Below are positions 1 through 64,000 of a stretch of DNA of 64,000 nt, piece after piece (position 1 is the first letter of the stretch; the number at the start of each line of letters is the position of its first letter). A program made the translations under genes and the position numbers. The DNA comes from Lentzea aerocolonigenes (GTDB taxonomy: Bacteria; Actinomycetota; Actinomycetes; Mycobacteriales; Pseudonocardiaceae), in assembly GCF_000974445.1 (NCBI RefSeq), contig NZ_BBOJ01000004.1, positions 62,001 through 126,000 of the forward strand. Reading direction: 5' to 3'. The notes beneath the pieces are model-generated. The model was given only the letters and a program-made list of their open reading frames with translations. It had not been told where the DNA came from and ran no database searches.

Positions 1-243
1 GAGGAACGCGAGCCGCCGGTTCGCGCCGTGCTTGCCGGGCACCTGCCCGAGCACCCTGATCTCCCCGCTCGTCTGGCGCTGCAGCCCGGTGGCGATGCGC
101 ATGAGTGTGCTCTTGCCCGCACCGTTGGGGCCGATCAGCGCCGAGATCCGGCCGGCGGGCAGCTCGAACGTGCAGTCGCGCAGCCCCCAGCCGCGTCGGT
201 AGCGCATGGTGAGCGCCGTCGCGTCGAGCGCGATCGTGGTCAA
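1..243 (-). CDS. ABC transporter ATP-binding protein (N-terminal part; runs off the window)
   Basis: Only the first ~80 residues lie in the window. They hold the start of an ABC ATPase, with a Walker A of the form GPNGAGKST at about residue 33-41 and the following GxI-VLG strand. The start is TTG at 243, inside a TTGA overlap with the stop codon of the upstream GntR gene, so the two are translationally coupled. YtrA-type GntR regulators are usually encoded just before an ABC ATPase and permease that they repress. The substrate cannot be told from this fragment, but efflux or cell-envelope stress is typical of such units. Confidence 0.85.
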   Translation of the reverse strand, partial: MTTIALDATALTMRYRRGWGLRDCTFELPAGRISALIGPNGAGKSTLMRIATGLQRQTSGEIRVLGQVPGKHGANRRLAFL

Positions 244-629
244 CGTCCATCTCCTTCGTAGTGCAGGTCCAGTTCCGCTTTGACAAGAGCCTCGACGTAC
301 TCGCGGTCCAGTCCGTCCTGCCGGGCCCGTCTCATCCAGCCGGCCAGTTCCGCTCGCAACTGGTCCGCCTCAGGCTGAGCCGGCGCGGCCGACACGGACA
401 CGAACGTCCCCACCCCGCGCCGCCCCTCCGCGAGGCCTTCGCGTTCCAGCTCCCGGTAGGCCTTCAGCACGGTGTTCGGGTTTATCGAGGTCGTGGTCAC
501 GACCTCCTTCACGGTGGGCAGCTGGTCCCCCGGCCGCAACAAACCCAGTCGCAGTGCGTGCTTCGTCTGGTTGACGAGCTGCTGGTAGGCGGCCACGCCG
601 GAGCGACGGTCGATCCGGAACTCGATCAC
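240..629 (-). CDS. GntR family regulator, YtrA subfamily
   Basis: This 129-residue protein has an N-terminal winged helix (residues ~10-75, with a DQLPTVKEV and INPNTVLKAYRELE recognition region). Its C-terminal part is a short helical tail rather than a large effector domain, which defines the YtrA group. It starts with GTG at 629, with an AGAGGC ribosome site just upstream. Its stop overlaps the start of an ABC ATPase gene by 4 nt. By family precedent it is an autorepressor of its own ABC operon. A perfect AT-rich palindrome lies 15 bp before the start and is the obvious operator candidate. Confidence 0.9.
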   Translation of the reverse strand: MIEFRIDRRSGVAAYQQLVNQTKHALRLGLLRPGDQLPTVKEVVTTTSINPNTVLKAYRELEREGLAEGRRGVGTFVSVSAAPAQPEADQLRAELAGWMRRARQDGLDREYVEALVKAELDLHYEGDGR

Positions 630-643
630 CCTTGCCTCTTTAT

Positions 644-655
644 CTAGTTAACTAG
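644..655. promoter_or_regulatory. Perfect palindrome, candidate operator of the GntR/ABC operon
   Basis: CTAGTTAACTAG is a perfect 12-bp palindrome in otherwise GC-rich DNA. The AGTTAA word continues on both sides (TATCTAGTTAACTAGTTAAAC). It sits 15 bp upstream of the GntR start codon, where the -10 region of a leftward promoter would be. GntR proteins bind such dyads and YtrA types often autoregulate. The assignment is inference from position and symmetry. Confidence 0.6.
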
Positions 656-1039
656 TTAAACCACTATCTACTCCGCAGCAGGGTGCCGTCAAGAAGACGA
701 GCAGAAGTCGCTCGCCGGGACGCGAGCACTGGCGCTTGCCAGCGGGAAGCAGGCGCTCGAGGGCGGCCGCAGCGTGACCCAGAACTGAGGGCCCCGCCGT
801 GGGCGCCCGTGCAGTAGAAGGGTTGATGCGACAGTGGAGGCGAGGTCGAAGCCCAAGCGTCACGTGGGCGCGGAAGTCGATCAGCGACCAGAGCCGTTCG
901 CCAACGCGGATCCGAGACCCAGGCCGTCAGCGTCGAAAGGTGCCGGCGAGGGAGCGACGCCGACGGTCCTGCCGATTGCATCGGCGATATGCGATATATC
1001 AGCAGCTCAGGTGAAGATCCATATATCAGCGTTTCATCT
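656..1039. other. Intergenic region with no convincing gene
   Basis: About 385 bp separate the GntR gene from the first lipoprotein gene. The short open frames here on both strands show no recognisable domain, no good ribosome site and Arg/Ser/Pro-rich composition typical of chance frames. Two copies of ATATATCAGC lie at 994-1003 and 1021-1030, just downstream of the lipoprotein stop. They belong to the AT-rich word family described in the findings. Confidence 0.6.
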
Positions 1040-1564
1040 TCAGGCAGTCTCTTCGCGAGACTCCAGGACCAGGCGACGATCGCCCAGCGGAGCGTCCAAG
1101 CGCACGGTCAGCGGCACCTGGCGGATCTCCTGGGTGCACACCGTGCCCGGAGGCTGCTTCGTGATCGTCACGAGCGTGATCTGAACGAGCTCGGCGGACT
1201 GGGCCGTCACCTCCGCGCGGGCTTCCTTGCAACCGCCGCCCACGCCGAAGACCTCGACGTCACGACCGTCGCCGAAGACGTACGCCTCGGAGCGGTAGAG
1301 GTCTGACAACGATGTCGTGATGACCTTTTCCTTGGGCACCGGCGTGACGTTGGGCGGGACGACCGGCTTCTCCTCCGAGATCGACACCGGAGGCTGGACG
1401 GGCGCCGTGGGGTTCGAGCCGGACGAACCGGTGGAGCCGGGCGCGGACGTACCCGAGGTGGGCGAGCCGGTTCCGGGCGCGCCCGGCTGCTTGTCCGACG
1501 GGGCGCCCGACGAGCAACCGGTCAGCACAACGGCGAGAGCAACGGCAGCCGCGACGTTTCTCAT
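1040..1564 (-). CDS. Putative lipoprotein, paralogue of the next gene
   Basis: The protein has 174 residues from the ATG at 1564, which follows AAGGA at an 8-nt spacing; longer upstream starts lack a ribosome site. A signal peptide ends in the lipobox LTGC, so the mature protein should be lipid-anchored. A low-complexity Gly/Ser/Thr/Pro linker (residues ~20-60) leads to a small C-terminal domain. That domain ends in LTVRLDAPLGDRRLVLESR and contains two cysteines that could form a disulfide. The neighbouring lipoprotein shares the same ending and plan. The function is unknown; a wall-associated accessory or sensor role is only a guess. Confidence 0.8.
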   Translation of the reverse strand: MRNVAAAVALAVVLTGCSSGAPSDKQPGAPGTGSPTSGTSAPGSTGSSGSNPTAPVQPPVSISEEKPVVPPNVTPVPKEKVITTSLSDLYRSEAYVFGDGRDVEVFGVGGGCKEARAEVTAQSAELVQITLVTITKQPPGTVCTQEIRQVPLTVRLDAPLGDRRLVLESREETA

Positions 1565-1667
1565 GCGCACCATCCTTGCAAACCGGGCCAAGGGGCCAGG
1601 TGAACCGAGAAAGAAGTGATGCCCGGCCGGCGGGGCAGTTGCCGACCGGGCACCGTGGGGAGGAGGT

Positions 1668-2150
1668 CTACTTCTGTTCCTGCCGGGACGTCAACGCGAC
1701 CGTGCGCTCACCGAGGGGTTCGGCGAGCTGCACCGTGAGCGGAGGGAAGCGGATGTCCATGGTGCAGGCCTGCTTGTCCAGCGGCAGCGTCTCGACGAGC
1801 TCGATCTTCACCAGCGTCGCCGACTGCTCCAGCACGGACGCGCTGGCCTTCCCGCACCCGCCCTCCTGGGCGATGACACCGACGGTCTTCCCGTCTCCCT
1901 GTGTCCACACGGTGCGCGGATACTCCGACGACAAAGCGTTGGTGTCGAGCTTCGTCACGGGTTTGCCGTCCGGCGGGATCTCTCCGGGCGCGATGCCCGG
2001 TGGCACCCCCGGAGAAGATTCGGAGGACGAGGTGGCGGTCGGCAACGTCGGACCGCCACCTGCCCCAGTGCCCGCGTTCTGCGCACTGCCACAGGCCGAG
2101 ATCACCAGCAGCAGGACGCCAGTGCCAACTACGGTTCCTATGTGCCTCAT
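1668..2150 (-). CDS. Putative lipoprotein, paralogue of the downstream gene
   Basis: About 160 residues: a signal peptide with lipobox ISAC, a Gly/Pro-rich linker, then a ~100-residue domain. The domain has the same order of features as its neighbour, including a Q-x-G-GC-KA stretch, a KQACT motif and a closing LTVQLAEPLGERTVALTSR. The pair is therefore a local tandem duplication. The start is set at ATG 2150; a TTG two codons earlier is possible and neither has a clear ribosome site. No known family was recognised. It lies downstream of the uronate operon, transcribed the same way. Confidence 0.78.
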   Translation of the reverse strand: MRHIGTVVGTGVLLLVISACGSAQNAGTGAGGGPTLPTATSSSESSPGVPPGIAPGEIPPDGKPVTKLDTNALSSEYPRTVWTQGDGKTVGVIAQEGGCGKASASVLEQSATLVKIELVETLPLDKQACTMDIRFPPLTVQLAEPLGERTVALTSRQEQK

Positions 2151-2202
2151 GGTCAAAGGACGGAACCGCGCTCACATCGGGTTGCAGCAGTTCGCTTAAC
2201 AG

Positions 2203-3342
2203 TTACCGGCTAACGGCTGTTACAGCCTCTCGCAGAGCTTCCAACCGTGCAGCGGACGCGAGACCACCGTGGTAGAGGTGGAACTCCTCCACGCCGGCGT
2301 CGAGGTACGTCAGCCACTCCTTCGAGAGAGCCGCGCCGTCCGCGGGCTTCGGCGACAACCCCAGCACGTACGCGGCGATCCGCGTGTCCGGAGCGGCGGC
2401 GCGCAGAGCCTCGATGCCGGGCACCGCGACATCCGGGCCGGGCCAGCACATCGTCGTCAGCACGTCGACGTCCGCGCCCAGACCACCGGCGACGGTCGCG
2501 AACGGCCCGGTGCCCCACGGGTCCGCTGTCACGTGCACACCGATCCGCACCGACGGCGCCGCAGCACGAATTTCGCCGACCAGCTTCTGCCGCAACGACC
2601 GCACGACCCCGGTCCGCACGCCTTGAACATCCTCCGCGAGCGCACCGAGCGCTTCCTCCACACTGCCAAATTTTGGGGACGCACCGCGATCAACCCCGGC
2701 CCGGACCGCTTCACGCAGGGCATCCGGGTCGGCGTACAGGGCGGTGCAGGCAGAGCAGAAGCACAGCGACAACAGCTTCTGCTGCACCGCGTTCCAGTCC
2801 GTGCCATCGGTCTTCTCGTGGTGACCGCCGTGGGAGAACCCCAGCGGCCCGCAGGCCTCGAGGATGATCCCGTCCGGCGCACCGAGCTCCAGCACCTCGG
2901 ACACCAGGACCGAGGTGTACTCGACGACATCGGGCTGGGCCGTGCACAACGCGTACGGGTAGCGGTCCCCGAACGCGTTCACCACGGTCACGTCCGGATG
3001 CAGGTCACCCAGGCGCGAGTTGTGCGTGAGCACGGTCCACGCGTACACCGGCAGTCCGGCGGCACGAACCAGCGCGGCCGCTTCACCGAACGAGTCGGAA
3101 CCGTCCATCCAGGACGGTTCCGCGGGCACGAGCCGGCCGAAGTTCGCGGTGCGCACGGGAAGGTAGAACGCCGCGTGCCGCGCGTCGACCAGCCGGTGCG
3201 AAGGATGCAACGGCGTCGCCGCCCGCACGGTGTGGTACGACGCGGCGAGGGCGATGGCGTCGACACCGAGCTCCTGGTACCGCGCGACGGCGTCCGAGTC
3301 ACCGATCAGGTCCCACGGATAGGCGTGGACAACCGACTTCAC
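2203..3342 (-). CDS. Uncharacterised TIM-barrel-like protein linked to glucarate catabolism
   Basis: A 379-residue soluble protein with no signal peptide, last in the leftward transporter-kdgD-gudD operon. Its start (GTG 3342, with a second GTG at 3345) overlaps the gudD stop codon, so it is co-translated with gudD. The sequence looks like a glycoside-hydrolase-type barrel: an early HAYPWDL strand, DGIILEACGPLGFSHGGHHE near residue 165 with clustered acidic and His residues, and a CFCSAC pair of cysteines that could bind metal. I do not recognise a characterised family. The context suggests hydrolysis or isomerisation of a uronide, uronolactone or aldarolactone. That is inference, and the unclaimed lactonase step of the pathway is one possible role. 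Confidence 0.8.
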   Translation of the reverse strand: MKSVVHAYPWDLIGDSDAVARYQELGVDAIALAASYHTVRAATPLHPSHRLVDARHAAFYLPVRTANFGRLVPAEPSWMDGSDSFGEAAALVRAAGLPVYAWTVLTHNSRLGDLHPDVTVVNAFGDRYPYALCTAQPDVVEYTSVLVSEVLELGAPDGIILEACGPLGFSHGGHHEKTDGTDWNAVQQKLLSLCFCSACTALYADPDALREAVRAGVDRGASPKFGSVEEALGALAEDVQGVRTGVVRSLRQKLVGEIRAAAPSVRIGVHVTADPWGTGPFATVAGGLGADVDVLTTMCWPGPDVAVPGIEALRAAAPDTRIAAYVLGLSPKPADGAALSKEWLTYLDAGVEEFHLYHGGLASAARLEALREAVTAVSR

Positions 3343-4598
3343 CACCGGGGACGCTTCCTCTCGTAGCTCGGGTCGAACTTCTGCATGTAACCCGTGTCGT
3401 CACGTGACGTGATGCCGCACTTGACGTAGTTCTCGGCCAGGCGCGCCAACGCGTCGCGATCCAGCGACACACCGAGCCCAGGCGACGTCGGCACCGGCAC
3501 CGCGCCGTCCACAAAGGACAGAACGCCCGGTTCCACGACCTCGTCGGCCGCGTTCCACGGGTAGTGCGTGTCGCAGGCGTAGCTCAGGTTCGGCGTCGCC
3601 GCGGCCAGATGCGTCATCGCGGCCAGCGAGATGCCCAGGTGCGAGTTCGAGTGCATCGACAGGCCGATGCCGAACGTCTGGCAGATCATGCCCAGCTGCC
3701 GCGACCGCTGCAGCCCGCCCCAGTAGTGGTGGTCGGACAGGAGCACCTGCACGGCGTCCTGCTCCACCGACGGTTTGAGGTGCTCGAACGCGACCACGCA
3801 CATGTTGGTGGCCAACGGCATCGGCGCCTTCGCGGCCACTTCCGCCATGCCGGAGATCTCCGGGGTCGGATCCTCCAGGTACTCCAGCACACCGTCGAGC
3901 TCTTCGGCGACCTTCAACGACGTGGCGGTCGACCAGGCAGCGTTCGGGTCGAGCCGCAGGGGATGGTCCGGGAACGCCTCGCGCAGCGCGCGGATCGCCT
4001 CGATCTCCTGCTCCGGAGGGAACACGCCACCCTTGAGCTTGATCGACCCGAACCCGTACTCGCCGATCATCTTCCGCGCCTGCGCGACGATGCCGTCGGG
4101 GTCGATCGCCTCGCCCCACTCGTCCGGCTCGGCACCGGGATGTCCGTCCCACTTGTAGAACAGGTAGGCGGAATACGGCACCGCGGAACGGATCGCGCCG
4201 CCCAGCAGGTCGTGCACCGGCCGTCCCAGCGCCTTGCCCTGGATGTCCAGGCACGCCACCTCGAACGGCGAGTACACGCGGTCGACGGTGCTCTCCGCGG
4301 TGATCTTCCCGGTCAGCCCGTGCTTGTCCGGCCCGACCTCACCGCCCAGCACCGCGGCCACGCGCGCGTGCATCTCGTTCAGCGCGAACACGTCGAGCCC
4401 GATCAGAGAGTCCACAACGGACCGTGAGCGCTCCAGGTGCGCGAGGTCGCCGTAGGTCTCCCCCAGCCCCGAAACGCCTTCGTCGGTGTGCACCTCGACG
4501 ATCGTGCGCAGCGCCCACGGCTCGTGCACGCCGGCGGCGTTCAGCAGCGGTGGGTCGCGGAACGCGATCGGAGTCAGGACGATCTCGGTGATCTTCAT
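3339..4598 (-). CDS. gudD: Glucarate dehydratase (enolase superfamily)
   Basis: A 419-residue member of the mandelate-racemase branch of the enolase superfamily, which removes water from D-glucarate to give 5-dehydro-4-deoxy-D-glucarate. Visible active-site elements are the KxK base (IKLKGG, ~residue 190), the metal ligands in RLDPNAAW, LEDPT and ATNMC, and the catalytic His in SMHSNSHLG (~residue 325). The length is slightly shorter than the enterobacterial enzyme (about 446). It overlaps kdgD by 4 nt (ATGA). The next enzyme of the pathway is therefore immediately upstream in the same transcript. Confidence 0.96.
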   Translation of the reverse strand: MKITEIVLTPIAFRDPPLLNAAGVHEPWALRTIVEVHTDEGVSGLGETYGDLAHLERSRSVVDSLIGLDVFALNEMHARVAAVLGGEVGPDKHGLTGKITAESTVDRVYSPFEVACLDIQGKALGRPVHDLLGGAIRSAVPYSAYLFYKWDGHPGAEPDEWGEAIDPDGIVAQARKMIGEYGFGSIKLKGGVFPPEQEIEAIRALREAFPDHPLRLDPNAAWSTATSLKVAEELDGVLEYLEDPTPEISGMAEVAAKAPMPLATNMCVVAFEHLKPSVEQDAVQVLLSDHHYWGGLQRSRQLGMICQTFGIGLSMHSNSHLGISLAAMTHLAAATPNLSYACDTHYPWNAADEVVEPGVLSFVDGAVPVPTSPGLGVSLDRDALARLAENYVKCGITSRDDTGYMQKFDPSYERKRPRW

Positions 4599-5506
4599 GC
4601 CAGCAGAGCCTTGCCCGCAGCGATGATCTTGTCCAGAGCAGCCAGGTGCTCGTCGGCCGGGTCGACGAGCGGCGGCCGCACGCCACCGACGTCCAGCCCG
4701 TTCGCGCGCACCGCCGCCTTCACCAGGGCGACCGCGTAGCCGGGGACCTTGTCGCGCAGCTCGACGAGCGGCTTGTAGAACTCGTGCAGGAAGCGGTTCA
4801 CCAGCTCGGTGTCGCCGGCCTGCACGGCGTTGTAGAAGCCGATCGAGATCTCCGGCGCGAAGCAGAACACCGCGGACGAGTACAGCTCGACCCCGATGCC
4901 GCGGTACGCGAGCTGGGTCATCTCCGCGGTGGGCAGGCCGTTGAAGAACTGGAACGGCTTGTCGACGCCCGCGCGGACCGACAGCACGATCCGCTGCATC
5001 TGGTCGAGGTCACCGATGCCGTCCTTGAAGCCCACGACGTTGGGGATCCGCGCGACCTCGACGGCGGTCTCCGGCGTGAACCGCGCGTTGTTGCGCTGGT
5101 ACACGATGATCGGCAGCTCGGTGACCGCGGCGGCCTCCGCGACGTAGCGCACGAGGCCCGCGGCCGGGTTCGTCACGAGGTACGGCGGCAGCAGCAGGAT
5201 GCCCTGAGCACCAGCACGTTCCGCCGCCTGGATGAACTGCTTGGTCGCGACGACCGAGCCGCCCGCCCCGGCGAACACCGGGACCTTGCCCGCGGTAGCC
5301 TCGACCGCGACGGCCACCGCACGCTCGAACTCCTCCAGTCCCAGCGCGTGGAACTCGCCGGTGCCGCACGCGGCGAACACCGCGCCCGGCCCGGCGGAGA
5401 CACCGTGCTTGACGTGCTCAGCCAGCACGTCGTACGCGATGTTCCCCTCGGCGTCGAACGGGGTCACCGGGAAGAACAGCACACCATCGAGTTGCATACC
5501 AGACAC
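4595..5506 (-). CDS. kdgD: 5-dehydro-4-deoxyglucarate dehydratase
   Basis: A 303-residue protein of the DHDPS/NAL class I aldolase-like family. The Schiff-base lysine is in VVGFKDG (~residue 180), the partner tyrosine in IIVYQRNNA (~150), and the glycine-rich GTGEFHAL loop near 45. It converts 5-dehydro-4-deoxyglucarate to 2,5-dioxopentanoate (2-oxoglutarate semialdehyde), CO2 and water. The start is GTG 5506, immediately after the permease stop; an internal ATG three codons later is an alternative. Other DHDPS-family roles are less likely because glucarate dehydratase is encoded directly downstream. Confidence 0.95.
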   Translation of the reverse strand: MSGMQLDGVLFFPVTPFDAEGNIAYDVLAEHVKHGVSAGPGAVFAACGTGEFHALGLEEFERAVAVAVEATAGKVPVFAGAGGSVVATKQFIQAAERAGAQGILLLPPYLVTNPAAGLVRYVAEAAAVTELPIIVYQRNNARFTPETAVEVARIPNVVGFKDGIGDLDQMQRIVLSVRAGVDKPFQFFNGLPTAEMTQLAYRGIGVELYSSAVFCFAPEISIGFYNAVQAGDTELVNRFLHEFYKPLVELRDKVPGYAVALVKAAVRANGLDVGGVRPPLVDPADEHLAALDKIIAAGKALLA

Positions 5507-6385
5507 TCATCCCTTGATCGCTCCGGTGGTGATCCCACGCAGGAAGGACTTCTGCAGCGACAGGTACACGACCAGGCTCGGCACCAGCGCCAGCAACGCT
5601 CCGGCCAGCACGATGCCCGTACCGACCATGTCGTCGGATCTGAGCGCGAGAAGTGCGACCGTCAGCGTGTAATCGGAGGGGTCAGCGGCGACGATCAGGG
5701 GGAGCAGGTACTGCTCCCAGATCATGTTGAAGCCGAACACGGCGATGACGCCGAGCGCGGGCTTGCACAGGGGGAGGATGATCTGCGCGAAGAGACGCAG
5801 CTCCCCCGCACCGTCCACTTTGGCCGCCTCCTCCAGTTCGGCGGGGATCTCCTTCATGAACTCCGTCATGACGAAGATGGAGAAACCCCACGCCCCCAAC
5901 GGGAGGATGACGCCGAGCAGGGTGCCCTTGAGACTCACGTGCACCAGCGGTAGGTCTCCGATCACCAGCGACAGCGGGATCGCGATGACCTCCTCCGGCA
6001 ACATCATCGTGGCGAGGATGACCAGCAGCGCGATGGCCTGACCGCGGAACTTCTTGCGCGCCAACGCGTAGGCGGCGAACACGCTCACCGACAGCTGCAA
6101 CAGCAGCGCGCCGCCGGCGATGATCAGCGAGTTCGTCAGGTAGTGCCAGATCTTGTTCTCCGTCGCGACCTGGAAGTTGATCAGCGACGGGTTGTCCGGG
6201 ATCACCGAGAGCTGGGTCGGGTCCGGGTTGTCGTCGAACGCACCGGAGAAGATGACCAGCAACGGGCCGCAGAAAAGGATTACAGCGAGGGCGCTCAAAA
6301 GGACCCGGATGCCCCTGCTGACCCACGCGTCCTGGCGGGTGGACCAGCCGATGGCGCTGTCGAAGCGGCTCGAGTTGACGCTCAT
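5507..6385 (-). CDS. Sugar ABC transporter permease (MalG type)
   Basis: A 292-residue integral membrane protein of the carbohydrate-uptake-1 permease family, with six predicted membrane segments. The coupling-loop EAA-like motif reads EELEEAAKVDGAGELRLF (~residue 195). The start is ATG 6385, overlapping the stop of the first permease gene (ATGA). A much longer open frame continues upstream but only as an out-of-frame reading of that neighbour. It forms the inner-membrane channel with the protein encoded at 6382-7353. The expected cargo is a uronate, aldarate or short uronide because the operon continues with kdgD and gudD. Confidence 0.93.
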   Translation of the reverse strand: MSVNSSRFDSAIGWSTRQDAWVSRGIRVLLSALAVILFCGPLLVIFSGAFDDNPDPTQLSVIPDNPSLINFQVATENKIWHYLTNSLIIAGGALLLQLSVSVFAAYALARKKFRGQAIALLVILATMMLPEEVIAIPLSLVIGDLPLVHVSLKGTLLGVILPLGAWGFSIFVMTEFMKEIPAELEEAAKVDGAGELRLFAQIILPLCKPALGVIAVFGFNMIWEQYLLPLIVAADPSDYTLTVALLALRSDDMVGTGIVLAGALLALVPSLVVYLSLQKSFLRGITTGAIKG

Positions 6386-7353
6386 CGCGCCTCCTTCCTC
6401 CGGCGGTACCACTGAACGCTGACCGTGAGAACGAGCGTAACGAGGAAAAGCAACACCGAGCCCGCCGATGCGAGACCGGCTTCCGACTGTTCGAACGCGG
6501 TGGTGTAGACGCGGGTCATCCAGACGTCGGTCGACCCCGCCGGGCCACCGCCGGTGAGCACGTACACCTCGGTGAAGACGCGCAGGCCGCGGATCGCCGC
6601 CAGCGTCAGCAGGATCGTGATGACCGGGCGCAACGCGGGGAGCGTGACGTTCCAGATCCGCTGCCACGTCGAGGCGCCGTCGATCGCGGCGGCCTCGTAC
6701 TGCTGGCGGTCGATGCCGGCGAGCCCGGCGAGAATGAGCACCATGTCGTACGGCGCGTGCTTCCAGATGCCGACGAACATGACCGACACCAGCGAGGTGT
6801 CGGTGTCGTGGATGTACTCCCAGGGCCCGAGGCCGACCCACGAGATGACCTCGTTGAGGAAGCCTTCCGGTGCCGGGTAGAAGAACAGCCGCCAGATCTC
6901 ACCGATGACCGCGGTGGCCGCCACGACGGGCAGGAACACCGCGGACCGCACGAACCACAGGGACTTGGTGTGGCCTTCCAGCAGCAGCGCCAGCCAGAAG
7001 CCGATGACCATGGCGCCGATCGTCTGACCACCGGCGAGAACGAGCGTGTGCCAACTGGCCGTCAGGAACTTCTCGTCGGACAGGATCGTCGCGTAGTTCT
7101 TGAAGCCGACGAAGATGTCGCCGAGGAACGGCCGGACCTCGAACAGCGAGAGACGGATGCCTTCCGCCATCGGGATGAACTTGAAGACGAGGAAGATCAG
7201 CGCGGCGGGCAGCAGGAACAGCCACGGGATGAAGGTGGCTCCCGTGAGGCGGCGCCGGCGGCGCCGCCTCACGGGGTGGGTTTCGACGGCACCGCCGCCA
7301 CTAGCCGTCGAGCCCACGTCTCGGGTGTCGCTGGTTGACGCAACTGCCGTCAC
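6382..7353 (-). CDS. Sugar ABC transporter permease (MalF type)
   Basis: A 323-residue permease with six membrane segments and the coupling motif YEAAAIDGASTWQRIW (~residue 225). The N-terminus carries an unusual run of arginines (VRRRRRRRLTG, ~residues 28-38) before the first membrane helix. This tract is encoded by a long perfect inverted repeat (see 7241-7275). Start GTG 7353 overlaps the stop of the binding-protein gene (GTGA). No ATP-binding subunit gene is present in the operon. In actinomycetes such systems often share one ATPase encoded elsewhere (MsiK type). Confidence 0.93.
   Translation of the reverse strand: MTAVASTSDTRDVGSTASGGGAVETHPVRRRRRRRLTGATFIPWLFLLPAALIFLVFKFIPMAEGIRLSLFEVRPFLGDIFVGFKNYATILSDEKFLTASWHTLVLAGGQTIGAMVIGFWLALLLEGHTKSLWFVRSAVFLPVVAATAVIGEIWRLFFYPAPEGFLNEVISWVGLGPWEYIHDTDTSLVSVMFVGIWKHAPYDMVLILAGLAGIDRQQYEAAAIDGASTWQRIWNVTLPALRPVITILLTLAAIRGLRVFTEVYVLTGGGPAGSTDVWMTRVYTTAFEQSEAGLASAGSVLLFLVTLVLTVSVQWYRRRKEAR
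7241..7275. repeat. 16-bp perfect inverted repeat inside the permease coding region
   Basis: The left arm CCCGTGAGGCGGCGCC (7241-7256) and right arm GGCGCCGCCTCACGGG (7260-7275) pair perfectly around a 3-nt loop. It falls about 80-110 nt into the permease message, between the binding-protein gene and the bulk of the permease genes. A stem this stable could stall ribosomes or 3' exonucleases. Differential stability between binding-protein and permease parts of sugar ABC messages is well known for malE-malF, but its use here is inference. Confidence 0.75.
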
Positions 7354-8669
7354 TGCGACGCCTTCTGGTTCTCAAGCTCCTTCTTCAGCGCGTCCGCCAG
7401 GGACTTGAGCTCAGCCGAGGAGTCGGCGGGGCACTTCGCGAAGATGGAGTTCAGGGTCTCCGAGGTCTTCTGCCGGAAGGGCGCGAAGTTCGGAACGCTC
7501 GGGAACGGCCGCGCCTCGCTCTTGTACACGCCCGCCACGGTCGCCCAGCGCGGGTCGTTGTAGGTCGCGTTGACGTCGACGTTCTTGTTGACGGGCAGGC
7601 GGACCACCGGCTGCGGGTCGCCCTTCATGCCCGCCTGCTGCGCCTCGGGCGTGATCAGGTACTCGGCGAGCTTCTTCTGGTCCGCGGTCTTGGCGGAGCC
7701 GGCCATCAGGTAGATGTCCTCGCCCTCGCCGAGCACCGTGGCACCGGCCGGGCCGCGCGGGGACGCGACGACCTCGTACTTGTCCTTGCCGACCGACTTG
7801 TCGAAGCGGCCGATCATGTACGGGCCGGTGAGGTAGATGCCGCTCTTGCCCGACTCGAACAGCGGGTGCGCGTCGTTGGTGCTCAGCGTCAGCGAACCGG
7901 GCTGCATGACCTTGTCCTCGCAGAAGAGCTTGCGCAGCCGCTCGACCGCCTTGGTCGACTCCGGCGAGTCGATGCCGACGGAGAACTTGCCGCCACCCTC
8001 CTCGTCCAGGATGTCGCCGCCGCCCTGCCAGATGTAGCTCGACGCCCACCACGCGAGGTAGCCGCGGTCGGTCGTGCCCGGCACGAGCATGCCGTAGGTG
8101 TCGTTCTGCCCGTTGCCATCAGGGTCGTTACGGGTGAACGCACGCGCTAGATCGTCTAACTCGTCCCACGTCGTCGGGATCGGCTTGCCGAGCTTCTCGC
8201 GCCAGTCCTTGCGGATCAGAGTGACCATCGCCTGGGTGGAGTACGGGATGGCGTAGTACTTGCCGTCCGCGCCCTTCCCGTTGTTCCACGCGCGGTCGAC
8301 GATGTCGTTGCCACCCGCGACGTCCTCGCGCTTGATCTCGGTCGTCCAGCCCTGCTTGACGAAGTTGCCGAGCGAGCCGGTGTCGGTGATGACGACGTCG
8401 GGGAGGTCCTTCGACGCGGCGCGCTGCTGCACCTGCTTGTCGAAGTCGTTGAAGATCGGCTTGTAGTCGACCTGCACACCGGTCTTCTCGGTGAAGGACT
8501 TGAAGATCTTCTCGTAGACCTTCGCGGTCGCCTCCGTCGAGCGGGTCCACACCTCGAGGGGCTTGTTCGGGTCCTTGTTCGAGGACGCCGTGTTGCCACT
8601 GCTGCCGCAGCCTGCGAGCAGCAAGGCCACGCTGAGCGTGGCGACTGTTGTGGCGGTTCTACGGCGCAT
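7350..8669 (-). CDS. Sugar ABC transporter substrate-binding lipoprotein
   Basis: A 439-residue extracellular solute-binding protein (family 1). The signal peptide ends in the lipobox LAGC, giving a lipid-anchored receptor. The first lobe begins LEVWTRSTEA and the fold runs through FFESGKSGIYLTGPYM-like second-lobe segments typical of sugar-binding proteins. ATG 8669 has AAGGG about 10 nt upstream. It is the first gene of the leftward operon and its promoter carries a dyad that overlaps a probable -10 box. The ligand is inferred as a uronate, glucarate or uronide oligomer from the downstream enzymes. Confidence 0.94.
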   Translation of the reverse strand: MRRRTATTVATLSVALLLAGCGSSGNTASSNKDPNKPLEVWTRSTEATAKVYEKIFKSFTEKTGVQVDYKPIFNDFDKQVQQRAASKDLPDVVITDTGSLGNFVKQGWTTEIKREDVAGGNDIVDRAWNNGKGADGKYYAIPYSTQAMVTLIRKDWREKLGKPIPTTWDELDDLARAFTRNDPDGNGQNDTYGMLVPGTTDRGYLAWWASSYIWQGGGDILDEEGGGKFSVGIDSPESTKAVERLRKLFCEDKVMQPGSLTLSTNDAHPLFESGKSGIYLTGPYMIGRFDKSVGKDKYEVVASPRGPAGATVLGEGEDIYLMAGSAKTADQKKLAEYLITPEAQQAGMKGDPQPVVRLPVNKNVDVNATYNDPRWATVAGVYKSEARPFPSVPNFAPFRQKTSETLNSIFAKCPADSSAELKSLADALKKELENQKASQ

Positions 8670-8685
8670 CGTCGGAGCCCTTCAT

Positions 8686-8701
8686 GTTCAGATATATGAA
8701 C
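8686..8701. promoter_or_regulatory. Candidate IclR operator between the divergent uronate operons
   Basis: GTTCAGATATATGAAC forms a near-perfect dyad (GTTCA/TGAAC arms around an AT centre). It lies 17 bp before the start of the transporter gene and overlaps the TATATC that would serve as its -10. The IclR gene is divergent, on the other side of the same gap. IclR repressors bind this kind of short palindrome in such gaps, so the position fits inducer-released repression of the whole pathway. Confidence 0.65.
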
Positions 8702-8712
8702 TGGGGTCGTAC

Positions 8713-8740
8713 TTGTGAACCTGATGCAGGACTGTAAGAA
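8713..8740 (+). promoter_or_regulatory. Candidate promoter of the iclR-udh-aldehyde dehydrogenase operon
   Basis: TTGTGA (8713-8718) and TAAGAA (8735-8740) are separated by 16 bp and face rightward, about 75 bp before the iclR GTG. No better -10 was seen in the gap. The 5' leader would be around 65 nt and contains the AGGAGG site used by iclR. Confidence 0.45.
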
Positions 8741-8814
8741 TCAGCACAGCAACGTGTCAAGGGTGAGTTGGGCAAGTTGCTTACCGGTTTCCAGAAGACA
8801 GCCGAGGAGGCCAG

Positions 8815-9603
8815 GTGGCGTCGCCGATCGACAAGGGCACGGCCCGTCCGGGCGCGGTGAAGTCCGCGGACCGCACGGTCGAGCTGCTCGAAGTGCTCTC
8901 CGCGTCCGACCGCAGGCTGACGCTCACGGAGCTGCACCGCGAGCTCAGCTATCCCAAGTCCAGCCTGTACATGCTGTTGCAGACGCTGGTCGCGCGCGGC
9001 TGGGTGGAGGTCGACTCGGACCGCGGCACCTACGGCATCGGCGTGCGCGCACTGCTCGTCGGTACGTCCTATCTGGACCACGACCCGGTGGTGCGCGCGG
9101 CGATCCGCGTGATGGAGCAGGTCCGGCAGGAGATCAACGAGACCGTGCACCTCGCCCGTTTGGACGGCGCGGACGTCGTCTACCTGGCGAGCCGCGAGTC
9201 CGAGCACCACCTGCGGGTCGTGTCCCGCGTCGGTCGCCGGCTGCCCGCGCACTCGACGTCGCTGGGCAAGGCCGTGCTCTCGACGCGCACGCCGGAGGAG
9301 GTCGACCTGATCCTCCCGGACGTGCTGACGCCGTTGACCCCCAACACCGTGACCGATCGGGCCGCGCTGCACGAGCAGCTCGCCGGGTTCCGCAACGTCG
9401 GGTACGCCCACGAGCGCGAGGAGAACACGCCCGGACTGGGTTGCTTCGCGGTGGCGTTGCCGTACCGAAACCCCGTTCTGGACGCTATGAGTTGCTCGGT
9501 TCCTCTGGGCAGACTGGACCCCGAGCACGAGCGGCAGGTCGTCGCCGCTCTGCTGGACGCTGCCAGGACGATCACCGAGCTTCTCCGCCAGTTCGGTAGG
9601 TGA
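8815..9603 (+). CDS. IclR family transcriptional regulator of uronate catabolism
   Basis: A 262-residue IclR protein: an N-terminal winged helix (~residues 15-75, ADRTVELLEVLSASDRRLTLTEL then a PKSSLYMLLQTL recognition helix) and a C-terminal effector domain (~90-260) with the family's NETVHLARLDGADVVYLA and LPAHSTSLGKA blocks. The GTG start at 8815 follows GAGGAGG. It is the first gene of a rightward operon with uronate dehydrogenase and the semialdehyde dehydrogenase, and is divergent from the transporter/gudD operon. It is the natural regulator of both. The effector is probably a uronate or aldarate. Confidence 0.93.
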   Translation: MASPIDKGTARPGAVKSADRTVELLEVLSASDRRLTLTELHRELSYPKSSLYMLLQTLVARGWVEVDSDRGTYGIGVRALLVGTSYLDHDPVVRAAIRVMEQVRQEINETVHLARLDGADVVYLASRESEHHLRVVSRVGRRLPAHSTSLGKAVLSTRTPEEVDLILPDVLTPLTPNTVTDRAALHEQLAGFRNVGYAHEREENTPGLGCFAVALPYRNPVLDAMSCSVPLGRLDPEHERQVVAALLDAARTITELLRQFGR

Positions 9604-9647
9604 AAAGGTTTACTGAAACATCTGCACACGACGGAGGGGTCCAACCC

Positions 9648-10475
9648 GTGACCGCACGCATCCTGATCACCGGCGCCGGTGGCGGGGTGGGCACGCTCAT
9701 GCGTACCCGCCTCGCGGCGCAGGGCCGCGTCCTGCGGCTGCTGGACATCGCGGAGCTACCCGCGGCAACCGACGGCGAGAACGTCGAGCTGGTCCAGGCC
9801 TCGGTGACCGACATGGCCGCGATGGAAGCCGCGATGAAGGGCGTCGACGCGGTGATCCACCTCGGCGGCCACAGCCTGGAAGAGGCGTGGGACAAGATCC
9901 TCAGCGTCAACATCGACGGCACGCACACGGTGCTGGAAGCCGCGCGGCGTCAGGGAGTTCGGCGGGTGGTCCTGGCCAGCTCGAACCACGCCGTCGGATA
10001 TCTGGAGCGGGCCGACGGTGAGGCCGGTGACTACGTCTTCCCCCGCCCGGACACCTACTACGGCGTGTCCAAGGTGGCACTGGAGGCGTTGGGATCGCTG
10101 TACGCGGACCGCTACGGCATGGACGTGATCGCGGTCCGCATCGGTTCGTGCTTCGAGAAGCCACGTGACGTGCGGATGCTGTCGACCTGGATGTCACCGG
10201 ACGACGGCGCGCGCCTGTTCGAGGCGTGTCTTTCCGTTGCGTCGCCGGGATTCCGGATCGTGTGGGGCGTTTCGGACAACACGCGCGGCTGGTTCTCGCT
10301 GGACGAGGCCCGCGCGCTGGGTTACGAGCCGCAGGACGACTCCGAGGTGTTCGCGGCCGAGGTGCTGGAGAAGCACGGCGGTGAGCTCGACCCCTCGTCG
10401 TACGCGGCCAAGTACGTGGGCGGGGTCTGGTGCGGCCCCGATTTCGACACGGCAGTCAAGGAGGCAGGGCGTTGA
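9648..10475 (+). CDS. udh: Uronate dehydrogenase (NAD-dependent)
   Basis: A 275-residue extended short-chain dehydrogenase. The NAD motif GAGGGVG is at residues ~8-14, the NVDGTHTVLEAARRQG-like core at ~85-105, and the catalytic YYGVSK (Tyr-x-x-x-Lys) near 137. This size and motif order match uronate dehydrogenases, which oxidise D-glucuronate or D-galacturonate to the aldarolactone. The start is GTG 9648, preceded by GGAGGGG at 8-nt spacing; an open frame upstream to 9600 has no ribosome site. Neighbouring gudD, kdgD and the semialdehyde dehydrogenase complete the oxidative route to 2-oxoglutarate. Confidence 0.92.
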   Translation: MTARILITGAGGGVGTLMRTRLAAQGRVLRLLDIAELPAATDGENVELVQASVTDMAAMEAAMKGVDAVIHLGGHSLEEAWDKILSVNIDGTHTVLEAARRQGVRRVVLASSNHAVGYLERADGEAGDYVFPRPDTYYGVSKVALEALGSLYADRYGMDVIAVRIGSCFEKPRDVRMLSTWMSPDDGARLFEACLSVASPGFRIVWGVSDNTRGWFSLDEARALGYEPQDDSEVFAAEVLEKHGGELDPSSYAAKYVGGVWCGPDFDTAVKEAGR

Positions 10476-11974
10476 GCCACGTCGTGCAGGGCTACAACCC
10501 GCGCACCGGTGAGCCGTTCGGCGAACCGGTTGCGAAGACCCCCGACAGCGAGGTGGACCGGATCGCCTCGGCTGCGGCTGTGGCGTTCTCGGCGTGGTCG
10601 GTCGTTGCGGCGGCGGACCGCGCTGTGGTGCTGGAGAAGGTCGCGGACGCGCTGGACGCCGAGTCGTCGTTGCTGGTTTCCACGGCGGACGGCGAAACGG
10701 CGCTCGGCGTGCCGCGGCTGACGACGGAACTGAAGCGCACGACGAACCAGCTGCGGTTGTTCGCGGAGGTGCTGCGCGAGGGCAGCTACGTCGAGGCCAC
10801 TTTGGACTCGGCGAACCCGGACATCATTCCGCCCCGGCCCGTTCTGCGCCGGGTTCTGCGTCCTCTTGGGACGGTTGCGGTGTTCTCGGCGTCGAACTTC
10901 CCGTTCGCTTTCTCGGTGGCCGGCGGTGACACGGCTTCCGCGCTGGCGTCGGGTTGTTCCGTTGTGGTGAAGGCACATTCGGCGCACCCGTCGACCTCGC
11001 GCGAGACCGCACGGGTGGTCGTGGACGCGTTGCGCGACGCCGGTGCGCCCGAAGGTGTGTTCGGCATCGTGTACGGCACCGAGGCCGGTGTGGCGCTGGT
11101 GCAGCACCCGGTCGTCCGCGCCGTCGGCTTCACCGGGTCGACCGGTGGCGGGCGTGCGTTGTTCGACCTGGCGCAGGGCCGGCCGGACCCGATCCCGTTC
11201 TACGGCGAGCTGGGCAGCGTGAACCCGACGGTGATCCTGCCGGGTGCGGCGACCCCGGACATCGCGGCCGGGTTCGCGCAGTCGCTGACGATGGGGGTCG
11301 GGCAGTTCTGCACGAACCCCGGCCTGGTGTTCGCGCCCGCATCGCTCGTGCCCGCGCTGGGTGAGGCCGTCGCGGCGGCCGCGGGTGGCGCGATGCTCAA
11401 CGAGCGGATGTGCGACTCCTACACGGCTTCGACGGACGCGCTGGCCGCCTCGGACCTGGTGTCCGTCGTGTCCACCGGTACCAAGCCGGACGAGGCGTGG
11501 GCGGTGTCGCCGCGGCTGTTCAGCGTTGCGGTGTCGGTGTTCGAGGAGAACCTCGAGAAGCTGACCGAGGAGCACTTCGGCCCGGCCGCCCTGGTCGTGA
11601 CGTACTCGTCGCCGTCGGAGCTGCACTCGGTGCTCGCGAAGCTGCCGGGCACGCTGACCGGCACGGTGCACGCCGCCGACTCGGACCACGCGGAGGCGGG
11701 TGAGATCGCCGAGATCCTGCGTCGCGTCGCGGGCCGGCTGATCTTCAACGCCTGGCCGACCGGTGTCGCGGTGGCGTGGGGCCAGCACCACGGCGGACCG
11801 TGGCCGTCGACGACGAACCCGCTGCACACCTCCGTGGGCGCCACGTCGATCCGCCGCTGGATCGCCCCGGTGACGTACCAGTCGTGGCCGGACGCGTTGC
11901 TGCCGGCGGAGCTGCAGGACGCGAACCCGCTCGGCATTCCGCGCCGGGTGGACGGCGTGCTCGGCGTGCACTGA
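10472..11974 (+). CDS. 2,5-dioxovalerate (2-oxoglutarate semialdehyde) dehydrogenase
   Basis: A 500-residue aldehyde dehydrogenase. The catalytic cysteine is in GVGQFCTNPG (~residue 283) and the general-base glutamate in YGELGSVNP (~248), the variant motif typical of the 2-oxoglutarate-semialdehyde branch. It starts with TTG at 10472, in a TTGA overlap with the udh stop and behind AAGGAGG at 8 nt. It oxidises the KdgD product to 2-oxoglutarate, feeding the TCA cycle. A strong intrinsic terminator follows 26 nt after the stop. Confidence 0.93.
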   Translation: MSHVVQGYNPRTGEPFGEPVAKTPDSEVDRIASAAAVAFSAWSVVAAADRAVVLEKVADALDAESSLLVSTADGETALGVPRLTTELKRTTNQLRLFAEVLREGSYVEATLDSANPDIIPPRPVLRRVLRPLGTVAVFSASNFPFAFSVAGGDTASALASGCSVVVKAHSAHPSTSRETARVVVDALRDAGAPEGVFGIVYGTEAGVALVQHPVVRAVGFTGSTGGGRALFDLAQGRPDPIPFYGELGSVNPTVILPGAATPDIAAGFAQSLTMGVGQFCTNPGLVFAPASLVPALGEAVAAAAGGAMLNERMCDSYTASTDALAASDLVSVVSTGTKPDEAWAVSPRLFSVAVSVFEENLEKLTEEHFGPAALVVTYSSPSELHSVLAKLPGTLTGTVHAADSDHAEAGEIAEILRRVAGRLIFNAWPTGVAVAWGQHHGGPWPSTTNPLHTSVGATSIRRWIAPVTYQSWPDALLPAELQDANPLGIPRRVDGVLGVH

Positions 11975-12000
11975 ACGGTTCTCTCGGGCGCTTGTTTCGG

Positions 12001-12037
12001 GCGGGGCTGCCGGCGTGACGTCGGCAGCCCCGCTTTT
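12001..12037 (+). terminator. Intrinsic terminator of the iclR-udh-dehydrogenase operon
   Basis: GCGGGGCTGCCG (12001-12012) pairs perfectly with CGGCAGCCCCGC (12022-12033) around a 9-nt loop and is followed by TTTT. A T-tract is uncommon for terminators in this window, so this is the clearest intrinsic terminator seen. Confidence 0.9.
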
Positions 12038-12050
12038 CGTTGTGGAGCGC

Positions 12051-12082
12051 TTGACCTTGGAGTGCACTCACAGGTTTAGCGT
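12051..12082 (+). promoter_or_regulatory. MerR-type promoter/operator of the metal regulator gene
   Basis: TTGACC (12051-12056) is a good -35. An inverted repeat, ACCTTGGAGTG/CACTCACAGGT (12054-12075, 9 of 11 pairs, GAGTGCACTC at its centre), fills the spacer. The -10 can be read as TTTAGC or TAGCGT, giving an 18-20 bp spacer; long spacers are the hallmark of MerR-activated promoters. Transcription would begin at or beside the ATG at 12090, and no SD is present, so a leaderless message is likely. Confidence 0.75.
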
Positions 12083-12089
12083 TGGTCGC

Positions 12090-12458
12090 ATGAGAGTCGC
12101 CGAGCTCGCACGTCAGGTCGGGGTCCGGCCCGACACGGTCCGGTACTACGAACGCGCGGGCCTGATCGCACCGCCGCCGCGCACCTCGTCGGGCTACCGG
12201 CAGTACCCGTCGTCGGCCGCCGACCGGATCCGGTTCATCCGCGACTGCCAGCGCCTGGGACTGACCCTGCGCGAGATCTCGTCGTTGCTGGCGATCCGCG
12301 ACACCGGCGAGTGTCCGTGCGAACCGGCCGAGGAACTGCTGCGGCGCCACATCGCCGAGATCGACGCGGAACTGTCCCGGCTGACGCGACTCCGTTCAGA
12401 CCTGGTGGACATGGTCGGCACCGACTGTTCACCGTGGTGCCCACCGGAGGGGAGGTGA
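12090..12458 (+). CDS. MerR family metal-responsive regulator
   Basis: A 122-residue MerR protein: a winged helix at residues 1-70 (MRVAELARQVGVRPDTVRYYERAGL), a dimerisation helix at ~75-110, and a metal-type C-terminus. The latter has CPC near residue 72 and CSPWC close to the end (~115-119), a layout like the copper/zinc-sensing group rather than drug sensors. The metal cannot be named from sequence alone. The ATG at 12090 lacks an SD but sits at the expected transcription start. Directly downstream lies a tiny cysteine-rich ORF, a plausible target of the same promoter. Confidence 0.9.
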   Translation: MRVAELARQVGVRPDTVRYYERAGLIAPPPRTSSGYRQYPSSAADRIRFIRDCQRLGLTLREISSLLAIRDTGECPCEPAEELLRRHIAEIDAELSRLTRLRSDLVDMVGTDCSPWCPPEGR

Positions 12459-12463
12459 GAGGG

Positions 12464-12499
12464 ATGGACGACTGCTGCACGAGCTGCGACTGCTGCTGA
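12464..12499 (+). CDS. Candidate 11-residue cysteine-rich metal-binding peptide
   Basis: MDDCCTSCDCC: five cysteines and three aspartates in eleven residues, ending in TGA. It begins five bases after the MerR stop codon. It has a strong Shine-Dalgarno sequence (GGAGG at 12451-12455, 8 nt before ATG). A GTG at 12455 in the same frame overlaps the MerR stop and would give a 14-residue form. CC-x2-C-x-CC is metallothionein-like. Translation is not proven, but ribosome site, position behind a metal regulator and composition agree. A hairpin at 12520-12540 may end the transcript. Confidence 0.6.
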   Translation: MDDCCTSCDCC

Positions 12500-12519
12500 C
12501 CGAACGCTCCGTTGACCGA

Positions 12520-12540
12520 TCCGGCGAGGCGCCCGCCGGA
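12520..12540. terminator. Hairpin after the MerR/Cys-peptide unit
   Basis: TCCGGCG (12520-12526) and CGCCGGA (12534-12540) form a 7-bp GC-rich stem with a 7-nt loop, 20 bases after the peptide stop. There is no T-tract. It lies between the rightward MerR unit and the leftward-ending phosphotransferase gene, so it could act in both directions. Confidence 0.45.
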
Positions 12541-12576
12541 CTCACGGCAATATATTGGATACGAGCACCCCTGCAC

Positions 12577-13134
12577 CTAGCTCTGGCCGACCCTCTCAGC
12601 GATCACCTTCGCGCACTCGACCGCCTCGGCCCGCCCGGTGTCGACCTCGACGTCGTAGGTCATCCCGCGATGCACCAGATCGGCCTGGGCCTCGGCCATC
12701 CCGGACACCCGATCCCCACGAGCGAGCTCCCTCCCCGCGGCGACGGCGGCGTCACAGCGGACCCCGACCCACAGCACGTCGAGCCCGTCCAGGGCCTTCT
12801 CCCACCGCTGCCGTGACTCGACCCCGCCGAGGAACACGTCGTCCACGATCACCCGCGCCCCCGCGCGCACCATCGCGCCAACGCCTTCCATCCACGCGTC
12901 CTCGAGCAGCCGGAACTCGGCCCCGACGCTCACCTCACCGCCGTCCGCGAACCCGATCCCCTCGGATCCGAGCCGCAACCGCGCGGGCATCACGTCGATC
13001 AAAGTGTCGACCCCGATTGCCAGCCAGGCTTCGGGCAACAGCGCCTGCAGACACCGCGCGATCCCTGACTTGCCCGAGCTGGACCCACCGTTGAGAACGA
13101 TCACCCGAACACTCGACGACACAGCACCAGTCAC
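12577..13134 (-). CDS. cpt: Chloramphenicol 3-O-phosphotransferase
   Basis: About 185 residues and closely like the Streptomyces venezuelae enzyme. It has the P-loop [12 protein letters not shown], then [16 protein letters not shown], the [10 protein letters not shown] strand and WVGVRCD near residue 135, with the same order and spacing. Enzymes of this family phosphorylate the 3-hydroxyl of chloramphenicol using ATP and so detoxify it. The start is uncertain: GTG 13134 or GTG 13122 both fit the family, and no ribosome site is visible. No chloramphenicol biosynthesis genes were seen nearby, so it is probably a stand-alone resistance or housekeeping-like kinase. Confidence 0.88.
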
Positions 13135-13221
13135 CGGCCGACCGTACCCACGCAACCGCACCCACCACGATCGTTTTCGCCGCCCAACCGCTTCCGCCCC
13201 AGCTCAGAACCCTTCTGCCAA

Positions 13222-13233
13222 CTGATATATCAG
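13222..13233. repeat. Perfect AT-rich palindrome CTGATATATCAG
   Basis: A perfect 12-bp palindrome with only four G/C bases, followed at once by a degenerate second copy (CTGATCCATCAG, 13232-13243, sharing CAG). It is upstream of the phosphotransferase and downstream of the monooxygenase gene. The core ATATATCAG recurs elsewhere in the window, so this is the best-formed member of a family of sites of unknown function. Confidence 0.7.
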
Positions 13234-13284
13234 CTGATCCATCAGTCGTGGCTCGGCCACCCCCGGATGCAAAAAACGTTTGCG

Positions 13285-13312
13285 GACGAAGTCAAAAGAC
13301 TCATTGCAAAGG
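13285..13312 (+). repeat. Solitary half copy of the 46-bp palindrome found at 46916
   Basis: The segment containing GTCAAAAGACTC (13291-13302) matches the right half of the 46916-46961 palindrome, including its GG flank, at 24 of 28 positions. The complementary left half is absent here. It sits in the gap between the monooxygenase stop and the phosphotransferase gene. A half copy suggests a degraded or rearranged mobile miniature element or a duplicated binding site. Confidence 0.6.
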
Positions 13313-13369
13313 TGCCGGGAGCGTGTCAGGGCGTTGATGAGCACCTCGCGGCCCTCCCCGCGGGCCTCG

Positions 13370-14689
13370 TCAGCGACGTGCCGCGCCCGCCCGACGCTCC
13401 TCCTGCAGCTCCCGCTGGTACCCGAGGAAGTCGACCTCCAGGGTGTGCCGCTTCGACTTCACGTACCGGCTCCGCAGCGACTCCCGGTACGTGGCGATCT
13501 CCGCCTTCATCTCCGGCACCGACGGCAGCGCCGCACGCCCGGACACGAGGTCGGCGATCCACTCGGACTGCGCCTCGGCGAGCGGCATGATCGCGCCGAG
13601 CGGCTGGATCAGCCCGAGGAAGTACAGCCCGGGATGGTCCGGATCCACGACCCGCTGGTACAGCGACACCTCGTTGTCCGCGGACGACACGGCGGGGTAC
13701 GAGGCGGCGTCCAGGAACGGGAAGTCGACCTTGTACCCGGTGCAGTAGACGATCACGTCGACCTCCTCCCGGCTGCCGTCCGCGAACACGACCCCGGAGC
13801 CGTCCAAGCGCTCGATGTTCGGCTTCACGGTGATGTCGCCGTGCCCGAGCCGGGTCAGCAGGTCGTCGGACACCGTCGGGTGCGCTGCGAGGATGCCGTG
13901 TGAGGGCTCGGGCAGGCCGTAGCCGGAGAGCTTGCCGCGCGCGAGCCGCAGCATCGCCCGGAGCGACAGCGCCTGCAGCCAGGCCGGCGCGAAACGGGCG
14001 AGCGGCGAGGTCGTCAGGTGGTCGGTCGGCATTCCGAAGAGGTACTTGGGCATGATGTGCGCGCCGCGGCGCATCGCCAGGAACGTCCGTGCGGAGACGC
14101 GTGAAGACTCGACCGCGATGTCGCAGGCCGAGTTGCCGATGCCGAGCACCAGCACCTTCTTGTCCGCGAAACGCTCCGGCGTCTTGTAGAAGTGCGCGTG
14201 CATCTCCTCGCCGTCGAACGAGCCGGGGAACGCGGGTTCCGGCATCCGCGGTGACCAGTGATGGCCGTTCGCGACGATTACAGAGCCATACGTTCGTGAG
14301 AGCTCTTCACCGGTGTCGCGATCGCGCGTGGTGACCGAATAACCCCCGGATTCGGCAGTGACCGACGTGACCTCGGTGCGGAACCGGATGCGGTCGCGGA
14401 ACCCGTGGTGTTTGACGAAGTCGTCGAAGTACTCGGCGATCTGGAAGTGCGAGGGGTACGCGGGCAGGTGTGCCGGCATCGGGAACGACTTGAACTCCAT
14501 CATCTGCCGCGAGGTGTTGATGTGGAGCGAGCGGTAGGCGGAGGACATGCCGTTGTCGTTCAGGTAGCGCCAGTTGCCACCGATCTCGGACCCGGTCTCG
14601 TAGCAGTCGAACTCGATGCCGCGGGCGCTGAGCACCTGACATGCGGCGATGCCGGAAGAACCCGCCCCGATGACGCACACGCGATCCAT
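13370..14689 (-). CDS. Flavin-dependent monooxygenase (FMO/Baeyer-Villiger type)
   Basis: A 439-residue class B flavoprotein monooxygenase. The FAD fold VIGAGSSGI is at residues 6-14, the NADPH fold VLGIGNSACD near 185, and the family fingerprint FPGSFDGEEMHAHFY (F-x-G-x-x-x-H-x-x-x-Y) at ~153-167. A late YCTGY motif near 330 is also typical. It would insert oxygen at a heteroatom or ketone using NADPH; the substrate cannot be read from sequence. ATG 14689 has no SD and lies 8 nt after a good -10, so the message is probably leaderless. It is a single-gene unit. Confidence 0.92.
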   Translation of the reverse strand: MDRVCVIGAGSSGIAACQVLSARGIEFDCYETGSEIGGNWRYLNDNGMSSAYRSLHINTSRQMMEFKSFPMPAHLPAYPSHFQIAEYFDDFVKHHGFRDRIRFRTEVTSVTAESGGYSVTTRDRDTGEELSRTYGSVIVANGHHWSPRMPEPAFPGSFDGEEMHAHFYKTPERFADKKVLVLGIGNSACDIAVESSRVSARTFLAMRRGAHIMPKYLFGMPTDHLTTSPLARFAPAWLQALSLRAMLRLARGKLSGYGLPEPSHGILAAHPTVSDDLLTRLGHGDITVKPNIERLDGSGVVFADGSREEVDVIVYCTGYKVDFPFLDAASYPAVSSADNEVSLYQRVVDPDHPGLYFLGLIQPLGAIMPLAEAQSEWIADLVSGRAALPSVPEMKAEIATYRESLRSRYVKSKRHTLEVDFLGYQRELQEERRAGAARR

Positions 14690-14697
14690 GACGCTGA

Positions 14698-14726
14698 AGT
14701 ATTTTCACGTTACACGCGGCTGTCAA
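14698..14726 (-). promoter_or_regulatory. Promoter of the flavin monooxygenase gene
   Basis: Reading leftward, TTGACA (14726-14721) and AATACT (14703-14698) are separated by exactly 17 bp. The start codon begins 8 nt after the -10, which predicts a leaderless transcript. This is a consensus housekeeping-sigma promoter. Confidence 0.75.
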
Positions 14727-14855
14727 TCACCTGGACACGGGTAGGGCAGACGCGATCGTGGCGAAGCCCGGTCACACCAGGTCATCCCCGTGCCAGCGCG
14801 AACAAGCGGTAGCCCGCTGAGTGGAACGTAGTGTGCCGAGCCCAGCTTGAGCCAA

Positions 14856-14861
14856 TACGTT
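14856..14861 (+). promoter_or_regulatory. -10 box of a leaderless secreted-protein gene
   Basis: TACGTT ends 7 nt before the ATG at 14869. The gap TGTGCCGC-like sequence has no Shine-Dalgarno motif. The spacing matches leaderless actinobacterial transcripts, in which the first transcribed base is the start codon. Confidence 0.6.
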
Positions 14862-14868
14862 GTGCCGC

Positions 14869-15558
14869 ATGCGAAAGCTTCTCGTGGCAGTCACGTCGGT
14901 ACTGGCCTTCACGGTCTCCACGGGCACGGCGGCAGGCGCACCGCTGCCGTGCCCGGAGATCTTCGCGACGAACAACACCGCAGTCATCACCGATCCGAAC
15001 GACCCGCGCCTGCGGGACAGGCTGGTCGCGTTCGACCGCGAGGTCCGCGGCATCGTGCTCGCCAACGGCGGCGTCACCACCCGCTCCACGCTGCTCGACG
15101 GCGTGTTCTGGTCGAGCAGCCTCCAGCAGACGACGTTCGAGCGTTCCCGCAAGTTCGACGTCACGCTCGGCGAGGAGAGCCTGCGCCACACCGCCTCCAC
15201 GATCAGCAAGCAGTTCCGGCAGGAGTCGGTGCTCACGTTCAGCTTCCTGCCGTCGAACTCGCCGAAGGTCGACGCCGTCCAGGTCGAGGTCGACGGCATC
15301 ACCGCGAAACAGGTCCGCGAAGGCCTTCTCAACGACGCAGTCGCGCGCGAGAAGCTCGGCGGCGGAAGCGTCACGTTGCAGAACAAGGCGATCCTCATCG
15401 CGGACGTCAACGACCTGCCGACCGTGCGCGCGTTCGTCACGACCATCGGCGGCGACATGAGCAAAGCGAAGGTCCGCAAGGGCACGTGGGAATTCGTGTC
15501 CGGCTCGGAAGAAACTTCCCGTGAAACTCCTTTGTGGATCAACAAGAGCGCCGCCTAA
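14869..15558 (+). CDS. Secreted protein of unknown function
   Basis: A 229-residue protein with a clear signal peptide (MRKLLVAVTSVLAFTVSTG, cleavage likely after AAGA). The mature part begins APLPCPEIF and has no further membrane segment. It is mixed alpha/beta with a FWSSSLQQTTFERSRKFD stretch near residue 90. The only cysteine visible is at the mature N-terminus; it is not in a lipobox, because the -1 to -3 residues do not fit. No known domain was recognised. Its stop codon overlaps the -10 box used by rtcB, so the two are close but probably separately transcribed. Confidence 0.82.
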   Translation: MRKLLVAVTSVLAFTVSTGTAAGAPLPCPEIFATNNTAVITDPNDPRLRDRLVAFDREVRGIVLANGGVTTRSTLLDGVFWSSSLQQTTFERSRKFDVTLGEESLRHTASTISKQFRQESVLTFSFLPSNSPKVDAVQVEVDGITAKQVREGLLNDAVAREKLGGGSVTLQNKAILIADVNDLPTVRAFVTTIGGDMSKAKVRKGTWEFVSGSEETSRETPLWINKSAA

Positions 15559-15561
15559 CCT
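15556..15561 (+). promoter_or_regulatory. -10 box of rtcB overlapping the upstream stop codon
   Basis: TAACCT starts with the TAA stop codon of the secreted-protein gene and ends 6 nt before the rtcB ATG. No ribosome site exists in that gap, so rtcB can be read from a leaderless message made inside the end of its neighbour. Confidence 0.55.
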
Positions 15562-15567
15562 GAAGTC

Positions 15568-16746
15568 ATGGCAGCAACCCTGGTCCGCGGCCAGAACGTG
15601 GACATCCGCATGTGGACTCGACCGGACGAGGTCGAGGAGTTCGCCATGCGACAGCTCCAGAACATCTCCGCGCTGCCGTGGGCCGTCAAGCACATTGCGG
15701 TGATGCCGGACGTGCATTACGGCAAGGGCGCCACGGTGGGATCGGTGATCGCGTTGCGCGACGCCGTCTCCCCCGCGGCCGTCGGCGTGGACATCGGCTG
15801 CGGCATGACCGCCGTGCGCACCTCGCTCACGGCGAGCGACCTGCCGGAGACGCTGCGCGGCCTGCGGTCCCGCGTGGAGGCTGTGGTCCCCGTCGGTTTC
15901 GGCCAGCACAAGGCGACCGCGTTCACCGAGAGGGACGCGTCCGACTGGGGTGCGTTCTGGAAGCGGTTCGACGAGCTGACGCCGGCGGTCAAGGCGCGCG
16001 CCGACAAGGCGATGCACCAGATGGGCACGCTCGGCGGCGGCAACCACTTCCTGGAGATCTGCCTCGACACCGACCAGCGCGTGTGGGTCATGCTGCACTC
16101 GGGGTCGCGCGGCATCGGCAACGAGCTGGCGCAGCACCACATCTCGGTGGCGCGCACCCTCGCGCACAACGCCGAGCTGCCGGACCCGGACCTCGCCGTG
16201 TTCCTCTCGGGCACGCCCGAGATGGCGGCGTACCGGCACGACCTGTACTGGGCGCAGGACTACGCACGCCGTAACCGCGCGGTCATGCTGCGTTTGGTGT
16301 GCGACGTGCTGCGCGCCGAGTTCCCGCGGATCCTCTTCGAGGAGCCGATCTCCTGTCATCACAACTACGTGGCGGAGGAGACGCACTTCGGCGAGGACGT
16401 GCTGGTGACCCGCAAGGGCGCGATTCGTGCCGGACGTGGCGAGCTGGGCATCATCCCCGGCTCGATGGGCACCGGCTCGTACATCGTGCGCGGGCTCGGG
16501 AACCCTGACTCGTTCCAGTCGGCGTCGCACGGTGCCGGCCGGAAGATGTCGCGCAACAAGGCCCGTAAGACGTTCACCGAGCAGGATCTCGCCGCCCAGA
16601 CAAGTGGTGTCGAGTGCCGCAAGGACTCCGGTGTGGTGGACGAGATTCCGGGCGCCTACAAGGACATCGACACCGTGATGGCGAACCAGTCCGACCTGGT
16701 CGAGGTCGTCGCGAAGCTCAAGCAGGTGGTTTGTATCAAGGGTTGA
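15568..16746 (+). CDS. rtcB: RtcB-type RNA-splicing ligase
   Basis: A 392-residue RtcB protein, which joins RNA ends bearing 3'-phosphate (or 2',3'-cyclic phosphate) and 5'-OH in a GTP- and Mn-dependent reaction. Key elements present are DVHYGKGATVGSV (~residue 49), the metal cysteine in GVDIGCGM (~76), GGGNHFLE (~157) and LHSGSRGIGNELA. The guanylylated histidine is in the SHGAGRKMSR motif (~330). The length equals short bacterial RtcB. No archease or RtcA gene is adjacent. Its 3' flank forms a long hairpin that leads straight into the next gene. Confidence 0.95.
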   Translation: MAATLVRGQNVDIRMWTRPDEVEEFAMRQLQNISALPWAVKHIAVMPDVHYGKGATVGSVIALRDAVSPAAVGVDIGCGMTAVRTSLTASDLPETLRGLRSRVEAVVPVGFGQHKATAFTERDASDWGAFWKRFDELTPAVKARADKAMHQMGTLGGGNHFLEICLDTDQRVWVMLHSGSRGIGNELAQHHISVARTLAHNAELPDPDLAVFLSGTPEMAAYRHDLYWAQDYARRNRAVMLRLVCDVLRAEFPRILFEEPISCHHNYVAEETHFGEDVLVTRKGAIRAGRGELGIIPGSMGTGSYIVRGLGNPDSFQSASHGAGRKMSRNKARKTFTEQDLAAQTSGVECRKDSGVVDEIPGAYKDIDTVMANQSDLVEVVAKLKQVVCIKG

Positions 16747-16767
16747 TGTTTCCGCTGCGAGTACGCG

Positions 16768-16815
16768 GGAAAGCCTCCAGGACAGCAGAGTTATGGCCTG
16801 TCTTGGAGGTTTTCC
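16768..16815 (+). promoter_or_regulatory. 18-bp hairpin that sequesters the ribosome site of the next gene
   Basis: The arms at 16768-16785 and 16798-16815 pair along all 18 positions in RNA (16 Watson-Crick, two G-U) with a 12-nt loop. The right arm contains the GGAGG Shine-Dalgarno sequence (16805-16809) and ends at the base just before the ATG at 16816. The same structure, with its TTTT segment inside the right arm, might also serve as an rtcB attenuator. The base pairing is seen directly; the regulatory role is inference. Confidence 0.75.
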
Positions 16816-17400
16816 ATGTCAACGGGCGCCATCATCGGCCTGGTGGCCGCGGTTATCGTCGTGCTGGCGGTCCTCTTCTTCGTGCTGAGGCCCGCGATGC
16901 AGCGCAAGAAGCTGCGCGACCGCTTCGGCCCCGAATACGACCGCGCGGTCTCTGACAGTGACAGCAGAACCGCCGCGGAGAAGGAGCTCGCCGAGCGGGA
17001 GCACCGCCACAGCGAGTTCGACTTGAAGCCGCTTTCCCCTGCGGCGCAGGACAGTTACCGCCGGCACTGGGCGGACGTGCAGGCCAAGTTCGTCGACTCG
17101 CCGGAGAGTGCGATCGCGGACGCCGACCGGCTCGTGACCGATCTGATGTCCGAGCGCGGTTACCCCACCGAGGGTTACGAGGCGCAGCTGAGCGTGCTGT
17201 CCGTCGAGCACGCACGGACCCTCGACCACTACCGCAAGGCGCACGACATCTCCGAACGCCAGGAGATCGGCGAGGCGAGCACCGAGGATCTGCGCACCGC
17301 GATGGTGCACTACCGCGAACTGTTCACGGATCTGCTCGAACACGGCGCAGGCCCGCGCAAGGACCGCGAAGCCGCGCGGAAGGAGAAGACCGATGTCTGA
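16816..17400 (+). CDS. Membrane-anchored helical protein, paired with the next gene
   Basis: A 194-residue protein with one N-terminal membrane helix (residues ~5-25, IIGLVAAVIVVLAVLFFVL) and a charged cytoplasmic part. The C-terminal ~110 residues (WADVQAKFVDSPESAIADADRLV, ending in TEDLRTAMVHYRELFTDLL) are shared with the protein encoded at 17393. They appear to form a small helical domain of unknown function found widely in actinomycetes. The start ATG is directly behind a hairpin that buries its ribosome site. It overlaps the next gene by 8 nt, so they are co-translated. Confidence 0.82.
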   Translation: MSTGAIIGLVAAVIVVLAVLFFVLRPAMQRKKLRDRFGPEYDRAVSDSDSRTAAEKELAEREHRHSEFDLKPLSPAAQDSYRRHWADVQAKFVDSPESAIADADRLVTDLMSERGYPTEGYEAQLSVLSVEHARTLDHYRKAHDISERQEIGEASTEDLRTAMVHYRELFTDLLEHGAGPRKDREAARKEKTDV

Positions 17401-17998
17401 GGCCCCAGTGAGGAAAGCTCCGGTGACCAACGATCCCGCGTCCGCTCCCCCGCAGCAGTCGGCTCAGGAGCAGCGGCAGATGCACGAGCAGCGCCAGGGA
17501 GACGACCAGCGCACGGCTGGGGAGCAGCGATCGGCCCCGGACCCGCGGTCGTCGCAGGACCAGCGCACCGTCCAGGATCCGCGCACTGCTCAGGACCAGC
17601 GCACCGCGCAAGACCAGCGCATGACCCAGGACCAGCGCACGGCCCGGGACCAGCGGACAGCACATGACGAGCGGACCGCCCAGGACCAGCGCACGATCCA
17701 GGAAGAGCGGCCGTCACACGAGCAGCACGCGACCGCACAGCAGTCGACTCGCTCCCAGCAGACCGTCGGCCGGCTGGAAGACGAGTGGCAGGCCGTGCAG
17801 TACGAGTTCGTCGACGACCCGAAGGCCGCCGTCCGCAAGGCCGACGACCTCGTGAAGCGGGCCATCGAGGAACTCACGACCCGTCACCGTTCGCTCACCG
17901 AGCAGCTCAAGGGAAACGGTAATCCGCAGACCGAGGACCTGCGACTGGCGCTCCACCGCTATCGGGAACTCTTCAAGTCGCTCGTCTCCGCCAAGTGA
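17393..17998 (+). CDS. Hexapeptide-repeat protein with shared C-terminal helical domain
   Basis: A 201-residue soluble protein. Residues ~25-114 are about 15 tandem hexads of the form QDQRTA (x-D-Q-R-T-x), an extremely hydrophilic charged tract with no hydrophobic core. The C-terminal ~80 residues (WQAVQYEFVDDPKAAVRKADDLV, TEDLRLALHRYRELFKSLV) match the C-terminus of the membrane protein encoded just upstream, so the pair shares one domain. The repeat may form an extended or single-helix rod, or a disordered spacer. No known function; the pairing suggests the two proteins act together at the membrane. Confidence 0.8.
   Translation: MSEAPVRKAPVTNDPASAPPQQSAQEQRQMHEQRQGDDQRTAGEQRSAPDPRSSQDQRTVQDPRTAQDQRTAQDQRMTQDQRTARDQRTAHDERTAQDQRTIQEERPSHEQHATAQQSTRSQQTVGRLEDEWQAVQYEFVDDPKAAVRKADDLVKRAIEELTTRHRSLTEQLKGNGNPQTEDLRLALHRYRELFKSLVSAK
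17465..17734 (+). repeat. Tandem 18-bp coding repeat (hexapeptide x-D-Q-R-T-A)
   Basis: About fifteen 18-nt units with the core GACCAGCGCACC or close variants, in phase with the reading frame. The middle units are nearly identical (GACCAGCGCAC), which implies recent expansion or gene conversion. The edge units are more diverged. Confidence 0.85.
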
Positions 17999-18069
17999 CA
18001 ACTGTGTTCGATCAGTGAACCCCGGCGTCGCGGCCGTAACAGGTGGCGGCGCCGGCTGGCGTGCGGAGA

Positions 18070-18411
18070 TCAGCTGGGCAGTTCCCGGATCTCCATCTCC
18101 AGCACGTCGATCTCGTCGCTGATGGCCTCGTCGAGCATGTCGTCGAGCAGCTTGCGGCACTCCGCCGACCCGCAGCGCGGCAGACCCGCGCCGAACCGCG
18201 GCACCTGCTCCCACCACACCGCCGGGTTGTTCCAGAACGACCCCGAGCCCTGATCGACACCCTCGAGGCACCGCAGCTTCTGGTCGCTCTCCGGAAGCGC
18301 TCGCACGAACTCGATGAACAACGCGAGTGCGTCGGGGTTGCTCACCGGGACCGCGCCGTAGCCGCGCAGGCAGTCCTCGAGCTCAGCGAGGAACTCCGTC
18401 TTGAAGGACAC
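18070..18411 (-). CDS. Hypothetical protein
   Basis: A 113-residue soluble protein beginning VSFKTEFLAELEDCL; the GTG at 18411 was chosen because conserved-looking sequence starts there. The frame stays open to 18465 but its composition changes. A PRCGSAECRKLLDDMLDEA segment near the C-terminus has two cysteines four apart, and acidic residues dominate the tail. No recognised domain. It is a lone gene between the hexapeptide-repeat pair (convergent) and the end of the large ATPase fusion. Confidence 0.6.
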   Translation of the reverse strand: MSFKTEFLAELEDCLRGYGAVPVSNPDALALFIEFVRALPESDQKLRCLEGVDQGSGSFWNNPAVWWEQVPRFGAGLPRCGSAECRKLLDDMLDEAISDEIDVLEMEIRELPS

Positions 18412-18563
18412 GGCACACCCCCGCTCCTCCGCACCGTTGCGGACATCCAGAGTTCGTACCGTCAACAGTACCTCCGCGGCCTGAGCGGGAAACGAGTGCG
18501 AACGGGCGGTATCTTCCTGCGCTCACACGAGGTCCCGTGACCCGCAGTCACGTCACGGATCCG

Positions 18564-21500
18564 CTACGCACCCTCGTGCGTGACGTAATGAGATACGAGA
18601 AACCCGTTGTCCAGCTTGACGATCTGCCCCACGACGAGCTTGTCGGCCGGGTCCGCACCGGACAGGCCGGTTCCGCCGGGGCGGGCGAACGTCAGCCTCC
18701 CGGACGCGCCCGGGAAGTCACGCATAGTGCGCAGCTTCTGGAAAACGTGTTCCCGTGACGAACCAACCTCAGTCGAGCGCGCGACGACGCTGACGGCGTC
18801 GTAGGCGAGCAGGACGTGTCCGTTGGGGCCCGAAAGAAAAGCCCGTCTCGCATGTCGCTTCTGCGCTGCTTCGTAGGTGGTGAAGAACTGTTGCGTCGAC
18901 TGGGGAATCGACTCGTGTCCGGGTGTCCACGCGAACGTCGTGAAGTAGAGCCTTCCGTCGGCGAATCGTTTGATGTCTTCCAGATCGGTGAAGCTGGTCG
19001 TCTCCAGCTGGGTCAGGTCGTCCCCGCCGAACACCACGGGGTCGGTGCAGTTGCTGTGGCTCAGCTCGGTCAGCAGCCCGCCGACCTCGGCGGCGCGGCC
19101 GGTGTAGAGGATCAACGGCTTCGGCGACTTGCCGCAGATGTTCGACACGACGGTGCCGAGCTGAGCGGTCACCGTGTTCGCGGTCTCGTCGTAGTCGTGC
19201 TGCTCGGGCTTGAGCACCTCGCGGAACTCGTCGGCGAGATCCGCGCTGTACTCGTCACCGGTGCTGCGCACGAGGTGCACCGGGCGGTCTCGCAGCGCTT
19301 CGGTGCGCTCGATGATCCGCGCGGCGACCTGGGCCTGGCGATCGTTGGCCGGGGCGATGCGGAAGAAATAAGGCTTCTCGCTGAAGTTCGTCGACGACAG
19401 GGACGAGCCGACCATCGGGATGCCGTTCGCGTGATCTTTCGACGGCCCCAGGATGCCGAGCGCCGACAACGTGGTCCCGCGGCTCTGCCCGAGTCCCGTC
19501 ACCGCGATCACGTTCGCGTCACGCTCGGCGTACGCGCGGATCTCGCCCGCGACCCTTTCCGCGTACTTCGACTCACCACCGAAGTTCGCGAGAACGAGAC
19601 GCACCAACGGGTTGCGGCCGAGCCCGTCGAGCTGGTTCCAGTCGCGCTGGGCGAGATAGGCGCCGCGCAGCTCGTTCACCCCGGCCGACAGGTCGCGCTT
19701 CACGCGCTCGTTGGAGCTGAGCATCGTGGCGACGACGATCGTGACGACGCGGCGGTCATTCACCTTGGCCGCGCGGTCGTTCTCCTCGGCGATGAGCTTC
19801 GCGAGCTCCTCGACCTCGGCGTCGTCGTTGTTCTGCAGCGCCGGGTCACCGTAGGCGAACCGACCTGGTTTCTCACTCAGGCCGACACACTGCACGCCAT
19901 CCACTTTGGACAGATGAGGTCGCTTGCCCGCGAGGTCGGCGATGAGATCGACTGGGTCGTAAATGCCGTAGCGCAGACAGTTGTTGCTGCTCTGGAGGTA
20001 GAAAGCCGCGCCGTACAACACGAGCAGCACGGCGACGAGGTAGACCGCGACGCGGCGCAACGCGTTGCGGCCGGGCCAGCGTCGCGGGTACGGGTACCTG
20101 CCGATGGTGGACGAGCGCGGCAACGCCCCCGGCGGCGACGCGGGAATGTCGTTTTCGAGCACGCGTTTCGTTGTGCGGTAAGCGGTCAGGTGTTCCTCGG
20201 CGCCGTCGAGCTCCTGATGAGTGCGCAACACCCGGTCGTACATCTCGACGGTCGGGCGGACGATCCTGCTGCGGGAGCGCAGTTCCCACGTGGCGATGAC
20301 CGCGTCCTCCAGCAGCCCGGTCTCAGGCCGCACCACGCGGTCGTAGCGGCGGTGGATGTTGCGTCTGGTACCGGTTCTGAGGCGCTCCCACCACGTGCGG
20401 GGCTCCTCCTCGAACTCCGGTTCGCCCTCCCCCGGCGGCATCGGCGCCTCGGCGACGGCCGCGAGCTCCGCGATCCAGCGGTCGCTGCGTTCGTCGACGT
20501 GGGGACGCAACCTGTGCGCGACGAGGTGGACTTCGCCGAGCGCGAGTGCGTGGTACAGCGCGTCTTCGCGTTGCCCGAGGCTGTCGTAGCGGTCCTTGAG
20601 CAGCCGATGGACCTTCCTGTGCGAGAACGGCTGATCCTCTGGCACCTCGCGAAGCCTGCGCACCAGCAGGTCGCGCAACAGCGGGTGCAGCACGAAGTTG
20701 TCGCCGTCCTGCCGCACGAAGCTGAGCTGTGCCAGCAAAGCACGCATGTTCTCGGCCGACCAGGACGCCGGCAGCAGCGCGCGGATCACGTGCCGGTCGA
20801 GCACACGCGGAGCGGCGAGGCGGGCGAAGATCTCGCGCGCCGCCTCGCGTTCCGGCATCTCCTCCGCGCCGGGAATCCGTTGGAAGAACCGGAGAAGCAG
20901 GTAGTCGCCGACCGTGGCATCCTGGAAAGTCGTGGTCTCGTCGACCGGCAACCGCTCGTCGAACACCGAACGCACCGACGGCAGCACCTGGTCGCGGGCG
21001 AACACGAACTGCACGAGCTGGATCGCGAGCCGCACCGCGAGCGGGTGGCCGTGCGTGACCTCCTGCAGCTCCTCGATGAGCGCCTCGGACTCGACGGTGC
21101 TGTTGCGGGTGCGGTTCCACTCGGCGAGGAACTGCCGTGTCTGCGCCAACGTGAACGGCTTCAGGCACACCGGCTTGAACACCGACGGCACAGCATCGGC
21201 CTGTGGCGGCGCCGACTGCTTGGTGGCGATGACGAGCAACGGCACGTGCGGTTCCTGAACGCGCCGTTCCGCGAGCAGGCTCAGGAAGTCCGTCGCCCGC
21301 GCGGTGGGTCGCGGACGTTTCGGTGGCAGGTAGGAGTCGATGCCGTCGAGCAGGTCGGCGCCGTCGAGGAGCAGCAGGCTGTTCATCCTGCGGTAGCCGC
21401 GGAACCGGTAGGCGGCCGTGATGTCGGCGAGGAACGCGGCGACCAGCAACCGGTCGATCTCCAGCGTGTCACCGGCCCGGTGGAGGCCCCACATGTGCAC

Positions 21501-22172
21501 GAGCGCGGCGTCGAACTTCGGGCGCCCGACGTAGTTCTCGAACCACCGCAACGCACTCGCGACCCGCGGGCCGCCCAGCAGCCACCGCAAGGGGCGCGGC
21601 GCGACGACCGCGAGCCCGATGAGCCGCAGCAGGAGCGGCCGCAGCACCTTCCCGAGTCCCTGGGCGGGCGGCAGCATCTCGACGACCTCGGCGGCGTCGG
21701 CGACCGCGACCAGCCTCGTCATCTGCTTGGCGGCGAGCTCACGTGCCCGGTGGAGCGGGTCGTCACCGATGTCCGCATCCGTCTCCGCGTTCATCTCTGG
21801 GCGCAGCGCGAGGCGGGCGAGGGCGTAGCGCGGCAGCCGCATGCGGCCGAACTCGGCGTGCCGGTAGGAGCGCAGCTGCTCGGCCGCGACGTCGAGGATG
21901 TCCTTGCAGGAGCGGGAACCCGCCCGGTCGAGGTCGACCTTGGCCGTGGGGGCGTCGCGGTAGCGCCGGCGGACGTGGTCGAGCAGCGACGTCTTGCCGC
22001 TGCCGCCCGGCCCGTAGGCGACGATCACCGGCAGGGGGTGCTTGTGGCGGCGTTCGACCAGCGACTCCACCAGTGCGGTGATGTCGTCCCTGCCGACGAG
22101 CCCGATCTCCGGTTCCAGCGCCATGATCCTCAGACGCTTCGGGAACCGATCCTGTTCCGTCTCCAACGACAT
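18564..22172 (-). CDS. STAND-like ATPase, transmembrane helix and periplasmic-binding-type sensor fusion
   Basis: A 1202-residue protein with three parts. The first (residues ~20-600) is a P-loop NTPase, with a GRDD box, Walker A GPGGSGKTS at 54-62, Walker B SLLLLDGAD at 265-273, a later ATKQS sensor-like strand and helical/winged-helix segments. This layout resembles AAA_16/STAND regulators. The second is a single membrane helix (~706-727, VYLVAVLLVLYGAAF). The third (~740-1202) looks like a type 1 periplasmic-binding (branched-chain amino-acid receptor) fold, with GILGPSKDH, PMVGSSLSSTNFSEKPYFFRIAPAND and LLAYDAVSVVARS. It should bind a ligand outside the cell and signal to the internal ATPase. 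Start ATG 22172 is 3 nt after the GntR stop; ATG 22124 is an alternative. Confidence 0.85.
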   Translation of the reverse strand: MSLETEQDRFPKRLRIMALEPEIGLVGRDDITALVESLVERRHKHPLPVIVAYGPGGSGKTSLLDHVRRRYRDAPTAKVDLDRAGSRSCKDILDVAAEQLRSYRHAEFGRMRLPRYALARLALRPEMNAETDADIGDDPLHRARELAAKQMTRLVAVADAAEVVEMLPPAQGLGKVLRPLLLRLIGLAVVAPRPLRWLLGGPRVASALRWFENYVGRPKFDAALVHMWGLHRAGDTLEIDRLLVAAFLADITAAYRFRGYRRMNSLLLLDGADLLDGIDSYLPPKRPRPTARATDFLSLLAERRVQEPHVPLLVIATKQSAPPQADAVPSVFKPVCLKPFTLAQTRQFLAEWNRTRNSTVESEALIEELQEVTHGHPLAVRLAIQLVQFVFARDQVLPSVRSVFDERLPVDETTTFQDATVGDYLLLRFFQRIPGAEEMPEREAAREIFARLAAPRVLDRHVIRALLPASWSAENMRALLAQLSFVRQDGDNFVLHPLLRDLLVRRLREVPEDQPFSHRKVHRLLKDRYDSLGQREDALYHALALGEVHLVAHRLRPHVDERSDRWIAELAAVAEAPMPPGEGEPEFEEEPRTWWERLRTGTRRNIHRRYDRVVRPETGLLEDAVIATWELRSRSRIVRPTVEMYDRVLRTHQELDGAEEHLTAYRTTKRVLENDIPASPPGALPRSSTIGRYPYPRRWPGRNALRRVAVYLVAVLLVLYGAAFYLQSSNNCLRYGIYDPVDLIADLAGKRPHLSKVDGVQCVGLSEKPGRFAYGDPALQNNDDAEVEELAKLIAEENDRAAKVNDRRVVTIVVATMLSSNERVKRDLSAGVNELRGAYLAQRDWNQLDGLGRNPLVRLVLANFGGESKYAERVAGEIRAYAERDANVIAVTGLGQSRGTTLSALGILGPSKDHANGIPMVGSSLSSTNFSEKPYFFRIAPANDRQAQVAARIIERTEALRDRPVHLVRSTGDEYSADLADEFREVLKPEQHDYDETANTVTAQLGTVVSNICGKSPKPLILYTGRAAEVGGLLTELSHSNCTDPVVFGGDDLTQLETTSFTDLEDIKRFADGRLYFTTFAWTPGHESIPQSTQQFFTTYEAAQKRHARRAFLSGPNGHVLLAYDAVSVVARSTEVGSSREHVFQKLRTMRDFPGASGRLTFARPGGTGLSGADPADKLVVGQIVKLDNGFLVSHYVTHEGA

Positions 22173-22175
22173 GGC

Positions 22176-22943
22176 CTAACGGCCGGCGTGCAGCCTCGCC
22201 ACGAAGCTGAACCGATCACCGCGGTACAGCGACCGGGCGCGTTCGATCGGGTGCCCGTCGACGTCGTAGGAGACGCGGTGCAGCAACAGCATCGGCAGTG
22301 CGGGATTCGTTCCGATGAGCAGCGCCTCACGGGGCGTGGCGAGCACGGTTTCGACGCGTTCCTCGGCTTCGGCGAACCGCACGCCGAGCCGTTCGGTGAG
22401 GCACGCGTAGAGCGATCCGGCCGGGTCGAGCTTCTCCAGCAGGCCGGGGAAGCGGCCGAGGCTCAGGTAGGTCGACTCGAGGCCGATGCGCTCGTCGTCG
22501 GCGAGCAGGACCCGTTCCAGGTGCACGACCGGATCGCCGGGTTCGATCATCAGGTCGCGAGCCAGGCCGTCGTCGGCGCCGAGCTCCTCGACGGTGATCA
22601 CGGTGCGGTTCGGTTCGACGCCCTGCCTGCGCATGCCTTCGGTGTAGCTGACCAGCGACAACGGCTGGACGAGCTTCGGCGGCGCCACGAACGTGCCGCT
22701 GCCCTGGCGGCGGATGAGCTTGCCTTCGAGAACGAGCTCGCTGACGGCCTGGCGGAGCGTCACGCGCGAGACGGAGAACCGTTCGGCGAGCTCGCGCTCG
22801 GACGGCAGGACGGTGCCTTCACCGAGGGTCTCGACGAGGTCGAACAGCTCTGCCTTGACCGCGTAGTAGCGCGGGACTCGGCCGTGTTCTGGGATGCCCG
22901 CGCGAACGGGTCGATCAGCGCGGTGCGGCGGGACGCGGTTCAC
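22176..22943 (-). CDS. GntR family regulator, HutC/UTRA subfamily
   Basis: A 255-residue regulator with a winged helix at ~residues 25-90 (VLPSERELAERFSVSRVTLRQAVSELVLEGKLIRRQGSGTFVA) and a UTRA ligand-binding domain at ~105-250. The GTG start at 22943 lies 8 nt after a TAGGCT -10 box and has no ribosome site, so its own transcript would be leaderless. It sits between the orphan binding lipoprotein gene (31 nt upstream) and the large ATPase-sensor gene (3 nt downstream), all reading leftward. UTRA domains usually bind amino sugars, sugars or amino-acid derivatives. Confidence 0.9.
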   Translation of the reverse strand: MNRVPPHRADRPVRAGIPEHGRVPRYYAVKAELFDLVETLGEGTVLPSERELAERFSVSRVTLRQAVSELVLEGKLIRRQGSGTFVAPPKLVQPLSLVSYTEGMRRQGVEPNRTVITVEELGADDGLARDLMIEPGDPVVHLERVLLADDERIGLESTYLSLGRFPGLLEKLDPAGSLYACLTERLGVRFAEAEERVETVLATPREALLIGTNPALPMLLLHRVSYDVDGHPIERARSLYRGDRFSFVARLHAGR

Positions 22944-22974
22944 GTGACGTGAGCCTACGTCACCTTCTGTGCGA

Positions 22975-23808
22975 TCAGGGGGCCAGCTTCGGCGGGTCGG
23001 GGATCTTGTAGCCGGAAGATCCGATGTTGGCCTCCAGCGACTTGCGCCAGGCACCGCTGTCGATCATCTTCTGCAGTGCTGCCTGGACCTTCGACTTGCT
23101 GCTGGGGTCGTCGCGGTGCAGGCCGACGCCGTACTCCTCCTTGCTGAACGACTGGCCGACGACCCGCAGGAGCTCGGGATTCTGGGCTGCGTAGCCCGCG
23201 AGCAGGACGTCGTCGGTGGTGACGGCGTCGACGTTGTTGGCCAGCAGTGCCGTGACGCAGTCGCTGAACTTCGCGTACTCGACCATCTTCACGTCCTTGG
23301 CGAACTGGTCGCGCACGTACGCGGCGGAGGTCGAGCCGGCCGTGGAGCACAGGCGAAGGGTGCCGTTGAGCGACTTCGGGCCCTCGATGCGGGTCTCGTT
23401 CATGCGCACCAGCAGGTCCTGGCCCGCGACGAAGTAGGGGCCGACGAAGTCGACGATCTCCTTGCGCTTGTCCGTGATCGAGTACGTGGAGACGACCATG
23501 TCGGCTTCACCGCTGGTCAGCAGCGTCTCCCGGTTGCCGGGCTGCGCTTCCTTCCAGGTGATGTTCTGCTCGTCGACGCCCAGCTCGTTCGCGATGAACT
23601 TGGCCACGTCGACGTCGAAACCGCGGTAGCTGCCGTCGAGCCTGCGCACCGCCATACCCGGCTGGTCGTACGACACGGCGATGGTCATGCGGTCGTCGGC
23701 GCTGACCTTTCCCACCATGGTGGACTTGTCGCCGCCCGCGCACGAAGCGAGGAGCAGCACAGCCGCACATGTCGTCGCCACCAGGCGGAGGAGCGCTCTC
23801 GGCGTCAT
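22975..23808 (-). CDS. Orphan glutamate-type ABC substrate-binding lipoprotein
   Basis: A 277-residue family 3 solute-binding protein with a signal peptide ending in lipobox LASC. The two-lobed amino-acid-binding pattern is clear: YRGFDVDVAKFIANELG, MVVSTYSITDKRKEIVDFVGPYF and DAVTTDDVLLAGYA. It resembles the glutamate/aspartate GluB group. No permease or ATPase genes are adjacent. It is followed by a GntR regulator and a membrane ATPase with its own binding-protein-like sensor, so a sensing role beside or instead of transport is plausible. Confidence 0.9.
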   Translation of the reverse strand: MTPRALLRLVATTCAAVLLLASCAGGDKSTMVGKVSADDRMTIAVSYDQPGMAVRRLDGSYRGFDVDVAKFIANELGVDEQNITWKEAQPGNRETLLTSGEADMVVSTYSITDKRKEIVDFVGPYFVAGQDLLVRMNETRIEGPKSLNGTLRLCSTAGSTSAAYVRDQFAKDVKMVEYAKFSDCVTALLANNVDAVTTDDVLLAGYAAQNPELLRVVGQSFSKEEYGVGLHRDDPSSKSKVQAALQKMIDSGAWRKSLEANIGSSGYKIPDPPKLAP

Positions 23809-23960
23809 TCGTCCCTCTTACAACGGTTCTTCTGGTCCCACGGGCATGCGCCGACGCACCTTGGCAGCGTTGCTCGGCGATGCCGGAAACCTAGGCGGCG
23901 ATGCGGCGCATGTCCATACCCCGGCGTGAATGAGACAACAGAATCGTTGCCGTAACACGA

Positions 23961-26618
23961 TCAACGCAGACGGCGTGGACCGGCATCGTGCAGGGACGGA
24001 GGCGGGCCGATGACGATGCGCGCGCTGCTGACGAAAGCCCCTGCGGCAGAAGCAAGAACAGGTTCGAGCTTCAGCGAGCGCACCTCCGGAAGGTCCTCCG
24101 CCAGTGCCGCCAAACGGAGCACCAGATCCTGAAGTGCTTTCAGGTCCGCGGGTTCGTCGCCGCGGTAACCGGTCAGCAGAGGCGCCGCTTTCGGTGCCGC
24201 AACGAGTTCCGCCGCGTCGGTGTCGGTGAGGGGTACTGCCCGGTAGGCACGGTCGCCGAGGAGGTCGCTGACGAGACCTGACAGTCCGAACCAGACCAAC
24301 GTGCCGAAGCTCGGGTCGTCCTGCAGGCCCAGCACGCAGCTGACTCCCTTGGGTGCCATGCGTTGCACGTACACACCCGGCTTGCCCGACAGCGCCGCGA
24401 GGTCGTGGTAGGCGGCCTTGACCGATTCCTGCTGGGCGATGTCGAGCCGGACGCCGACGAGGTCCGTGCGGTGACGCAGGCGTTCGCTGGTGGCCTTCAT
24501 CGCGACGGGGTAGCCGAGCTCGTCCGCGGCCCGGGCGGCTTGCTCGGCACTGTGGGCGATGCGGAACGGAACGACGTCGATGCCGTAGCACGCGAGCAGT
24601 TCGACGGCTTGGTCGTCGTCGAGCCTGCGCTCTGCGCTCGTGCCGTCCACAATGGACCGCGCACGTTCGGTGTCGATGCCCTCCGGTCTGATGAAGGTGC
24701 CCTGGGGTGCCGCGCGCCAGTGGGCGTAGCGGACGGCGCGGGCCAATGCGAGAACGGCGCGTTCCGGACTGGCGTAGCTGGGAATCGAGCCCTTGCCGGG
24801 CATTTTCAGCTCGTCTGGAATGCCCTCGACCGCGAGGAACGTCGAGACGATCGGTTTCGTGCGGTGCGCGGCGTCCTTGAGCGCGCGGGCGTAGGCGGCG
24901 CCGGGGACCGCGATCGGCGGGACGAACACGACGACGAGAGCGTCGGTGTCGGGGCGGTCGAGGGCCTCCTTGACCGCTTTCGCGAACTCCTCGGGGGTGG
25001 CCTGGGCGCCGACGTCGACGGGGTCGCCCGCGAGGTCGAGGTCCTGGGCCAGCAACGTGTCGGCGGCGAGCAGGCCGATGGCGGTGGAGTTGCCGACGAC
25101 GGCGACACGCTTGCCCTGCGGCAACGGCTGGTGAGCGAGCAGGAGCGCCGTGTCGAACAGCTGGGCCAGCGAGTCGACCCGGATGACGCCGGCCTGCTCG
25201 AACAGCGCCTGCACGCTCGCCTCGTCGACCTTGGCGCCGGTGGCGGCGAGACCGGGCACGACGGCGTGGCGGCCGGACTTCACCGCGACGATGGGCTTGG
25301 TGCGGCCGAGGCGGCGCGCGAGCCTGGCGAACTTGCGCGGGTTGCCGAACGACTCCAGGTAGAGCAGGACGACGTCGGTGGCCGGGTCGGTCTCCCAGTA
25401 CTGCAGGAGGTCGTTGCCGGAGACGTCGGCGCGGTTGCCCGCCGAGACGAACGTGGACAGGCCGAGGCCCCAGCCCGCGGCGTTGGCCAGGATGGCGGTG
25501 CCGAGGGCGCCGGACTGGCAGAAGAAGCCGGCGCGGCCGCGTGCGGGGAGCTTCGGGGCGAGGCTCGCGTTGAGGCGGACCTTGGGGTCGAGGTTGAGCA
25601 CGCCGAGCGCGTTCGGGCCGACGACGCGCATGCCGTGCGCTCTCGCCTCGGCCGCGAGCCTGCGTTCGGCGGACAGACCGTCCGGTCCCGTCTCGCCGTA
25701 GCCGGAGCTGACGACGACGAGCGCCTTCACGCCCTTGGCGAGGCATCCGTCCATGACCTCGTCGACGCTGGCGGCGGGGACGGCGACGACAGCGAGGTCG
25801 ACGTCGTCGGGGATGTCGAGCACGGTCGGGTAGGCCCGCACGCCTCTGACCGCGCGGTGCTCGGCGTTGACCGGGTAGACGGGGCCGGTGAAGTCGGCTT
25901 CGAGGAGGTTCTTGAGGACCGCGTGGCCGATCTTGGTGGGGTCGGTGGAGGCGCCGATGACGGCGACGCTGCGCGGGTGCAGCAGGTTGTGCACGCTGCG
26001 GGCTTCGGCGGCCTGCTCGCGAGCCCTGGCGACGGCGACGGACTCGTCGGTGGGGTCGATGGCGAACTCCAGGTGCAGCACGCCCTCCTCGAACGCCCTG
26101 CTGACCTGGTAGCCGGCGTCGCGGAACACCCGGACCATCTGCCCGTTCTCGGCGAGGACCTCGGCCTCGAACCGGGTCAGCCCGACCTCCCTGGCCGCGG
26201 CGGCGAGGTGTTCGAGCAGGATGCTGCCCAGCCCGCGCCCCTGGTGGCCGTCCTCGACGACGAACGCGACCTCAGCCGAATCTCCCTGATGACCGCCTGG
26301 GTGATTGTCACCGTGCAGCCGGTCGAACCTGCCGACCGCGACGATGTCGTCACCGAGCAACGCGATGAGCGCCACCCGGTCGTGGTGGTCGACGGTGCTG
26401 AACCGCTCGAGGTCGCGCTGCGGGATCCGCGGGTAGGGCCCGAAGTACCGGAAGTACCGGGTCCGCTCCGAGAGCCTCCCGTGGAACTCCTTGAGCTTCT
26501 CGCCGTCGTCGGGCGTGATCGGTCGCAGGTGGACGGTGCCGCCGTCGCTGAGGACGACGTCCGCCTCCCAGTGCCGGGGGAAGTCGAACGGGTCCCGGCG
26601 CCCATCTGTGGAGCCCAT
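23961..26618 (-). CDS. Pat-like protein lysine acetyltransferase with acyl-CoA synthetase-like domains
   Basis: An 885-residue protein in the actinobacterial order: an N-terminal GNAT acetyltransferase (~residues 25-190, with acetyl-CoA loop VEDGHQGRGLGSILL), then the NDP-forming acyl-CoA synthetase-like CoA-binding and ligase-CoA domains (~210-650) and an ATP-grasp segment (~660-870). Enterobacterial Pat has the GNAT at the C-terminus instead. Homologues acetylate metabolic enzymes such as acetyl-CoA synthetase. The acuC deacetylase gene ends only 6 nt before this start. The two therefore form an acetylation/deacetylation operon. Confidence 0.92.
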   Translation of the reverse strand: MGSTDGRRDPFDFPRHWEADVVLSDGGTVHLRPITPDDGEKLKEFHGRLSERTRYFRYFGPYPRIPQRDLERFSTVDHHDRVALIALLGDDIVAVGRFDRLHGDNHPGGHQGDSAEVAFVVEDGHQGRGLGSILLEHLAAAAREVGLTRFEAEVLAENGQMVRVFRDAGYQVSRAFEEGVLHLEFAIDPTDESVAVARAREQAAEARSVHNLLHPRSVAVIGASTDPTKIGHAVLKNLLEADFTGPVYPVNAEHRAVRGVRAYPTVLDIPDDVDLAVVAVPAASVDEVMDGCLAKGVKALVVVSSGYGETGPDGLSAERRLAAEARAHGMRVVGPNALGVLNLDPKVRLNASLAPKLPARGRAGFFCQSGALGTAILANAAGWGLGLSTFVSAGNRADVSGNDLLQYWETDPATDVVLLYLESFGNPRKFARLARRLGRTKPIVAVKSGRHAVVPGLAATGAKVDEASVQALFEQAGVIRVDSLAQLFDTALLLAHQPLPQGKRVAVVGNSTAIGLLAADTLLAQDLDLAGDPVDVGAQATPEEFAKAVKEALDRPDTDALVVVFVPPIAVPGAAYARALKDAAHRTKPIVSTFLAVEGIPDELKMPGKGSIPSYASPERAVLALARAVRYAHWRAAPQGTFIRPEGIDTERARSIVDGTSAERRLDDDQAVELLACYGIDVVPFRIAHSAEQAARAADELGYPVAMKATSERLRHRTDLVGVRLDIAQQESVKAAYHDLAALSGKPGVYVQRMAPKGVSCVLGLQDDPSFGTLVWFGLSGLVSDLLGDRAYRAVPLTDTDAAELVAAPKAAPLLTGYRGDEPADLKALQDLVLRLAALAEDLPEVRSLKLEPVLASAAGAFVSSARIVIGPPPSLHDAGPRRLR

Positions 26619-26624
26619 TGGCTT

Positions 26625-27797
26625 CTAGTCCCTGGGGTCGTCCGGATCGAGTCCGTGCAACGGGAACACCGCACGACGCGTGTCCCGGATCGCCTTGTCC
26701 ACCGGTTCCTCCGCGTCCCCGCCCCACGGCTGGTGCACAGGGTCGCATCCATCGGTCATCGACGCAGGCAAAGGCCAGTCGGGCGCGATCCGTGTCGCAT
26801 GCGCCACCCAGTCCGCGGGCAACGGCCGCGCCGGGTCGACGTCGCGGTCCAGCACGGTCGCCAGCAGGTGCGTCCACGACCGCGGCACGACCCTGAGCAG
26901 CTCGTACCCGCCACCGCCGAGCGCGAGCCACTTGTACCCGTGCTCGTTGACCAGCTCGCGGAACGCCTGGTAGATCGCCCGGTGCCCGTCGACGCTGAGC
27001 GCCAGGTCCGCGAGCGGATCCTCCTTGTGCGTGTCGACACCGCACTGCGTGACCAGCACCTGCGGCCGGAACGCCTTGAGCAACGCCGGCACGGTGGCGT
27101 GAAACGCCCGCAGCCACCCGCCGTCCCGCGTCCCCGCGGGCAACGGCACGTTGACCGCACTCCCCTCGGCCCCCGCGCCACCGACCTCGCCGGCCCACCC
27201 CGTCCCCGGCCACAGGCTCATCGGATGCTGGTGCAACGAGATCGTCAGCACCCGCGGGTCGTCCCAGAACGCCGTCTGCACCCCGTCACCGTGATGGACG
27301 TCGACATCGACGTACGCGATGCGCTCGACCCCGCTGCGCAACAACCACTCGATGGCCACCGCGCAGTCGTTGTAGACGCAGAACCCGGCCGCGCTGTCCG
27401 GCATGGCGTGGTGCAACCCACCGGCGATGTTGACCGCCCGGTCCGCCTCACCCGACGCGATGGCCCGAGCCGCCGCCAGCGACCCGCCCACGACCAGCGC
27501 CGAAGCCTCGTGCATCCGCTCGAACACGGGGTTGTCCGGCGTCCCCAGCCCGTGCCCGACGTCCCACCCGGCCGTCGGCGCCGCCTGCACGGCGCTCAGA
27601 TATCCGGGCCGATGCACCAGTTCGATCTCTTCGTCGCTGGCAGCCGCGGGCACCCGCAGGTCGACCCCGTCCAGCACCCCGAGCGCCGTGGCGAGCCGAA
27701 CCGTGAGGTCGAGCCGGACGGGGTTCAGCGGATGGTCGCCACCGAGGTCGTACCCGAGGAAGGACCTGTCCCAGACAACAGCGGCTGGCTTACCCAT
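26625..27797 (-). CDS. acuC: AcuC-type class I histone deacetylase-like protein deacetylase
   Basis: A 390-residue arginase/deacetylase-fold enzyme. Zinc and catalytic residues are visible in GGLHHAMPDSAAGFCVYND (His pair), YVDVDVHHGDGVQ (Asp and His ligands), and the late CGVDTHKEDPL aspartate, with GGGGYEL near 310. It removes acetyl groups from lysines of acetyl-CoA synthetase and related enzymes by zinc hydrolysis. ATG 27797 is set by a TAGGTT -10 exactly 7 nt upstream (leaderless). It is the first gene of a two-gene unit with the Pat-like acetyltransferase. Confidence 0.92.
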   Translation of the reverse strand: MGKPAAVVWDRSFLGYDLGGDHPLNPVRLDLTVRLATALGVLDGVDLRVPAAASDEEIELVHRPGYLSAVQAAPTAGWDVGHGLGTPDNPVFERMHEASALVVGGSLAAARAIASGEADRAVNIAGGLHHAMPDSAAGFCVYNDCAVAIEWLLRSGVERIAYVDVDVHHGDGVQTAFWDDPRVLTISLHQHPMSLWPGTGWAGEVGGAGAEGSAVNVPLPAGTRDGGWLRAFHATVPALLKAFRPQVLVTQCGVDTHKEDPLADLALSVDGHRAIYQAFRELVNEHGYKWLALGGGGYELLRVVPRSWTHLLATVLDRDVDPARPLPADWVAHATRIAPDWPLPASMTDGCDPVHQPWGGDAEEPVDKAIRDTRRAVFPLHGLDPDDPRD

Positions 27798-27804
27798 GGC
27801 CAGC

Positions 27805-27810
27805 AACCTA
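27805..27810 (-). promoter_or_regulatory. -10 box of the leaderless acuC-pat operon
   Basis: On the minus strand TAGGTT is followed by GCTGGCC and then the acuC ATG, a 7-nt gap with no ribosome site. Confidence 0.65.
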
Positions 27811-27889
27811 CCCACCGATCGGCCGAGCCGGTGATCACAGGTTGGCCGCCACCCGCGCCCGACACCCCCGAGCCGCCTACAGTGCCACT

Positions 27890-27965
27890 TCTCCGGGCCA
27901 CCTCGCCGGGCCACCTCGCCGGGCCACCTCGCGGGGTCCACCTCGCGGGTCCACCTCGCCGGGGC
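27890..27965 (+). repeat. Tandem 13-bp direct repeat (GCCGGGCCACCTC)
   Basis: Five to six units of about 13 bp, some 14, with small variants such as GCGGGGTCCACCTC, lie 45-120 bp upstream of the DUF3558 lipoprotein gene and behind the divergent acuC start. Unit identity is high at the centre. There is no spacer diversity, so it is a simple tandem repeat and not a CRISPR. It could be a phase-variable spacer or a repeated binding site. Confidence 0.8.
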
Positions 27966-28008
27966 CCGAATCCGGAACCGATCTCACCGAACAGGGGTCA
28001 GAGGCGAC

Positions 28009-28611
28009 ATGCACCTGCGACCAGCGGCCATTTTCCTCGCGCTGACCCTGACCCTCGCCGCCGTCACGGGCTGCAGTGAACAGGTCAAGGGCAGCGCGGT
28101 GGCGAACACCAACGCCGCCCCCGAACCGGCCGACCCCACCTCGACCTCGAAGAAGCCGCCCACCAGCACCTCGTCCACGAAACAGGCGGACCCCACCGCC
28201 CAGAAACCGGGCGACGTCAAGATCACCACCAAGAAGAAAGCCTCGGGCCTCGAGACCTGCGGCGTCCTCAAACCCGCGGACATCGAAGCCGCCACCGGCG
28301 GCAAGTCCTCGGCGGACGGCGGCTGCATCCAGACCACCACCGGCCCGTCCACCGTCATCACCCAGATGGTCACGGTCCCGGACGTGACGGACCAGGAGGG
28401 TGAGAAGAAGCAGATCGAAATCGGCGGCAACACGGCATGGCAGGTCAGCGCCTCCAAGGAGGACTGCCAGTTCACCGTCATGCTGACCGACGACCCGGCC
28501 GTCATCACCCCGGCCTTCTCGGTGAGCGTGCTGGCGATCGAGGAGATCGACACCTGCGCCACCGCCCTGAAGCTCACCACCCAGGGCTTCGAACGCATCC
28601 CGAACGCCTGA
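28009..28611 (+). CDS. DUF3558 family lipoprotein
   Basis: A 200-residue lipoprotein: signal peptide with lipobox VTGC, a Thr/Ser/Lys/Pro linker (~residues 30-75), then a compact domain (~80-200) with paired cysteines ([37 protein letters not shown]). The pattern matches the DUF3558 group, abundant in Pseudonocardiales. These proteins are exported and of unknown function. The ATG has AGAGGC upstream. It is preceded by a tandem 13-bp repeat and is not in an obvious operon. Confidence 0.88.
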
Positions 28612-28624
28612 CCCGCCGCCCGCA

Positions 28625-29476
28625 TCAGCCGCCAGTAGCGACCTCGCGGTCCAGCGCACACCAGTTGGACCAAGACCCGGCGTACAGCGCCGCGGGCTTC
28701 TCGGCCGACGTGATCCCGGCAACCTCCAGCGCCAGCACCACGGACGAAGCGGTCACCCCCGACCCGCAGTACGCCCCCACGGCCAGGTCACCCGACACCC
28801 CGATGCCGGCGAACCGCTCAGCCAGCTCCGCCGCATCGAGCCACCGCCCGTCCGCACCGACGTGCCCGGAGGACGGCGCGTTGAGCGCACCCGGAACGTG
28901 CCCGGCCTTGGGGTCCACCGGCTCGGTCTCACCGCGGTACCGAGCCGCCGCCCGCGCGTCGAGCAGCACGCCCTCCTGAGCGAGCGCCGCCGCCTCGTCC
29001 GCGTCCAGCACCGGCATCTGCCCAGGCCTCACCACCACGTCACCAGCCGAGTCACCCGACCGCACCTCAGGCTCCTCCGCGGTGACGGGCAACCCGGCCG
29101 CCTCCCACGCGGCGAACCCGCCGTCCAGCACCGCGACCTCGCCGTACCCGGCCCACCGCAACAGCCACCACACCCGCGCCGCGACCGAGCCGTCCCCCGC
29201 GTCGTAGGCCACGACCTGGCCGCCTTCGCGCACACCCGCGCGGCGCAGCACCTCCTGCAACCGCTCCGGATCCGGCAGCGGATGCCTGCCGCCGACACCG
29301 GGCGGGGCCGACAGCTCGGTGTCCAGATCCACGTACACCGCGCCGGGCACGTGGCTGACCTCGTAGTCTTGGCGTCCGGGTGGCCCGCCAAGACGCCACC
29401 GGACGTCCAGCACGACGGTGGCCGGTCGCGCACTCAGCGCGTCGGCGAGGGCCTCAGGAGTGATCAAGGGATGCAC
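28625..29476 (-). CDS. sseA: 3-mercaptopyruvate/thiosulfate sulfurtransferase (two rhodanese domains)
   Basis: A 283-residue protein with an inactive N-terminal rhodanese domain (~1-135) and an active C-terminal one (~150-280). The active loop reads [11 protein letters not shown][ST]GVT is the signature of mercaptopyruvate sulfurtransferases, whereas thiosulfate enzymes have CRKGVT. It transfers sulfane sulfur to cyanide or thiols. Start GTG 29476. It is divergent from ideR, 78 bp away. Confidence 0.92.
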
Positions 29477-29554
29477 GGCTCACATCCTGCACCCGCGCGG
29501 ACACCTGTGTCCCCCGGCACGACTACCATTGACACCATACGAAGGGGAGCGGGT

Positions 29555-30246
29555 GTGAACGACCTCATCGACACCACGGAGATGTATCTCCGCACGATCT
29601 ACGAGCTCGAAGAAGAGGGCGTCGTGCCACTGCGCGCCCGCATCGCCGAGCGTCTCGGCCAAAGTGGACCGACGGTGAGCCAGACCGTCGGCCGCATGGA
29701 GCGAGACGGCCTGGTGGTCGTGGCGGAGGACCGCCACCTCGAGCTCACCGAGCAGGGCCGCAACCTCGCGATCGCCGTCATGCGCAAGCACCGGCTCGCC
29801 GAGCGCCTCCTCGTGGACATCATCGGGCTCGAGTGGGAGCACGTGCACAGCGAGGCATGCCGCTGGGAGCACGTGATGAGCGAGGCGGTCGAGCGCAAGC
29901 TCATCAAGCTGCTCGGCAACCCCACCACCTCGCCCTACGGCAACCCGATCCCCGGCCTCGACAAGCTGGGCGACGGCGAGCCCGCCCCGCCCGCCGAGGC
30001 AGACCTGGTGCGTGTGGACGAGGTGGCCCGCCGCGGCGGCGGCCGCGTCGAGGTCCGCCGCATCGCCGAGCACGTCCAGCTGGACCCCGACCTCATGGCC
30101 GAGCTGAAGGACGCAGGCGTCGTGCCGGGCGGCACCGTGCAGGTCGAGGCGCTCGCCGGCGCCAAGGTCGTGCAGGTGCGCGGCGGCAACGGCAACCTCG
30201 CCGAGCTCGACCCCGCGGTCGCCCACGCCGTCCTGGTGCTCGCCCG

Positions 30247-30250
<4 letters not shown>
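29555..30250 (+). CDS. ideR: Iron-dependent regulator of the DtxR family
   Basis: A 231-residue protein nearly superposable on mycobacterial IdeR: winged helix ([35 protein letters not shown]), metal/dimer domain ([32 protein letters not shown]) and a C-terminal SH3-like domain. Metal ligands in the positions known for DtxR (Met10, Cys near 102, Glu/His in CRWEH) are present. With Fe(II) it represses iron uptake and siderophore genes. GTG 29555 follows GAAGGGGAGCGG. The stop overlaps the galK start by 4 nt. Confidence 0.95.
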
Positions 30251-31422
<1,172 letters not shown>

Positions 31423-31458
31423 CGAACAACGATCTTGATCAGGAATGCGAGGACTGTG

Positions 31459-32421
31459 GTGAAGCTGCTCGTGACGGGCGGAGCCGGATACGTCGGCAGC
31501 GTGTGCGCTGCCCGGTTGCTCGAAGCCGGGCACGAGGTGGTCGTCCTCGACGACCTCTCCACCGGCCACGAGGACGCCGTCCCTTCGGGCGCGCGCTTCA
31601 TCCAGGGCGACATCGCCGAGGTGATCGGCGATGTCCTCGCTGAAGGGTTCGACGGCGTTCTCCACTTCGCGGCGAAGTCCCTCGTTGGCGAGTCCATGCA
31701 GGACCCCGGCAAGTATTGGACGGGCAACGTTCTGACGGCGATTCGCCTGCTCGACGCGATGAAGCATCACGGCACGCCGAAGCTCGTCTTCTCCTCGACC
31801 GCCGCGACGTACGGCGAGCCGCGGGAGGTGCCGATCCCCGAGACCGCTCCGACCGCCCCGACCAACACCTACGGCGCCACCAAGCTCGCCATCGACCACG
31901 CGATCACGTCGTACGCCGCGGCGCACAGCCTTGCGGCGACGAGCCTGCGGTACTTCAACGTCGCCGGCGCCTACGGCAGCATCGGCGAGCGCCACGCGAC
32001 CGAGACCCACCTCATCCCGCTCGTCCTCCAGGTCGCGCTCGGGCAGCGTGAGCACATCTCGATCTACGGCGAGGACTGGCCCACCGAGGACGGCACCTGC
32101 GTCCGCGACTACATCCACGTCACGGACCTCGCGGACGCCCACCTCCTCGCGCTCGACCACGCCACCGCCGGCGAGCACCGGATCTACAACCTCGGCAACG
32201 GCACCGGCTTCTCGGTCAAGCAGGTCATCGACACCTGCCGCGAGGTCACCGGGCACCCGATCCCCGCCGTCGTCGCCCCCAGGCGCGCCGGCGACCCGGC
32301 CGTTCTGGTCGCCTCCGCCGAGCGGGCTCGTACCGACCTCGGATGGAAGCCCGAACGCGCCGACCTCACCGGCATCGTCCGTGACGCGTGGGAGTTCACC
32401 CGCGCCCGCCACGGAGCCTGA
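31459..32421 (+). CDS. galE: UDP-glucose 4-epimerase
   Basis: A 320-residue extended SDR with NAD motif VTGGAGYVG at ~residues 5-13, the catalytic Tyr-x-x-x-Lys in NTYGATKLA (~140), the [11 protein letters not shown] serine (~117), and [10 protein letters not shown]. It interconverts UDP-glucose and UDP-galactose. GTG 31459 follows GAGGA at 6-8 nt. dtxR-galE neighbourhood is known from corynebacteria, with galK inserted here. Confidence 0.93.
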
Positions 32422-32427
32422 GCCGGG

Positions 32428-34431
32428 ATGACCGACTTCGCCTCCTTCGAGAGCTACAACGCCACCCCGCGACTCGCGTCGCTCGCGCTGTCCCCGGACG
32501 GCACCCGGCTCGTCACCGTCGTCTCGTCGCTCGCTCCGGACGGCAAGACCTGGCAGGGCGCTCTCTGGGAGGTCGACCCCTCCGGCGAGCGGGAGGCCGT
32601 CCGCCTCACCCGCTCCGCCAAGGGCGACTCCTCCCCCGTGTTCGCGCCGGACGGATCGCTGCTGTTCCTGTCTTCTCGCCCCGACCCGCTCGCGAAGCCG
32701 GGCGAGTCGAAGGACCAGAAGGCGCTGTGGCGGCTTCCCGTTCGCGGCGAGGCCGAGGAGGTCCTGCGACCGGGCGGCGGAGTCGGCCAACTGCGCGCCG
32801 CGGGCGAGACGGTGTTGTTCACGTCGTCGACGTACCGCTTCACGCAGTTCGGCGACGAGGACGACGCCAAGCGCAAGGCCCGCGAGGACGCAGGCGTAAC
32901 AGCGATCCTGCACGAGTCGTACCCGATCCGGTACTGGGACTCCGACCTCGGCCCGGCCTACCCCCGCCTGTTCTCCGCGCCTCTCGCGGACGTCCGTGCA
33001 GGGAAGGTCGCCACCCTCAGCGAAGACTCCGAAAGCAGGCTCAGCGACGAGGACATCGCGCTGAGCCCGGACGGGAAGTGGGCCGTTCACGGCCACGCCG
33101 TCGACGTGAGCGCCTCCTACGGCCGCCGGATCGAACTGCGGCTCGTGGCCACGGACGGCAGCAGCTCGCGTGTCATCGCTTCCGAGGACGGCTACTCGTT
33201 CGGCGACGCCACGTTCACTCCGGACTCCACCGCTGTCATCGCGATCCGGTTCCGCGAGTCCACTCCGGACTCCGCGTACCGGCGCGACCTCGTCCGCATC
33301 GACCTTGCCGGCGACTCGATCACGCCACTGGCGCCCGACTTCCAGGAGGAGCCGGACCACCCGGTGGTGAGCCCGGACGGGTCGGCAGTCTTCTTCGCCG
33401 CCAGCCACCTCGGTCACCAGCCGATCTGGCGACTGGACCTGGCGACCGGCGAGATCACGAAGCTGACGATCTCCGGCTACTACAGCGATCTGGTTGTGAG
33501 CCCGGACGGCCACACGCTCTACGCACTGCGCAACTCGATCGACCACCCACCACAGCCCGTGCGGTTCGCCGCCACGGGAGCCGATCAGGATCCGGAGCGT
33601 CTCCGCGCACCAGGTGCCATCGAGTCGGTGCCCGGCACTCTCACCGAGATCTCCACCGTCGTCGCCGACGGCAGGACCGTCCGCTCCTGGCTGGTGCTGC
33701 CGGAAGGGGCCTCGGCCGAGGCCCCCGCCCCGCTGGTCCTGTGGGTGCACGGCGGACCGGTCATGAGCTGGAACGGCTGGACCTGGCGCTGGAACCCCTG
33801 GCTGATGGCCGCCCGCGGCTACGCCGTCCTGCTGCCCGACCCCGCCCTGTCCACCGGGTACGGACCCGACTTCATCCAGGCCGGTTGGGGCCGTTGGGGT
33901 GCCGAGCCCTACACCGACCTCATGGCCATCACGGACGTCGCGGTCGAGCGAGCCGACATCGACGCCTCCCGGACGGCGGCCATGGGCGGTTCGTTCGGCG
34001 GCTACATGGCCAACTGGATCGCCACCCAGACCGACCGGTTCCGCGCGATCGTCACCCACGCTTCCTTGTGGCACCTCGACGCGTTCTCCGGTGGCACGGA
34101 CAGCTCCTACTTCTGGATGCGGGAGATGGGCGACCCTCTCACGCAGCCGGAGCGGATCCTCGCCAACTCCCCGCACCTGCGGGTCGCGGACATCAAGACC
34201 CCGATGCTCGTCATCCACGGGGACAAGGACTACCGGGTTCCGATCGGCGAGGGGCATCGGCTGTACTTCGACCTCATTCGCCACGGTGTGAATGCGAAGT
34301 ACCTTTACTACCCAACCGAAAACCACTGGATTCTCACCCCCGGAAACTCTCGGGTCTGGTACGAGACGGTGTGGGCGTTCCTCGCCGAGCACGTCCTTGA
34401 TCAGGACTGGGAACGACCCGAGCTGCTCTGA
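32428..34431 (+). CDS. S9 family prolyl oligopeptidase-type serine peptidase
   Basis: A 667-residue cytoplasmic peptidase. An N-terminal beta-propeller (~1-400, repeated SPDG motifs such as LSPDGTRL and VSPDGSAVFF) is followed by an alpha/beta-hydrolase domain. Its nucleophile serine is in GGSFGGYM (~residue 523), the aspartate in HGDKDYRVP (~598) and the histidine in ENHWI (~631). No signal peptide. It follows galE by 6 nt and may be co-transcribed. Its 3' end overlaps the convergent DUF4192 gene by 31 nt. Confidence 0.93.
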   Translation: MTDFASFESYNATPRLASLALSPDGTRLVTVVSSLAPDGKTWQGALWEVDPSGEREAVRLTRSAKGDSSPVFAPDGSLLFLSSRPDPLAKPGESKDQKALWRLPVRGEAEEVLRPGGGVGQLRAAGETVLFTSSTYRFTQFGDEDDAKRKAREDAGVTAILHESYPIRYWDSDLGPAYPRLFSAPLADVRAGKVATLSEDSESRLSDEDIALSPDGKWAVHGHAVDVSASYGRRIELRLVATDGSSSRVIASEDGYSFGDATFTPDSTAVIAIRFRESTPDSAYRRDLVRIDLAGDSITPLAPDFQEEPDHPVVSPDGSAVFFAASHLGHQPIWRLDLATGEITKLTISGYYSDLVVSPDGHTLYALRNSIDHPPQPVRFAATGADQDPERLRAPGAIESVPGTLTEISTVVADGRTVRSWLVLPEGASAEAPAPLVLWVHGGPVMSWNGWTWRWNPWLMAARGYAVLLPDPALSTGYGPDFIQAGWGRWGAEPYTDLMAITDVAVERADIDASRTAAMGGSFGGYMANWIATQTDRFRAIVTHASLWHLDAFSGGTDSSYFWMREMGDPLTQPERILANSPHLRVADIKTPMLVIHGDKDYRVPIGEGHRLYFDLIRHGVNAKYLYYPTENHWILTPGNSRVWYETVWAFLAEHVLDQDWERPELL

Positions 34432-35441
34432 GAGCCGGACAGCAACCGACGGGCGCTGTCCAGGTAGTTGATGGACAGCGCCCTCATCTGAGCCGGAGGA
34501 AACGCGGCACTGAGGGCGGCGCGCAGGAGTTTGGTCAGCGTGTGACCGGGACATGCCTCCTCCGCCGCGTCGAGCGCGATGGACGCGATCCCGCCGTCGC
34601 CGCGCTGATACGCGTAGAACGCCAGCAGACAAGCGGGTTCCGCGCGTTCCGGCGCCGGGCACGACCTGGTGAGCTCGAGCCACAGCCGTTCGGCCGGCCT
34701 GGACTTCGCCTGGGCCGCGAAACCCATGCTGGCATCCCGCACCTCGGGCACCGCCAAGGCCCTTGCCAGCGCGACGATCTCCGCGTCCGGCAACGGTCCC
34801 TTGCGCTCCTCCACTGCGTCGATCGCGCCGCGCACCCGGCGCAGTTCGACGCTCGGGTCAGGCTCATCCGAGTTCGTCATGAGCTCGTCGAGCAACGCGG
34901 ATCTGCGTTCCAGCGCCTCGGGTGGATCCAGGGCAGCGATCGCCGCCAAGGCCGCTCGTGACTCGAACGTCACGTTGCCCTCGTGCGCCGACGCCGCGGC
35001 CACAGCGGACAGTTTGGGATCCGGCAACGTCCCGTGGCAGTCGAGGTCGAAGTAGCAGAGCCACGGTGCGTTCTTCTCGCAGGACGGAAGCCAGACCGCC
35101 TCGACGACTTCGATTCCGACGCCGCCCAGCCTGTGTTGGAGCGCGGTGACGAGCGGCTCGTGCGGCAGTTCCTCCGGCATGTTCGCGGACGGCGCGCACA
35201 CGACCACGAGGACCACCTCGGCCGCGTCCTGTTCCAGCAGCGGTGCTTCGAGCTGGGCGGCCAGCATGCCCCTATGTCGCGGGCGCGGCAGGTCGACGCG
35301 CATGGTCATGCTGACCAGGTGGTCCTTCAGCACCAGCACGACCAGGGAGTCGGCTGGATGGAATCCCATCAGGTGCGGGATCGCGGCGTAGAGGTCGCCT
35401 GCAGCGCGGAGGCGGATCGGTTTCGGGAGGGTTGTGGGCAT
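34401..35441 (-). CDS. DUF4192 domain-containing protein
   Basis: A 346-residue soluble actinobacterial protein: IRLRAAGDLYAAIPHLMGFHPADSLVVLVL at the N-terminus is the DUF4192 hallmark, and the rest is helical and acidic. The start was set to ATG 35441, where family similarity begins; an open frame continues 20 codons upstream with no ribosome site. A CACAGT hexamer lies 6 nt before the ATG, so the gene may be leaderless. Function unknown. The tail overlaps the end of the peptidase gene on the other strand. Confidence 0.88.
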   Translation of the reverse strand: MPTTLPKPIRLRAAGDLYAAIPHLMGFHPADSLVVLVLKDHLVSMTMRVDLPRPRHRGMLAAQLEAPLLEQDAAEVVLVVVCAPSANMPEELPHEPLVTALQHRLGGVGIEVVEAVWLPSCEKNAPWLCYFDLDCHGTLPDPKLSAVAAASAHEGNVTFESRAALAAIAALDPPEALERRSALLDELMTNSDEPDPSVELRRVRGAIDAVEERKGPLPDAEIVALARALAVPEVRDASMGFAAQAKSRPAERLWLELTRSCPAPERAEPACLLAFYAYQRGDGGIASIALDAAEEACPGHTLTKLLRAALSAAFPPAQMRALSINYLDSARRLLSGSQSSSGRSQS

Positions 35442-35574
35442 GGGCCCACTGTGGAGGGTGGGATGGGGTGGGAGCCGGGGTGGCTGGGAAGTTGTGGACA
35501 ACTCAGCGGGTGTGGACAGGTTGAGATCTTGGGTCTGTCTGGCGCGGGGTTTTGTCGGGGGTGGGTGCTACGTT

Positions 35575-35612
35575 GTCGCGCTTCGGCCCCAGACGAGGAG
35601 CCGAAGCGCGAC
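35575..35612 (-). terminator. Hairpin terminator after the X-Pro dipeptidyl-peptidase gene
   Basis: GTCGCGCTTCGGC (35575-35587) and GCCGAAGCGCGAC (35600-35612) form a perfect 13-bp stem with a 12-nt loop, 7 nt past the peptidase stop. No long T-tract, as is usual in actinomycetes. Confidence 0.75.
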
Positions 35613-35618
35613 ATCACG

Positions 35619-37460
35619 TCAGAACGTCTGGAACAAGGCCCGCCAGCCCCCGACGACAGGCAGTTCCACGGACGTCCGGGCGAGGTCCAGCGACAGGCCG
35701 GCACCCGGCTTCGGGCGCAGCGTGTAGTCGTAGTCGCTGGAGATCAGCACGAACTCGAGCCGGTGACCGGCCTGCAGGATGTAGTCGTCGGGCACGATCG
35801 GCACGTCGACGTCGTAGAACTTGCCGGGCTTGATCGGCGAGGTCTTGTCCGGCCGCTCACGGTTCTGCGGGTCGGTCGAGCCACGCGTGATGACGTGCGA
35901 CTTGCCGTCCGGGGCGCGGTCGACGAGCAGTGTCGTGACGTTGGCCGCGGGACGGTCGAAGGCGATCCGCAGATGCGCGGTCGACTTTCCGGACAGCCGC
36001 AACGACTTCTCGGTCGGCTTGGAGGTGTAGGAGAGCCGGTTCGGCGAGGTCGACTGGTCGATCAACGACTCGGCCGTCTTCGTCGCGTCGTCGGTCAGCT
36101 TCTCCACGCCACGGCCGGGCAGAATTCCGAGGCCGCCCTTGGCAGATCCACCCGCCGACAGCCGCAGCCGCACGTCGGAGGTGCCGGGAGCCGGCCAGTC
36201 CTTCTCGTCTACCCACGTCTTGTCCTCGCGCTGCAGAGTCGCCTTCGGCTCCTTGTCGACGCCGTTGCGGTGACCCCAGAGGTACTGGGTGAACCAGCGG
36301 TTTAGCGTGCGCCGCCACTCGACGGAACGCAGCGTGTCGGCGTCCGTGTGCCCGGACTGGTGCAGCCAGATCTTGTGCGGCACACCGACCTTCTTCAACG
36401 CCGAGTACCACTGCTCGACGTGCGTCATCTTGACGTTCCAGTCGTTGAGGCCGTGGACCGCAAGCACGGCCGCACGAACCTTGCGGACGTCGTTGAGGTA
36501 GTTCCGCTTGTCCCAGAACCTGCTGTAGTCACCGGTGATCCGGTCCTGGTCCTTCGCGATCTCCGCGATGATCGGCTTGCAGATTTCCCGGTCAGCGCGC
36601 GTGTAGACGTACTCGGCGAGCACGTCGGCGTCCTCACCCTGGAACGTGCCGGGCGCGACGACAGCGCCGTCCGCGCGGTAGTAGTCGTACCAGCTGGAGA
36701 TCGCGGCGATCGGCACGATGGCTTCAAGACCGCGCACGCCCGTGGAGGCGACCGCATTGGGCAGCGTTCCGTTGTAGGAGACGCCCATCATTCCGGTCTT
36801 GCCAGTGGACCAGGTCGCCTTGATGGCTTCACCCGTCGCGGTGCGAGCAGGCGCACGGCCGTTGAGCCAGTCGACCACGACACGCGCACCGATGGTCTCG
36901 TTGACGTCGCCCGTCGTCGGACAGCCCGTCGACCTGCCTGTGCCGAGCGATTCGGCGTAGACGACGGCGTACCCGCGCGAGATGAAGTACGCCTCGTACC
37001 GGCCCGAGGTGATCGGGTTCGGGCCGAGGGCGGCGGTGATGCGTTCGTCGGAGGAGGACTTCAGCAAACGGCCGTTGCGCTTGTCCGGCACGTACAGCTC
37101 GACGTCGACGTTGTGGTTGGCGACGTCGTTGCCGCCCGAGAAGTACGGGCTGACCATGTAGACGACAGGAACCTTCAGACCGCGTTCGGTGGCGCGTGGC
37201 CGGACGACCTCGGTGTAGACCTCGTCGTCCTTGCCGTCGCGGTCGCTGTCGACCGGCGCGCGGACCCAGAGGCTCTCCTTCACCACGTCCTTCGGGTCGA
37301 AGACGGGTTGCGCCTCGCCGTCCTTGAACACCGGCCCCTCGGCTGCGTGGGCGGTAGTGGGCAGGAATGGCAGAACTAGCACCGCGGTCAGCAATGCGAC
37401 TCTTCGTGCGCCCCTCACGAGGCACCCCCAATGCGGAATCCAGTGACAGGAATTCGCCAT
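35619..37460 (-). CDS. Secreted Xaa-Pro dipeptidyl-peptidase (S15/CocE family)
   Basis: An exported hydrolase of about 613 residues. A signal peptide (ARRVALLTAVLVLPFLPTTAHA) precedes the mature enzyme, which has an S15 alpha/beta-hydrolase core with serine in GMMGVSYNGT (~240), aspartate in GLNDWNVKMTH and histidine in HQSGHTDAD. A jelly-roll C-terminal domain follows (~430-613). It cleaves X-Pro dipeptides from peptide N-termini outside the cell. The start is ATG 37460 (GGAAGGG upstream); GTG 37418, after GGGGGT, would give a more compact signal peptide and is nearly as likely. Confidence 0.9.
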   Translation of the reverse strand: MANSCHWIPHWGCLVRGARRVALLTAVLVLPFLPTTAHAAEGPVFKDGEAQPVFDPKDVVKESLWVRAPVDSDRDGKDDEVYTEVVRPRATERGLKVPVVYMVSPYFSGGNDVANHNVDVELYVPDKRNGRLLKSSSDERITAALGPNPITSGRYEAYFISRGYAVVYAESLGTGRSTGCPTTGDVNETIGARVVVDWLNGRAPARTATGEAIKATWSTGKTGMMGVSYNGTLPNAVASTGVRGLEAIVPIAAISSWYDYYRADGAVVAPGTFQGEDADVLAEYVYTRADREICKPIIAEIAKDQDRITGDYSRFWDKRNYLNDVRKVRAAVLAVHGLNDWNVKMTHVEQWYSALKKVGVPHKIWLHQSGHTDADTLRSVEWRRTLNRWFTQYLWGHRNGVDKEPKATLQREDKTWVDEKDWPAPGTSDVRLRLSAGGSAKGGLGILPGRGVEKLTDDATKTAESLIDQSTSPNRLSYTSKPTEKSLRLSGKSTAHLRIAFDRPAANVTTLLVDRAPDGKSHVITRGSTDPQNRERPDKTSPIKPGKFYDVDVPIVPDDYILQAGHRLEFVLISSDYDYTLRPKPGAGLSLDLARTSVELPVVGGWRALFQTF

Positions 37461-37526
37461 GCACCCTTCCCCTTGACTGCAAGACATGTCACCCCTCGAA
37501 CGGCTCTTGACCTGAGAGCATGGGCC

Positions 37527-38528
37527 GTGCACATTTCCGACTTCGTCCACGCGCTGCCGAAAGCTGAGCTGCACGTCCATCTCGTGGGCGCGGCCTCCCT
37601 CGACACCGTCCTCACGCTCGCCCGCAACCACCCTGACGGGCCGGTACCGACGGACGAGGCCGCGCTGCGAGAGTTCTACGAGTTCACGGATTTTCGGCAC
37701 TTCATCAACGTGTACGGCGTCGTCAACGACCTCGTCACCACGGGCGAGGACGTCCGCACTCTCGTCGTCGGATACGCCCGCGACGCCGTGCGGACCAATA
37801 TCCGATATGCGGAGCTGACGATCAGCGCGACGAGCCACCTGCGGGCCGGCATCGCGCCCGACGAGCTCGTCGAGGCGCTGGAGGCCGGGCGCGACGAGGC
37901 GCTCGCGGAGCACGGTGTGGCGTTGCAGTGGATCTTCGACGTGCCCGGTGTCTGGGATCGCGACTGGGGCATGACGAGTGCGCGGTTCGCGACCGAGTAC
38001 CGGCCGGAGGGGCTGGTCGGGTTCGGGCTGGGTGGGTTCGAGTCGGACTCGCCGAGGACGAAGTTCCGGGAGGCGTTCGCGATGGCGCGCGACGCGGGGC
38101 TGCACATGGTGCCGCACGCCGGAGAGACAACGCCGCCCAGCGAGATCTGGGCCGCGCTGCGCGATCTGCGTGCCGAACGGATCGGGCACGGCGTCAGTGC
38201 TGTGCAGGACCCGGCGCTGCTGCGGCATCTCGCCGACGAAGGGGTCTCCGTCGAGGTGTGCCCAACGTCGAACATCCGCACCGGTGCTGTGAAGTCGCTG
38301 GACGAGCACCCGTTGCCGCGGCTCGTGGAGACCGGGGTGCCGGTGACGATCAGCACCGACGACCCCGGCATGTTCCACACCGACCTCGACCGCGAGTACC
38401 TCCTGTGCCACGAGCGCTTCGGGTTCACCCGCGATGAGCTCGCCGGCCTCGCACGAGCCGCAGTGCGCGCGTCGTTCGCGCCGGCTGAGATGAAGGACCA
38501 GTTGCTGAAGGAGATCAACGCGCTATGA
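37527..38528 (+). CDS. Adenosine/aminofutalosine deaminase family amidohydrolase
   Basis: A 333-residue TIM-barrel amidohydrolase of the adenosine deaminase family. Zinc ligands are in AELHVHLVGA (~residue 15), the general acid/base region in VPHAGET (~197), ERIGHG (~222), CPTSNIRTG (~254) and STDDPGMF (~280). The HVHLVGA variant differs from classic ADA (HxHLDGS), which leaves aminodeoxyfutalosine or another purine substrate open. GTG 37527 has no ribosome site. It overlaps cutA by 4 nt. Confidence 0.85.
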   Translation: MHISDFVHALPKAELHVHLVGAASLDTVLTLARNHPDGPVPTDEAALREFYEFTDFRHFINVYGVVNDLVTTGEDVRTLVVGYARDAVRTNIRYAELTISATSHLRAGIAPDELVEALEAGRDEALAEHGVALQWIFDVPGVWDRDWGMTSARFATEYRPEGLVGFGLGGFESDSPRTKFREAFAMARDAGLHMVPHAGETTPPSEIWAALRDLRAERIGHGVSAVQDPALLRHLADEGVSVEVCPTSNIRTGAVKSLDEHPLPRLVETGVPVTISTDDPGMFHTDLDREYLLCHERFGFTRDELAGLARAAVRASFAPAEMKDQLLKEINAL

Positions 38529-38839
38529 CCGGTGCGAGCGTGGTGACGACGACGGTCGACTCCGCGGAGGCCGCGGAGTCGCTGGCGAAGGGCATCGTCG
38601 AGGCACGGCTGGGCGCGTGCGTGCAGATCGTGCCGATCCGGAGTGTCTACCGGTGGGACGATGAGGTGCGCGTCGATGCGGAATGGCAGTGCGTCGTGAA
38701 GACGTCTGCCAACCGCGCCGACGAACTCGTCGCGCACATCAAGGCGCATCACACCTATGACGTTCCCGAGGTCATCGTCACCCCCGTGGTCGGGGGCAAC
38801 GACGACTACCTCGCGTGGGTCTCAGAGGAGACTTCTTAG
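38525..38839 (+). CDS. cutA: CutA1 divalent-cation tolerance protein
   Basis: A 104-residue PII-like trimer protein: VVTTTVDSAEAAESLAKGIVEARLGACVQIVPIRSVYRW is the typical first half and VKTSANRADELVAHIKAHHTYDVPEV the second. The cysteine in LGACVQI fits the metal-binding cysteine of the family. The role in copper tolerance is debated. ATGA overlap with the deaminase gene; its tail overlaps the helicase gene on the other strand by 18 nt. Confidence 0.93.
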   Translation: MTGASVVTTTVDSAEAAESLAKGIVEARLGACVQIVPIRSVYRWDDEVRVDAEWQCVVKTSANRADELVAHIKAHHTYDVPEVIVTPVVGGNDDYLAWVSEETS

Positions 38840-40846
38840 ATGGCGGGGCAACGGCTCTGTGTGCAGGACACCGAGCCGTTGCGTCGCCCTCGTCAACGCC
38901 ACGTACAGCTCACTGGGTGACATGCGTTGTGGTTCGACGACGAGGACGATGTCGAACTCCAACCCCTTCGACGCACGTGGCGACATCCAGCCGTCGCCGA
39001 TGACGGCGATCGTGCGTCCGCTGTGTGCGTCGGCGTGTGCGTCGAGTTCGTCGCGCACAGCCGCCGATATATCAGTCACGCGGCGAGCCCACGGCCGGAC
39101 GCCGGTCTTGCGCACCGACACCGGCGCCGACGCGTCGGGGTCGACGAGCTTCAGGACCGGTGTGGCGACGGCCATGATCTCGCCGGGCGTGCGGTAGTTG
39201 ACCTCGAGCCGGCGGTAGGTGAACCTCTCGAACACCGAACCCCAGCTCCGGACGCCACCCGCTGCCTGACGCTGGGCCAGGTCACCGACAACCGTCATGG
39301 ACCTGTTGGGGCACCGGCGCAGCAGCACACGCCAGTCCATTGCGGACAGTTCTTGGGCTTCGTCGACGACGACGTGGCCGTACGTCCAGGTGCGGTCGGC
39401 GGCGGCGCGCTCAGCGAGAGAGCGATGATCGCGCACGTCATGCCGGGCGGCCAGCACTTCGGCGTTGACGAAGTCGGTGACGACGTACTCGTCGTCGTCT
39501 GCCCGCTCGTCGATCGACAGGACGTCCATGACGCCGCGGGCGTACTCGAACTGTTGCGCCTCTTCGCGTTGTGCCGCCCGTTCCGCAGAGCCGTCCGAGC
39601 CGAGCAGTTCCGCCAGCTCGTCGAGCAGCGGCACGTCGGACACCGTCCAGGACTCGGCGTCCTCCCGGTACAGCTCCGGCGCACCGATCCGGAAGCACCG
39701 GCCCGCGTACAGATCGGCGAGCAACCGCTCCGGTGTGAGCTGCGGCCACAACCGGTCGACGGCGTCGCGCAACTCCGGGCTGTGCCGGAGCTCGTGGCGC
39801 ACGTCCTCCTCGATCTCCGGCCAGTCGACGCCGATCAACCGCATCGCCGGCGCGACGAGCTCCTCGGCGAGCGCGAGGAAGAAGTACTTGCGGGCGGCGT
39901 TGTGCGGCAGTCCGTAGTAACGCGTCTTCTCGCGCGCGACTGCGGCGACGTGGGCATCGAGCGGAACGACGACGTCCCCGAGTTCGATCTCGATGGGTTC
40001 GTCCGGGAGCTCCTGCCGATCGGCGACAGCGACGGCCAGCAGGTCGAGAACTGATATATCGCCTTTCAGTCGTTGCAGCGGCTCGGTGTCTTCGACGTCC
40101 GTGACGACGCCGGGATACAGCTCGCCTGGCGTCCCGAACACGACGTCGGTCTCCCCCAGCGACGGCAGGACGTCGCCGACGTAGTGGAGGAAGCCGGTGT
40201 TGGGCCCGACGATCAGCACGCCATGCCGCGAGAGGCGTTCACGGCGGGTGTACAGCAGGTATGCCACGCGGTGCAGCGCCACGGCGGTCTTGCCGGTGCC
40301 GGGACCTCCTTCGATCACCAGGACGCCGGAGCCCGAGAAGCGGATGATCTCGTCCTGCTCGGCCTGGATGGTCGAGACGATGTCGCGCATCGTCGCGGTG
40401 CGCGGTGCGTTGAGGGCCTCGAGCAGGGCGGTCGCGTCGCTCAACAGTTCGTCGTCGTGGAAGTCGCGCAGTTCGCGGTCACGAACGCGGAAGTGCCGCC
40501 GCAGCACGACGCCTTCCGGATTCGCCGCGGTCGCCGTGTAGAACGGGCGCGCCGCTGGTGCGCGCCAGTCCAGCAGGAGCGGTTCGAAGTCGTCGTCGAA
40601 CAACCCGACGCGCCCGATGTAGGTGCAGTCACCCTTCTCCGAGTCGATGCGGCCGAAGCACAACCCGTCCTCCGCCGCGTGGTACTTCCTGACCTCTCCG
40701 GTCAGCATCCCGACGGCGGCCTCGCGATCCAGCCTCTGGGTGGTGGTGTCCCGCAGCGCGTCCGCAAGGTTCGCGGCCGCTTTGTTCCGTTCTTGGTCGA
40801 GCCTTTCATACAGAGAGGTGATCCGTGCCTGTTCGCTCGCCAACAC
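38822..40846 (-). CDS. HelD-like RNA polymerase-associated UvrD/Rep superfamily ATPase
   Basis: A 674-residue protein. An N-terminal coiled-coil (QARITSLYERLDQERNKAAANLADAL) is followed by IGRVGLFDDDFEPLLLDWRAPAARPFY, which is characteristic of HelD. Helicase motifs follow: GGPGTGKTAVALHRVAYLLY (I, ~185), VVVDEAQELSAMDWR (II, ~510), VVGDLAQ (III), YRTPGEI (IV) and KGLEFD..YVALTRA (V-VI). HelD proteins release stalled RNA polymerase, and actinomycete forms can protect against rifamycins. GTG 40846 follows AGGGGG; upstream codons are open but unlikely. Confidence 0.9.
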   Translation of the reverse strand: MLASEQARITSLYERLDQERNKAAANLADALRDTTTQRLDREAAVGMLTGEVRKYHAAEDGLCFGRIDSEKGDCTYIGRVGLFDDDFEPLLLDWRAPAARPFYTATAANPEGVVLRRHFRVRDRELRDFHDDELLSDATALLEALNAPRTATMRDIVSTIQAEQDEIIRFSGSGVLVIEGGPGTGKTAVALHRVAYLLYTRRERLSRHGVLIVGPNTGFLHYVGDVLPSLGETDVVFGTPGELYPGVVTDVEDTEPLQRLKGDISVLDLLAVAVADRQELPDEPIEIELGDVVVPLDAHVAAVAREKTRYYGLPHNAARKYFFLALAEELVAPAMRLIGVDWPEIEEDVRHELRHSPELRDAVDRLWPQLTPERLLADLYAGRCFRIGAPELYREDAESWTVSDVPLLDELAELLGSDGSAERAAQREEAQQFEYARGVMDVLSIDERADDDEYVVTDFVNAEVLAARHDVRDHRSLAERAAADRTWTYGHVVVDEAQELSAMDWRVLLRRCPNRSMTVVGDLAQRQAAGGVRSWGSVFERFTYRRLEVNYRTPGEIMAVATPVLKLVDPDASAPVSVRKTGVRPWARRVTDISAAVRDELDAHADAHSGRTIAVIGDGWMSPRASKGLEFDIVLVVEPQRMSPSELYVALTRATQRLGVLHTEPLPRHLRSLL

Positions 40847-40854
40847 CTTGCCCC

Positions 40855-40924
40855 CTGTGATACAATAGTACTGTCTTCCCGGAAAATTCATTCCGAAAAT
40901 ACAAAGCCATTCTTTGTATCACAG
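40855..40924. promoter_or_regulatory. AT-rich helD promoter region flanked by perfect inverted repeats
   Basis: CTGTGATACAA (40855-40865) and TTGTATCACAG (40914-40924) are perfect 11-bp inverted repeats around 48 bp that is far richer in A/T than its surroundings. Inside it GGAAAATTCATTCCGAAAAT contains a short repeated CCG(G)AAAAT word. It begins 9 bp upstream of the helD GTG. The arrangement fits two sites for a dimeric regulator with a looped or co-bound promoter. The rest of the gap to 41167 shows no convincing gene. Confidence 0.6.
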
Positions 40925-41167
40925 TTCATCGGCGCACGGAACCCTTCGTGAGATTCGTGATGAATTCGCGTGCGCCGACACCCATGCGGTTGAGCTGGAT
41001 CAACGCCTCCCCGCACTGCGGTCGCCAGGATCGACCAGCGCTACCACGGGCGATGAGGTGCCCCGTTCCAGTCGTGGACGAGCGTGACCATCTCAGCCAA
41101 TGCAGGTGATCAAACCGGAACCTCCGGCAATTCGTCGTCCATCGCATCTGAAATGTACGCTTCAACA

Positions 41168-42484
41168 ATGCGGAATGGACCTGGTCGCGGCATGAAGCTG
41201 GTCATCCTGGGAGGCGGCGGCTTCCGCGTGCCGCTGGTGTACCGCGCACTGCTCGCCGACAGGTCCCCAGGTCGCATCACCGAGGTGGTGCTGCACGACA
41301 TCGACGCTTCCCGGCTAGCAGCCGTCGGCGGCGTCCTCGCCGAGCTGGCGACTGATATATCGGATGCGCCGACGGTGACGACTTCGACAGATCTCGACGA
41401 AGCGTTGCGTGGGGCGGACTTCGTGTTCTCCGCGATCCGTGTCGGAGGGCTCGCAGGACGCGCAGCCGACGAGAGCGTCGCGTCGGGGTCCGGCGTGCTC
41501 GGGCAGGAGACCGTCGGTGCCGGCGGTGTCACCTACGGGCTGCGCACCGTGCCTGTCGCGCTCGACATCGCGCGCCGTATATCAGTTCACGCGCCGGACG
41601 CGTGGGTCATCAACTTCACCAACCCCGCCGGCATGGTCACCGAAGCGATGTCGGCACACCTCGGCAACCGGGTCATCGGTATCTGCGACTCCCCCGTCGG
41701 GCTCGGCAGGCGGGTCGCGCGTGCTGTCGGCGTACATCTCGAGGACGCGTGGCTGGACTACGCCGGACTCAACCACCTCGGCTGGTTGCGCGGGTTTCAC
41801 GTGCGGGGCAGGGACGTGCTGCCGGATCTGCTGGCCGACACGGACCGGCTGGAGTCGTTCGAAGAGGGCAAGCTCTTCGGTGCGGAATGGTTGCGGACGT
41901 TGGGCGCCATCCCGAACGAATACCTGCACTACTACTACTTCACGCGCGAGGCGGTGGAATCCGGCGCGTCGCGGGGTGCGTTCCTGCTGGAGCAGCAGAA
42001 GCGGTTCTACGCCGCGCCGTCGTTCGAGAGCTGGGATCGGACGCGACTCGAACGCGAACAGACCTACATGGCCGAGACACGCGACGATGAACGTGACGCC
42101 GACGACCTCGACGGTGGCGGCTATGAACAGGTCGCGCTCGACCTGATGCACGCCATCGCGTCCGACAACCGCGCCACGTTGATCCTCAACGTTCCGAACC
42201 GGACAACACTGTCTTGCCTGGACGCCGACGCCGTCGTCGAGGTGCCGAGCCTCGTCGACGCCAACGGCGCCCGGCCTCTCGCGGTCAGCCAGGTGCCGGA
42301 CGAGGGCGTCGGACTCGTCACCTCGCTGAAGGTCGTCGAACGTGCCACCATCCGAGCCGCCATCAGTGGCGAACGTGCGCATGCCGTGAAGGCACTCGCG
42401 CTTCACCCGCTCGTCGACTCGGTCAACGTCGCGCGCAAGATCGTCGAAGCCCATCCGTTCCTGTCGGAAGCGTTTCGTGCTTGA
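41168..42484 (+). CDS. Glycoside hydrolase family 4 (6-phospho-beta-glucosidase-like)
   Basis: A 438-residue GH4 enzyme: NAD-binding MKLVILGGGGFRVPLVYRAL, the family motifs INFTNPAGMVTEA (~150), IGICDSPVG (~172, metal cysteine) and AGLNHLGWLRG (~200). GH4 uses NAD and a divalent metal in an oxidation-elimination mechanism on (phospho)glycosides. ATG 41168 lies 6 nt after a TACGCT -10 (leaderless); the internal ATG 41192, which starts at MKLV, is the alternative. No PTS genes are adjacent, so the substrate might be an unphosphorylated glucoside or glucuronide. Confidence 0.92.
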   Translation: MRNGPGRGMKLVILGGGGFRVPLVYRALLADRSPGRITEVVLHDIDASRLAAVGGVLAELATDISDAPTVTTSTDLDEALRGADFVFSAIRVGGLAGRAADESVASGSGVLGQETVGAGGVTYGLRTVPVALDIARRISVHAPDAWVINFTNPAGMVTEAMSAHLGNRVIGICDSPVGLGRRVARAVGVHLEDAWLDYAGLNHLGWLRGFHVRGRDVLPDLLADTDRLESFEEGKLFGAEWLRTLGAIPNEYLHYYYFTREAVESGASRGAFLLEQQKRFYAAPSFESWDRTRLEREQTYMAETRDDERDADDLDGGGYEQVALDLMHAIASDNRATLILNVPNRTTLSCLDADAVVEVPSLVDANGARPLAVSQVPDEGVGLVTSLKVVERATIRAAISGERAHAVKALALHPLVDSVNVARKIVEAHPFLSEAFRA

Positions 42485-42607
42485 AGCGGTTCGGCGAGCG
42501 CGACGGTGGATTCATGGCGTCGATCGACGCCGACAGCGTCGCACCGTTCAGGGCGTGACCAGGGTCTGATGCCGAGTGGCGGTGTCCTTAACTACGCTCG
42601 TCCGCAA

Positions 42608-43093
42608 ATGGACACCACCACCTCTCGCCGCGTGCCGCTCGTGATGGGCATCGCCGTGCTCGTGCTGCTGCTGGATCAGGCCACGAAGTTCTGGGCCGAG
42701 AGCGCGCTGACGGGTCGCGCGCCCATTCCCGTGCTCGGGGAGTTCCTGCAGCTCAGGCTCCTCTACAACCCCGGTGCCGCGTTCTCGATCGGTGCGGGGT
42801 CGACGTGGATCTTCACCATCGTCGCGGCCGTCGCTGTCGTGCTGCTCGCCCGGTACGGCATGCAGCCGCAGACCAAGCTGCGGGCGTCCGCGCTCGCGTT
42901 GATGCTGGGTGGCGCGACGACGCACCTGCTCGACCGGCTGTTCCGGCCACCGGGCTTCGCGCGTGGGCACGTCGTCGACTTCATCGACTACAACGGCTGG
43001 TTCGTGGGCAACGTCGCTGACATCGCCCTGGTCTGCGGCGCGATCCTGCTGGTGCTGCTGAGCTTCACGCCGACGAAGCAGCCTGCCGCGTGA
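42608..43093 (+). CDS. lspA: Lipoprotein signal peptidase (SPase II)
   Basis: A 161-residue membrane protein with four membrane segments. The two catalytic aspartates are in HVVDFIDYN (~residue 122) and GNVADIAL (~137), and the NPGAAFSIG motif near 57 is typical. It cleaves prolipoproteins after lipid attachment, serving the many lipoproteins encoded in this window. A TACGCT hexamer 9 nt before ATG suggests little or no leader. Its 3' end overlaps the endonuclease V gene on the other strand by 29 nt. It is an unusual locus: no ileS or rluD neighbour. Confidence 0.93.
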   Translation: MDTTTSRRVPLVMGIAVLVLLLDQATKFWAESALTGRAPIPVLGEFLQLRLLYNPGAAFSIGAGSTWIFTIVAAVAVVLLARYGMQPQTKLRASALALMLGGATTHLLDRLFRPPGFARGHVVDFIDYNGWFVGNVADIALVCGAILLVLLSFTPTKQPAA

Positions 43094-43730
43094 GCGTGTC
43101 GGCGCGGCGGGTGGGCTCGGGCAAGCGGTAGCGCGGAGCGAGACGCAGCACTTCGGCGCACGTCCGGTCCAGGTCGATCTTGTGCCCGACCGAGACGAAG
43201 ACGGGCTTCACGTCGTCCTGCGTCCGCAACGCCCTGCCGACGACCTCGTCGTCCATGAGGAGGTCGCTCATCGAGCCGCGAGTGCGGCCAGGCTGCTCAA
43301 ACGTTCCCATCGCGTTTTTCGCGACGCCGATGCTCGGAATCCCCGTGTGCACGCCGAGGTGACATGCCAGACCGAACCTGCGTGGATGCGCGAGGCCCTG
43401 ACCGTCCGCAACCAGCAGGTCCGGCGTGACCGTCACCTGATCGAGAGCGCGCAGCAGAACGGGCATCTCCCGGAACGCGAAGAGCCCGGCAATATATGGG
43501 AAGTCGGTGGTGTCCTCGACGACCACCTCGTTGAGGACGACCAGCGTCTTTGCATCGAACACCACGCAGACGCCGACAACTGTGTCATTGCTACGGTAGC
43601 CGACGTCCAGGCCTGCGACGGTGTTGATGTGCAGGTCAGGGGCACTGGTGGTGATCACTTGGGTACGCAGGCGCTCTTGCAGTGCGATGGCTGCGTCGAT
43701 CCTGGGGTCAACCGTTCTGGGCCACTCCAC
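43065..43730 (-). CDS. nfi: Endonuclease V (deoxyinosine 3' endonuclease)
   Basis: A 221-residue Nfi protein. The first catalytic aspartate is in AGLDVGY (~residue 42), the substrate-wedge region reads FPYIAGLFAFREMP, and the second acidic centre is DGQGLAHPRRFGLA followed by GVAKN. It nicks DNA one base 3' of deoxyinosine or similar lesions. The start is GTG 43730, where similarity begins; it overlaps the end of the DUF3500 gene by 23 nt. CACACT 7 nt upstream could be a -10 for leaderless expression. Confidence 0.92.
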   Translation of the reverse strand: MEWPRTVDPRIDAAIALQERLRTQVITTSAPDLHINTVAGLDVGYRSNDTVVGVCVVFDAKTLVVLNEVVVEDTTDFPYIAGLFAFREMPVLLRALDQVTVTPDLLVADGQGLAHPRRFGLACHLGVHTGIPSIGVAKNAMGTFEQPGRTRGSMSDLLMDDEVVGRALRTQDDVKPVFVSVGHKIDLDRTCAEVLRLAPRYRLPEPTRRADTLTRQAASSA

Positions 43731-44676
43731 GGGCGACAGTGTGCCGTGACGCGTCGTAGTGAGCGGCAAGCAGGTCGTCGCCGAAGTCACCCGAATGACG
43801 ACGCCACACGGTGTGGACGTGGTTGGCCTCGTTGGCCGTGTTGTCGTACTCGATGAGCAGTTCCGGGCCCTGGATGCGGTAGTAGTGGCCTTCACCGCGA
43901 CGTAGCGAGCCCTCCCACGAGAAGTGCAGGCGCTCCGGGTCGATCCGCGCGAACTCCTCGTCGGCTAGCTCGAACGCCAGCCGGTCGAGGTAGAAGCGGA
44001 CGATGTCGACGAGGATCTCGCCCGCGGACTTGCCGAGTTGGGCCGGCGTGACACCAACCGGTTCAGACGGGCTGATGCGCGGGGCGTTCCCGGTGCGGAT
44101 GTCTTGCGGTGCGGTCTCCGACACGACGGCCAGTCGGCGGGCGGTCGGGCCCATGCGGTCGAGCAGTTCTCGGGCGAGTTCCTCTTCGAGCCGCAACGGA
44201 TGGCCGACGACGCGGCCGCGGTAGGTGACGCGGGCAGGGTTCGCGCCGAGGAAGAACGGGGTCGCCGAGACACGGCCGTCGGCGACGACCACGTTGACCG
44301 ACAGGTGGTGTCCTTCGACGCGCCATCCCCATGGCTCGTCGCCGCCGGGCGTGCCGAAGAGCACTGTCCAGAAGTCGCCGCTGTGCCGGTCGCGGTTCCC
44401 GCCCTCGCGGTGGTCGAGCACATCTTCCAGCGCCATCACCGCCGCGGCCTGTGCATAGGCGTGGGGGCTGAGCACGGTCGCGAGCATGCCGTGCACTGCC
44501 TTGCGCTGGTCACGCCTTAGCTCGCCGAGCACGAGACCTGGTCGAGCACCGGGCGTGTACGCCCAGCGATGCCTGAGGTCGTCGTCGGTGACAGCGCGAA
44601 TGGCGTGTTCGCGCTGGCCCCCGTCGAGCAAACCAATATATTGGTGCGTGGCGTCAGCGACGTCGTGCAGCATCAT
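43708..44676 (-). CDS. DUF3500 family protein
   Basis: A 322-residue soluble protein containing GTPGGDEPWGWRVEGHHLSVNV (~110-131), the core DUF3500 motif, and WEGSLRRGEGHYYRIQGPELLIEYDNT near the C-terminus. Function unknown; His and acidic residues hint at a metal-dependent activity. ATG 44676 overlaps the stop of the upstream lyase-like gene (ATGA), making a coupled pair. Codons 11-14 contain the perfect palindrome CCAATATATTGG, an AT-rich patch just inside the gene. Confidence 0.9.
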   Translation of the reverse strand: MMLHDVADATHQYIGLLDGGQREHAIRAVTDDDLRHRWAYTPGARPGLVLGELRRDQRKAVHGMLATVLSPHAYAQAAAVMALEDVLDHREGGNRDRHSGDFWTVLFGTPGGDEPWGWRVEGHHLSVNVVVADGRVSATPFFLGANPARVTYRGRVVGHPLRLEEELARELLDRMGPTARRLAVVSETAPQDIRTGNAPRISPSEPVGVTPAQLGKSAGEILVDIVRFYLDRLAFELADEEFARIDPERLHFSWEGSLRRGEGHYYRIQGPELLIEYDNTANEANHVHTVWRRHSGDFGDDLLAAHYDASRHTVARGVAQNG

Positions 44677-45443
44677 TCGAACTTATAGGCCTTCAGGTTG
44701 CGCAGCAGCAGGTAGCAGTTCTGCAGTGAGCCGGAAGTGTCGCCGAGTGAGCGGTAGATGCCCCACTTCGGGCGCAACCGGTCGTCGAGCCACGTGTCGA
44801 CGTTGTTCTTCGTCGCATCGAGCACGGTGCGGCCGCCTTCGCGGACGACCCAGCGGACGCGCCCTGTGCCGTTGCCGACCTTGATCTCGACTTCGGTGTC
44901 GATCCACTTGTTGTGCAGGGGCTCGAGGTCGACGTCGCCGACGAGGACGTTGCCTTCGGTGACCTTGAACTCGATCTTCTGCACGCCACCGGTGCGGCGC
45001 AGCGACATGACCGTCACGGGTGCGGAGCCGAGGCCGGGCATCTTGGTCTGCATGATGTGCGTGAAGGACGTCGTCGACTTCAACGAGCTCGGGATGAACA
45101 TGGAGTAGGTCCACTTCCACGTCTCGCCGTTGTCGATCTCCAGGTTGCTCCCGCCGGCCTTCATGCCACGAACCTCGTTGCGCTGCCGGTCGGTCGACGT
45201 GTCCCGGTCGCGGGTGTGCATGTCGAACCGGTAGTCGTTGCCCGACGCGTAGATGTGCTTGGTGCCCGGATGCGAGCCGGCCCGGTCGTCCTCGACGCCC
45301 TCGAAGGCACCGAGCCCGTCCTTATTCGCCTGCGGGCTCCACTTGAGCTTCCAGGTAGCGGCCTGAGCAAGCCCGGAAACCGTCATGAGCAGCGGAAATG
45401 TCGCCGCTCCGCCGATCAACGCCGAACGCCGAGAGATCTCCAC
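44673..45443 (-). CDS. Tat-exported polysaccharide lyase-like protein
   Basis: A 256-residue protein with a Tat signal (SRRSALIGGAATF, cleavage after AQA). The mature part is a concanavalin-A-like jelly roll: DRQRNEVRGM near residue 85 is the charged substrate strand seen in heparin-lyase-I-like and related lyases, followed by KWTYSMFIPSS and HIMQTKM. It probably acts on an acidic polysaccharide outside the cell. That would connect with the uronate operon 35 kb away, but the link is inference. GTG 45443 follows GGGGAGG at 7 nt. Confidence 0.82.
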   Translation of the reverse strand: MEISRRSALIGGAATFPLLMTVSGLAQAATWKLKWSPQANKDGLGAFEGVEDDRAGSHPGTKHIYASGNDYRFDMHTRDRDTSTDRQRNEVRGMKAGGSNLEIDNGETWKWTYSMFIPSSLKSTTSFTHIMQTKMPGLGSAPVTVMSLRRTGGVQKIEFKVTEGNVLVGDVDLEPLHNKWIDTEVEIKVGNGTGRVRWVVREGGRTVLDATKNNVDTWLDDRLRPKWGIYRSLGDTSGSLQNCYLLLRNLKAYKFE

Positions 45444-45515
45444 GTTCGTTCCTCCCCACGATCCAGGGCGGCGGATTCAGGGAAAAGGTCTGCACCAGTT
45501 CGGGTGCGGGCGTGA

Positions 45516-45950
45516 TCACATCACTGGTTTGACTCCCGAGTCAATGTTCTGGCCGACCCTCGGAGTCAGCGGCAGAAGGGCCAGCGGAATCAGCACGACA
45601 CCGACCAGCGAGACCACGTTGCCGACCTGGTCGACCAGCGTCATGTGCGACAGGTGCCCCAGGTGGAAGATCAGGTGCGGAACGGCGAACACCAGATAGC
45701 CCACCAGAGCCGCCTGGATCAGCCTGCGTTCCATCGTCACCACCGCGAACACCAGCACCGCGCACAACGCGAGGTTGAGCGAGCCGAAGTCCCGCAGCAG
45801 GTGCTCGTTGAACGGCGGGAAGTAGGCCACCCACCGGTTCGTCGGCGACGGGAAGTTGTCGTAGAAGTTCTGCGGCCCCAGCAGCGACCAGCCGCCGACG
45901 ACCGCCTGGACCAGGGCGAGGAACGCGAGACCTGCGCGAAGAGTGCTCAT
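45516..45950 (-). CDS. Four-helix membrane protein
   Basis: A 144-residue integral membrane protein with four hydrophobic segments (GLAFLALVQAVVGGW; LNLALCAVLVFAVV; AALVGYLVFAVPHLIFHLGHL; VVSLVGVVLIPLALLPL). The loop GPQNFYDNFPSP and PPFNEHLLRDFGSLNLA resemble uncharacterised DUF-type actinobacterial membrane proteins. ATG 45950 is the family-like start. Divergent from the ArsR gene, 62 bp away, so it may be a target of that regulator. Confidence 0.82.
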   Translation of the reverse strand: MSTLRAGLAFLALVQAVVGGWSLLGPQNFYDNFPSPTNRWVAYFPPFNEHLLRDFGSLNLALCAVLVFAVVTMERRLIQAALVGYLVFAVPHLIFHLGHLSHMTLVDQVGNVVSLVGVVLIPLALLPLTPRVGQNIDSGVKPVM

Positions 45951-46004
45951 ACCCGTACGGACGAGACACGCCCTCGACCTGTGACCGGAACAGGTGTTAG
46001 AAAT

Positions 46005-46014
46005 ATTACGTAAT
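46005..46014. promoter_or_regulatory. Palindrome ATTACGTAAT overlapping the arsR start codon
   Basis: A perfect 10-bp palindrome that includes the first two bases of the arsR ATG and is preceded by AT-rich TTAGAAAT. No ribosome site is present. Binding there would block both transcription and a leaderless start, as expected for ArsR-type autorepression. It also lies in the gap shared with the divergent membrane protein. Confidence 0.6.
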
Positions 46015-46360
46015 GAAGATGCCACATGATGACGACGCCATCTGGCGCGCCCTCGCGAACCCGCTGCGGCGCGCGATCCTCGACGTCCTGCGCACTGGCC
46101 CGCGCACCACGGGTGAGCTGGTGGAGGCGCTGGAGACCAGCCGGCATGTCGTCATGCAGCACCTCGGCGTGCTTCGCGAAGCCGATCTCGTGCTCGTGGA
46201 GCCGCGGGGCCGGAAGCGGGTCAACCACCTGAATCCCGTGCCCATCCAGCAGATCCACCAACGGTGGGTCTCGCACTACGAGGAGAACTGGGCAGCGGCG
46301 CTCGTCGGCCTGAAGCACGCGGTCGAGAGCGCCGGACAGGAGGATGAGGACGTTGGCTGA
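46013..46360 (+). CDS. ArsR family transcriptional regulator
   Basis: A 115-residue winged-helix repressor: IWRALANPLRRAILDVLRTGPRTTGELVEALETSRHVVMQHLGVLREADLV is the classic ArsR HTH (residues ~8-60). No metal-binding cysteines are visible, so it is not a classic metal sensor. ArsR-AHSA1 gene pairs are common in actinomycetes, and here the AHSA1 gene starts inside the last codons. Confidence 0.92.
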   Translation: MKMPHDDDAIWRALANPLRRAILDVLRTGPRTTGELVEALETSRHVVMQHLGVLREADLVLVEPRGRKRVNHLNPVPIQQIHQRWVSHYEENWAAALVGLKHAVESAGQEDEDVG

Positions 46361-46901
46361 ACCCGGCACCGAGCTGGTGCACAGCATCGTGATCGCCGCG
46401 TCCATCGAGAAGGTGTGGGCGGAGATCACCAAACTCGACGGCAAACAGCGCGCCATGATGGACGCGGTGCTCGACTCCGAGCTCAAGCCGGGCGCCCCGC
46501 TGTACTACCGGTCGACCGATGGCAAGCGGGTGTTCGTCGTCGGTCGCGTCGTCGAGGTGGATCCGCCGCGACTGCTCTCCCACACGCAACGGCTCACGAT
46601 GCGCGACGATCCGTGGACTGTCGTCTCGTGGGAGCTGGAAGAGGTCGACGGCGGCACGCGCGTCACGCTGCGCAACTCCGGCTGGCCCGAGGGCGTCAAG
46701 CGCCTCGACAAGGTCGACGCCACTTGGAAGGGCATCCTCACCGCGCTCAAGCAGGTCGTCGAGTTCGGCGACGTCGGTACCGGCCTGAAGCTCCAGTACG
46801 TGATGATGCGCGCCTTCATGTGGGCGATGCCGTCGGGCACCAAGTCCGAGAACGTCGCCGAGCCGCCCGCCATCGACCCGAACGTCGGCAGGGCCGGCTG
46901 A
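46353..46901 (+). CDS. SRPBCC/AHSA1 domain protein
   Basis: A 182-residue START-like (SRPBCC) protein. The AHSA1 pattern runs from VHSIVIAASIEKVWAEIT through VSWELEEVDGGTRVTLRNSGW and WKGILTALKQVVEFG. Members bind hydrophobic ligands in a deep pocket; function is usually unknown. The start TTG 46353 is 9 nt after AGGAGG, whereas ATG 46344 touches it, so TTG is preferred. Overlaps arsR by 8 nt and is surely co-transcribed with it. Confidence 0.88.
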   Translation: MAEPGTELVHSIVIAASIEKVWAEITKLDGKQRAMMDAVLDSELKPGAPLYYRSTDGKRVFVVGRVVEVDPPRLLSHTQRLTMRDDPWTVVSWELEEVDGGTRVTLRNSGWPEGVKRLDKVDATWKGILTALKQVVEFGDVGTGLKLQYVMMRAFMWAMPSGTKSENVAEPPAIDPNVGRAG

Positions 46902-46915
46902 ACGTGAATCCGTCT

Positions 46916-46961
46916 TTAGCAACGAGTCTTTTGACGACGTCGTCAAAAGACTCGTTGCTAA
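46916..46961. repeat. 46-bp perfect palindrome without a loop
   Basis: Two 23-bp arms, TTAGCAACGAGTCTTTTGAC followed by GAC, and its exact complement, meet at the centre GAC/GTC with no spacer. It starts 14 nt after the AHSA1 stop. In RNA it would form a 20-bp or longer hairpin, but no T-tract follows and the arms are not GC-rich, unlike a terminator. A related half copy is at 13285-13312. Confidence 0.9.
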
Positions 46962-47169
46962 GGGGCTAGTCAGGGTGGGTTGATGAACCGATATATCAGT
47001 TGAGCGGTGTGGCGCGCGCGGATGGAACTGTCCTGCGGCTCGGTGAGGCCGTTCAGATACGGGGCGGTGAAGGCCAGAAAACGGCATGCCGCGGGTTCGA
47101 GCAGGTGCGGTGGTGGTGTGAGCGGGCGCCGGGGCTCATGATCTTGGCGGGTCCGGCGGGCGTGCAACG
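46962..47169. other. Intergenic region with no convincing gene
   Basis: About 210 bp between the 46-bp palindrome and the next hairpin. A 77-codon open frame starts at 47000, but it has no recognisable domain, runs through the hairpin and lacks a ribosome site. CGATATATCAGT at 46989-47000 is another member of the AT-rich word family. Confidence 0.5.
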
Positions 47170-47218
47170 GACACCGTCGCCACCGAGCGCGGTTGCGTGG
47201 CTCGGTGGCGACGGTGTC
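47170..47218 (-). terminator. 19-bp perfect hairpin terminator after the CBS gene
   Basis: Arms 47170-47188 and 47200-47218 (ACACCGTCGCCACCGAGC core) pair perfectly around an 11-nt loop, 32 nt past the stop of the leftward CBS gene. Being symmetrical it may also stop rightward transcription from the ArsR/AHSA1 unit. No T-tract. Confidence 0.75.
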
Positions 47219-47250
47219 GACGAACAGCGATGAGTTGGAAGGACGCGGTG

Positions 47251-47679
47251 TCAGCCCTGGGCGATGTAAGCCTGCAGCTGGTCCTGCGACTGTTCCAGCT
47301 GTCCGATCCGGCTCTTCACGACGTCACCGATGCTGACGATCCCGACCAGCTGCCCGTCCGACAGAACAGGCACGTGGCGGAAGCGTCGTTCGGTCATCAC
47401 GACCGTGAGGCTGTCCACCGTGTCCGACGGCGAGCAGGTGAACACGTCGGTTGTCATGATCGACGAAACGGGTGAAGACAGCAGGTCAGCGCCGTGTTCG
47501 TGCAAGCGGCGCACGACGTCGCGCTCGGACACGATCCCCGTCACGCCGGACGGACCGACTACGACGATGGCGCCGACGTTGTGTTCGGCGAGCGTTCTGA
47601 GCAGTTCGGACACGGGGACGTCCGGGTCGATCGTCGCGACCGCCGATCCCTTGGTGCGCAAAACGTCAGCGATCCTCAT
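47251..47679 (-). CDS. Two-CBS-domain protein
   Basis: A 142-residue protein made only of a Bateman pair: CBS1 (~residues 5-60, VSELLRTLAEHNVGAIVVV then GIVSERDVVRRL) and CBS2 (~75-130, FTCSPSDTVDSLTVVMTERRFRHVPVL then GIVSIGDVVKSRI). Such proteins bind adenosine nucleotides and report energy state or regulate partners. The start is ATG 47679, behind GGAGG at 7 nt. Stand-alone gene; targets unknown. Confidence 0.92.
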   Translation of the reverse strand: MRIADVLRTKGSAVATIDPDVPVSELLRTLAEHNVGAIVVVGPSGVTGIVSERDVVRRLHEHGADLLSSPVSSIMTTDVFTCSPSDTVDSLTVVMTERRFRHVPVLSDGQLVGIVSIGDVVKSRIGQLEQSQDQLQAYIAQG

Positions 47680-47762
47680 CTGGCGCCTCCGATCCTGTCG
47701 GTCCGGTAGCACCTCAGGCTAGATCGGATCCGGACAGAACGGGAGATCAAACCCCGAAGGGA

Positions 47763-47795
47763 GCAGGGGGGCATTCGATCGAATGCACCCCCTGC
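47763..47795. terminator. Near-perfect 33-nt palindrome downstream of a small gene
   Basis: GCAGGGGGGCATTCGA pairs with TCGAATGCACCCCCTGC with one bulged base and almost no loop. It is 26 nt beyond the stop of the small gene at 47821-47982 (leftward) and before the CBS gene start, where a terminator is needed. Confidence 0.55.
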
Positions 47796-47820
47796 GGTGT
47801 CGCGCCCGGTTCGGCGTCGG

Positions 47821-47982
47821 CTACGCGGATCCTCCGCGGCGACGGGTCACGAACTGGCGCGGCTGGACTGCCGGAACACGCTGCTGCGGCAGCTGGAAGT
47901 GCGTGTTCTGGTCGTTCTTGCCTCGCTTCTGCGCACGGCGGGCGGCGCGGTTGCTCGGCTCTGGCGGGGTGGTGGCAGGCAT
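47821..47982 (-). CDS. Small basic conserved-type protein
   Basis: A 53-residue, strongly basic protein (MPATTPPEPSNRAARRAQKR at the start, VTRRRGGSA at the end). ATG 47982 is 7 nt after GAGGAGG, an excellent ribosome site, while the longer open frame upstream has none. NRAARRAQKRG-type N-termini occur in small actinobacterial proteins of unknown function, possibly nucleic-acid-binding. No cysteines or membrane segment. Confidence 0.7.
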   Translation of the reverse strand: MPATTPPEPSNRAARRAQKRGKNDQNTHFQLPQQRVPAVQPRQFVTRRRGGSA

Positions 47983-48166
47983 GCGAAGGCCTCCTCGTGA
48001 AGAGGGCGTGCAAGGGCACGGCGGAAACGGCCGTGAGAGAAGGACCCGCGGAAGGGTCATCTGGGCGACTTCAGGTCGCGGAGGCAGCGGCCAGAGCGCT
48101 GCGGGCTTCATCAGATGAAGAACATGTCCGCAACGCTAGCGACGTCGTCTCGGCGCGCCAACCGAT

Positions 48167-49363
48167 TTATTTGCGGGCTCGGGCGGCGGCTGCCCCGGCA
48201 CCGAGCATCACGAGGATGACCGTCACCATCGCCCACTTGCGGGACTTCGTCAGCGGCGTCGTCTCGGCTTCGAGCGGAAGGTCCTTGCGGGGCTCGGTTT
48301 TCTGTCGCGCGGCGCGCACCGGCACCGGAACCGGTTGCGGGGGAACGGAAGACGGCGCGGCCGTCGAGGGCGGAGACGGCGACGGAACGGCAGGCGCCGG
48401 AGCAGGCGGCGCCTTCGGAGGCGGAACCGGAGCCGGTGGCGGCGCCGGCACCTCGGGGCGGGGCGCGGGTGGTTCGACACGGGGCGGCATCGGCGCCGGC
48501 AGGCAGCCCGCCGCGTCGATCATGCCCATCGCCGGGCCCGGCGCGAGCTCCACGGCGGCGGCACCGGTGATCCGGTAGGCACGGCTGAGGCCCTTGTAGT
48601 TGTTGTTGATGGCGAAGACGGTGCCGGTCGAGTCGATCACGACAGCGCCGTAGGTGGATCCGCCGGGCAGTGCCGCGATCTCCGTCCTGCCCAGCACCCT
48701 GCCGGACACCGGGTCGAACGTCACCACCTCGCCCGGTCCCCCGCCCGCCGCCGACACACCGGTCAGCCTGCCGTTCGGGTCGGCCGCGAAGTCGTCGAGC
48801 GCGAGGGCGGGCCAGCCCAGGACGACTGTCCGCACGATCTTGAGGTACGACGGGCTGGCCGGGTCGATGTCGATGGCGTGCAGGCGGGCGTTGTCGCGCA
48901 CGTAGAACGTGGTGCCGACGACCGCGCCCGCGGACACGTCGTCCGTGCGGAACCAGTGCGCGTCAACGGGTCCGAGGTCGTTGACCACTCCGTTGGTGTC
49001 GATCAGCACCACGTGCGACGGGTTCTTCCACCAGGCGTGCCCCTTCGACGTGAGACCGACCAGGCGGCGCAGCGCCGACGAGTACCCCAGCGCGTTCACC
49101 GCGTAGTCGAGACGCGCAACCTCTGTCACCCCACCGTATGACACATCCACCTTCGTGAACGTCGACAACTCGCCTCGGTGAAGTGAGCGGACCCCGAACG
49201 CCTCACAGCTCGGCGATGCGGCATGAACAACAGGGCTGGTGAACGGCGCGGAAAGCACCAACAGCGACGAGATGGCACCGAGAGCGAGACTATTCCGTCG
49301 CAACCGGAATGGAGTAGCCCAATACGACAACCGGGTATTTCTGCTGTTGCCGCGCATTCCCAC
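48167..49363 (-). CDS. Surface-anchored DUF6923-like beta-propeller protein
   Basis: A 398-residue exported protein. A signal peptide (SLALGAISSLLVLSAPFTSPVVHA) leads to a DUF6923-like domain (~50-280), with DYAVNALGYSSALRRLVGLTSKG and repeated blades. A Pro-rich tract of roughly 70 residues (~285-355, PAPPPAPVPPPKAPPAP-like) would span the wall. A C-terminal membrane helix (WAMVTVILVMLGAGAAA) and RARK tail close the protein; there is no LPxTG, so it is membrane- rather than sortase-anchored. Start GTG 49363, or ATG 49357. Confidence 0.85.
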   Translation of the reverse strand: MGMRGNSRNTRLSYWATPFRLRRNSLALGAISSLLVLSAPFTSPVVHAASPSCEAFGVRSLHRGELSTFTKVDVSYGGVTEVARLDYAVNALGYSSALRRLVGLTSKGHAWWKNPSHVVLIDTNGVVNDLGPVDAHWFRTDDVSAGAVVGTTFYVRDNARLHAIDIDPASPSYLKIVRTVVLGWPALALDDFAADPNGRLTGVSAAGGGPGEVVTFDPVSGRVLGRTEIAALPGGSTYGAVVIDSTGTVFAINNNYKGLSRAYRITGAAAVELAPGPAMGMIDAAGCLPAPMPPRVEPPAPRPEVPAPPPAPVPPPKAPPAPAPAVPSPSPPSTAAPSSVPPQPVPVPVRAARQKTEPRKDLPLEAETTPLTKSRKWAMVTVILVMLGAGAAAARARK

Positions 49364-49444
49364 CTGACCATTACTCGTTAACCAGACCGTGCTGTACCGG
49401 CCACAGTAGACCGTGGTCTAATCCCACACCAGAAAGGAGCCGAA

Positions 49445-50203
49445 TTGAGCATTTACCTCAACGGCACGCTCTGGGTTCTCGGTGCCGCGGTCATCTCGGC
49501 CGTCCTCGTCGTCATCACCCGCCGGTTCGGCTCGGACGAGGTGGCGGAGAAGAACCTCGGCGCCGGCGGCTCGGTGTTCAGCATCGTCGCGGGCCTGCAC
49601 GCCGTCCTGGTCGCCTTCATCCTGATCTCGCTGTTCGACGCCTCCAACGGCGCGGAGGAACAGGTGCAGAAGGAGGCCAACGCGCTCGTCGCGGTGACCT
49701 GGGCGTCCGGCTCGCTCCCGGAACCCGCGAAGTCCACAGTGGACCGGCTGGTGCGCGACTACGTGTCGACCGTCGTCGACGACGAATGGCCCCGCATGCG
49801 TGAGGGCGAAGACGTCGACAACAAGGGCTGGACCACGTTGAACCAGCTCAGGGACACGATCGCCACCGCGGCGCCGGACGGTGACTGGCAGCAGGACCGC
49901 AAGGCCGAAGCCGCGAACCAGCTGTGGCAGGTCTACCAGGCCAGGCAGGAACGGCTGGACGCGGCGGGCAACGGCGTCAACCCGGTCGTGTGGCTCGCGT
50001 TGCTGATCGGCACCGGACTGTCACTGCTGTTCCCGTACCTGTTCGGCGGCCCGAACCTGATCTCGCAGCTGCTGATCACCATCACGCTGAGCTCGACGCT
50101 GGTTCTGCTGCTGTTCGCGATCTACCAGATGCAGAACCCGTTCAGCGGCGGCGTGCACATCCCGCCGGACGCGTTCAGCGCCGCACTGGACCGGCTGAGC
50201 TAA
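49445..50203 (+). CDS. DUF4239-type membrane protein
   Basis: A 252-residue membrane protein. Two N-terminal helices (TLWVLGAAVISAVLVVI; FSIVAGLHAVLVAFILISLFDA) flank the conserved Glu/Asn-rich stretch EEQVQKEANALVAV, which is followed by an extracytoplasmic or cytoplasmic helical domain (~90-175) and two C-terminal helices. The layout matches the DUF4239 group (bestrophin-like). The TTG start at 49445 is 6 nt after AAAGGAG. The 3' end overlaps the EcsC gene on the other strand by 4 nt. Confidence 0.86.
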   Translation: MSIYLNGTLWVLGAAVISAVLVVITRRFGSDEVAEKNLGAGGSVFSIVAGLHAVLVAFILISLFDASNGAEEQVQKEANALVAVTWASGSLPEPAKSTVDRLVRDYVSTVVDDEWPRMREGEDVDNKGWTTLNQLRDTIATAAPDGDWQQDRKAEAANQLWQVYQARQERLDAAGNGVNPVVWLALLIGTGLSLLFPYLFGGPNLISQLLITITLSSTLVLLLFAIYQMQNPFSGGVHIPPDAFSAALDRLS

Positions 50204-50856
50204 CGCGAATCGGTCATTCCGTCCGCTTCTTCGATCTCGACGGAGAGCACTTCGCCGTCGATGACCTTCGGCAACACGTCGGTGCGGCTGAAGTAGCGAT
50301 TCGCGAATGCGCCGACCGCTCTGGTCGAGGCGGCGTCGACGCCACCACCGATGACGCCGCCCAGCACCGGAACACCCTTCACCGCGATGCTGCCGAGCTT
50401 TTTTGTACCGTATTTTGTGATGAGTGCCGACGCGGCCTTCTTGGTGAACTGCTTGATGCCGACCTTTTTGAACAGCTCGGTTCCGGCATTGCCGAGCAGG
50501 CACAGCAGGATGGCTGTCTGCACCTCTTCGCTGTCGACGTCGTGGCCGCGCAACGACGCGATGGACGCGATGAGGTGCGTCTGGATCACGTAGGCGGCCG
50601 CGACGTTCGACGGCAGCGAGATCGGCAACGTGATCAGGCCGCCGAGGTTCGTGATGAAACCCTGCGCGCCGGCCAGCGCGACGTGGGTGCGGATGAGGTG
50701 CTTGATCGCGTCGGTCTCGTCGCCCTTCTTGACGAGCGCGTCGGACGCGGCCTCGCGGGCACTCTTGAACGGGCCGAACCCGTCCACGCCCGCACGCAGC
50801 AGGTAGTCGGCGATGCCCTGCTGGACCTTGTTCAGCTCACCCTTGGACTCAGCCAC
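50200..50856 (-). CDS. EcsC family protein
   Basis: A 218-residue protein with LITLPISLPSNVAAAYVIQTHLIASIASLRGHD and TAILLCLLGNAGTELFKKVGIK, both EcsC-family motifs, and a glycine-rich VPVLGGVIGGGVDAAST hydrophobic hairpin that may associate with membrane. Function uncertain (EcsC is linked to an ABC exporter in bacilli, but none is nearby here). GTG 50856 follows a TAATGT -10 by 7 nt and has no ribosome site. Confidence 0.88.
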   Translation of the reverse strand: MAESKGELNKVQQGIADYLLRAGVDGFGPFKSAREAASDALVKKGDETDAIKHLIRTHVALAGAQGFITNLGGLITLPISLPSNVAAAYVIQTHLIASIASLRGHDVDSEEVQTAILLCLLGNAGTELFKKVGIKQFTKKAASALITKYGTKKLGSIAVKGVPVLGGVIGGGVDAASTRAVGAFANRYFSRTDVLPKVIDGEVLSVEIEEADGMTDSR

Positions 50857-50863
50857 GAACCCG

Positions 50864-50869
50864 ACATTA
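50864..50869 (-). promoter_or_regulatory. -10 box of the EcsC gene overlapping the folD stop codon
   Basis: TAATGT on the minus strand shares its TAA with the folD stop codon and ends 7 nt before the EcsC GTG. The gene can thus be transcribed on its own as a leaderless message. Confidence 0.6.
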
Positions 50870-51703
50870 CGCGTCCAGCTCGCGCCACGCGGCGTCAACG
50901 GTCTGTTCCAGCAGAACCGCAATCGTGGTGGGACCGACTCCTCCGGGCACGGGCGTGATCAAGGCGTCCTTCACCGCGTCGAAGTCGACGTCGCCGACGT
51001 TGCCCTCGTTGTAGCCGGCGTCGATCACCACCGCGCCGGGCTTGATCCAGTCGCCCTGGACGAACCGCGGCTTGCCCACCGCCGCGACCACGACGTCCGC
51101 GGTGCGCACGATGTCAGCGAGGCCAACGGTCTTCGAGTGGCAGATCGTGACCGTGGCGTCGCGGGCCAGCAGCAGCATCGCCGCGGGCTTGCCGAGGATC
51201 GGGCTCCGGCCGATCACGACCGCGTGCTTGCCCGCGACGTCGACCTCGTACGCGTCCAGCAGGCGCATGATCCCACCGGGTGTGCAGGACACGAACTCGT
51301 TGTGGCCGAAGGACATCCCGGCGAACGAGTGCATCGTCACGCCGTCGACGTCCTTGTGCGGCACGATCGCCTCGAACGCGGCGCGCTCGTCGACGTGGTG
51401 CGGCACCGGGTGCTGTAGCAGGATGCCGTGCACCGCCGGGTCGTCCGACAGCTCACGGATCTTCGCCACGAGTTCCTCGGTCGTGGTTTCGTGCGGCAGC
51501 GCCACGTGGCGGGACTCGAGTCCCGCCTTGTGGCACCGGTTCTGCTTCATCCGCACGTACGTGACAGACGCGGGGTCGTCGCCGACGATCACGGTGGCCA
51601 GGCACGGTTTGCGGCCTGTGCGCGAGGTGTAGTCGGCGGCCTTTTCGGACGCCCGCGCAACGATGTCGCGCGCGAGCTCGGTTCCACGCATGAGGTTCGT
51701 CAT
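50867..51703 (-). CDS. folD: Bifunctional methylene-THF dehydrogenase/methenyl-THF cyclohydrolase
   Basis: A 278-residue FolD: catalytic lysine in SVTYVRMKQNRC (~residue 54), cyclohydrolase/dehydrogenase motif GILLQHPVPHHVD (~97), NADP fold VVIGRSPILGKPAAMLLL (~165) and PVPGGVGPTTIAVLL (~258). It interconverts 5,10-methylene-, methenyl- and 10-formyl-tetrahydrofolate. ATG 51703 overlaps the upstream stop by one base (TGATG), so it is coupled to the dikinase-like gene, an unusual partner for folD. Confidence 0.95.
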   Translation of the reverse strand: MTNLMRGTELARDIVARASEKAADYTSRTGRKPCLATVIVGDDPASVTYVRMKQNRCHKAGLESRHVALPHETTTEELVAKIRELSDDPAVHGILLQHPVPHHVDERAAFEAIVPHKDVDGVTMHSFAGMSFGHNEFVSCTPGGIMRLLDAYEVDVAGKHAVVIGRSPILGKPAAMLLLARDATVTICHSKTVGLADIVRTADVVVAAVGKPRFVQGDWIKPGAVVIDAGYNEGNVGDVDFDAVKDALITPVPGGVGPTTIAVLLEQTVDAAWRELDA

Positions 51704-54186
51704 CAGTTCTCGAGTGTAGTGACCGCTCCCGTGCTGCCGTCCACAGTGATCCGCTCCCCGGTCTTGATCCGCGTCACAGCCTCCCGAACCCCCACCACCG
51801 CGGGGATTCCGTACTCGCGGGCGACGACCGCGCCGTGCGAGTTCGCGCCGCCCATCTCCATCACGAGGCCGCCGGCCGTCAGGAACAACGGCGTCCAGCC
51901 CGGGTCGGTCGACGGGGCGACGAGGATCTCGCCCGGTTCGAGGTGCGCGCCGACCGGGTCCATCACGACGCGCGCGATACCGGTGATCGTGCCCGCCGAC
52001 GCCGGGGTGCCGGCCAGGTCGCCTTCCACCGGGCCCCCGTGGTGCACGGCTTCGGCATCGGTGCCGTCCGACAACAGCACGCGCGGGATGTGCCGGCGCC
52101 GCATCTCGCGGTCGTACACCTCGCGGCGCGCGGCCACGACCGAGCGCAGATCTCCTTCCGCGGAGCGCATTTCCTCGAAGGTGAGGAAGTACACGTCGTC
52201 GGTCTGGGCGAGCCTGCCCCGGGCCACCAGTTCGGCGCCGAGGTCCGAGATCCGCTTCCGCAACGCGCCGAACAGGGTGATGATCAGGTACTTCGGGTAC
52301 TCCCGCAGGCCGGCGAGCAACCTGGTGCGGCGCAACGCGAAGCGCACGAACCAGCCGCGGCCCCACGCGCGGCGGGCCAGCGTTTCGATCATCGCCTCGG
52401 CTTCGGCGGCACCGCGCGCGAAGACCGCGTCCGGGGCGGCGTCGTCGTCTTCGAGACGCAGGAAGTTCCGCACCACGCCGGTGACGTACGTCGAGTCGTC
52501 GGACCACCGCGGCAGGCCCAGGTCGATCTCCGCGACGGCGCGGTGACCCCACTTCGCCAGGAAGCGATCGAGCTCCTTCGGTCGCTCGCCGTCCTGGAAC
52601 TGCCGCAGGGCAACGGGATCGCGCCGGATCTCCTGCGCGAGGTCCCACATCGCCATGTCCATCTCGGTGGTGATGTTGTTCGGCAGGCCGCGCAGAACGG
52701 TCTGCAGCTCGCCCGGCCGCGTCTTCACGATCTTGCTGACGAGGCCGAGCATCGCGAACCCGACGAGCGCGGTCGGCGCGAGTCGCGGCATCACCGGGAC
52801 GACGCACTGCCGCAGTGCCTGCTCGATCGAGAGGTTCGCGGACATCTCCAGGATTTCGCGTTCCATCAGCAACGCGTTCCGCACGGCTTTCTCCGGGTTC
52901 GCCACCGCCTTCCAGATGGTCACCGGCACGCGGAACCGGCGCGCGAGCCGCAGCACGCGCTTGATCGCGGGCCCCGGTGAGGAGTTCGTGATCGCGAACC
53001 GCGGGTCGTCGAACAGGCCGCGAAGCACCTCCGACGAGCGCGCCTCCATCACACCGAGCAGGCGCGTGACGAACTCGCGGCCCACCTTGCTCCGCAGCAC
53101 CTTGGTGACGTCGAAGAAGATCCGCTCGCCGTTCTCCACGTAGGACCGGCTCGCCGGATCTCCGATGATGATCTCGAAGGCCGACTTGGCGACCTCGCCG
53201 AACGCCGCCCGCCCCATCGGGGTGATCGGCCGTTCCAGGCCCTGCGCGAGGCTGAAGCAGAAGTAGACGTGATCATCGCCGTCGGGGTTGTCCGGCAACG
53301 GGAACAGCGTCGTGATCGGCCGCGCCTGCGTCAGGTGCAGCTCGCCGTCGGCGTCGATCGCCCACTCGGTGTCCTGCGGCGCGCCGTAGTGCTGCTGCAC
53401 CTTTCGGCCGAGGACGGCGAGCGCGTGGATCTGCCCGTCGGTCAGGCGGGGTTCCTCGTTCTCGCCCACCTCGACGTGCTCGGTACCGCCTCCCGGCAGC
53501 GACCGGATGACGAACTTCTTGTCCCCCAAGCGCTTCTCGACGATCTCACTGCCGTCGACGACGAAGTGGTCGGGATTGACCGCACCGGACACGACGGCCT
53601 CGCCGAGGCCGGGGCTCGCGTCGATGACGATCTGGTCGCGCTTGCCGGTGACCGGGTTTGCCGTGAACATCACGCCGGAGATAGCGGACTGCACCATCCG
53701 TTGCACGACAACGGCGAGGTAAGTGGTGCTGTGGTCGATGCCGTTGGTCTCGCGGTAGCTGACCGCTCGATCGGTCCACAGCGAGGCCCAGCACCGGCGC
53801 ACCGCGTCGACGACCTCGTCCTCGCCGACGACGTTGAGGAACGTGTCCTGCTGGCCGGCGAAACTCGCGAACGGCAGGTCCTCGGCCGTCGCGCTGGACC
53901 GCACGGCGACCGGCACGCCATCCCCTAGCTGGCGGTACGCGTTGACGATCGCATCGCGAATCTCCTGCGGCACAGCGGTTTCCAGCAACGTCCTGCGGGC
54001 GTTCTCCGGCGTGGTGCTCGCCAGGGCGTCCGCCTCGGCGACGGCGCGGTAGGCGTCCGTGGTGACGCAGAAGCCCTGCGGCACCGGCAGCCCCGCGCCG
54101 GTGAGCTCACCGAGGTTCGCGGCCTTGCCGCCGACGACGGCCAGCATGGTGCCGTCGATGGAGCTGAAGTCGATGACGAGCGACAT
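51703..54186 (-). CDS. PEP-synthase/rifampicin-phosphotransferase-like dikinase
   Basis: An 827-residue protein with an N-terminal ATP-grasp PPDK/PEP-synthase domain (~1-320, AVVGGKAANLGEL, AVRSSATAEDLPFASFAGQQDTFLN) and a long divergent middle (~320-720). The C-terminal mobile phospho-His domain follows (~735-827) with GGANSHGAVVAREYGIPAVVG. A missing PEP/pyruvate-binding barrel and the length fit the rifampicin phosphotransferase group rather than true PEP synthase. The middle lacks the HVYVSVGHQQMMTD-like rifampicin segment I would expect, so the acceptor is unknown. GGAGGGG precedes ATG; folD follows. Confidence 0.85.
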   Translation of the reverse strand: MSLVIDFSSIDGTMLAVVGGKAANLGELTGAGLPVPQGFCVTTDAYRAVAEADALASTTPENARRTLLETAVPQEIRDAIVNAYRQLGDGVPVAVRSSATAEDLPFASFAGQQDTFLNVVGEDEVVDAVRRCWASLWTDRAVSYRETNGIDHSTTYLAVVVQRMVQSAISGVMFTANPVTGKRDQIVIDASPGLGEAVVSGAVNPDHFVVDGSEIVEKRLGDKKFVIRSLPGGGTEHVEVGENEEPRLTDGQIHALAVLGRKVQQHYGAPQDTEWAIDADGELHLTQARPITTLFPLPDNPDGDDHVYFCFSLAQGLERPITPMGRAAFGEVAKSAFEIIIGDPASRSYVENGERIFFDVTKVLRSKVGREFVTRLLGVMEARSSEVLRGLFDDPRFAITNSSPGPAIKRVLRLARRFRVPVTIWKAVANPEKAVRNALLMEREILEMSANLSIEQALRQCVVPVMPRLAPTALVGFAMLGLVSKIVKTRPGELQTVLRGLPNNITTEMDMAMWDLAQEIRRDPVALRQFQDGERPKELDRFLAKWGHRAVAEIDLGLPRWSDDSTYVTGVVRNFLRLEDDDAAPDAVFARGAAEAEAMIETLARRAWGRGWFVRFALRRTRLLAGLREYPKYLIITLFGALRKRISDLGAELVARGRLAQTDDVYFLTFEEMRSAEGDLRSVVAARREVYDREMRRRHIPRVLLSDGTDAEAVHHGGPVEGDLAGTPASAGTITGIARVVMDPVGAHLEPGEILVAPSTDPGWTPLFLTAGGLVMEMGGANSHGAVVAREYGIPAVVGVREAVTRIKTGERITVDGSTGAVTTLEN

Positions 54187-54193
54187 GGTTCCC

Positions 54194-54212
54194 CTCCAGG
54201 GTCCGCCTGGAG
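54194..54212 (-). promoter_or_regulatory. Hairpin overlapping the ribosome site of the dikinase-like gene
   Basis: CTCCAGG (54194-54200) and CCTGGAG (54206-54212) form a 7-bp stem with a 5-nt loop. On the minus strand the 3' arm CCTGGAG continues into GGGG, so the GGAGGGG Shine-Dalgarno is half buried. Pairing is seen; effect on translation is inferred. Confidence 0.5.
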
Positions 54213-54259
54213 AGGAGGTTACGAGCGTCCGGCCAAAAACTCAACACGTGATGAATAAA

Positions 54260-55096
54260 TCACACCGTTGGAGTGAAATCCCTGATCAGAGCAGCGATCT
54301 CCGTGAGGTTCTCCTCCAGGGCGAAGTGGCCGGTGTCGAACAGGTGCAGCTGCGCGCCGGGCAGGTCGCGCAGGTAGGCCTTGGCGCCGGGCTCGATGAA
54401 GAACGGGTCGCCCGTGCCCCACGTGATCAACGTCGGGGGCTGGTGCTCGCGCAGGTAGGCCTGCCACTCCGGGTACTTGGCGACGTTGGAGTGGTAGTCG
54501 AGGGCGAGGTCGACCTGAGGTTCCGGGCGCAGGTCGAGGTAGTGCTGGTCGAGCGTCCACGTGTCGGGCGAGATCGTCTCGGGGTCGCGCGCGCCTTCGA
54601 GGTAGCCGAACTTCGTGTACTCCAGCGCGAGCATGTCGCGGGCGGCCCGCCGGTCGCGGTTGGCGATGAAGTTCTTGGCCAGTTCGGAGAGGCCGTCCTC
54701 GTAGGCGTTGCCGTTCTGCACGATCAGACCGTTGATCCACTCCGGGTGGCGGGTCGCGATGCGGAAGCCGACCGGGGCGCCGAAGTCGAACACGTACATC
54801 CGGAAGCCCGTGAACCCGACGGTTTCCAGGAACTTCTCGATGGTGTCGGCGAGGAAGTCGAAGCTGTACTGCCGCTGGGGCGCGTCGCTGTGGCCCGAGC
54901 CGGGGTTGTCGGGCGCGATGACGTGGAAGTCGTCCTTGAGCTCCTCGATCAGCCGCGCGTACTGGTGCGAAGCGGACGGAAAGCCGTGCAGGAGCAGGAG
55001 TTTGGGCGCGTCCGAGTCACCGGCCTCCCGATAGAAGATCTTGATGCCGTCGACGTCGGCGAACCGGTGCCTGGTCACATGCGTCTTTGTGGTCAT
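54260..55096 (-). CDS. Alpha/beta hydrolase with Asp nucleophile (epoxide hydrolase/dehalogenase-like)
   Basis: A 278-residue hydrolase: oxyanion HGFPSASHQYARLI (~38), nucleophile elbow VFDFGAPVGFR (~102), where Asp replaces the usual Ser, acid in TGDPFF (~227) and catalytic His in DTGHFALEE (~253). The Asp elbow is typical of epoxide hydrolases and haloalkane dehalogenases. A cap domain (~130-210) has the YLDLRPEPQVDLALDYHSNVAKYPEWQ stretch common to an uncharacterised subgroup. Divergent from a CGNR-type regulator, whose candidate operator lies 5 bp upstream. Confidence 0.9.
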   Translation of the reverse strand: MTTKTHVTRHRFADVDGIKIFYREAGDSDAPKLLLLHGFPSASHQYARLIEELKDDFHVIAPDNPGSGHSDAPQRQYSFDFLADTIEKFLETVGFTGFRMYVFDFGAPVGFRIATRHPEWINGLIVQNGNAYEDGLSELAKNFIANRDRRAARDMLALEYTKFGYLEGARDPETISPDTWTLDQHYLDLRPEPQVDLALDYHSNVAKYPEWQAYLREHQPPTLITWGTGDPFFIEPGAKAYLRDLPGAQLHLFDTGHFALEENLTEIAALIRDFTPTV

Positions 55097-55100
55097 AACG

Positions 55101-55135
55101 CATTAGACTAATGATAACTCGCCATGTTGTACAGT
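55101..55135. promoter_or_regulatory. Shared control region: palindrome CATTAGACTAATG and leaderless -10
   Basis: CATTAGACTAATG (55101-55113) is a perfect 6-1-6 palindrome placed between the hydrolase start and the CGNR gene. TACAGT (55130-55135) is 7 nt before the CGNR GTG, predicting a leaderless transcript. A regulator bound at the palindrome would cover the leftward hydrolase promoter and lie near the rightward one. Confidence 0.65.
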
Positions 55136-55142
55136 TAGAGAC

Positions 55143-55601
55143 GTGCTCGCACTGGACTTCGTCAACACATTGACAGCCGAGGAGGACCGCCTGCCCCAGT
55201 GGCTGGCCGAGCAGGGTCTCCCCTGGTCGGAGGCCGTTCTGGAGCTGCGCGGCCACGTCGAGGCCGCCGTGCTCGCGGCACGGGACGGCAGGGAGCCTGA
55301 TCTCGCGCCGGTGAACGCGGCACTGCGCGGCGCCCCGGCGTACGAGGTGCTGTCGTGGTCCGGTTCCGTCGTGCGGACGAAGGAACGGGAGGGCGACGAG
55401 GTCACGCGGGCGCTCGCCGTGCTGGCGGGTGCGACCGCGGACCTGCTGACGTCACCGGCCGTGCTGAAGGTGAAGACGTGCGAGGGGCCGGGGTGCCGGT
55501 TGCTGTTCGTGCCCGCGCACCCGCGACGCCGGTGGTGCGATCCCGCGACGTGCGGGAACCGGGTGCGGGTGGCGCGGTACTACCAGCGGCACAAGGACTA
55601 G
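55143..55601 (+). CDS. CGNR zinc-finger (ABATE-type) putative regulator
   Basis: A 152-residue protein: LDFVNTLTAEEDRLPQWLAEQGL at the N-terminus is the ABATE/stress-response domain, and CEGPGCRLLFVPAHPRRRWCDPATCGNRVRVARYYQRHK is the CGNR zinc finger (four cysteines, ~115-150). These proteins are putative transcriptional regulators. It is divergent from the Asp-type hydrolase and probably controls it. GTG 55143 is leaderless by position. Confidence 0.92.
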   Translation: MLALDFVNTLTAEEDRLPQWLAEQGLPWSEAVLELRGHVEAAVLAARDGREPDLAPVNAALRGAPAYEVLSWSGSVVRTKEREGDEVTRALAVLAGATADLLTSPAVLKVKTCEGPGCRLLFVPAHPRRRWCDPATCGNRVRVARYYQRHKD

Positions 55602-56479
55602 CGGCGCACCCAGTCCGGGAGGGGTTCGCGTTCGTCACGCCAGTCGGGCGGCGGTGTCGCGATGATGCCGCCGACGATCGCGGAGGTGGTGTCGACGTCG
55701 CCGCCCGCCTCGACGCACGTCGTGATGGCGGCACGGTAGTCGCCGAGGTGGCGAGCGGCGACCCAGAGCGTGAACGGCACGGTGTCCTGCGCCGTCACGC
55801 GTGAACCGTTCCCGAGGACGTACGCGGCCTCCTCGGCGGTCCGGATCCGGCGCGCCTTCTCGATCCCCTTGCGCACGAAGGAGTCCTCGAGGTGGTCGAG
55901 GACGGTGCCGAGCAGGTCCGGCGGTGGCGTGCCGGTCAGCCTGGCCTTCGCCGCGACGGCCGCCGCGTGCGCCACGGCGAGGCCACCCATGACGCCCTCC
56001 GGGTGCTGGTGCGTGACCTCGCTGGCCCGGATCGCCTGCGTGGTCACGGTTTTCGGGTCGTCGGCGAAGTACGCGCCGAGTGGCGCGATCCGCATCGCGG
56101 CGCCGTTGCCGCACGAACCCTGGCCGTTGAACGCGCTTCCGGCCGCCTCTTTCCACGGCGTGCCCTGGCGGATCTTGCGCAGGATGGTGAAAGCTCCGGC
56201 GCCGTAACCGCGATAGGGCTCGCAGCGATCGGCGAAGGTCGCCGCGAGCCGGTCCTGGTGGACATCACCGTGATCACGGAGCTCGGCGACGAGGTTGCAG
56301 GCCATTTCGGTGTCGTCGGTCCACTCCCACGGCCCTCGTGGCGGCTTGCCGGCCACGAGGTCGGGCAGCGAGCGGCCGACCATGAAGAACTGTGCGCCCA
56401 GAGCGTCGCCGACGGAGAGCCCGTCGAGCGAGTCGTATGCGAGGTCCAGGCGCGCACGAGCATGCAGAACTATGCGCAT
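55598..56479 (-). CDS. ADP-ribosylglycohydrolase (DraG/ARH) family protein
   Basis: A 293-residue all-helical hydrolase. Mg-ligand clusters are GDALGAQFF (~24), WEWTDDTEMA (~50) and the late AGGDVDTTSAIVGG (~255); HQHPEGVMGGLAVAHAAA (~155) is also family-typical. Members remove ADP-ribose from arginine, from acetyl-ADP-ribose or from other substrates. ATG 56479 lies 8 nt after a TAAAAT -10 (leaderless). Its tail overlaps the CGNR gene by 4 nt. Confidence 0.92.
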   Translation of the reverse strand: MRIVLHARARLDLAYDSLDGLSVGDALGAQFFMVGRSLPDLVAGKPPRGPWEWTDDTEMACNLVAELRDHGDVHQDRLAATFADRCEPYRGYGAGAFTILRKIRQGTPWKEAAGSAFNGQGSCGNGAAMRIAPLGAYFADDPKTVTTQAIRASEVTHQHPEGVMGGLAVAHAAAVAAKARLTGTPPPDLLGTVLDHLEDSFVRKGIEKARRIRTAEEAAYVLGNGSRVTAQDTVPFTLWVAARHLGDYRAAITTCVEAGGDVDTTSAIVGGIIATPPPDWRDEREPLPDWVRR

Positions 56480-56487
56480 CGCCTGCT

Positions 56488-56493
56488 ATTTTA
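56488..56493 (-). promoter_or_regulatory. -10 box of the ADP-ribosylglycohydrolase gene
   Basis: TAAAAT on the minus strand, 8 nt before the ATG, with AGCAGGCG between and no ribosome site. Confidence 0.65.
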
Positions 56494-56512
56494 CCTTGCC
56501 CCGCAACGGATT

Positions 56513-57190
56513 TCAGGCGATCACGGCACCGCCGTCGACGGTGAGGATCGTGCCGGTCGCCCACGGCTGCGTCATCAGGTAGAGGTACGCGTGCGCGATC
56601 TCCTCGACCTCACCGACGCGCTGGAGCGGCAACGTGGCCGCGACGCCCGCGTAGATCGGCTCGGCGTCCGGTCCCCACAACGGGCTGCGCACCACGCCGG
56701 GGCTGACCGCGTTGACCCGCACCGGCGCGAGTTCCACGGCCAGCGCCTTGGTCAGTGCCTCCACCGCGCCGCAGATGCTCGCCGCGACCGCCCAGCCCGG
56801 TCCCGGCCGGTCCTTCGCGATGCCGGTGGTGAGCGTGATGGACGTGGTGACGTCGGCGGCTTTGACCGCGTCGAGCACGCTGAAGTACCTGAGGCCGAAG
56901 AAAGACCTCGCGCGGTCCCGGTCGAAGTCGGTGAGCGCCATCAGTTCGAGCGGCTCCCCCGCCGTGTACACGAGGTGGTCGATCTCGCCGATCGCCGTGA
57001 ACGCGTCGGCGACGGCGCCGGGATCGGTCAGGTCGGCAGGATGGGTGGCGATGCCGGGCTGCGGCCCTGGTTTGCGCGAGACGATCGTGACCTGAGCGCC
57101 CGCGTCCCGGGCCGCGTGCGCCGTTGCCAGGCCGATTCCCGAGGAGCCGCCGAGGATCGCGACCCGCTGTCCGTCCAGTGTGGATTTCAT
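56513..57190 (-). CDS. SDR family oxidoreductase lacking the usual catalytic tyrosine
   Basis: A 225-residue short-chain dehydrogenase: NAD(P) motif AILGGSSGIG (~residues 10-19), DHLVYTAG (~72), and RVNAVSPGVVRSPLW (~157). The usual Tyr-x-x-x-Lys site is replaced: the helix reads GPGWAVAASICGAVEALTKALA, with Trp/Val where Tyr is expected. A subgroup of SDRs has this feature, and its chemistry is unclear. ATG 57190. Divergent from a LysR regulator 71 bp away, which likely controls it. Confidence 0.9.
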   Translation of the reverse strand: MKSTLDGQRVAILGGSSGIGLATAHAARDAGAQVTIVSRKPGPQPGIATHPADLTDPGAVADAFTAIGEIDHLVYTAGEPLELMALTDFDRDRARSFFGLRYFSVLDAVKAADVTTSITLTTGIAKDRPGPGWAVAASICGAVEALTKALAVELAPVRVNAVSPGVVRSPLWGPDAEPIYAGVAATLPLQRVGEVEEIAHAYLYLMTQPWATGTILTVDGGAVIA

Positions 57191-57246
57191 GGTTCCCAGC
57201 GTGCTCCGCTGAGGAGCCGGCGGTCCAAGACCTGCTCCGTCGCCTG

Positions 57247-57265
57247 CCATACCCTGGAGGTATGG
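57247..57265. promoter_or_regulatory. LysR operator overlapping the regulator start codon
   Basis: CCATACC-CTGGA-GGTATGG is a perfect 7-bp dyad with a 5-bp spacer, containing the T-N11-A LysR box, the GGAGG ribosome site and the ATG at 57262. Binding there would repress the regulator and could activate the divergent SDR gene. Confidence 0.75.
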
Positions 57266-58062
57266 ACCTGGACCTGCGGAAGCTGCGCTACTTCGTGGCG
57301 GTCGCGGAGCACCTCGGCTTCGGCCGTGCCGCCGAGGCCCTGCACATCGCGCAGCCCGTGCTGTCCCGGCAGATCCGCGCGCTGGAGTCCGAGCTGAAGG
57401 TGCAGCTCTTCGACCGTTCGTCGAAGGGCACACGGCTGACCCCGGCCGGCGAGCAGCTGCTGGCGGACGCACGACCGTTGCTCGCGCAGGCGTCGGCGTT
57501 GCTGCGGCGCGTGGGTGTGGCGGACACGTTCACGGTCGGGTTCATGCCCGGCCTGATCATCACGCCCGCCGTGCGCCTGCTGGCGTCACGGCACCCCGGG
57601 CTGCGGGTGGACGTGCTGCGGACGACGTGGGACGACCAGGTCGAGGTGATCCACGACGGGCGCGTGGACGTGAGCTACGTGCGGCTGCCGGTTCCCGCGG
57701 CCGGACTGCACCTCCTGCCGGTGTTCACCGAGCCTCGGGTGCTGGTCGTGCCGACGACGCATCGGCTGGCGGGCAAGGAAAGCGTGCGGGAGGCGGACCT
57801 CGCCGGTGAACGGCAGGTCCAGCACTCGACCCCGCCGGGGTTCCGGTCGGTCGAGGAGAAGCTGGAGCACGTCGCGCTGCACGGCGGCGTGGCCGTCCTG
57901 CCGTTGTCGACGGCGCTGTTCTACTCGCACAAGGACCTGGTGCACGTCCCGATCGAGGACATCGCGCCGAACGAGGTCGCGCTGGCGTGGGCCGAGCACC
58001 GGCAGACGCCGTTGATCACCGAATTCGCGGAAGTGGTCAGCGAGATTGCCCGGCAGGGGTGA
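57262..58062 (+). CDS. LysR family transcriptional regulator
   Basis: A 266-residue LTTR: winged helix at ~1-65 (LRKLRYFVAVAEHLGFGRAAEALHIAQPVLSRQIRALE) and an effector domain at ~85-260. The effector domain is shorter than usual (about 300 residues is typical): the second lobe appears trimmed around SVREADLAGERQVQHSTPPGFRSVEEKLEHVALHGG. The gene is divergent from the SDR gene. Its 3' end overlaps the next gene on the other strand by 26 nt. Confidence 0.9.
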   Translation: MDLDLRKLRYFVAVAEHLGFGRAAEALHIAQPVLSRQIRALESELKVQLFDRSSKGTRLTPAGEQLLADARPLLAQASALLRRVGVADTFTVGFMPGLIITPAVRLLASRHPGLRVDVLRTTWDDQVEVIHDGRVDVSYVRLPVPAAGLHLLPVFTEPRVLVVPTTHRLAGKESVREADLAGERQVQHSTPPGFRSVEEKLEHVALHGGVAVLPLSTALFYSHKDLVHVPIEDIAPNEVALAWAEHRQTPLITEFAEVVSEIARQG

Positions 58063-58588
58063 AGACGAAGCTGTCGCGGAACCCGCCGTCACCACGCCGG
58101 GTCGCCATCAGCCGCAGCTCGGGCATGAAGTGGAAGAAGACGAGCGAACCCGACCGGTCCGGGTAGCCGAGTGTCTTCGAGTACTTCGGGTTGGTGCCGC
58201 CCAGCCACAGCGGCGGCTCGCCGTACTCCGCGATCACGTCGTCGAGCAGGCAGTCCCGTTCGCCCAGCACACCCGGAATCCGGCTGTCCGCGTCGAGCGA
58301 CAGCCAGCCCTGCCGGTGCGCGAGGTCCGCGTACACCGACGCCATGACGTCCTCGGCGCGGTGACCGAGCGCTTCGTGGACGGCGCCGCTCACCATCGCC
58401 GCGTTCGCCGCGCCCCGCTTCACCAGCGCGTCGAGCTCGGCCTGCCACCGGTCGGTGCGATCGTCGGCGAACGCGAGCGCGTCGAGCAGGGTGAGGATCA
58501 CCGGCTCGCCGCCGTACATGCCGGGGCGCCGGACAGCCGCGTTGAGCTGGCCGAGCAGGTAACCGCGTAAATCGTCGAACGAGCGCAT
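58037..58588 (-). CDS. Hypothetical protein
   Basis: A 183-residue soluble protein: MRSFDDLRGYLLGQLNAAVRRPGMYGGE at the N-terminus, EVIAEYGEPPLWLGGTNPKYSKTLGY-like segment (~125-150) and a C-terminal VFFHFMPELRLMATR. No known domain was recognised. ATG 58588 lies 7 nt after a TAGAAC -10, so it is probably leaderless; a longer upstream frame lacks support. Confidence 0.75.
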   Translation of the reverse strand: MRSFDDLRGYLLGQLNAAVRRPGMYGGEPVILTLLDALAFADDRTDRWQAELDALVKRGAANAAMVSGAVHEALGHRAEDVMASVYADLAHRQGWLSLDADSRIPGVLGERDCLLDDVIAEYGEPPLWLGGTNPKYSKTLGYPDRSGSLVFFHFMPELRLMATRRGDGGFRDSFVFTPAGQSR

Positions 58589-58595
58589 TCCCGTT

Positions 58596-58601
58596 GTTCT
58601 A
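58596..58601 (-). promoter_or_regulatory. -10 box of the hypothetical gene at 58037
   Basis: TAGAAC on the minus strand, 7 nt before ATG, with no ribosome site between. Confidence 0.55.
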
Positions 58602-58628
58602 TCAGTTGGGGCGCGGCCGGGAGAACGC

Positions 58629-58662
58629 CGGATGGGCGGCCCCGCGCGGAGCCGCCCATCCG
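58629..58662 (-). terminator. Hairpin terminator after nrdJ
   Basis: CGGATGGGCGGC (58629-58640) and GCCGCCCATCCG (58651-58662) form a perfect 12-bp stem around a 10-nt loop, 15 nt past the nrdJ stop. No T-tract. Confidence 0.8.
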
Positions 58663-58677
58663 TCACATCACTTCAGC

Positions 58678-61503
<2,826 letters not shown>

Positions 61504-61569
61504 GGTGGATCTCCCTCGTACTGGATGCTTAGAAAGTTGGTTGCGGGCACGCGCTGTGGAGCGCGTGGA

Positions 61570-62040
61570 TCACTGCTCGGCCGGTGCTTCCTCGGCCCTG
61601 GCAGTGCGAAGATCAAGAATTTCCTTCTCGAAGTCCTCAACGGACGAGAAAGATCGATAGACGCTCGCGAAGCGGAGATAGGCGACTTCGTCGAGTTCTC
61701 TCAACGGGCCCAAGATCGCGAGGCCTACCTCGTGACTGGCGATTTCCGCGCATCCCGTCGACCGGATCGACTCTTCCACCCGCTGGGCGAGCTGCTGGAA
61801 CGCGTCCTCGTCGACCGGGCGGCCCTGGCACGCCCTGCGCACGCCGACGACCACCTTGTCGCGGCTGAAGGGCTCCGTCACCCCGGAGCGCTTGACCACG
61901 GCGAGAACCGCTTCTTCGACCGTGGTGAACCTGCGGCTGCAGCTGTTGCAGGAGCGACGACGACGGATCACCTGACCCTCGTCGACCTCACGGGAATCGA
62001 CCACCCGTGAGTCCGAATGACGGCAAAACGGACACCGCAC
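61570..62040 (-). CDS. nrdR: Transcriptional repressor NrdR
   Basis: A 156-residue NrdR: zinc ribbon [18 protein letters not shown] and CNSCSRRF (four cysteines), then an ATP-cone domain (~46-136, [24 protein letters not shown]). It binds NrdR boxes upstream of ribonucleotide reductase genes, depending on bound ATP/dATP. GTG 62040 follows GGGGAGGGG. It is first in the nrdR-nrdJ transcript, a typical actinobacterial order. Confidence 0.96.
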
Positions 62041-62100
62041 GTCTGTTCACCCCTCCCCGGCGCAGCACCCGTCGCAGCAGCCGCACGAGGTTGGAGTTAC

Positions 62101-62160
62101 CCACAACCTGTGGACTACTTACAACGGTGTAACCACTAGATGTAGGGGTAGAACCTAGAT
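62101..62160 (-). promoter_or_regulatory. nrdR-nrdJ promoter region with candidate NrdR box
   Basis: CCACTAGATGTAGG (62133-62146) resembles the NrdR box (ACACTATATCTTGT). A weaker CCTAGATCG lies at 62154-62162. The tract TACTTACAACGGTGTAAC is the AT-rich part of this 290-bp gap and probably the -10/-35 region. CCACAACCTGTGG (62101-62113) is a 5-3-5 palindrome. The assignments are by resemblance only. Confidence 0.5.
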
Positions 62161-62333
62161 CGCGACGCAAGAGGTTGCAACTCGACACGGCGTGTCGGGC
62201 GACACTCGGATGGAGGAATCCGGGATGAACTGCGGCTACTACCCACCGACACCGCAGCGTGACCGACGAGCAACCTCAGCGACGCCTGGCCGCGTGATAT
62301 TCCTGTGACACGTCACTCGGGTGGCGCAACGAG

Positions 62334-62768
62334 ATGAGGGAGATCGTCTTGGGGTCTGGGGTGAAGAGGGCCGGTCTGCTGGCCCTGCTGGTGGCCGCGA
62401 GCGGCCTGCTGGCACCGGCGGCACAAGCCGCCACCGGGTCGGTGACCGCGAAGTGCGTCGAAGGAAGCTTCAGCGGCAAGTTCACGCTGACCTACGACAT
62501 CGGCACGGAGTACCGGCTGCGGAACGGCAAGGGCGCGGCGGGTCCGTACATCGCCGACACCGGAGAGATGCACGTCCGGGTGCACCACCGCGTGGGCACG
62601 TCGCAGACCACGCTGTTCACCAAGTCGAGGACCGGCCTGAGGTCGGACGAGGTCGCCGAGGTGCCCGGCAACCGCGCGGCGGTGCCGCGCACGGGGCGTG
62701 CCTGGGTCGAGGTGAAGTTCGCCGACAGCAGCGGTGAGAAGTGCACTGCCAGGGCGGACCTGCGCTGA
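62334..62768 (+). CDS. Small secreted protein of unknown function
   Basis: Up to 144 residues with a signal peptide (VKRAGLLALLVAASGLLAPAAQA). The mature domain of about 110 residues has two cysteines (AKCVEGSF near its start, GEKCTARADLR at its end) that could close a disulfide across the fold. The start is uncertain: ATG 62334 or GTG 62361. No known family. It overlaps the SARP regulator start, so the two are co-transcribed and coupled. Confidence 0.7.
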   Translation: MREIVLGSGVKRAGLLALLVAASGLLAPAAQAATGSVTAKCVEGSFSGKFTLTYDIGTEYRLRNGKGAAGPYIADTGEMHVRVHHRVGTSQTTLFTKSRTGLRSDEVAEVPGNRAAVPRTGRAWVEVKFADSSGEKCTARADLR

Positions 62769-64000
62769 GATATCTGCTGCTCGGACCGGTCACGGTCCTC
62801 GGACCGGCCGGGCCAGTGCGCCCGGCCGGTCCGAAGCAGGCGTCGGTGCTGGCGGCGCTGCTGCTCAGCCCCGGCCAGGTCGTGCCGGAGGACCGGCTGA
62901 TCGACCTGACGTGGGGTGAGCAGGCGCCGCGCAGCGCACGCGGGCGCCTGCAGGTGCACGTGTCCGACCTGCGCAAGCTGATCGGCGCCGACGTGATCAC
63001 GCGCGGCGCCTCCGGTTACTCGATCGAGGTCGAGCCCGGCGACCGCGACCTCGACCTGGTCGACGCCGCCGTCGCCCACGCCAGGACGCTGACCGGTGAG
63101 GCCGCCATCGCACGGCTGCGCGAAGCACTCGCGTTGTGGACGGGCACGCCGCTGGACGGCGTGAGCGACGAACTCGCCGAGCTGGAACGCCCGGCGCTGG
63201 TCGAACGACGGCTCGCAATCGTCGAGGAGCTGCACGAGCTCCAGATCGCCGCAGGCCACCACGCGGAAGCGGTGGGCGGCCTGCGCAAGCTCGTCGACGA
63301 GCACCCGTACCGCGAACGGTTGCGCGCCGCGCTGATGCTGGCACTGCACCGGTGCGGACGTGCCGCCGAGGCGCTGGAGGTGTACTCCCGGGGACACGAA
63401 CTGCTGGTGTCCGAGCTCGGCATCGAACCGGGACAGGCGTTGCGCGACGCGCAGCTGCGTGTCCTGCGCGGCGAGGACCGGGCTCCCACCCCGGCGGTCA
63501 CCGAGGTGCGGCCCGCCGAACTCCCTCTGGCCGCACGGGGTTTCGCGGGACGCGCCGCCGAGCTGGCCGCGCTGGAGGACGGCGACGACGGCGTGTGGCT
63601 GATCACCGGTACGGCCGGTGTCGGCAAGACCGCGCTCGCCGTGCGGTGGGCGCACGCGGCCCGCGACCGCTACCCCGACGGGCAGCTGTACGTGAACCTG
63701 CGCGGGTTCGACGCCGACGACGAACCGCTCACGCCGACCGCCGCGCTGGCGCAGCTGCTGCGCGCGCTCGGTTCCACACCGTCCGAATCGGACGACCAAA
63801 GTGGACTTTTCCGGTCGCTGCTCGCGGACCGGAAAGCGTTGGTGGTGCTGGACAACGCGCGTGACGCCGCCCAGGTGCTGCCGTTGCTGCCGTCGTCCGG
63901 CCGCGTGCTGGTGACCAGCAGGCACCGGCTGGGCGACCTGGTCGCCCGCACCGGAGCCCGCACGATCACCCTGACGCAACTGCCGGTGCGGGACTCGCAC
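62765..64000 (+). CDS. SARP/AfsR-type regulator with BTAD and NB-ARC domains (5' part)
   Basis: A regulator of at least 412 residues, cut by the window end. An OmpR-like HTH (~1-90, LRYLLLGPVTVLG, AALLLSPGQVVPEDRLID) is followed by the BTAD helical domain (~95-240, LREALALWTGTPLDGV, LRAALMLALHRCGRAAEALEVYSRGHELL) and an NB-ARC P-loop GTAGVGKTALA near residue 281. Similarity begins at the CTG codon at 62765, which overlaps the preceding TGA (CTGA). GTG 62816 would cut off the first strand. Such proteins activate secondary-metabolite or morphological genes. Confidence 0.88.
   Translation, partial: MRYLLLGPVTVLGPAGPVRPAGPKQASVLAALLLSPGQVVPEDRLIDLTWGEQAPRSARGRLQVHVSDLRKLIGADVITRGASGYSIEVEPGDRDLDLVDAAVAHARTLTGEAAIARLREALALWTGTPLDGVSDELAELERPALVERRLAIVEELHELQIAAGHHAEAVGGLRKLVDEHPYRERLRAALMLALHRCGRAAEALEVYSRGHELLVSELGIEPGQALRDAQLRVLRGEDRAPTPAVTEVRPAELPLAARGFAGRAAELAALEDGDDGVWLITGTAGVGKTALAVRWAHAARDRYPDGQLYVNLRGFDADDEPLTPTAALAQLLRALGSTPSESDDQSGLFRSLLADRKALVVLDNARDAAQVLPLLPSSGRVLVTSRHRLGDLVARTGARTITLTQLPVRDSH

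Follow-up and report, generated by a model that had tools for sequence, protein, structure and literature searches.

A Lentzea gene joining a STAND-type NTPase to a Venus flytrap domain through one predicted membrane helix

The STAND class of switches, to which NLRs and Apaf-1 belong, is known for reading intracellular signals, and MalT likewise senses its ligand within the cell. Venus flytrap receptors, among them ANP-receptor cyclases, class C GPCRs and Venus kinase receptors, are described in the available text of PMC2680970 as having an extracellular flytrap and an intracellular output. Some members of the EACC1/caspase 'System 4' (Kaur et al. 2020, PMC7159879) carry, according to the available parts of that account, a transmembrane (TM) helix followed by a C-terminal extracellular periplasmic-binding domain (PBP), the constant intracellular part being a caspase or cyclase preceded by an EACC1 gene.

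Here we compare with these systems a fusion protein, P0001, encoded in a 64,000-nucleotide window of Lentzea aerocolonigenes DNA, the whole stretch that was analysed. Like MalT, NLRs and Apaf-1, the fusion has a P-loop, a Walker B motif, a GxP motif and a MalT match over the winged-helix region; unlike them, it has a sensor predicted to lie outside the cell, and Pfam and NCBIfam searches of P0001 returned no DNA-binding, death-type effector, caspase or cyclase domain. With the Venus flytrap receptors, as the available text of PMC2680970 presents them, it shares a (predicted) extracellular flytrap and an intracellular output, but its order is reversed, with the flytrap C-terminal, and it is bacterial, with a STAND NTPase inside. 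Like System 4, it is actinobacterial and membrane-associated, with a C-terminal binding domain after a TM helix, whereas its intracellular part is a STAND NTPase; the available parts of PMC7159879 report no STAND–TM–PBP protein in System 4. In a reading of gene layout, no recurrent third gene was seen that would match the EACC1 gene of System 4. LivJ-type importer proteins (4gnr, 1z15) share the fold by profile and, as far as the alignments agree, most of the ligand-holding positions, but the fusion differs in a family-wide Arg at LivJ Y202 (65/65 rows), in further conserved cysteines, in its tie to an NTPase and in having no recurrent permease. The features of the gene are as follows.

18564..22172, minus strand: complete ORF of the fusion with its stop; 1202 codons counted from the first ATG
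22122..22124, minus strand: favoured start codon Met17, inferred; GAGGATC ahead; would give 1186 aa
20373..22124, minus strand: predicted cytosolic STAND NTPase including a winged-helix and a helical region (residues 17-600, with approximate borders)
21990..22013, minus strand: Walker A GPGGSGKT, residues 54-61, by motif
21351..21380, minus strand: Walker B region SLLLLDGADL, residues 265-274, by motif; LLLLDG starts at 266
21207..21248, minus strand: strand HVPLLVIATKQSAP, residues 309-322, which we take to be sensor-1-like; by alignment conservation
21039..21056, minus strand: GxP motif THGHPL, residues 373-378, by alignment conservation
19995..20051, minus strand: the one predicted transmembrane helix (residues 708-726), with an Arg-rich N side; by hydropathy
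18567..19991, minus strand: type 1 periplasmic-binding (Venus flytrap) domain, predicted to be extracytoplasmic (residues 728-1202), by profiles and conservation; Cys 732, 762, 1013 and 1042

The plus-strand reading of 18564-22172 is interrupted by a stop. Among the six intact Lentzea copies, dN/dS ranged from 0.10 to 0.22 by region; the fusion frame is therefore not a chance one and, on this measure, is under purifying selection. Met17 (22124) is favoured as the start, since similarity to sequences from outside Lentzea sets in at about residue 15-19 and GAGGATC precedes it. Within Lentzea, similarity extends back to residue 2-6 and the upstream ATG may serve as well, which leaves the choice of Met17 over the first ATG uncertain. 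That one chain joins a P-loop NTPase, a membrane helix and a binding-protein domain, as a sequence-only reading of this DNA had described, is borne out by the ORF, motifs, hydropathy and family profiles.

The same reading had placed Walker A at 54-62 and Walker B at 265-273, matching the GPGGSGKT at 54-61 and the LLLLDG from 266. In the alignments, G54 and K60 of Walker A were present in all 16 fusion rows; among fusion and two-gene rows together, K60 was kept in 45/52 and the Walker B D270 in 52/52. The GxP motif at 373-378, presumably a mark of the STAND class, follows the NTPase core and retained G375 in 52/52 and P377 in 47/52 of these rows. As a single sequence, P0001 matched Pfam AAA_16 with E=7e-7 and 30.3 bits (curated cut-off 32.6); no STAND-type NTPase model reached its curated Pfam cut-off, NACHT, nSTAND_NTPase5 and NB-ARC included, and among 21 rows weak matches to NACHT occurred in 5 and to nSTAND_NTPase5 in 7. 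A KAP-type NTPase was set aside, its Pfam match being at trace level. The N-terminal family profile matched the STAND protein MalT (8bob, 1.3e-5) in the region after the NTPase core. Motifs and family profile, taken together, confirm a STAND-type P-loop NTPase by sequence, and since they do so without a named subfamily, the assignment is to the class. As far as the NTPase class goes, the NLR analogue proposed earlier fits. Another family protein, L052, carries a cyclase-like N-terminal extension, read by eye and with no Pfam match.

For the C-terminal half, P0001 alone matched Pfam ANF_receptor with E=0.0034, below the curated cut-off, while the family profile matched the LivJ-type protein 4gnr at 1.3e-14 over query positions 74-441 of 454, followed by mGluR5, GABA-B and ANP receptors. 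The fold assignments of both halves are firm because family profiles match solved structures, and the type 1 periplasmic-binding fold, confirmed at this profile level, upholds the likeness to branched-chain amino-acid binding proteins seen earlier. Pocket positions are conserved: columns aligned to the amino-acid contacts of LivJ held S/T at 897 in 64/65 rows, S/T at 926 in 64/65 and Y at 975 in 62/65, and the family-specific Arg1026, where LivJ has Y202, was found in 65/65. The fourth LivJ contact, E226, corresponds to D1051 and was kept in 48/65 rows; in a larger alignment LivJ S79 was shifted by one column and E226 stood opposite a gap, so the first and fourth contacts are alignment-dependent. 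This pattern would fit an amino-acid-like ligand. AlphaFold, given six close sequences as input, returned a mean pLDDT of 43 for the flytrap and 34 for the NTPase, and a fold search with this model gave no match under E=0.001, its first seven rows being class C GPCR structures; both results rest on few, too-similar sequences.

Between the two halves, hydropathy gave one clear helix at 708-726 (mean Kyte–Doolittle, KD, 2.41), in agreement with the single helix (706-727) of the sequence-only reading. The next best segment, 173-191 (1.68), contains two Arg and one Lys and is not supported as a second membrane helix of P0001, its insertion energy being about +6.4 versus -1.4 for 708-726. In the relatives L042, L047 and L102 the part matching 173-191 has a KD near 2, and 173-191 of P0001 could make amphipathic membrane contact. 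The helix itself is marginal in some fusions (KD range 1.46-2.5). Lys and Arg were commoner before than after the helix in 17/17 fusion rows, a count that leaves out the 808-aa protein of L052; among 17 two-gene members with a helix the same bias was weak, seen in ten, with five opposite and two ties. Cysteines 732, 762, 1013 and 1042 of the C-terminal domain were kept in 20/21 fusion rows, where the L007 row is a fragment from a gene with two in-frame stops. We used this 21-row fusion alignment since cropping lowered the C732 fusion counts in a larger one. On the NTPase side, C89 was kept in 17/21 fusion rows and 0/36 two-gene rows. Charge bias and kept cysteines make it likely, by indirect evidence, that the C-terminus and with it the sensor lie outside the membrane, as had been proposed.

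Searches for relatives revealed three layouts, with other actinobacteria often encoding the two halves in adjacent genes: the single-chain fusion; a two-gene operon of NTPase followed by a helix-anchored binding protein; and a fusion whose NTPase lacks Walker A. In this last, degenerate class K60 was present in 0/11 rows, and ATP binding is therefore not required in all family members. All three layouts occur in the L. aerocolonigenes genome: of its three flytrap members, one is a fusion, another belongs to an operon and the third is fused to a degenerate NTPase; a fourth flytrap match is C39. At 20 of 20 loci reached through the NTPase, which were hand-picked rather than random from the match list among places not examined earlier, the NTPase was followed immediately by a flytrap domain on its own strand (19) or fused to one (1); for four of them (G205, G015, G066 and G022) the fusion search had already listed a binding-domain match there. 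One further NTPase locus, L091, had no flytrap partner within the stretch read. The one-operon pairing in relatives suggests that the unit is a dedicated sensor–switch pair. On the flytrap tree the label 'fused' needs two changes; the 808-aa protein of L052 is excluded from the degenerate class in this tree and in the conservation counts, and the row L107_OUT, a wrong-strand translation, stands outside the group counts. Genes in relatives' loci were called with a custom gene caller. As the wide searches scored the best 2-4 candidates per genome, family counts are lower bounds, and longer fusion-like frames (for example, G132, G142, G158, G159 and G232) stand outside the layout counts. No recurrent third gene or conserved effector gene was seen around the family loci. 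The earlier statement that no described family has this order holds in that no description of a STAND–TM–PBP protein was found in titles and abstract openings, a literature in which subscription journals and older STAND surveys are under-covered; the fusion is, however, no lone oddity, being one of three layouts.

A LivJ-like C-terminal half could mean nutrient uptake, in which the flytrap would deliver substrate to an ABC importer and the NTPase merely regulate it; one relative is labelled 'ABC transporter substrate-binding protein' in the database, and the L044 locus has a branched-chain/ribose-type permease at a distance of four genes. We surveyed 338 neighbours at 44 loci and scanned all 36 with at least four predicted helices. 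ABC-importer permeases made up only 3/36, at 2/44 loci, and none recurred: the L044 permease belongs to a cassette that has a ROK regulator and, judged by eye, its own ATPase and lipoprotein, and that was not seen in the close relative L045, and the two importer permeases at L059 adjoin a glycosidase gene. With no recurrent permease nearby, we judge an importer role very unlikely.

Directly upstream of the fusion lie a GntR gene and an amino-acid-binding lipoprotein gene (SBP3), an adjacency pointed out earlier and found, co-directional, at every Lentzea fusion copy read. This arrangement had prompted the suggestion of a three-component nutrient or inter-bacterial signal system, with lipoprotein, regulator and fusion acting together. 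The SBP3–GntR pair, however, was in place in 13/13 Lentzea without an intact fusion, with GntR present at 87-96% in 12/12 of those searched. Nor was the SBP–GntR–fusion order conserved across genera when surveyed: the stretches read around the fusion in 12 genomes, from five other genera, contained no homologue of SBP3 or of this GntR, and the best GntR match lay away from the fusion in 12/12 (70-75% in five, 47-50%, the paralogue level, in seven); a thirteenth genome, G011, was left out of these counts because its contig was too short. In G032 the fusion sits at the same place with neither gene present. The fusion is independent of GntR and SBP3, and since the two occur apart from it we reject the three-component nutrient system, which we regard as extremely improbable.

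The fusion was intact in 6 and not intact in 13 of 19 Lentzea, two of which (L005 and L008) came from the search for the fusion gene itself, the broader sample having 4/17 intact. The 13 comprise four wrecks, six short scars and three without a clear trace. A permissive search located the scars, which are remnants of the fusion's C-terminal end lying between GntR and the gene that follows, in L094, L095, L096, L098, L100 and L101 (E 2e-8 to 0.002); the same search gave a doubtful scar in L093 (E 1.1) and no remnant in L097 or L099. The six scars strengthen loss as the explanation of absence. On the Lentzea tree the intact state needs five changes, three of them forced by well-supported branches. 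Such repeated loss, together with the STAND class of the NTPase, would suit a conflict or defence receptor, in which a surface flytrap would read a phage, competitor or kin signal and the NTPase trigger a protective or suicidal response, by analogy with NLR-type systems of multicellular bacteria; the available parts of PMC7159879 also describe some actinobacterial conflict proteins as a TM helix with an extracellular PBP domain. P0001, however, had no PADLOC match and its relatives traces only (E 0.0006-0.0076), neither an effector domain nor a recurring effector gene was seen, and the conserved pocket positions are those of a small-molecule binder. Matches in none of 50,697 phage records and two of 72,556 plasmid records likewise speak against defence, and led us to reject a mobile or phage origin. 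We consider a defence role unlikely, though less so than uptake.

We favour, with some reserve, an outside-in, one-chain, single-pass receptor whose membrane-tethered STAND NTPase would be switched by an amino-acid-like ligand. The C-terminal flytrap, outside the membrane, would close on a ligand held by the LivJ-type residues, with the invariant Arg1026 meeting a further acidic or carboxylate group. Closure, or ligand-driven dimerisation by analogy with class C GPCR and ANP-receptor flytraps, would be relayed through helix 708-726, and the cytosolic NTPase would swap ADP for ATP and assemble at the membrane, much as MalT and NLRs do with internal ligands. In the two-gene relatives the same signal would cross between two proteins of one operon. 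The lack of an N-terminal effector domain and of a conserved third gene suggests that the output would be carried by the assembled NTPase itself or by a partner encoded elsewhere. We see about even chances that the members form an unrecognised family whose extracellular amino-acid-type flytrap gates a cytosolic STAND NTPase directly across one helix, whether within a single chain, within a two-protein complex or in a dead-NTPase form that would act as a dominant or scaffolding subunit. The natural two-gene split means that the halves can be expressed apart, making their coupling testable. If true, an outside flytrap sensor of the type found in glutamate and GABA receptors would extend the STAND class to transmembrane signalling and would assign a role to proteins at present annotated as transporter binding proteins.

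The gene under study lies on the minus strand, directly downstream of a lipoprotein gene (SBP3) and a regulator gene (GntR):

18564-22172, minus strand: one open frame of 1202 codons encoding the single-chain fusion of a STAND-type NTPase, a membrane helix and a C-terminal Venus flytrap domain
22176-22943, minus strand: GntR/UTRA regulator, following SBP3
22975-23808, minus strand: SBP3, an orphan family 3 solute-binding lipoprotein with lipobox LASC
23961-26618, minus strand: GNAT acetyltransferase fused to an acetyl-CoA-ligase-like protein
26625-27941, minus strand: adjoining histone-deacetylase-type enzyme

Translation of the fusion is predicted to start at the second ATG (22124), which we favour because hits beyond Lentzea start around residues 15-19 and because GAGGATC stands before it, although within Lentzea similarity extends back to residue 2-6; residues are numbered here from the first ATG. 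Single-sequence Pfam searches gave two weak matches, both below curated cut-offs (AAA_16, 7e-7; ANF_receptor, 0.0034), and structure models were poor because they were built on only six close sequences. Profile searches and hydropathy bore out the sequence-only reading of a STAND-like NTPase joined through a single membrane helix to a type 1 binding-protein domain. The NTPase half keeps Walker A, Walker B, a sensor-1-like strand and a GxP motif, and its profile (21 rows) matched MalT (1.3e-5) in the stretch that follows the NTPase core; alignment with the P-loop protein 6c2u was confined to the P-loop. The flytrap profile (30 rows), searched separately, placed LivJ-type structures first (4gnr, 1.3e-14), followed by mGluR5, the GABA-B receptor and the ANP receptor. 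One strong membrane helix was found, at 708-726.

That the two halves work together is indicated most strongly by their pairing across genomes. At 20 NTPase places, hand-picked rather than drawn at random from the NTPase-profile list and including four whose partner was already among the whole-protein search matches, the flytrap is immediately downstream in 19 and fused in one (20/20). The partner also adjoins in three of the four other genomes of a phylum sample with an NTPase match, and scoring all 95 first-look candidates of the own genome for the flytrap revealed three strong members, all with an NTPase half, plus a distant fourth match. In the remaining one of those four genomes, the family NTPase (L091, 7687-9774, plus strand) had no binding-protein partner within the stretch read.

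Within Pseudonocardiaceae, a search with the whole protein matched either half in 100 of 249 genomes at E of 1e-8 or better; the NTPase profile, at 1e-40 or better, matched 85 of 249 genomes, spread over 21 of 46 genera. The family is rare in the phylum sample, where the lower-bound counts, own genome included, are at least 5 of 396 for the NTPase (1e-12) and at least 8 of 396 for the flytrap (1e-40). Three layouts were distinguished. Lentzea and 13 genomes from six further genera carry single-chain fusions of about 1160-1300 residues, and there are separate fusions in G109 and in Lentzea G156. The two-gene layout (37 loci) has an NTPase, mostly of 600-700 residues (extremes 565 and 808), followed on the same strand by a binding protein of about 450-535. 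The third layout comprises 11 proteins of 844-971 residues, in which a degenerate NTPase, still recognized by the NTPase profile (hhalign probability 99.5) and lacking the Walker A lysine in all 11, is joined via a helix to the flytrap; one is encoded in the own genome (contig C45):

L092, 5837-8374, plus strand: pseudo-NTPase receptor, Walker A lost

The flytrap of these pseudo-NTPase fusions (L092, L041-L045, L049, L054, L055, L059 and L102) keeps most pocket positions. On the flytrap-domain tree, 3 changes suffice for the three layout labels (mean after shuffling, 21.4) and 2 for the label 'fused'. Some two-gene binding proteins may be lipoproteins rather than helix-anchored, as LSGC after the N-terminal helix of L079 (7782-9278, minus strand), a possible lipobox, suggests. 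On an Embleya plasmid, an NTPase/binding-protein pair is preceded, 166 bases upstream, by a second NTPase (L103, 440-2527, plus strand) that matches NACHT and contains several hydrophobic segments.

The proposal that the fusion forms a three-component system with GntR and SBP3 did not hold. The order SBP3, GntR, fusion recurs in every Lentzea copy read, and the locus is present in seven named Lentzea records: six share 86-88% identity, L007 among them carrying two in-frame stops, and the seventh is a wreck at 81%. Among 19 Lentzea, however, the fusion is intact in six, and the other 13 comprise four wrecks (L007, L011/G105, G213 and G170), six scars in which only a short C-terminal end is left in the spacer, one doubtful case and two without trace. 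Because all 13 retain SBP3 and GntR in position, these two are likely a separate two-gene unit. In G032, from another genus, the fusion stands at the same place, between homologues of W_18070 and the acetyl-CoA-ligase-like gene, and GntR and SBP3 are absent there; in the other non-Lentzea genera read, its neighbourhoods differ. When 24 genomes were searched for GntR, all 12 Lentzea had an orthologue (87-96%), five genomes of one genus, g16, had a match of 70-75%, and the other seven gave matches of only 47-50%, comparable to a second copy in Lentzea; no genome of another genus in this search had GntR near the fusion. Mapped on the Lentzea tree, an intact fusion requires 5 changes, 3 of them forced by well-supported branches, and purifying selection acts on the intact copies (dN/dS 0.12 in the NTPase and 0.20 in the flytrap); the fusion gene was therefore probably present early and lost repeatedly, while SBP3-GntR stayed. 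Decay at one syntenic place was seen in ten Lentzea (L007, L011/L075, L076, L077, L094, L095, L096, L098, L100 and L101), ranging from in-frame stops to a remnant of just the final 40-90 codons; the neighbouring genes are still there. The acetyltransferase and deacetylase-type genes, which look like a lysine acetylation/deacetylation pair, adjoin the fusion in G032 too.

The 20 residues preceding the helix contain more lysine and arginine than the 20 following it in 17 of 17 fusion rows, in some of which the helix is marginal (KD 1.46-2.5), in 8 of 11 degenerate fusions and in 10 of the 17 two-gene rows showing a helix, some two-gene rows being start-cropped by the gene caller. Of 21 fusion rows, 20 keep all four cysteines of the C-terminal domain, the exception being the L007 fragment; among 65 flytrap rows, C762 is conserved in 65 and C1013 and C1042 in 64 each. 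In the NTPase half, Arg replaces C336 in 18 of 21 fusion rows, but C89 is kept in 17 of 21 (11 of 16 fusion and 0 of 36 two-gene rows in a larger alignment). Assuming that the cysteines pair, this pattern would fit an oxidising outside location for the C-terminal domain.

We placed on the fusion, by alignment with LivJ, the LivJ ligand contacts, which we take to be S79, T102, Y150, Y202 and E226; these presumably correspond to the motif residues of mGlu1. The 4gnr alignment concurs at the Ser and Asp positions; in the larger alignment S79 falls one column off and E226 in a gap. Across 65 rows, columns 897 and 926 are Ser/Thr in 64 each, 975 is Tyr in 62, 1051 is Asp in 48 and 1026 (LivJ Y202) is Arg in all 65; Arg1026 and Tyr975 stand out because just 20 of 474 columns reach at least 90% conservation. 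According to PMC2680970, the amino-acid motif of flytraps is formed in mGlu1 chiefly by Ser165, Thr188, Asp208, Tyr236 and Asp318. From these positions we infer an amino-acid-like ligand with a further acidic group.

A role as part of an importer was judged unlikely from a survey of four genes each side at 44 loci (338 neighbours): of 36 neighbours with four or more predicted helices, three are ABC-importer permeases, and no importer type recurs among them. Two of these, at L059, adjoin a glycosidase gene; the third, a branched-chain/ribose-family permease at L044, belongs to a cassette that includes an ATPase and a lipoprotein of its own (by eye) and a ROK regulator. MFS transporters are the commonest membrane neighbours, and an alanine symporter (L059) and an amino acid permease (L060) occur at single loci.

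Within the coverage of the literature searched and the terms used, we found no account of STAND-TM-PBP proteins. The nearest printed relative found is in Kaur et al. 2020, in which some caspase proteins of an actinobacterial two-gene system carry a TM helix and an extracellular PBP domain C-terminally (PMC7159879); another paper mentions a protein whose C-terminal part has extracellular CHASE2 or, alternatively, STAND domains (PMC8195603). The fusion has no N-terminal effector domain, and no third gene recurs in the layouts of the loci read. One two-gene NTPase (L052, 3623-6049, plus strand) has an N-terminal extension with FVDIAGST that gave no Pfam match; by eye it resembles class III nucleotide cyclases and is a possible output domain. 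In the most likely mechanism, a putative outside ligand would act through flytrap and helix on a STAND NTPase at the membrane: the flytrap would close on the ligand, closure would be transmitted across the one helix, and the NTPase would then exchange nucleotide and assemble at the membrane; in the two-gene form, the signal could pass between proteins.
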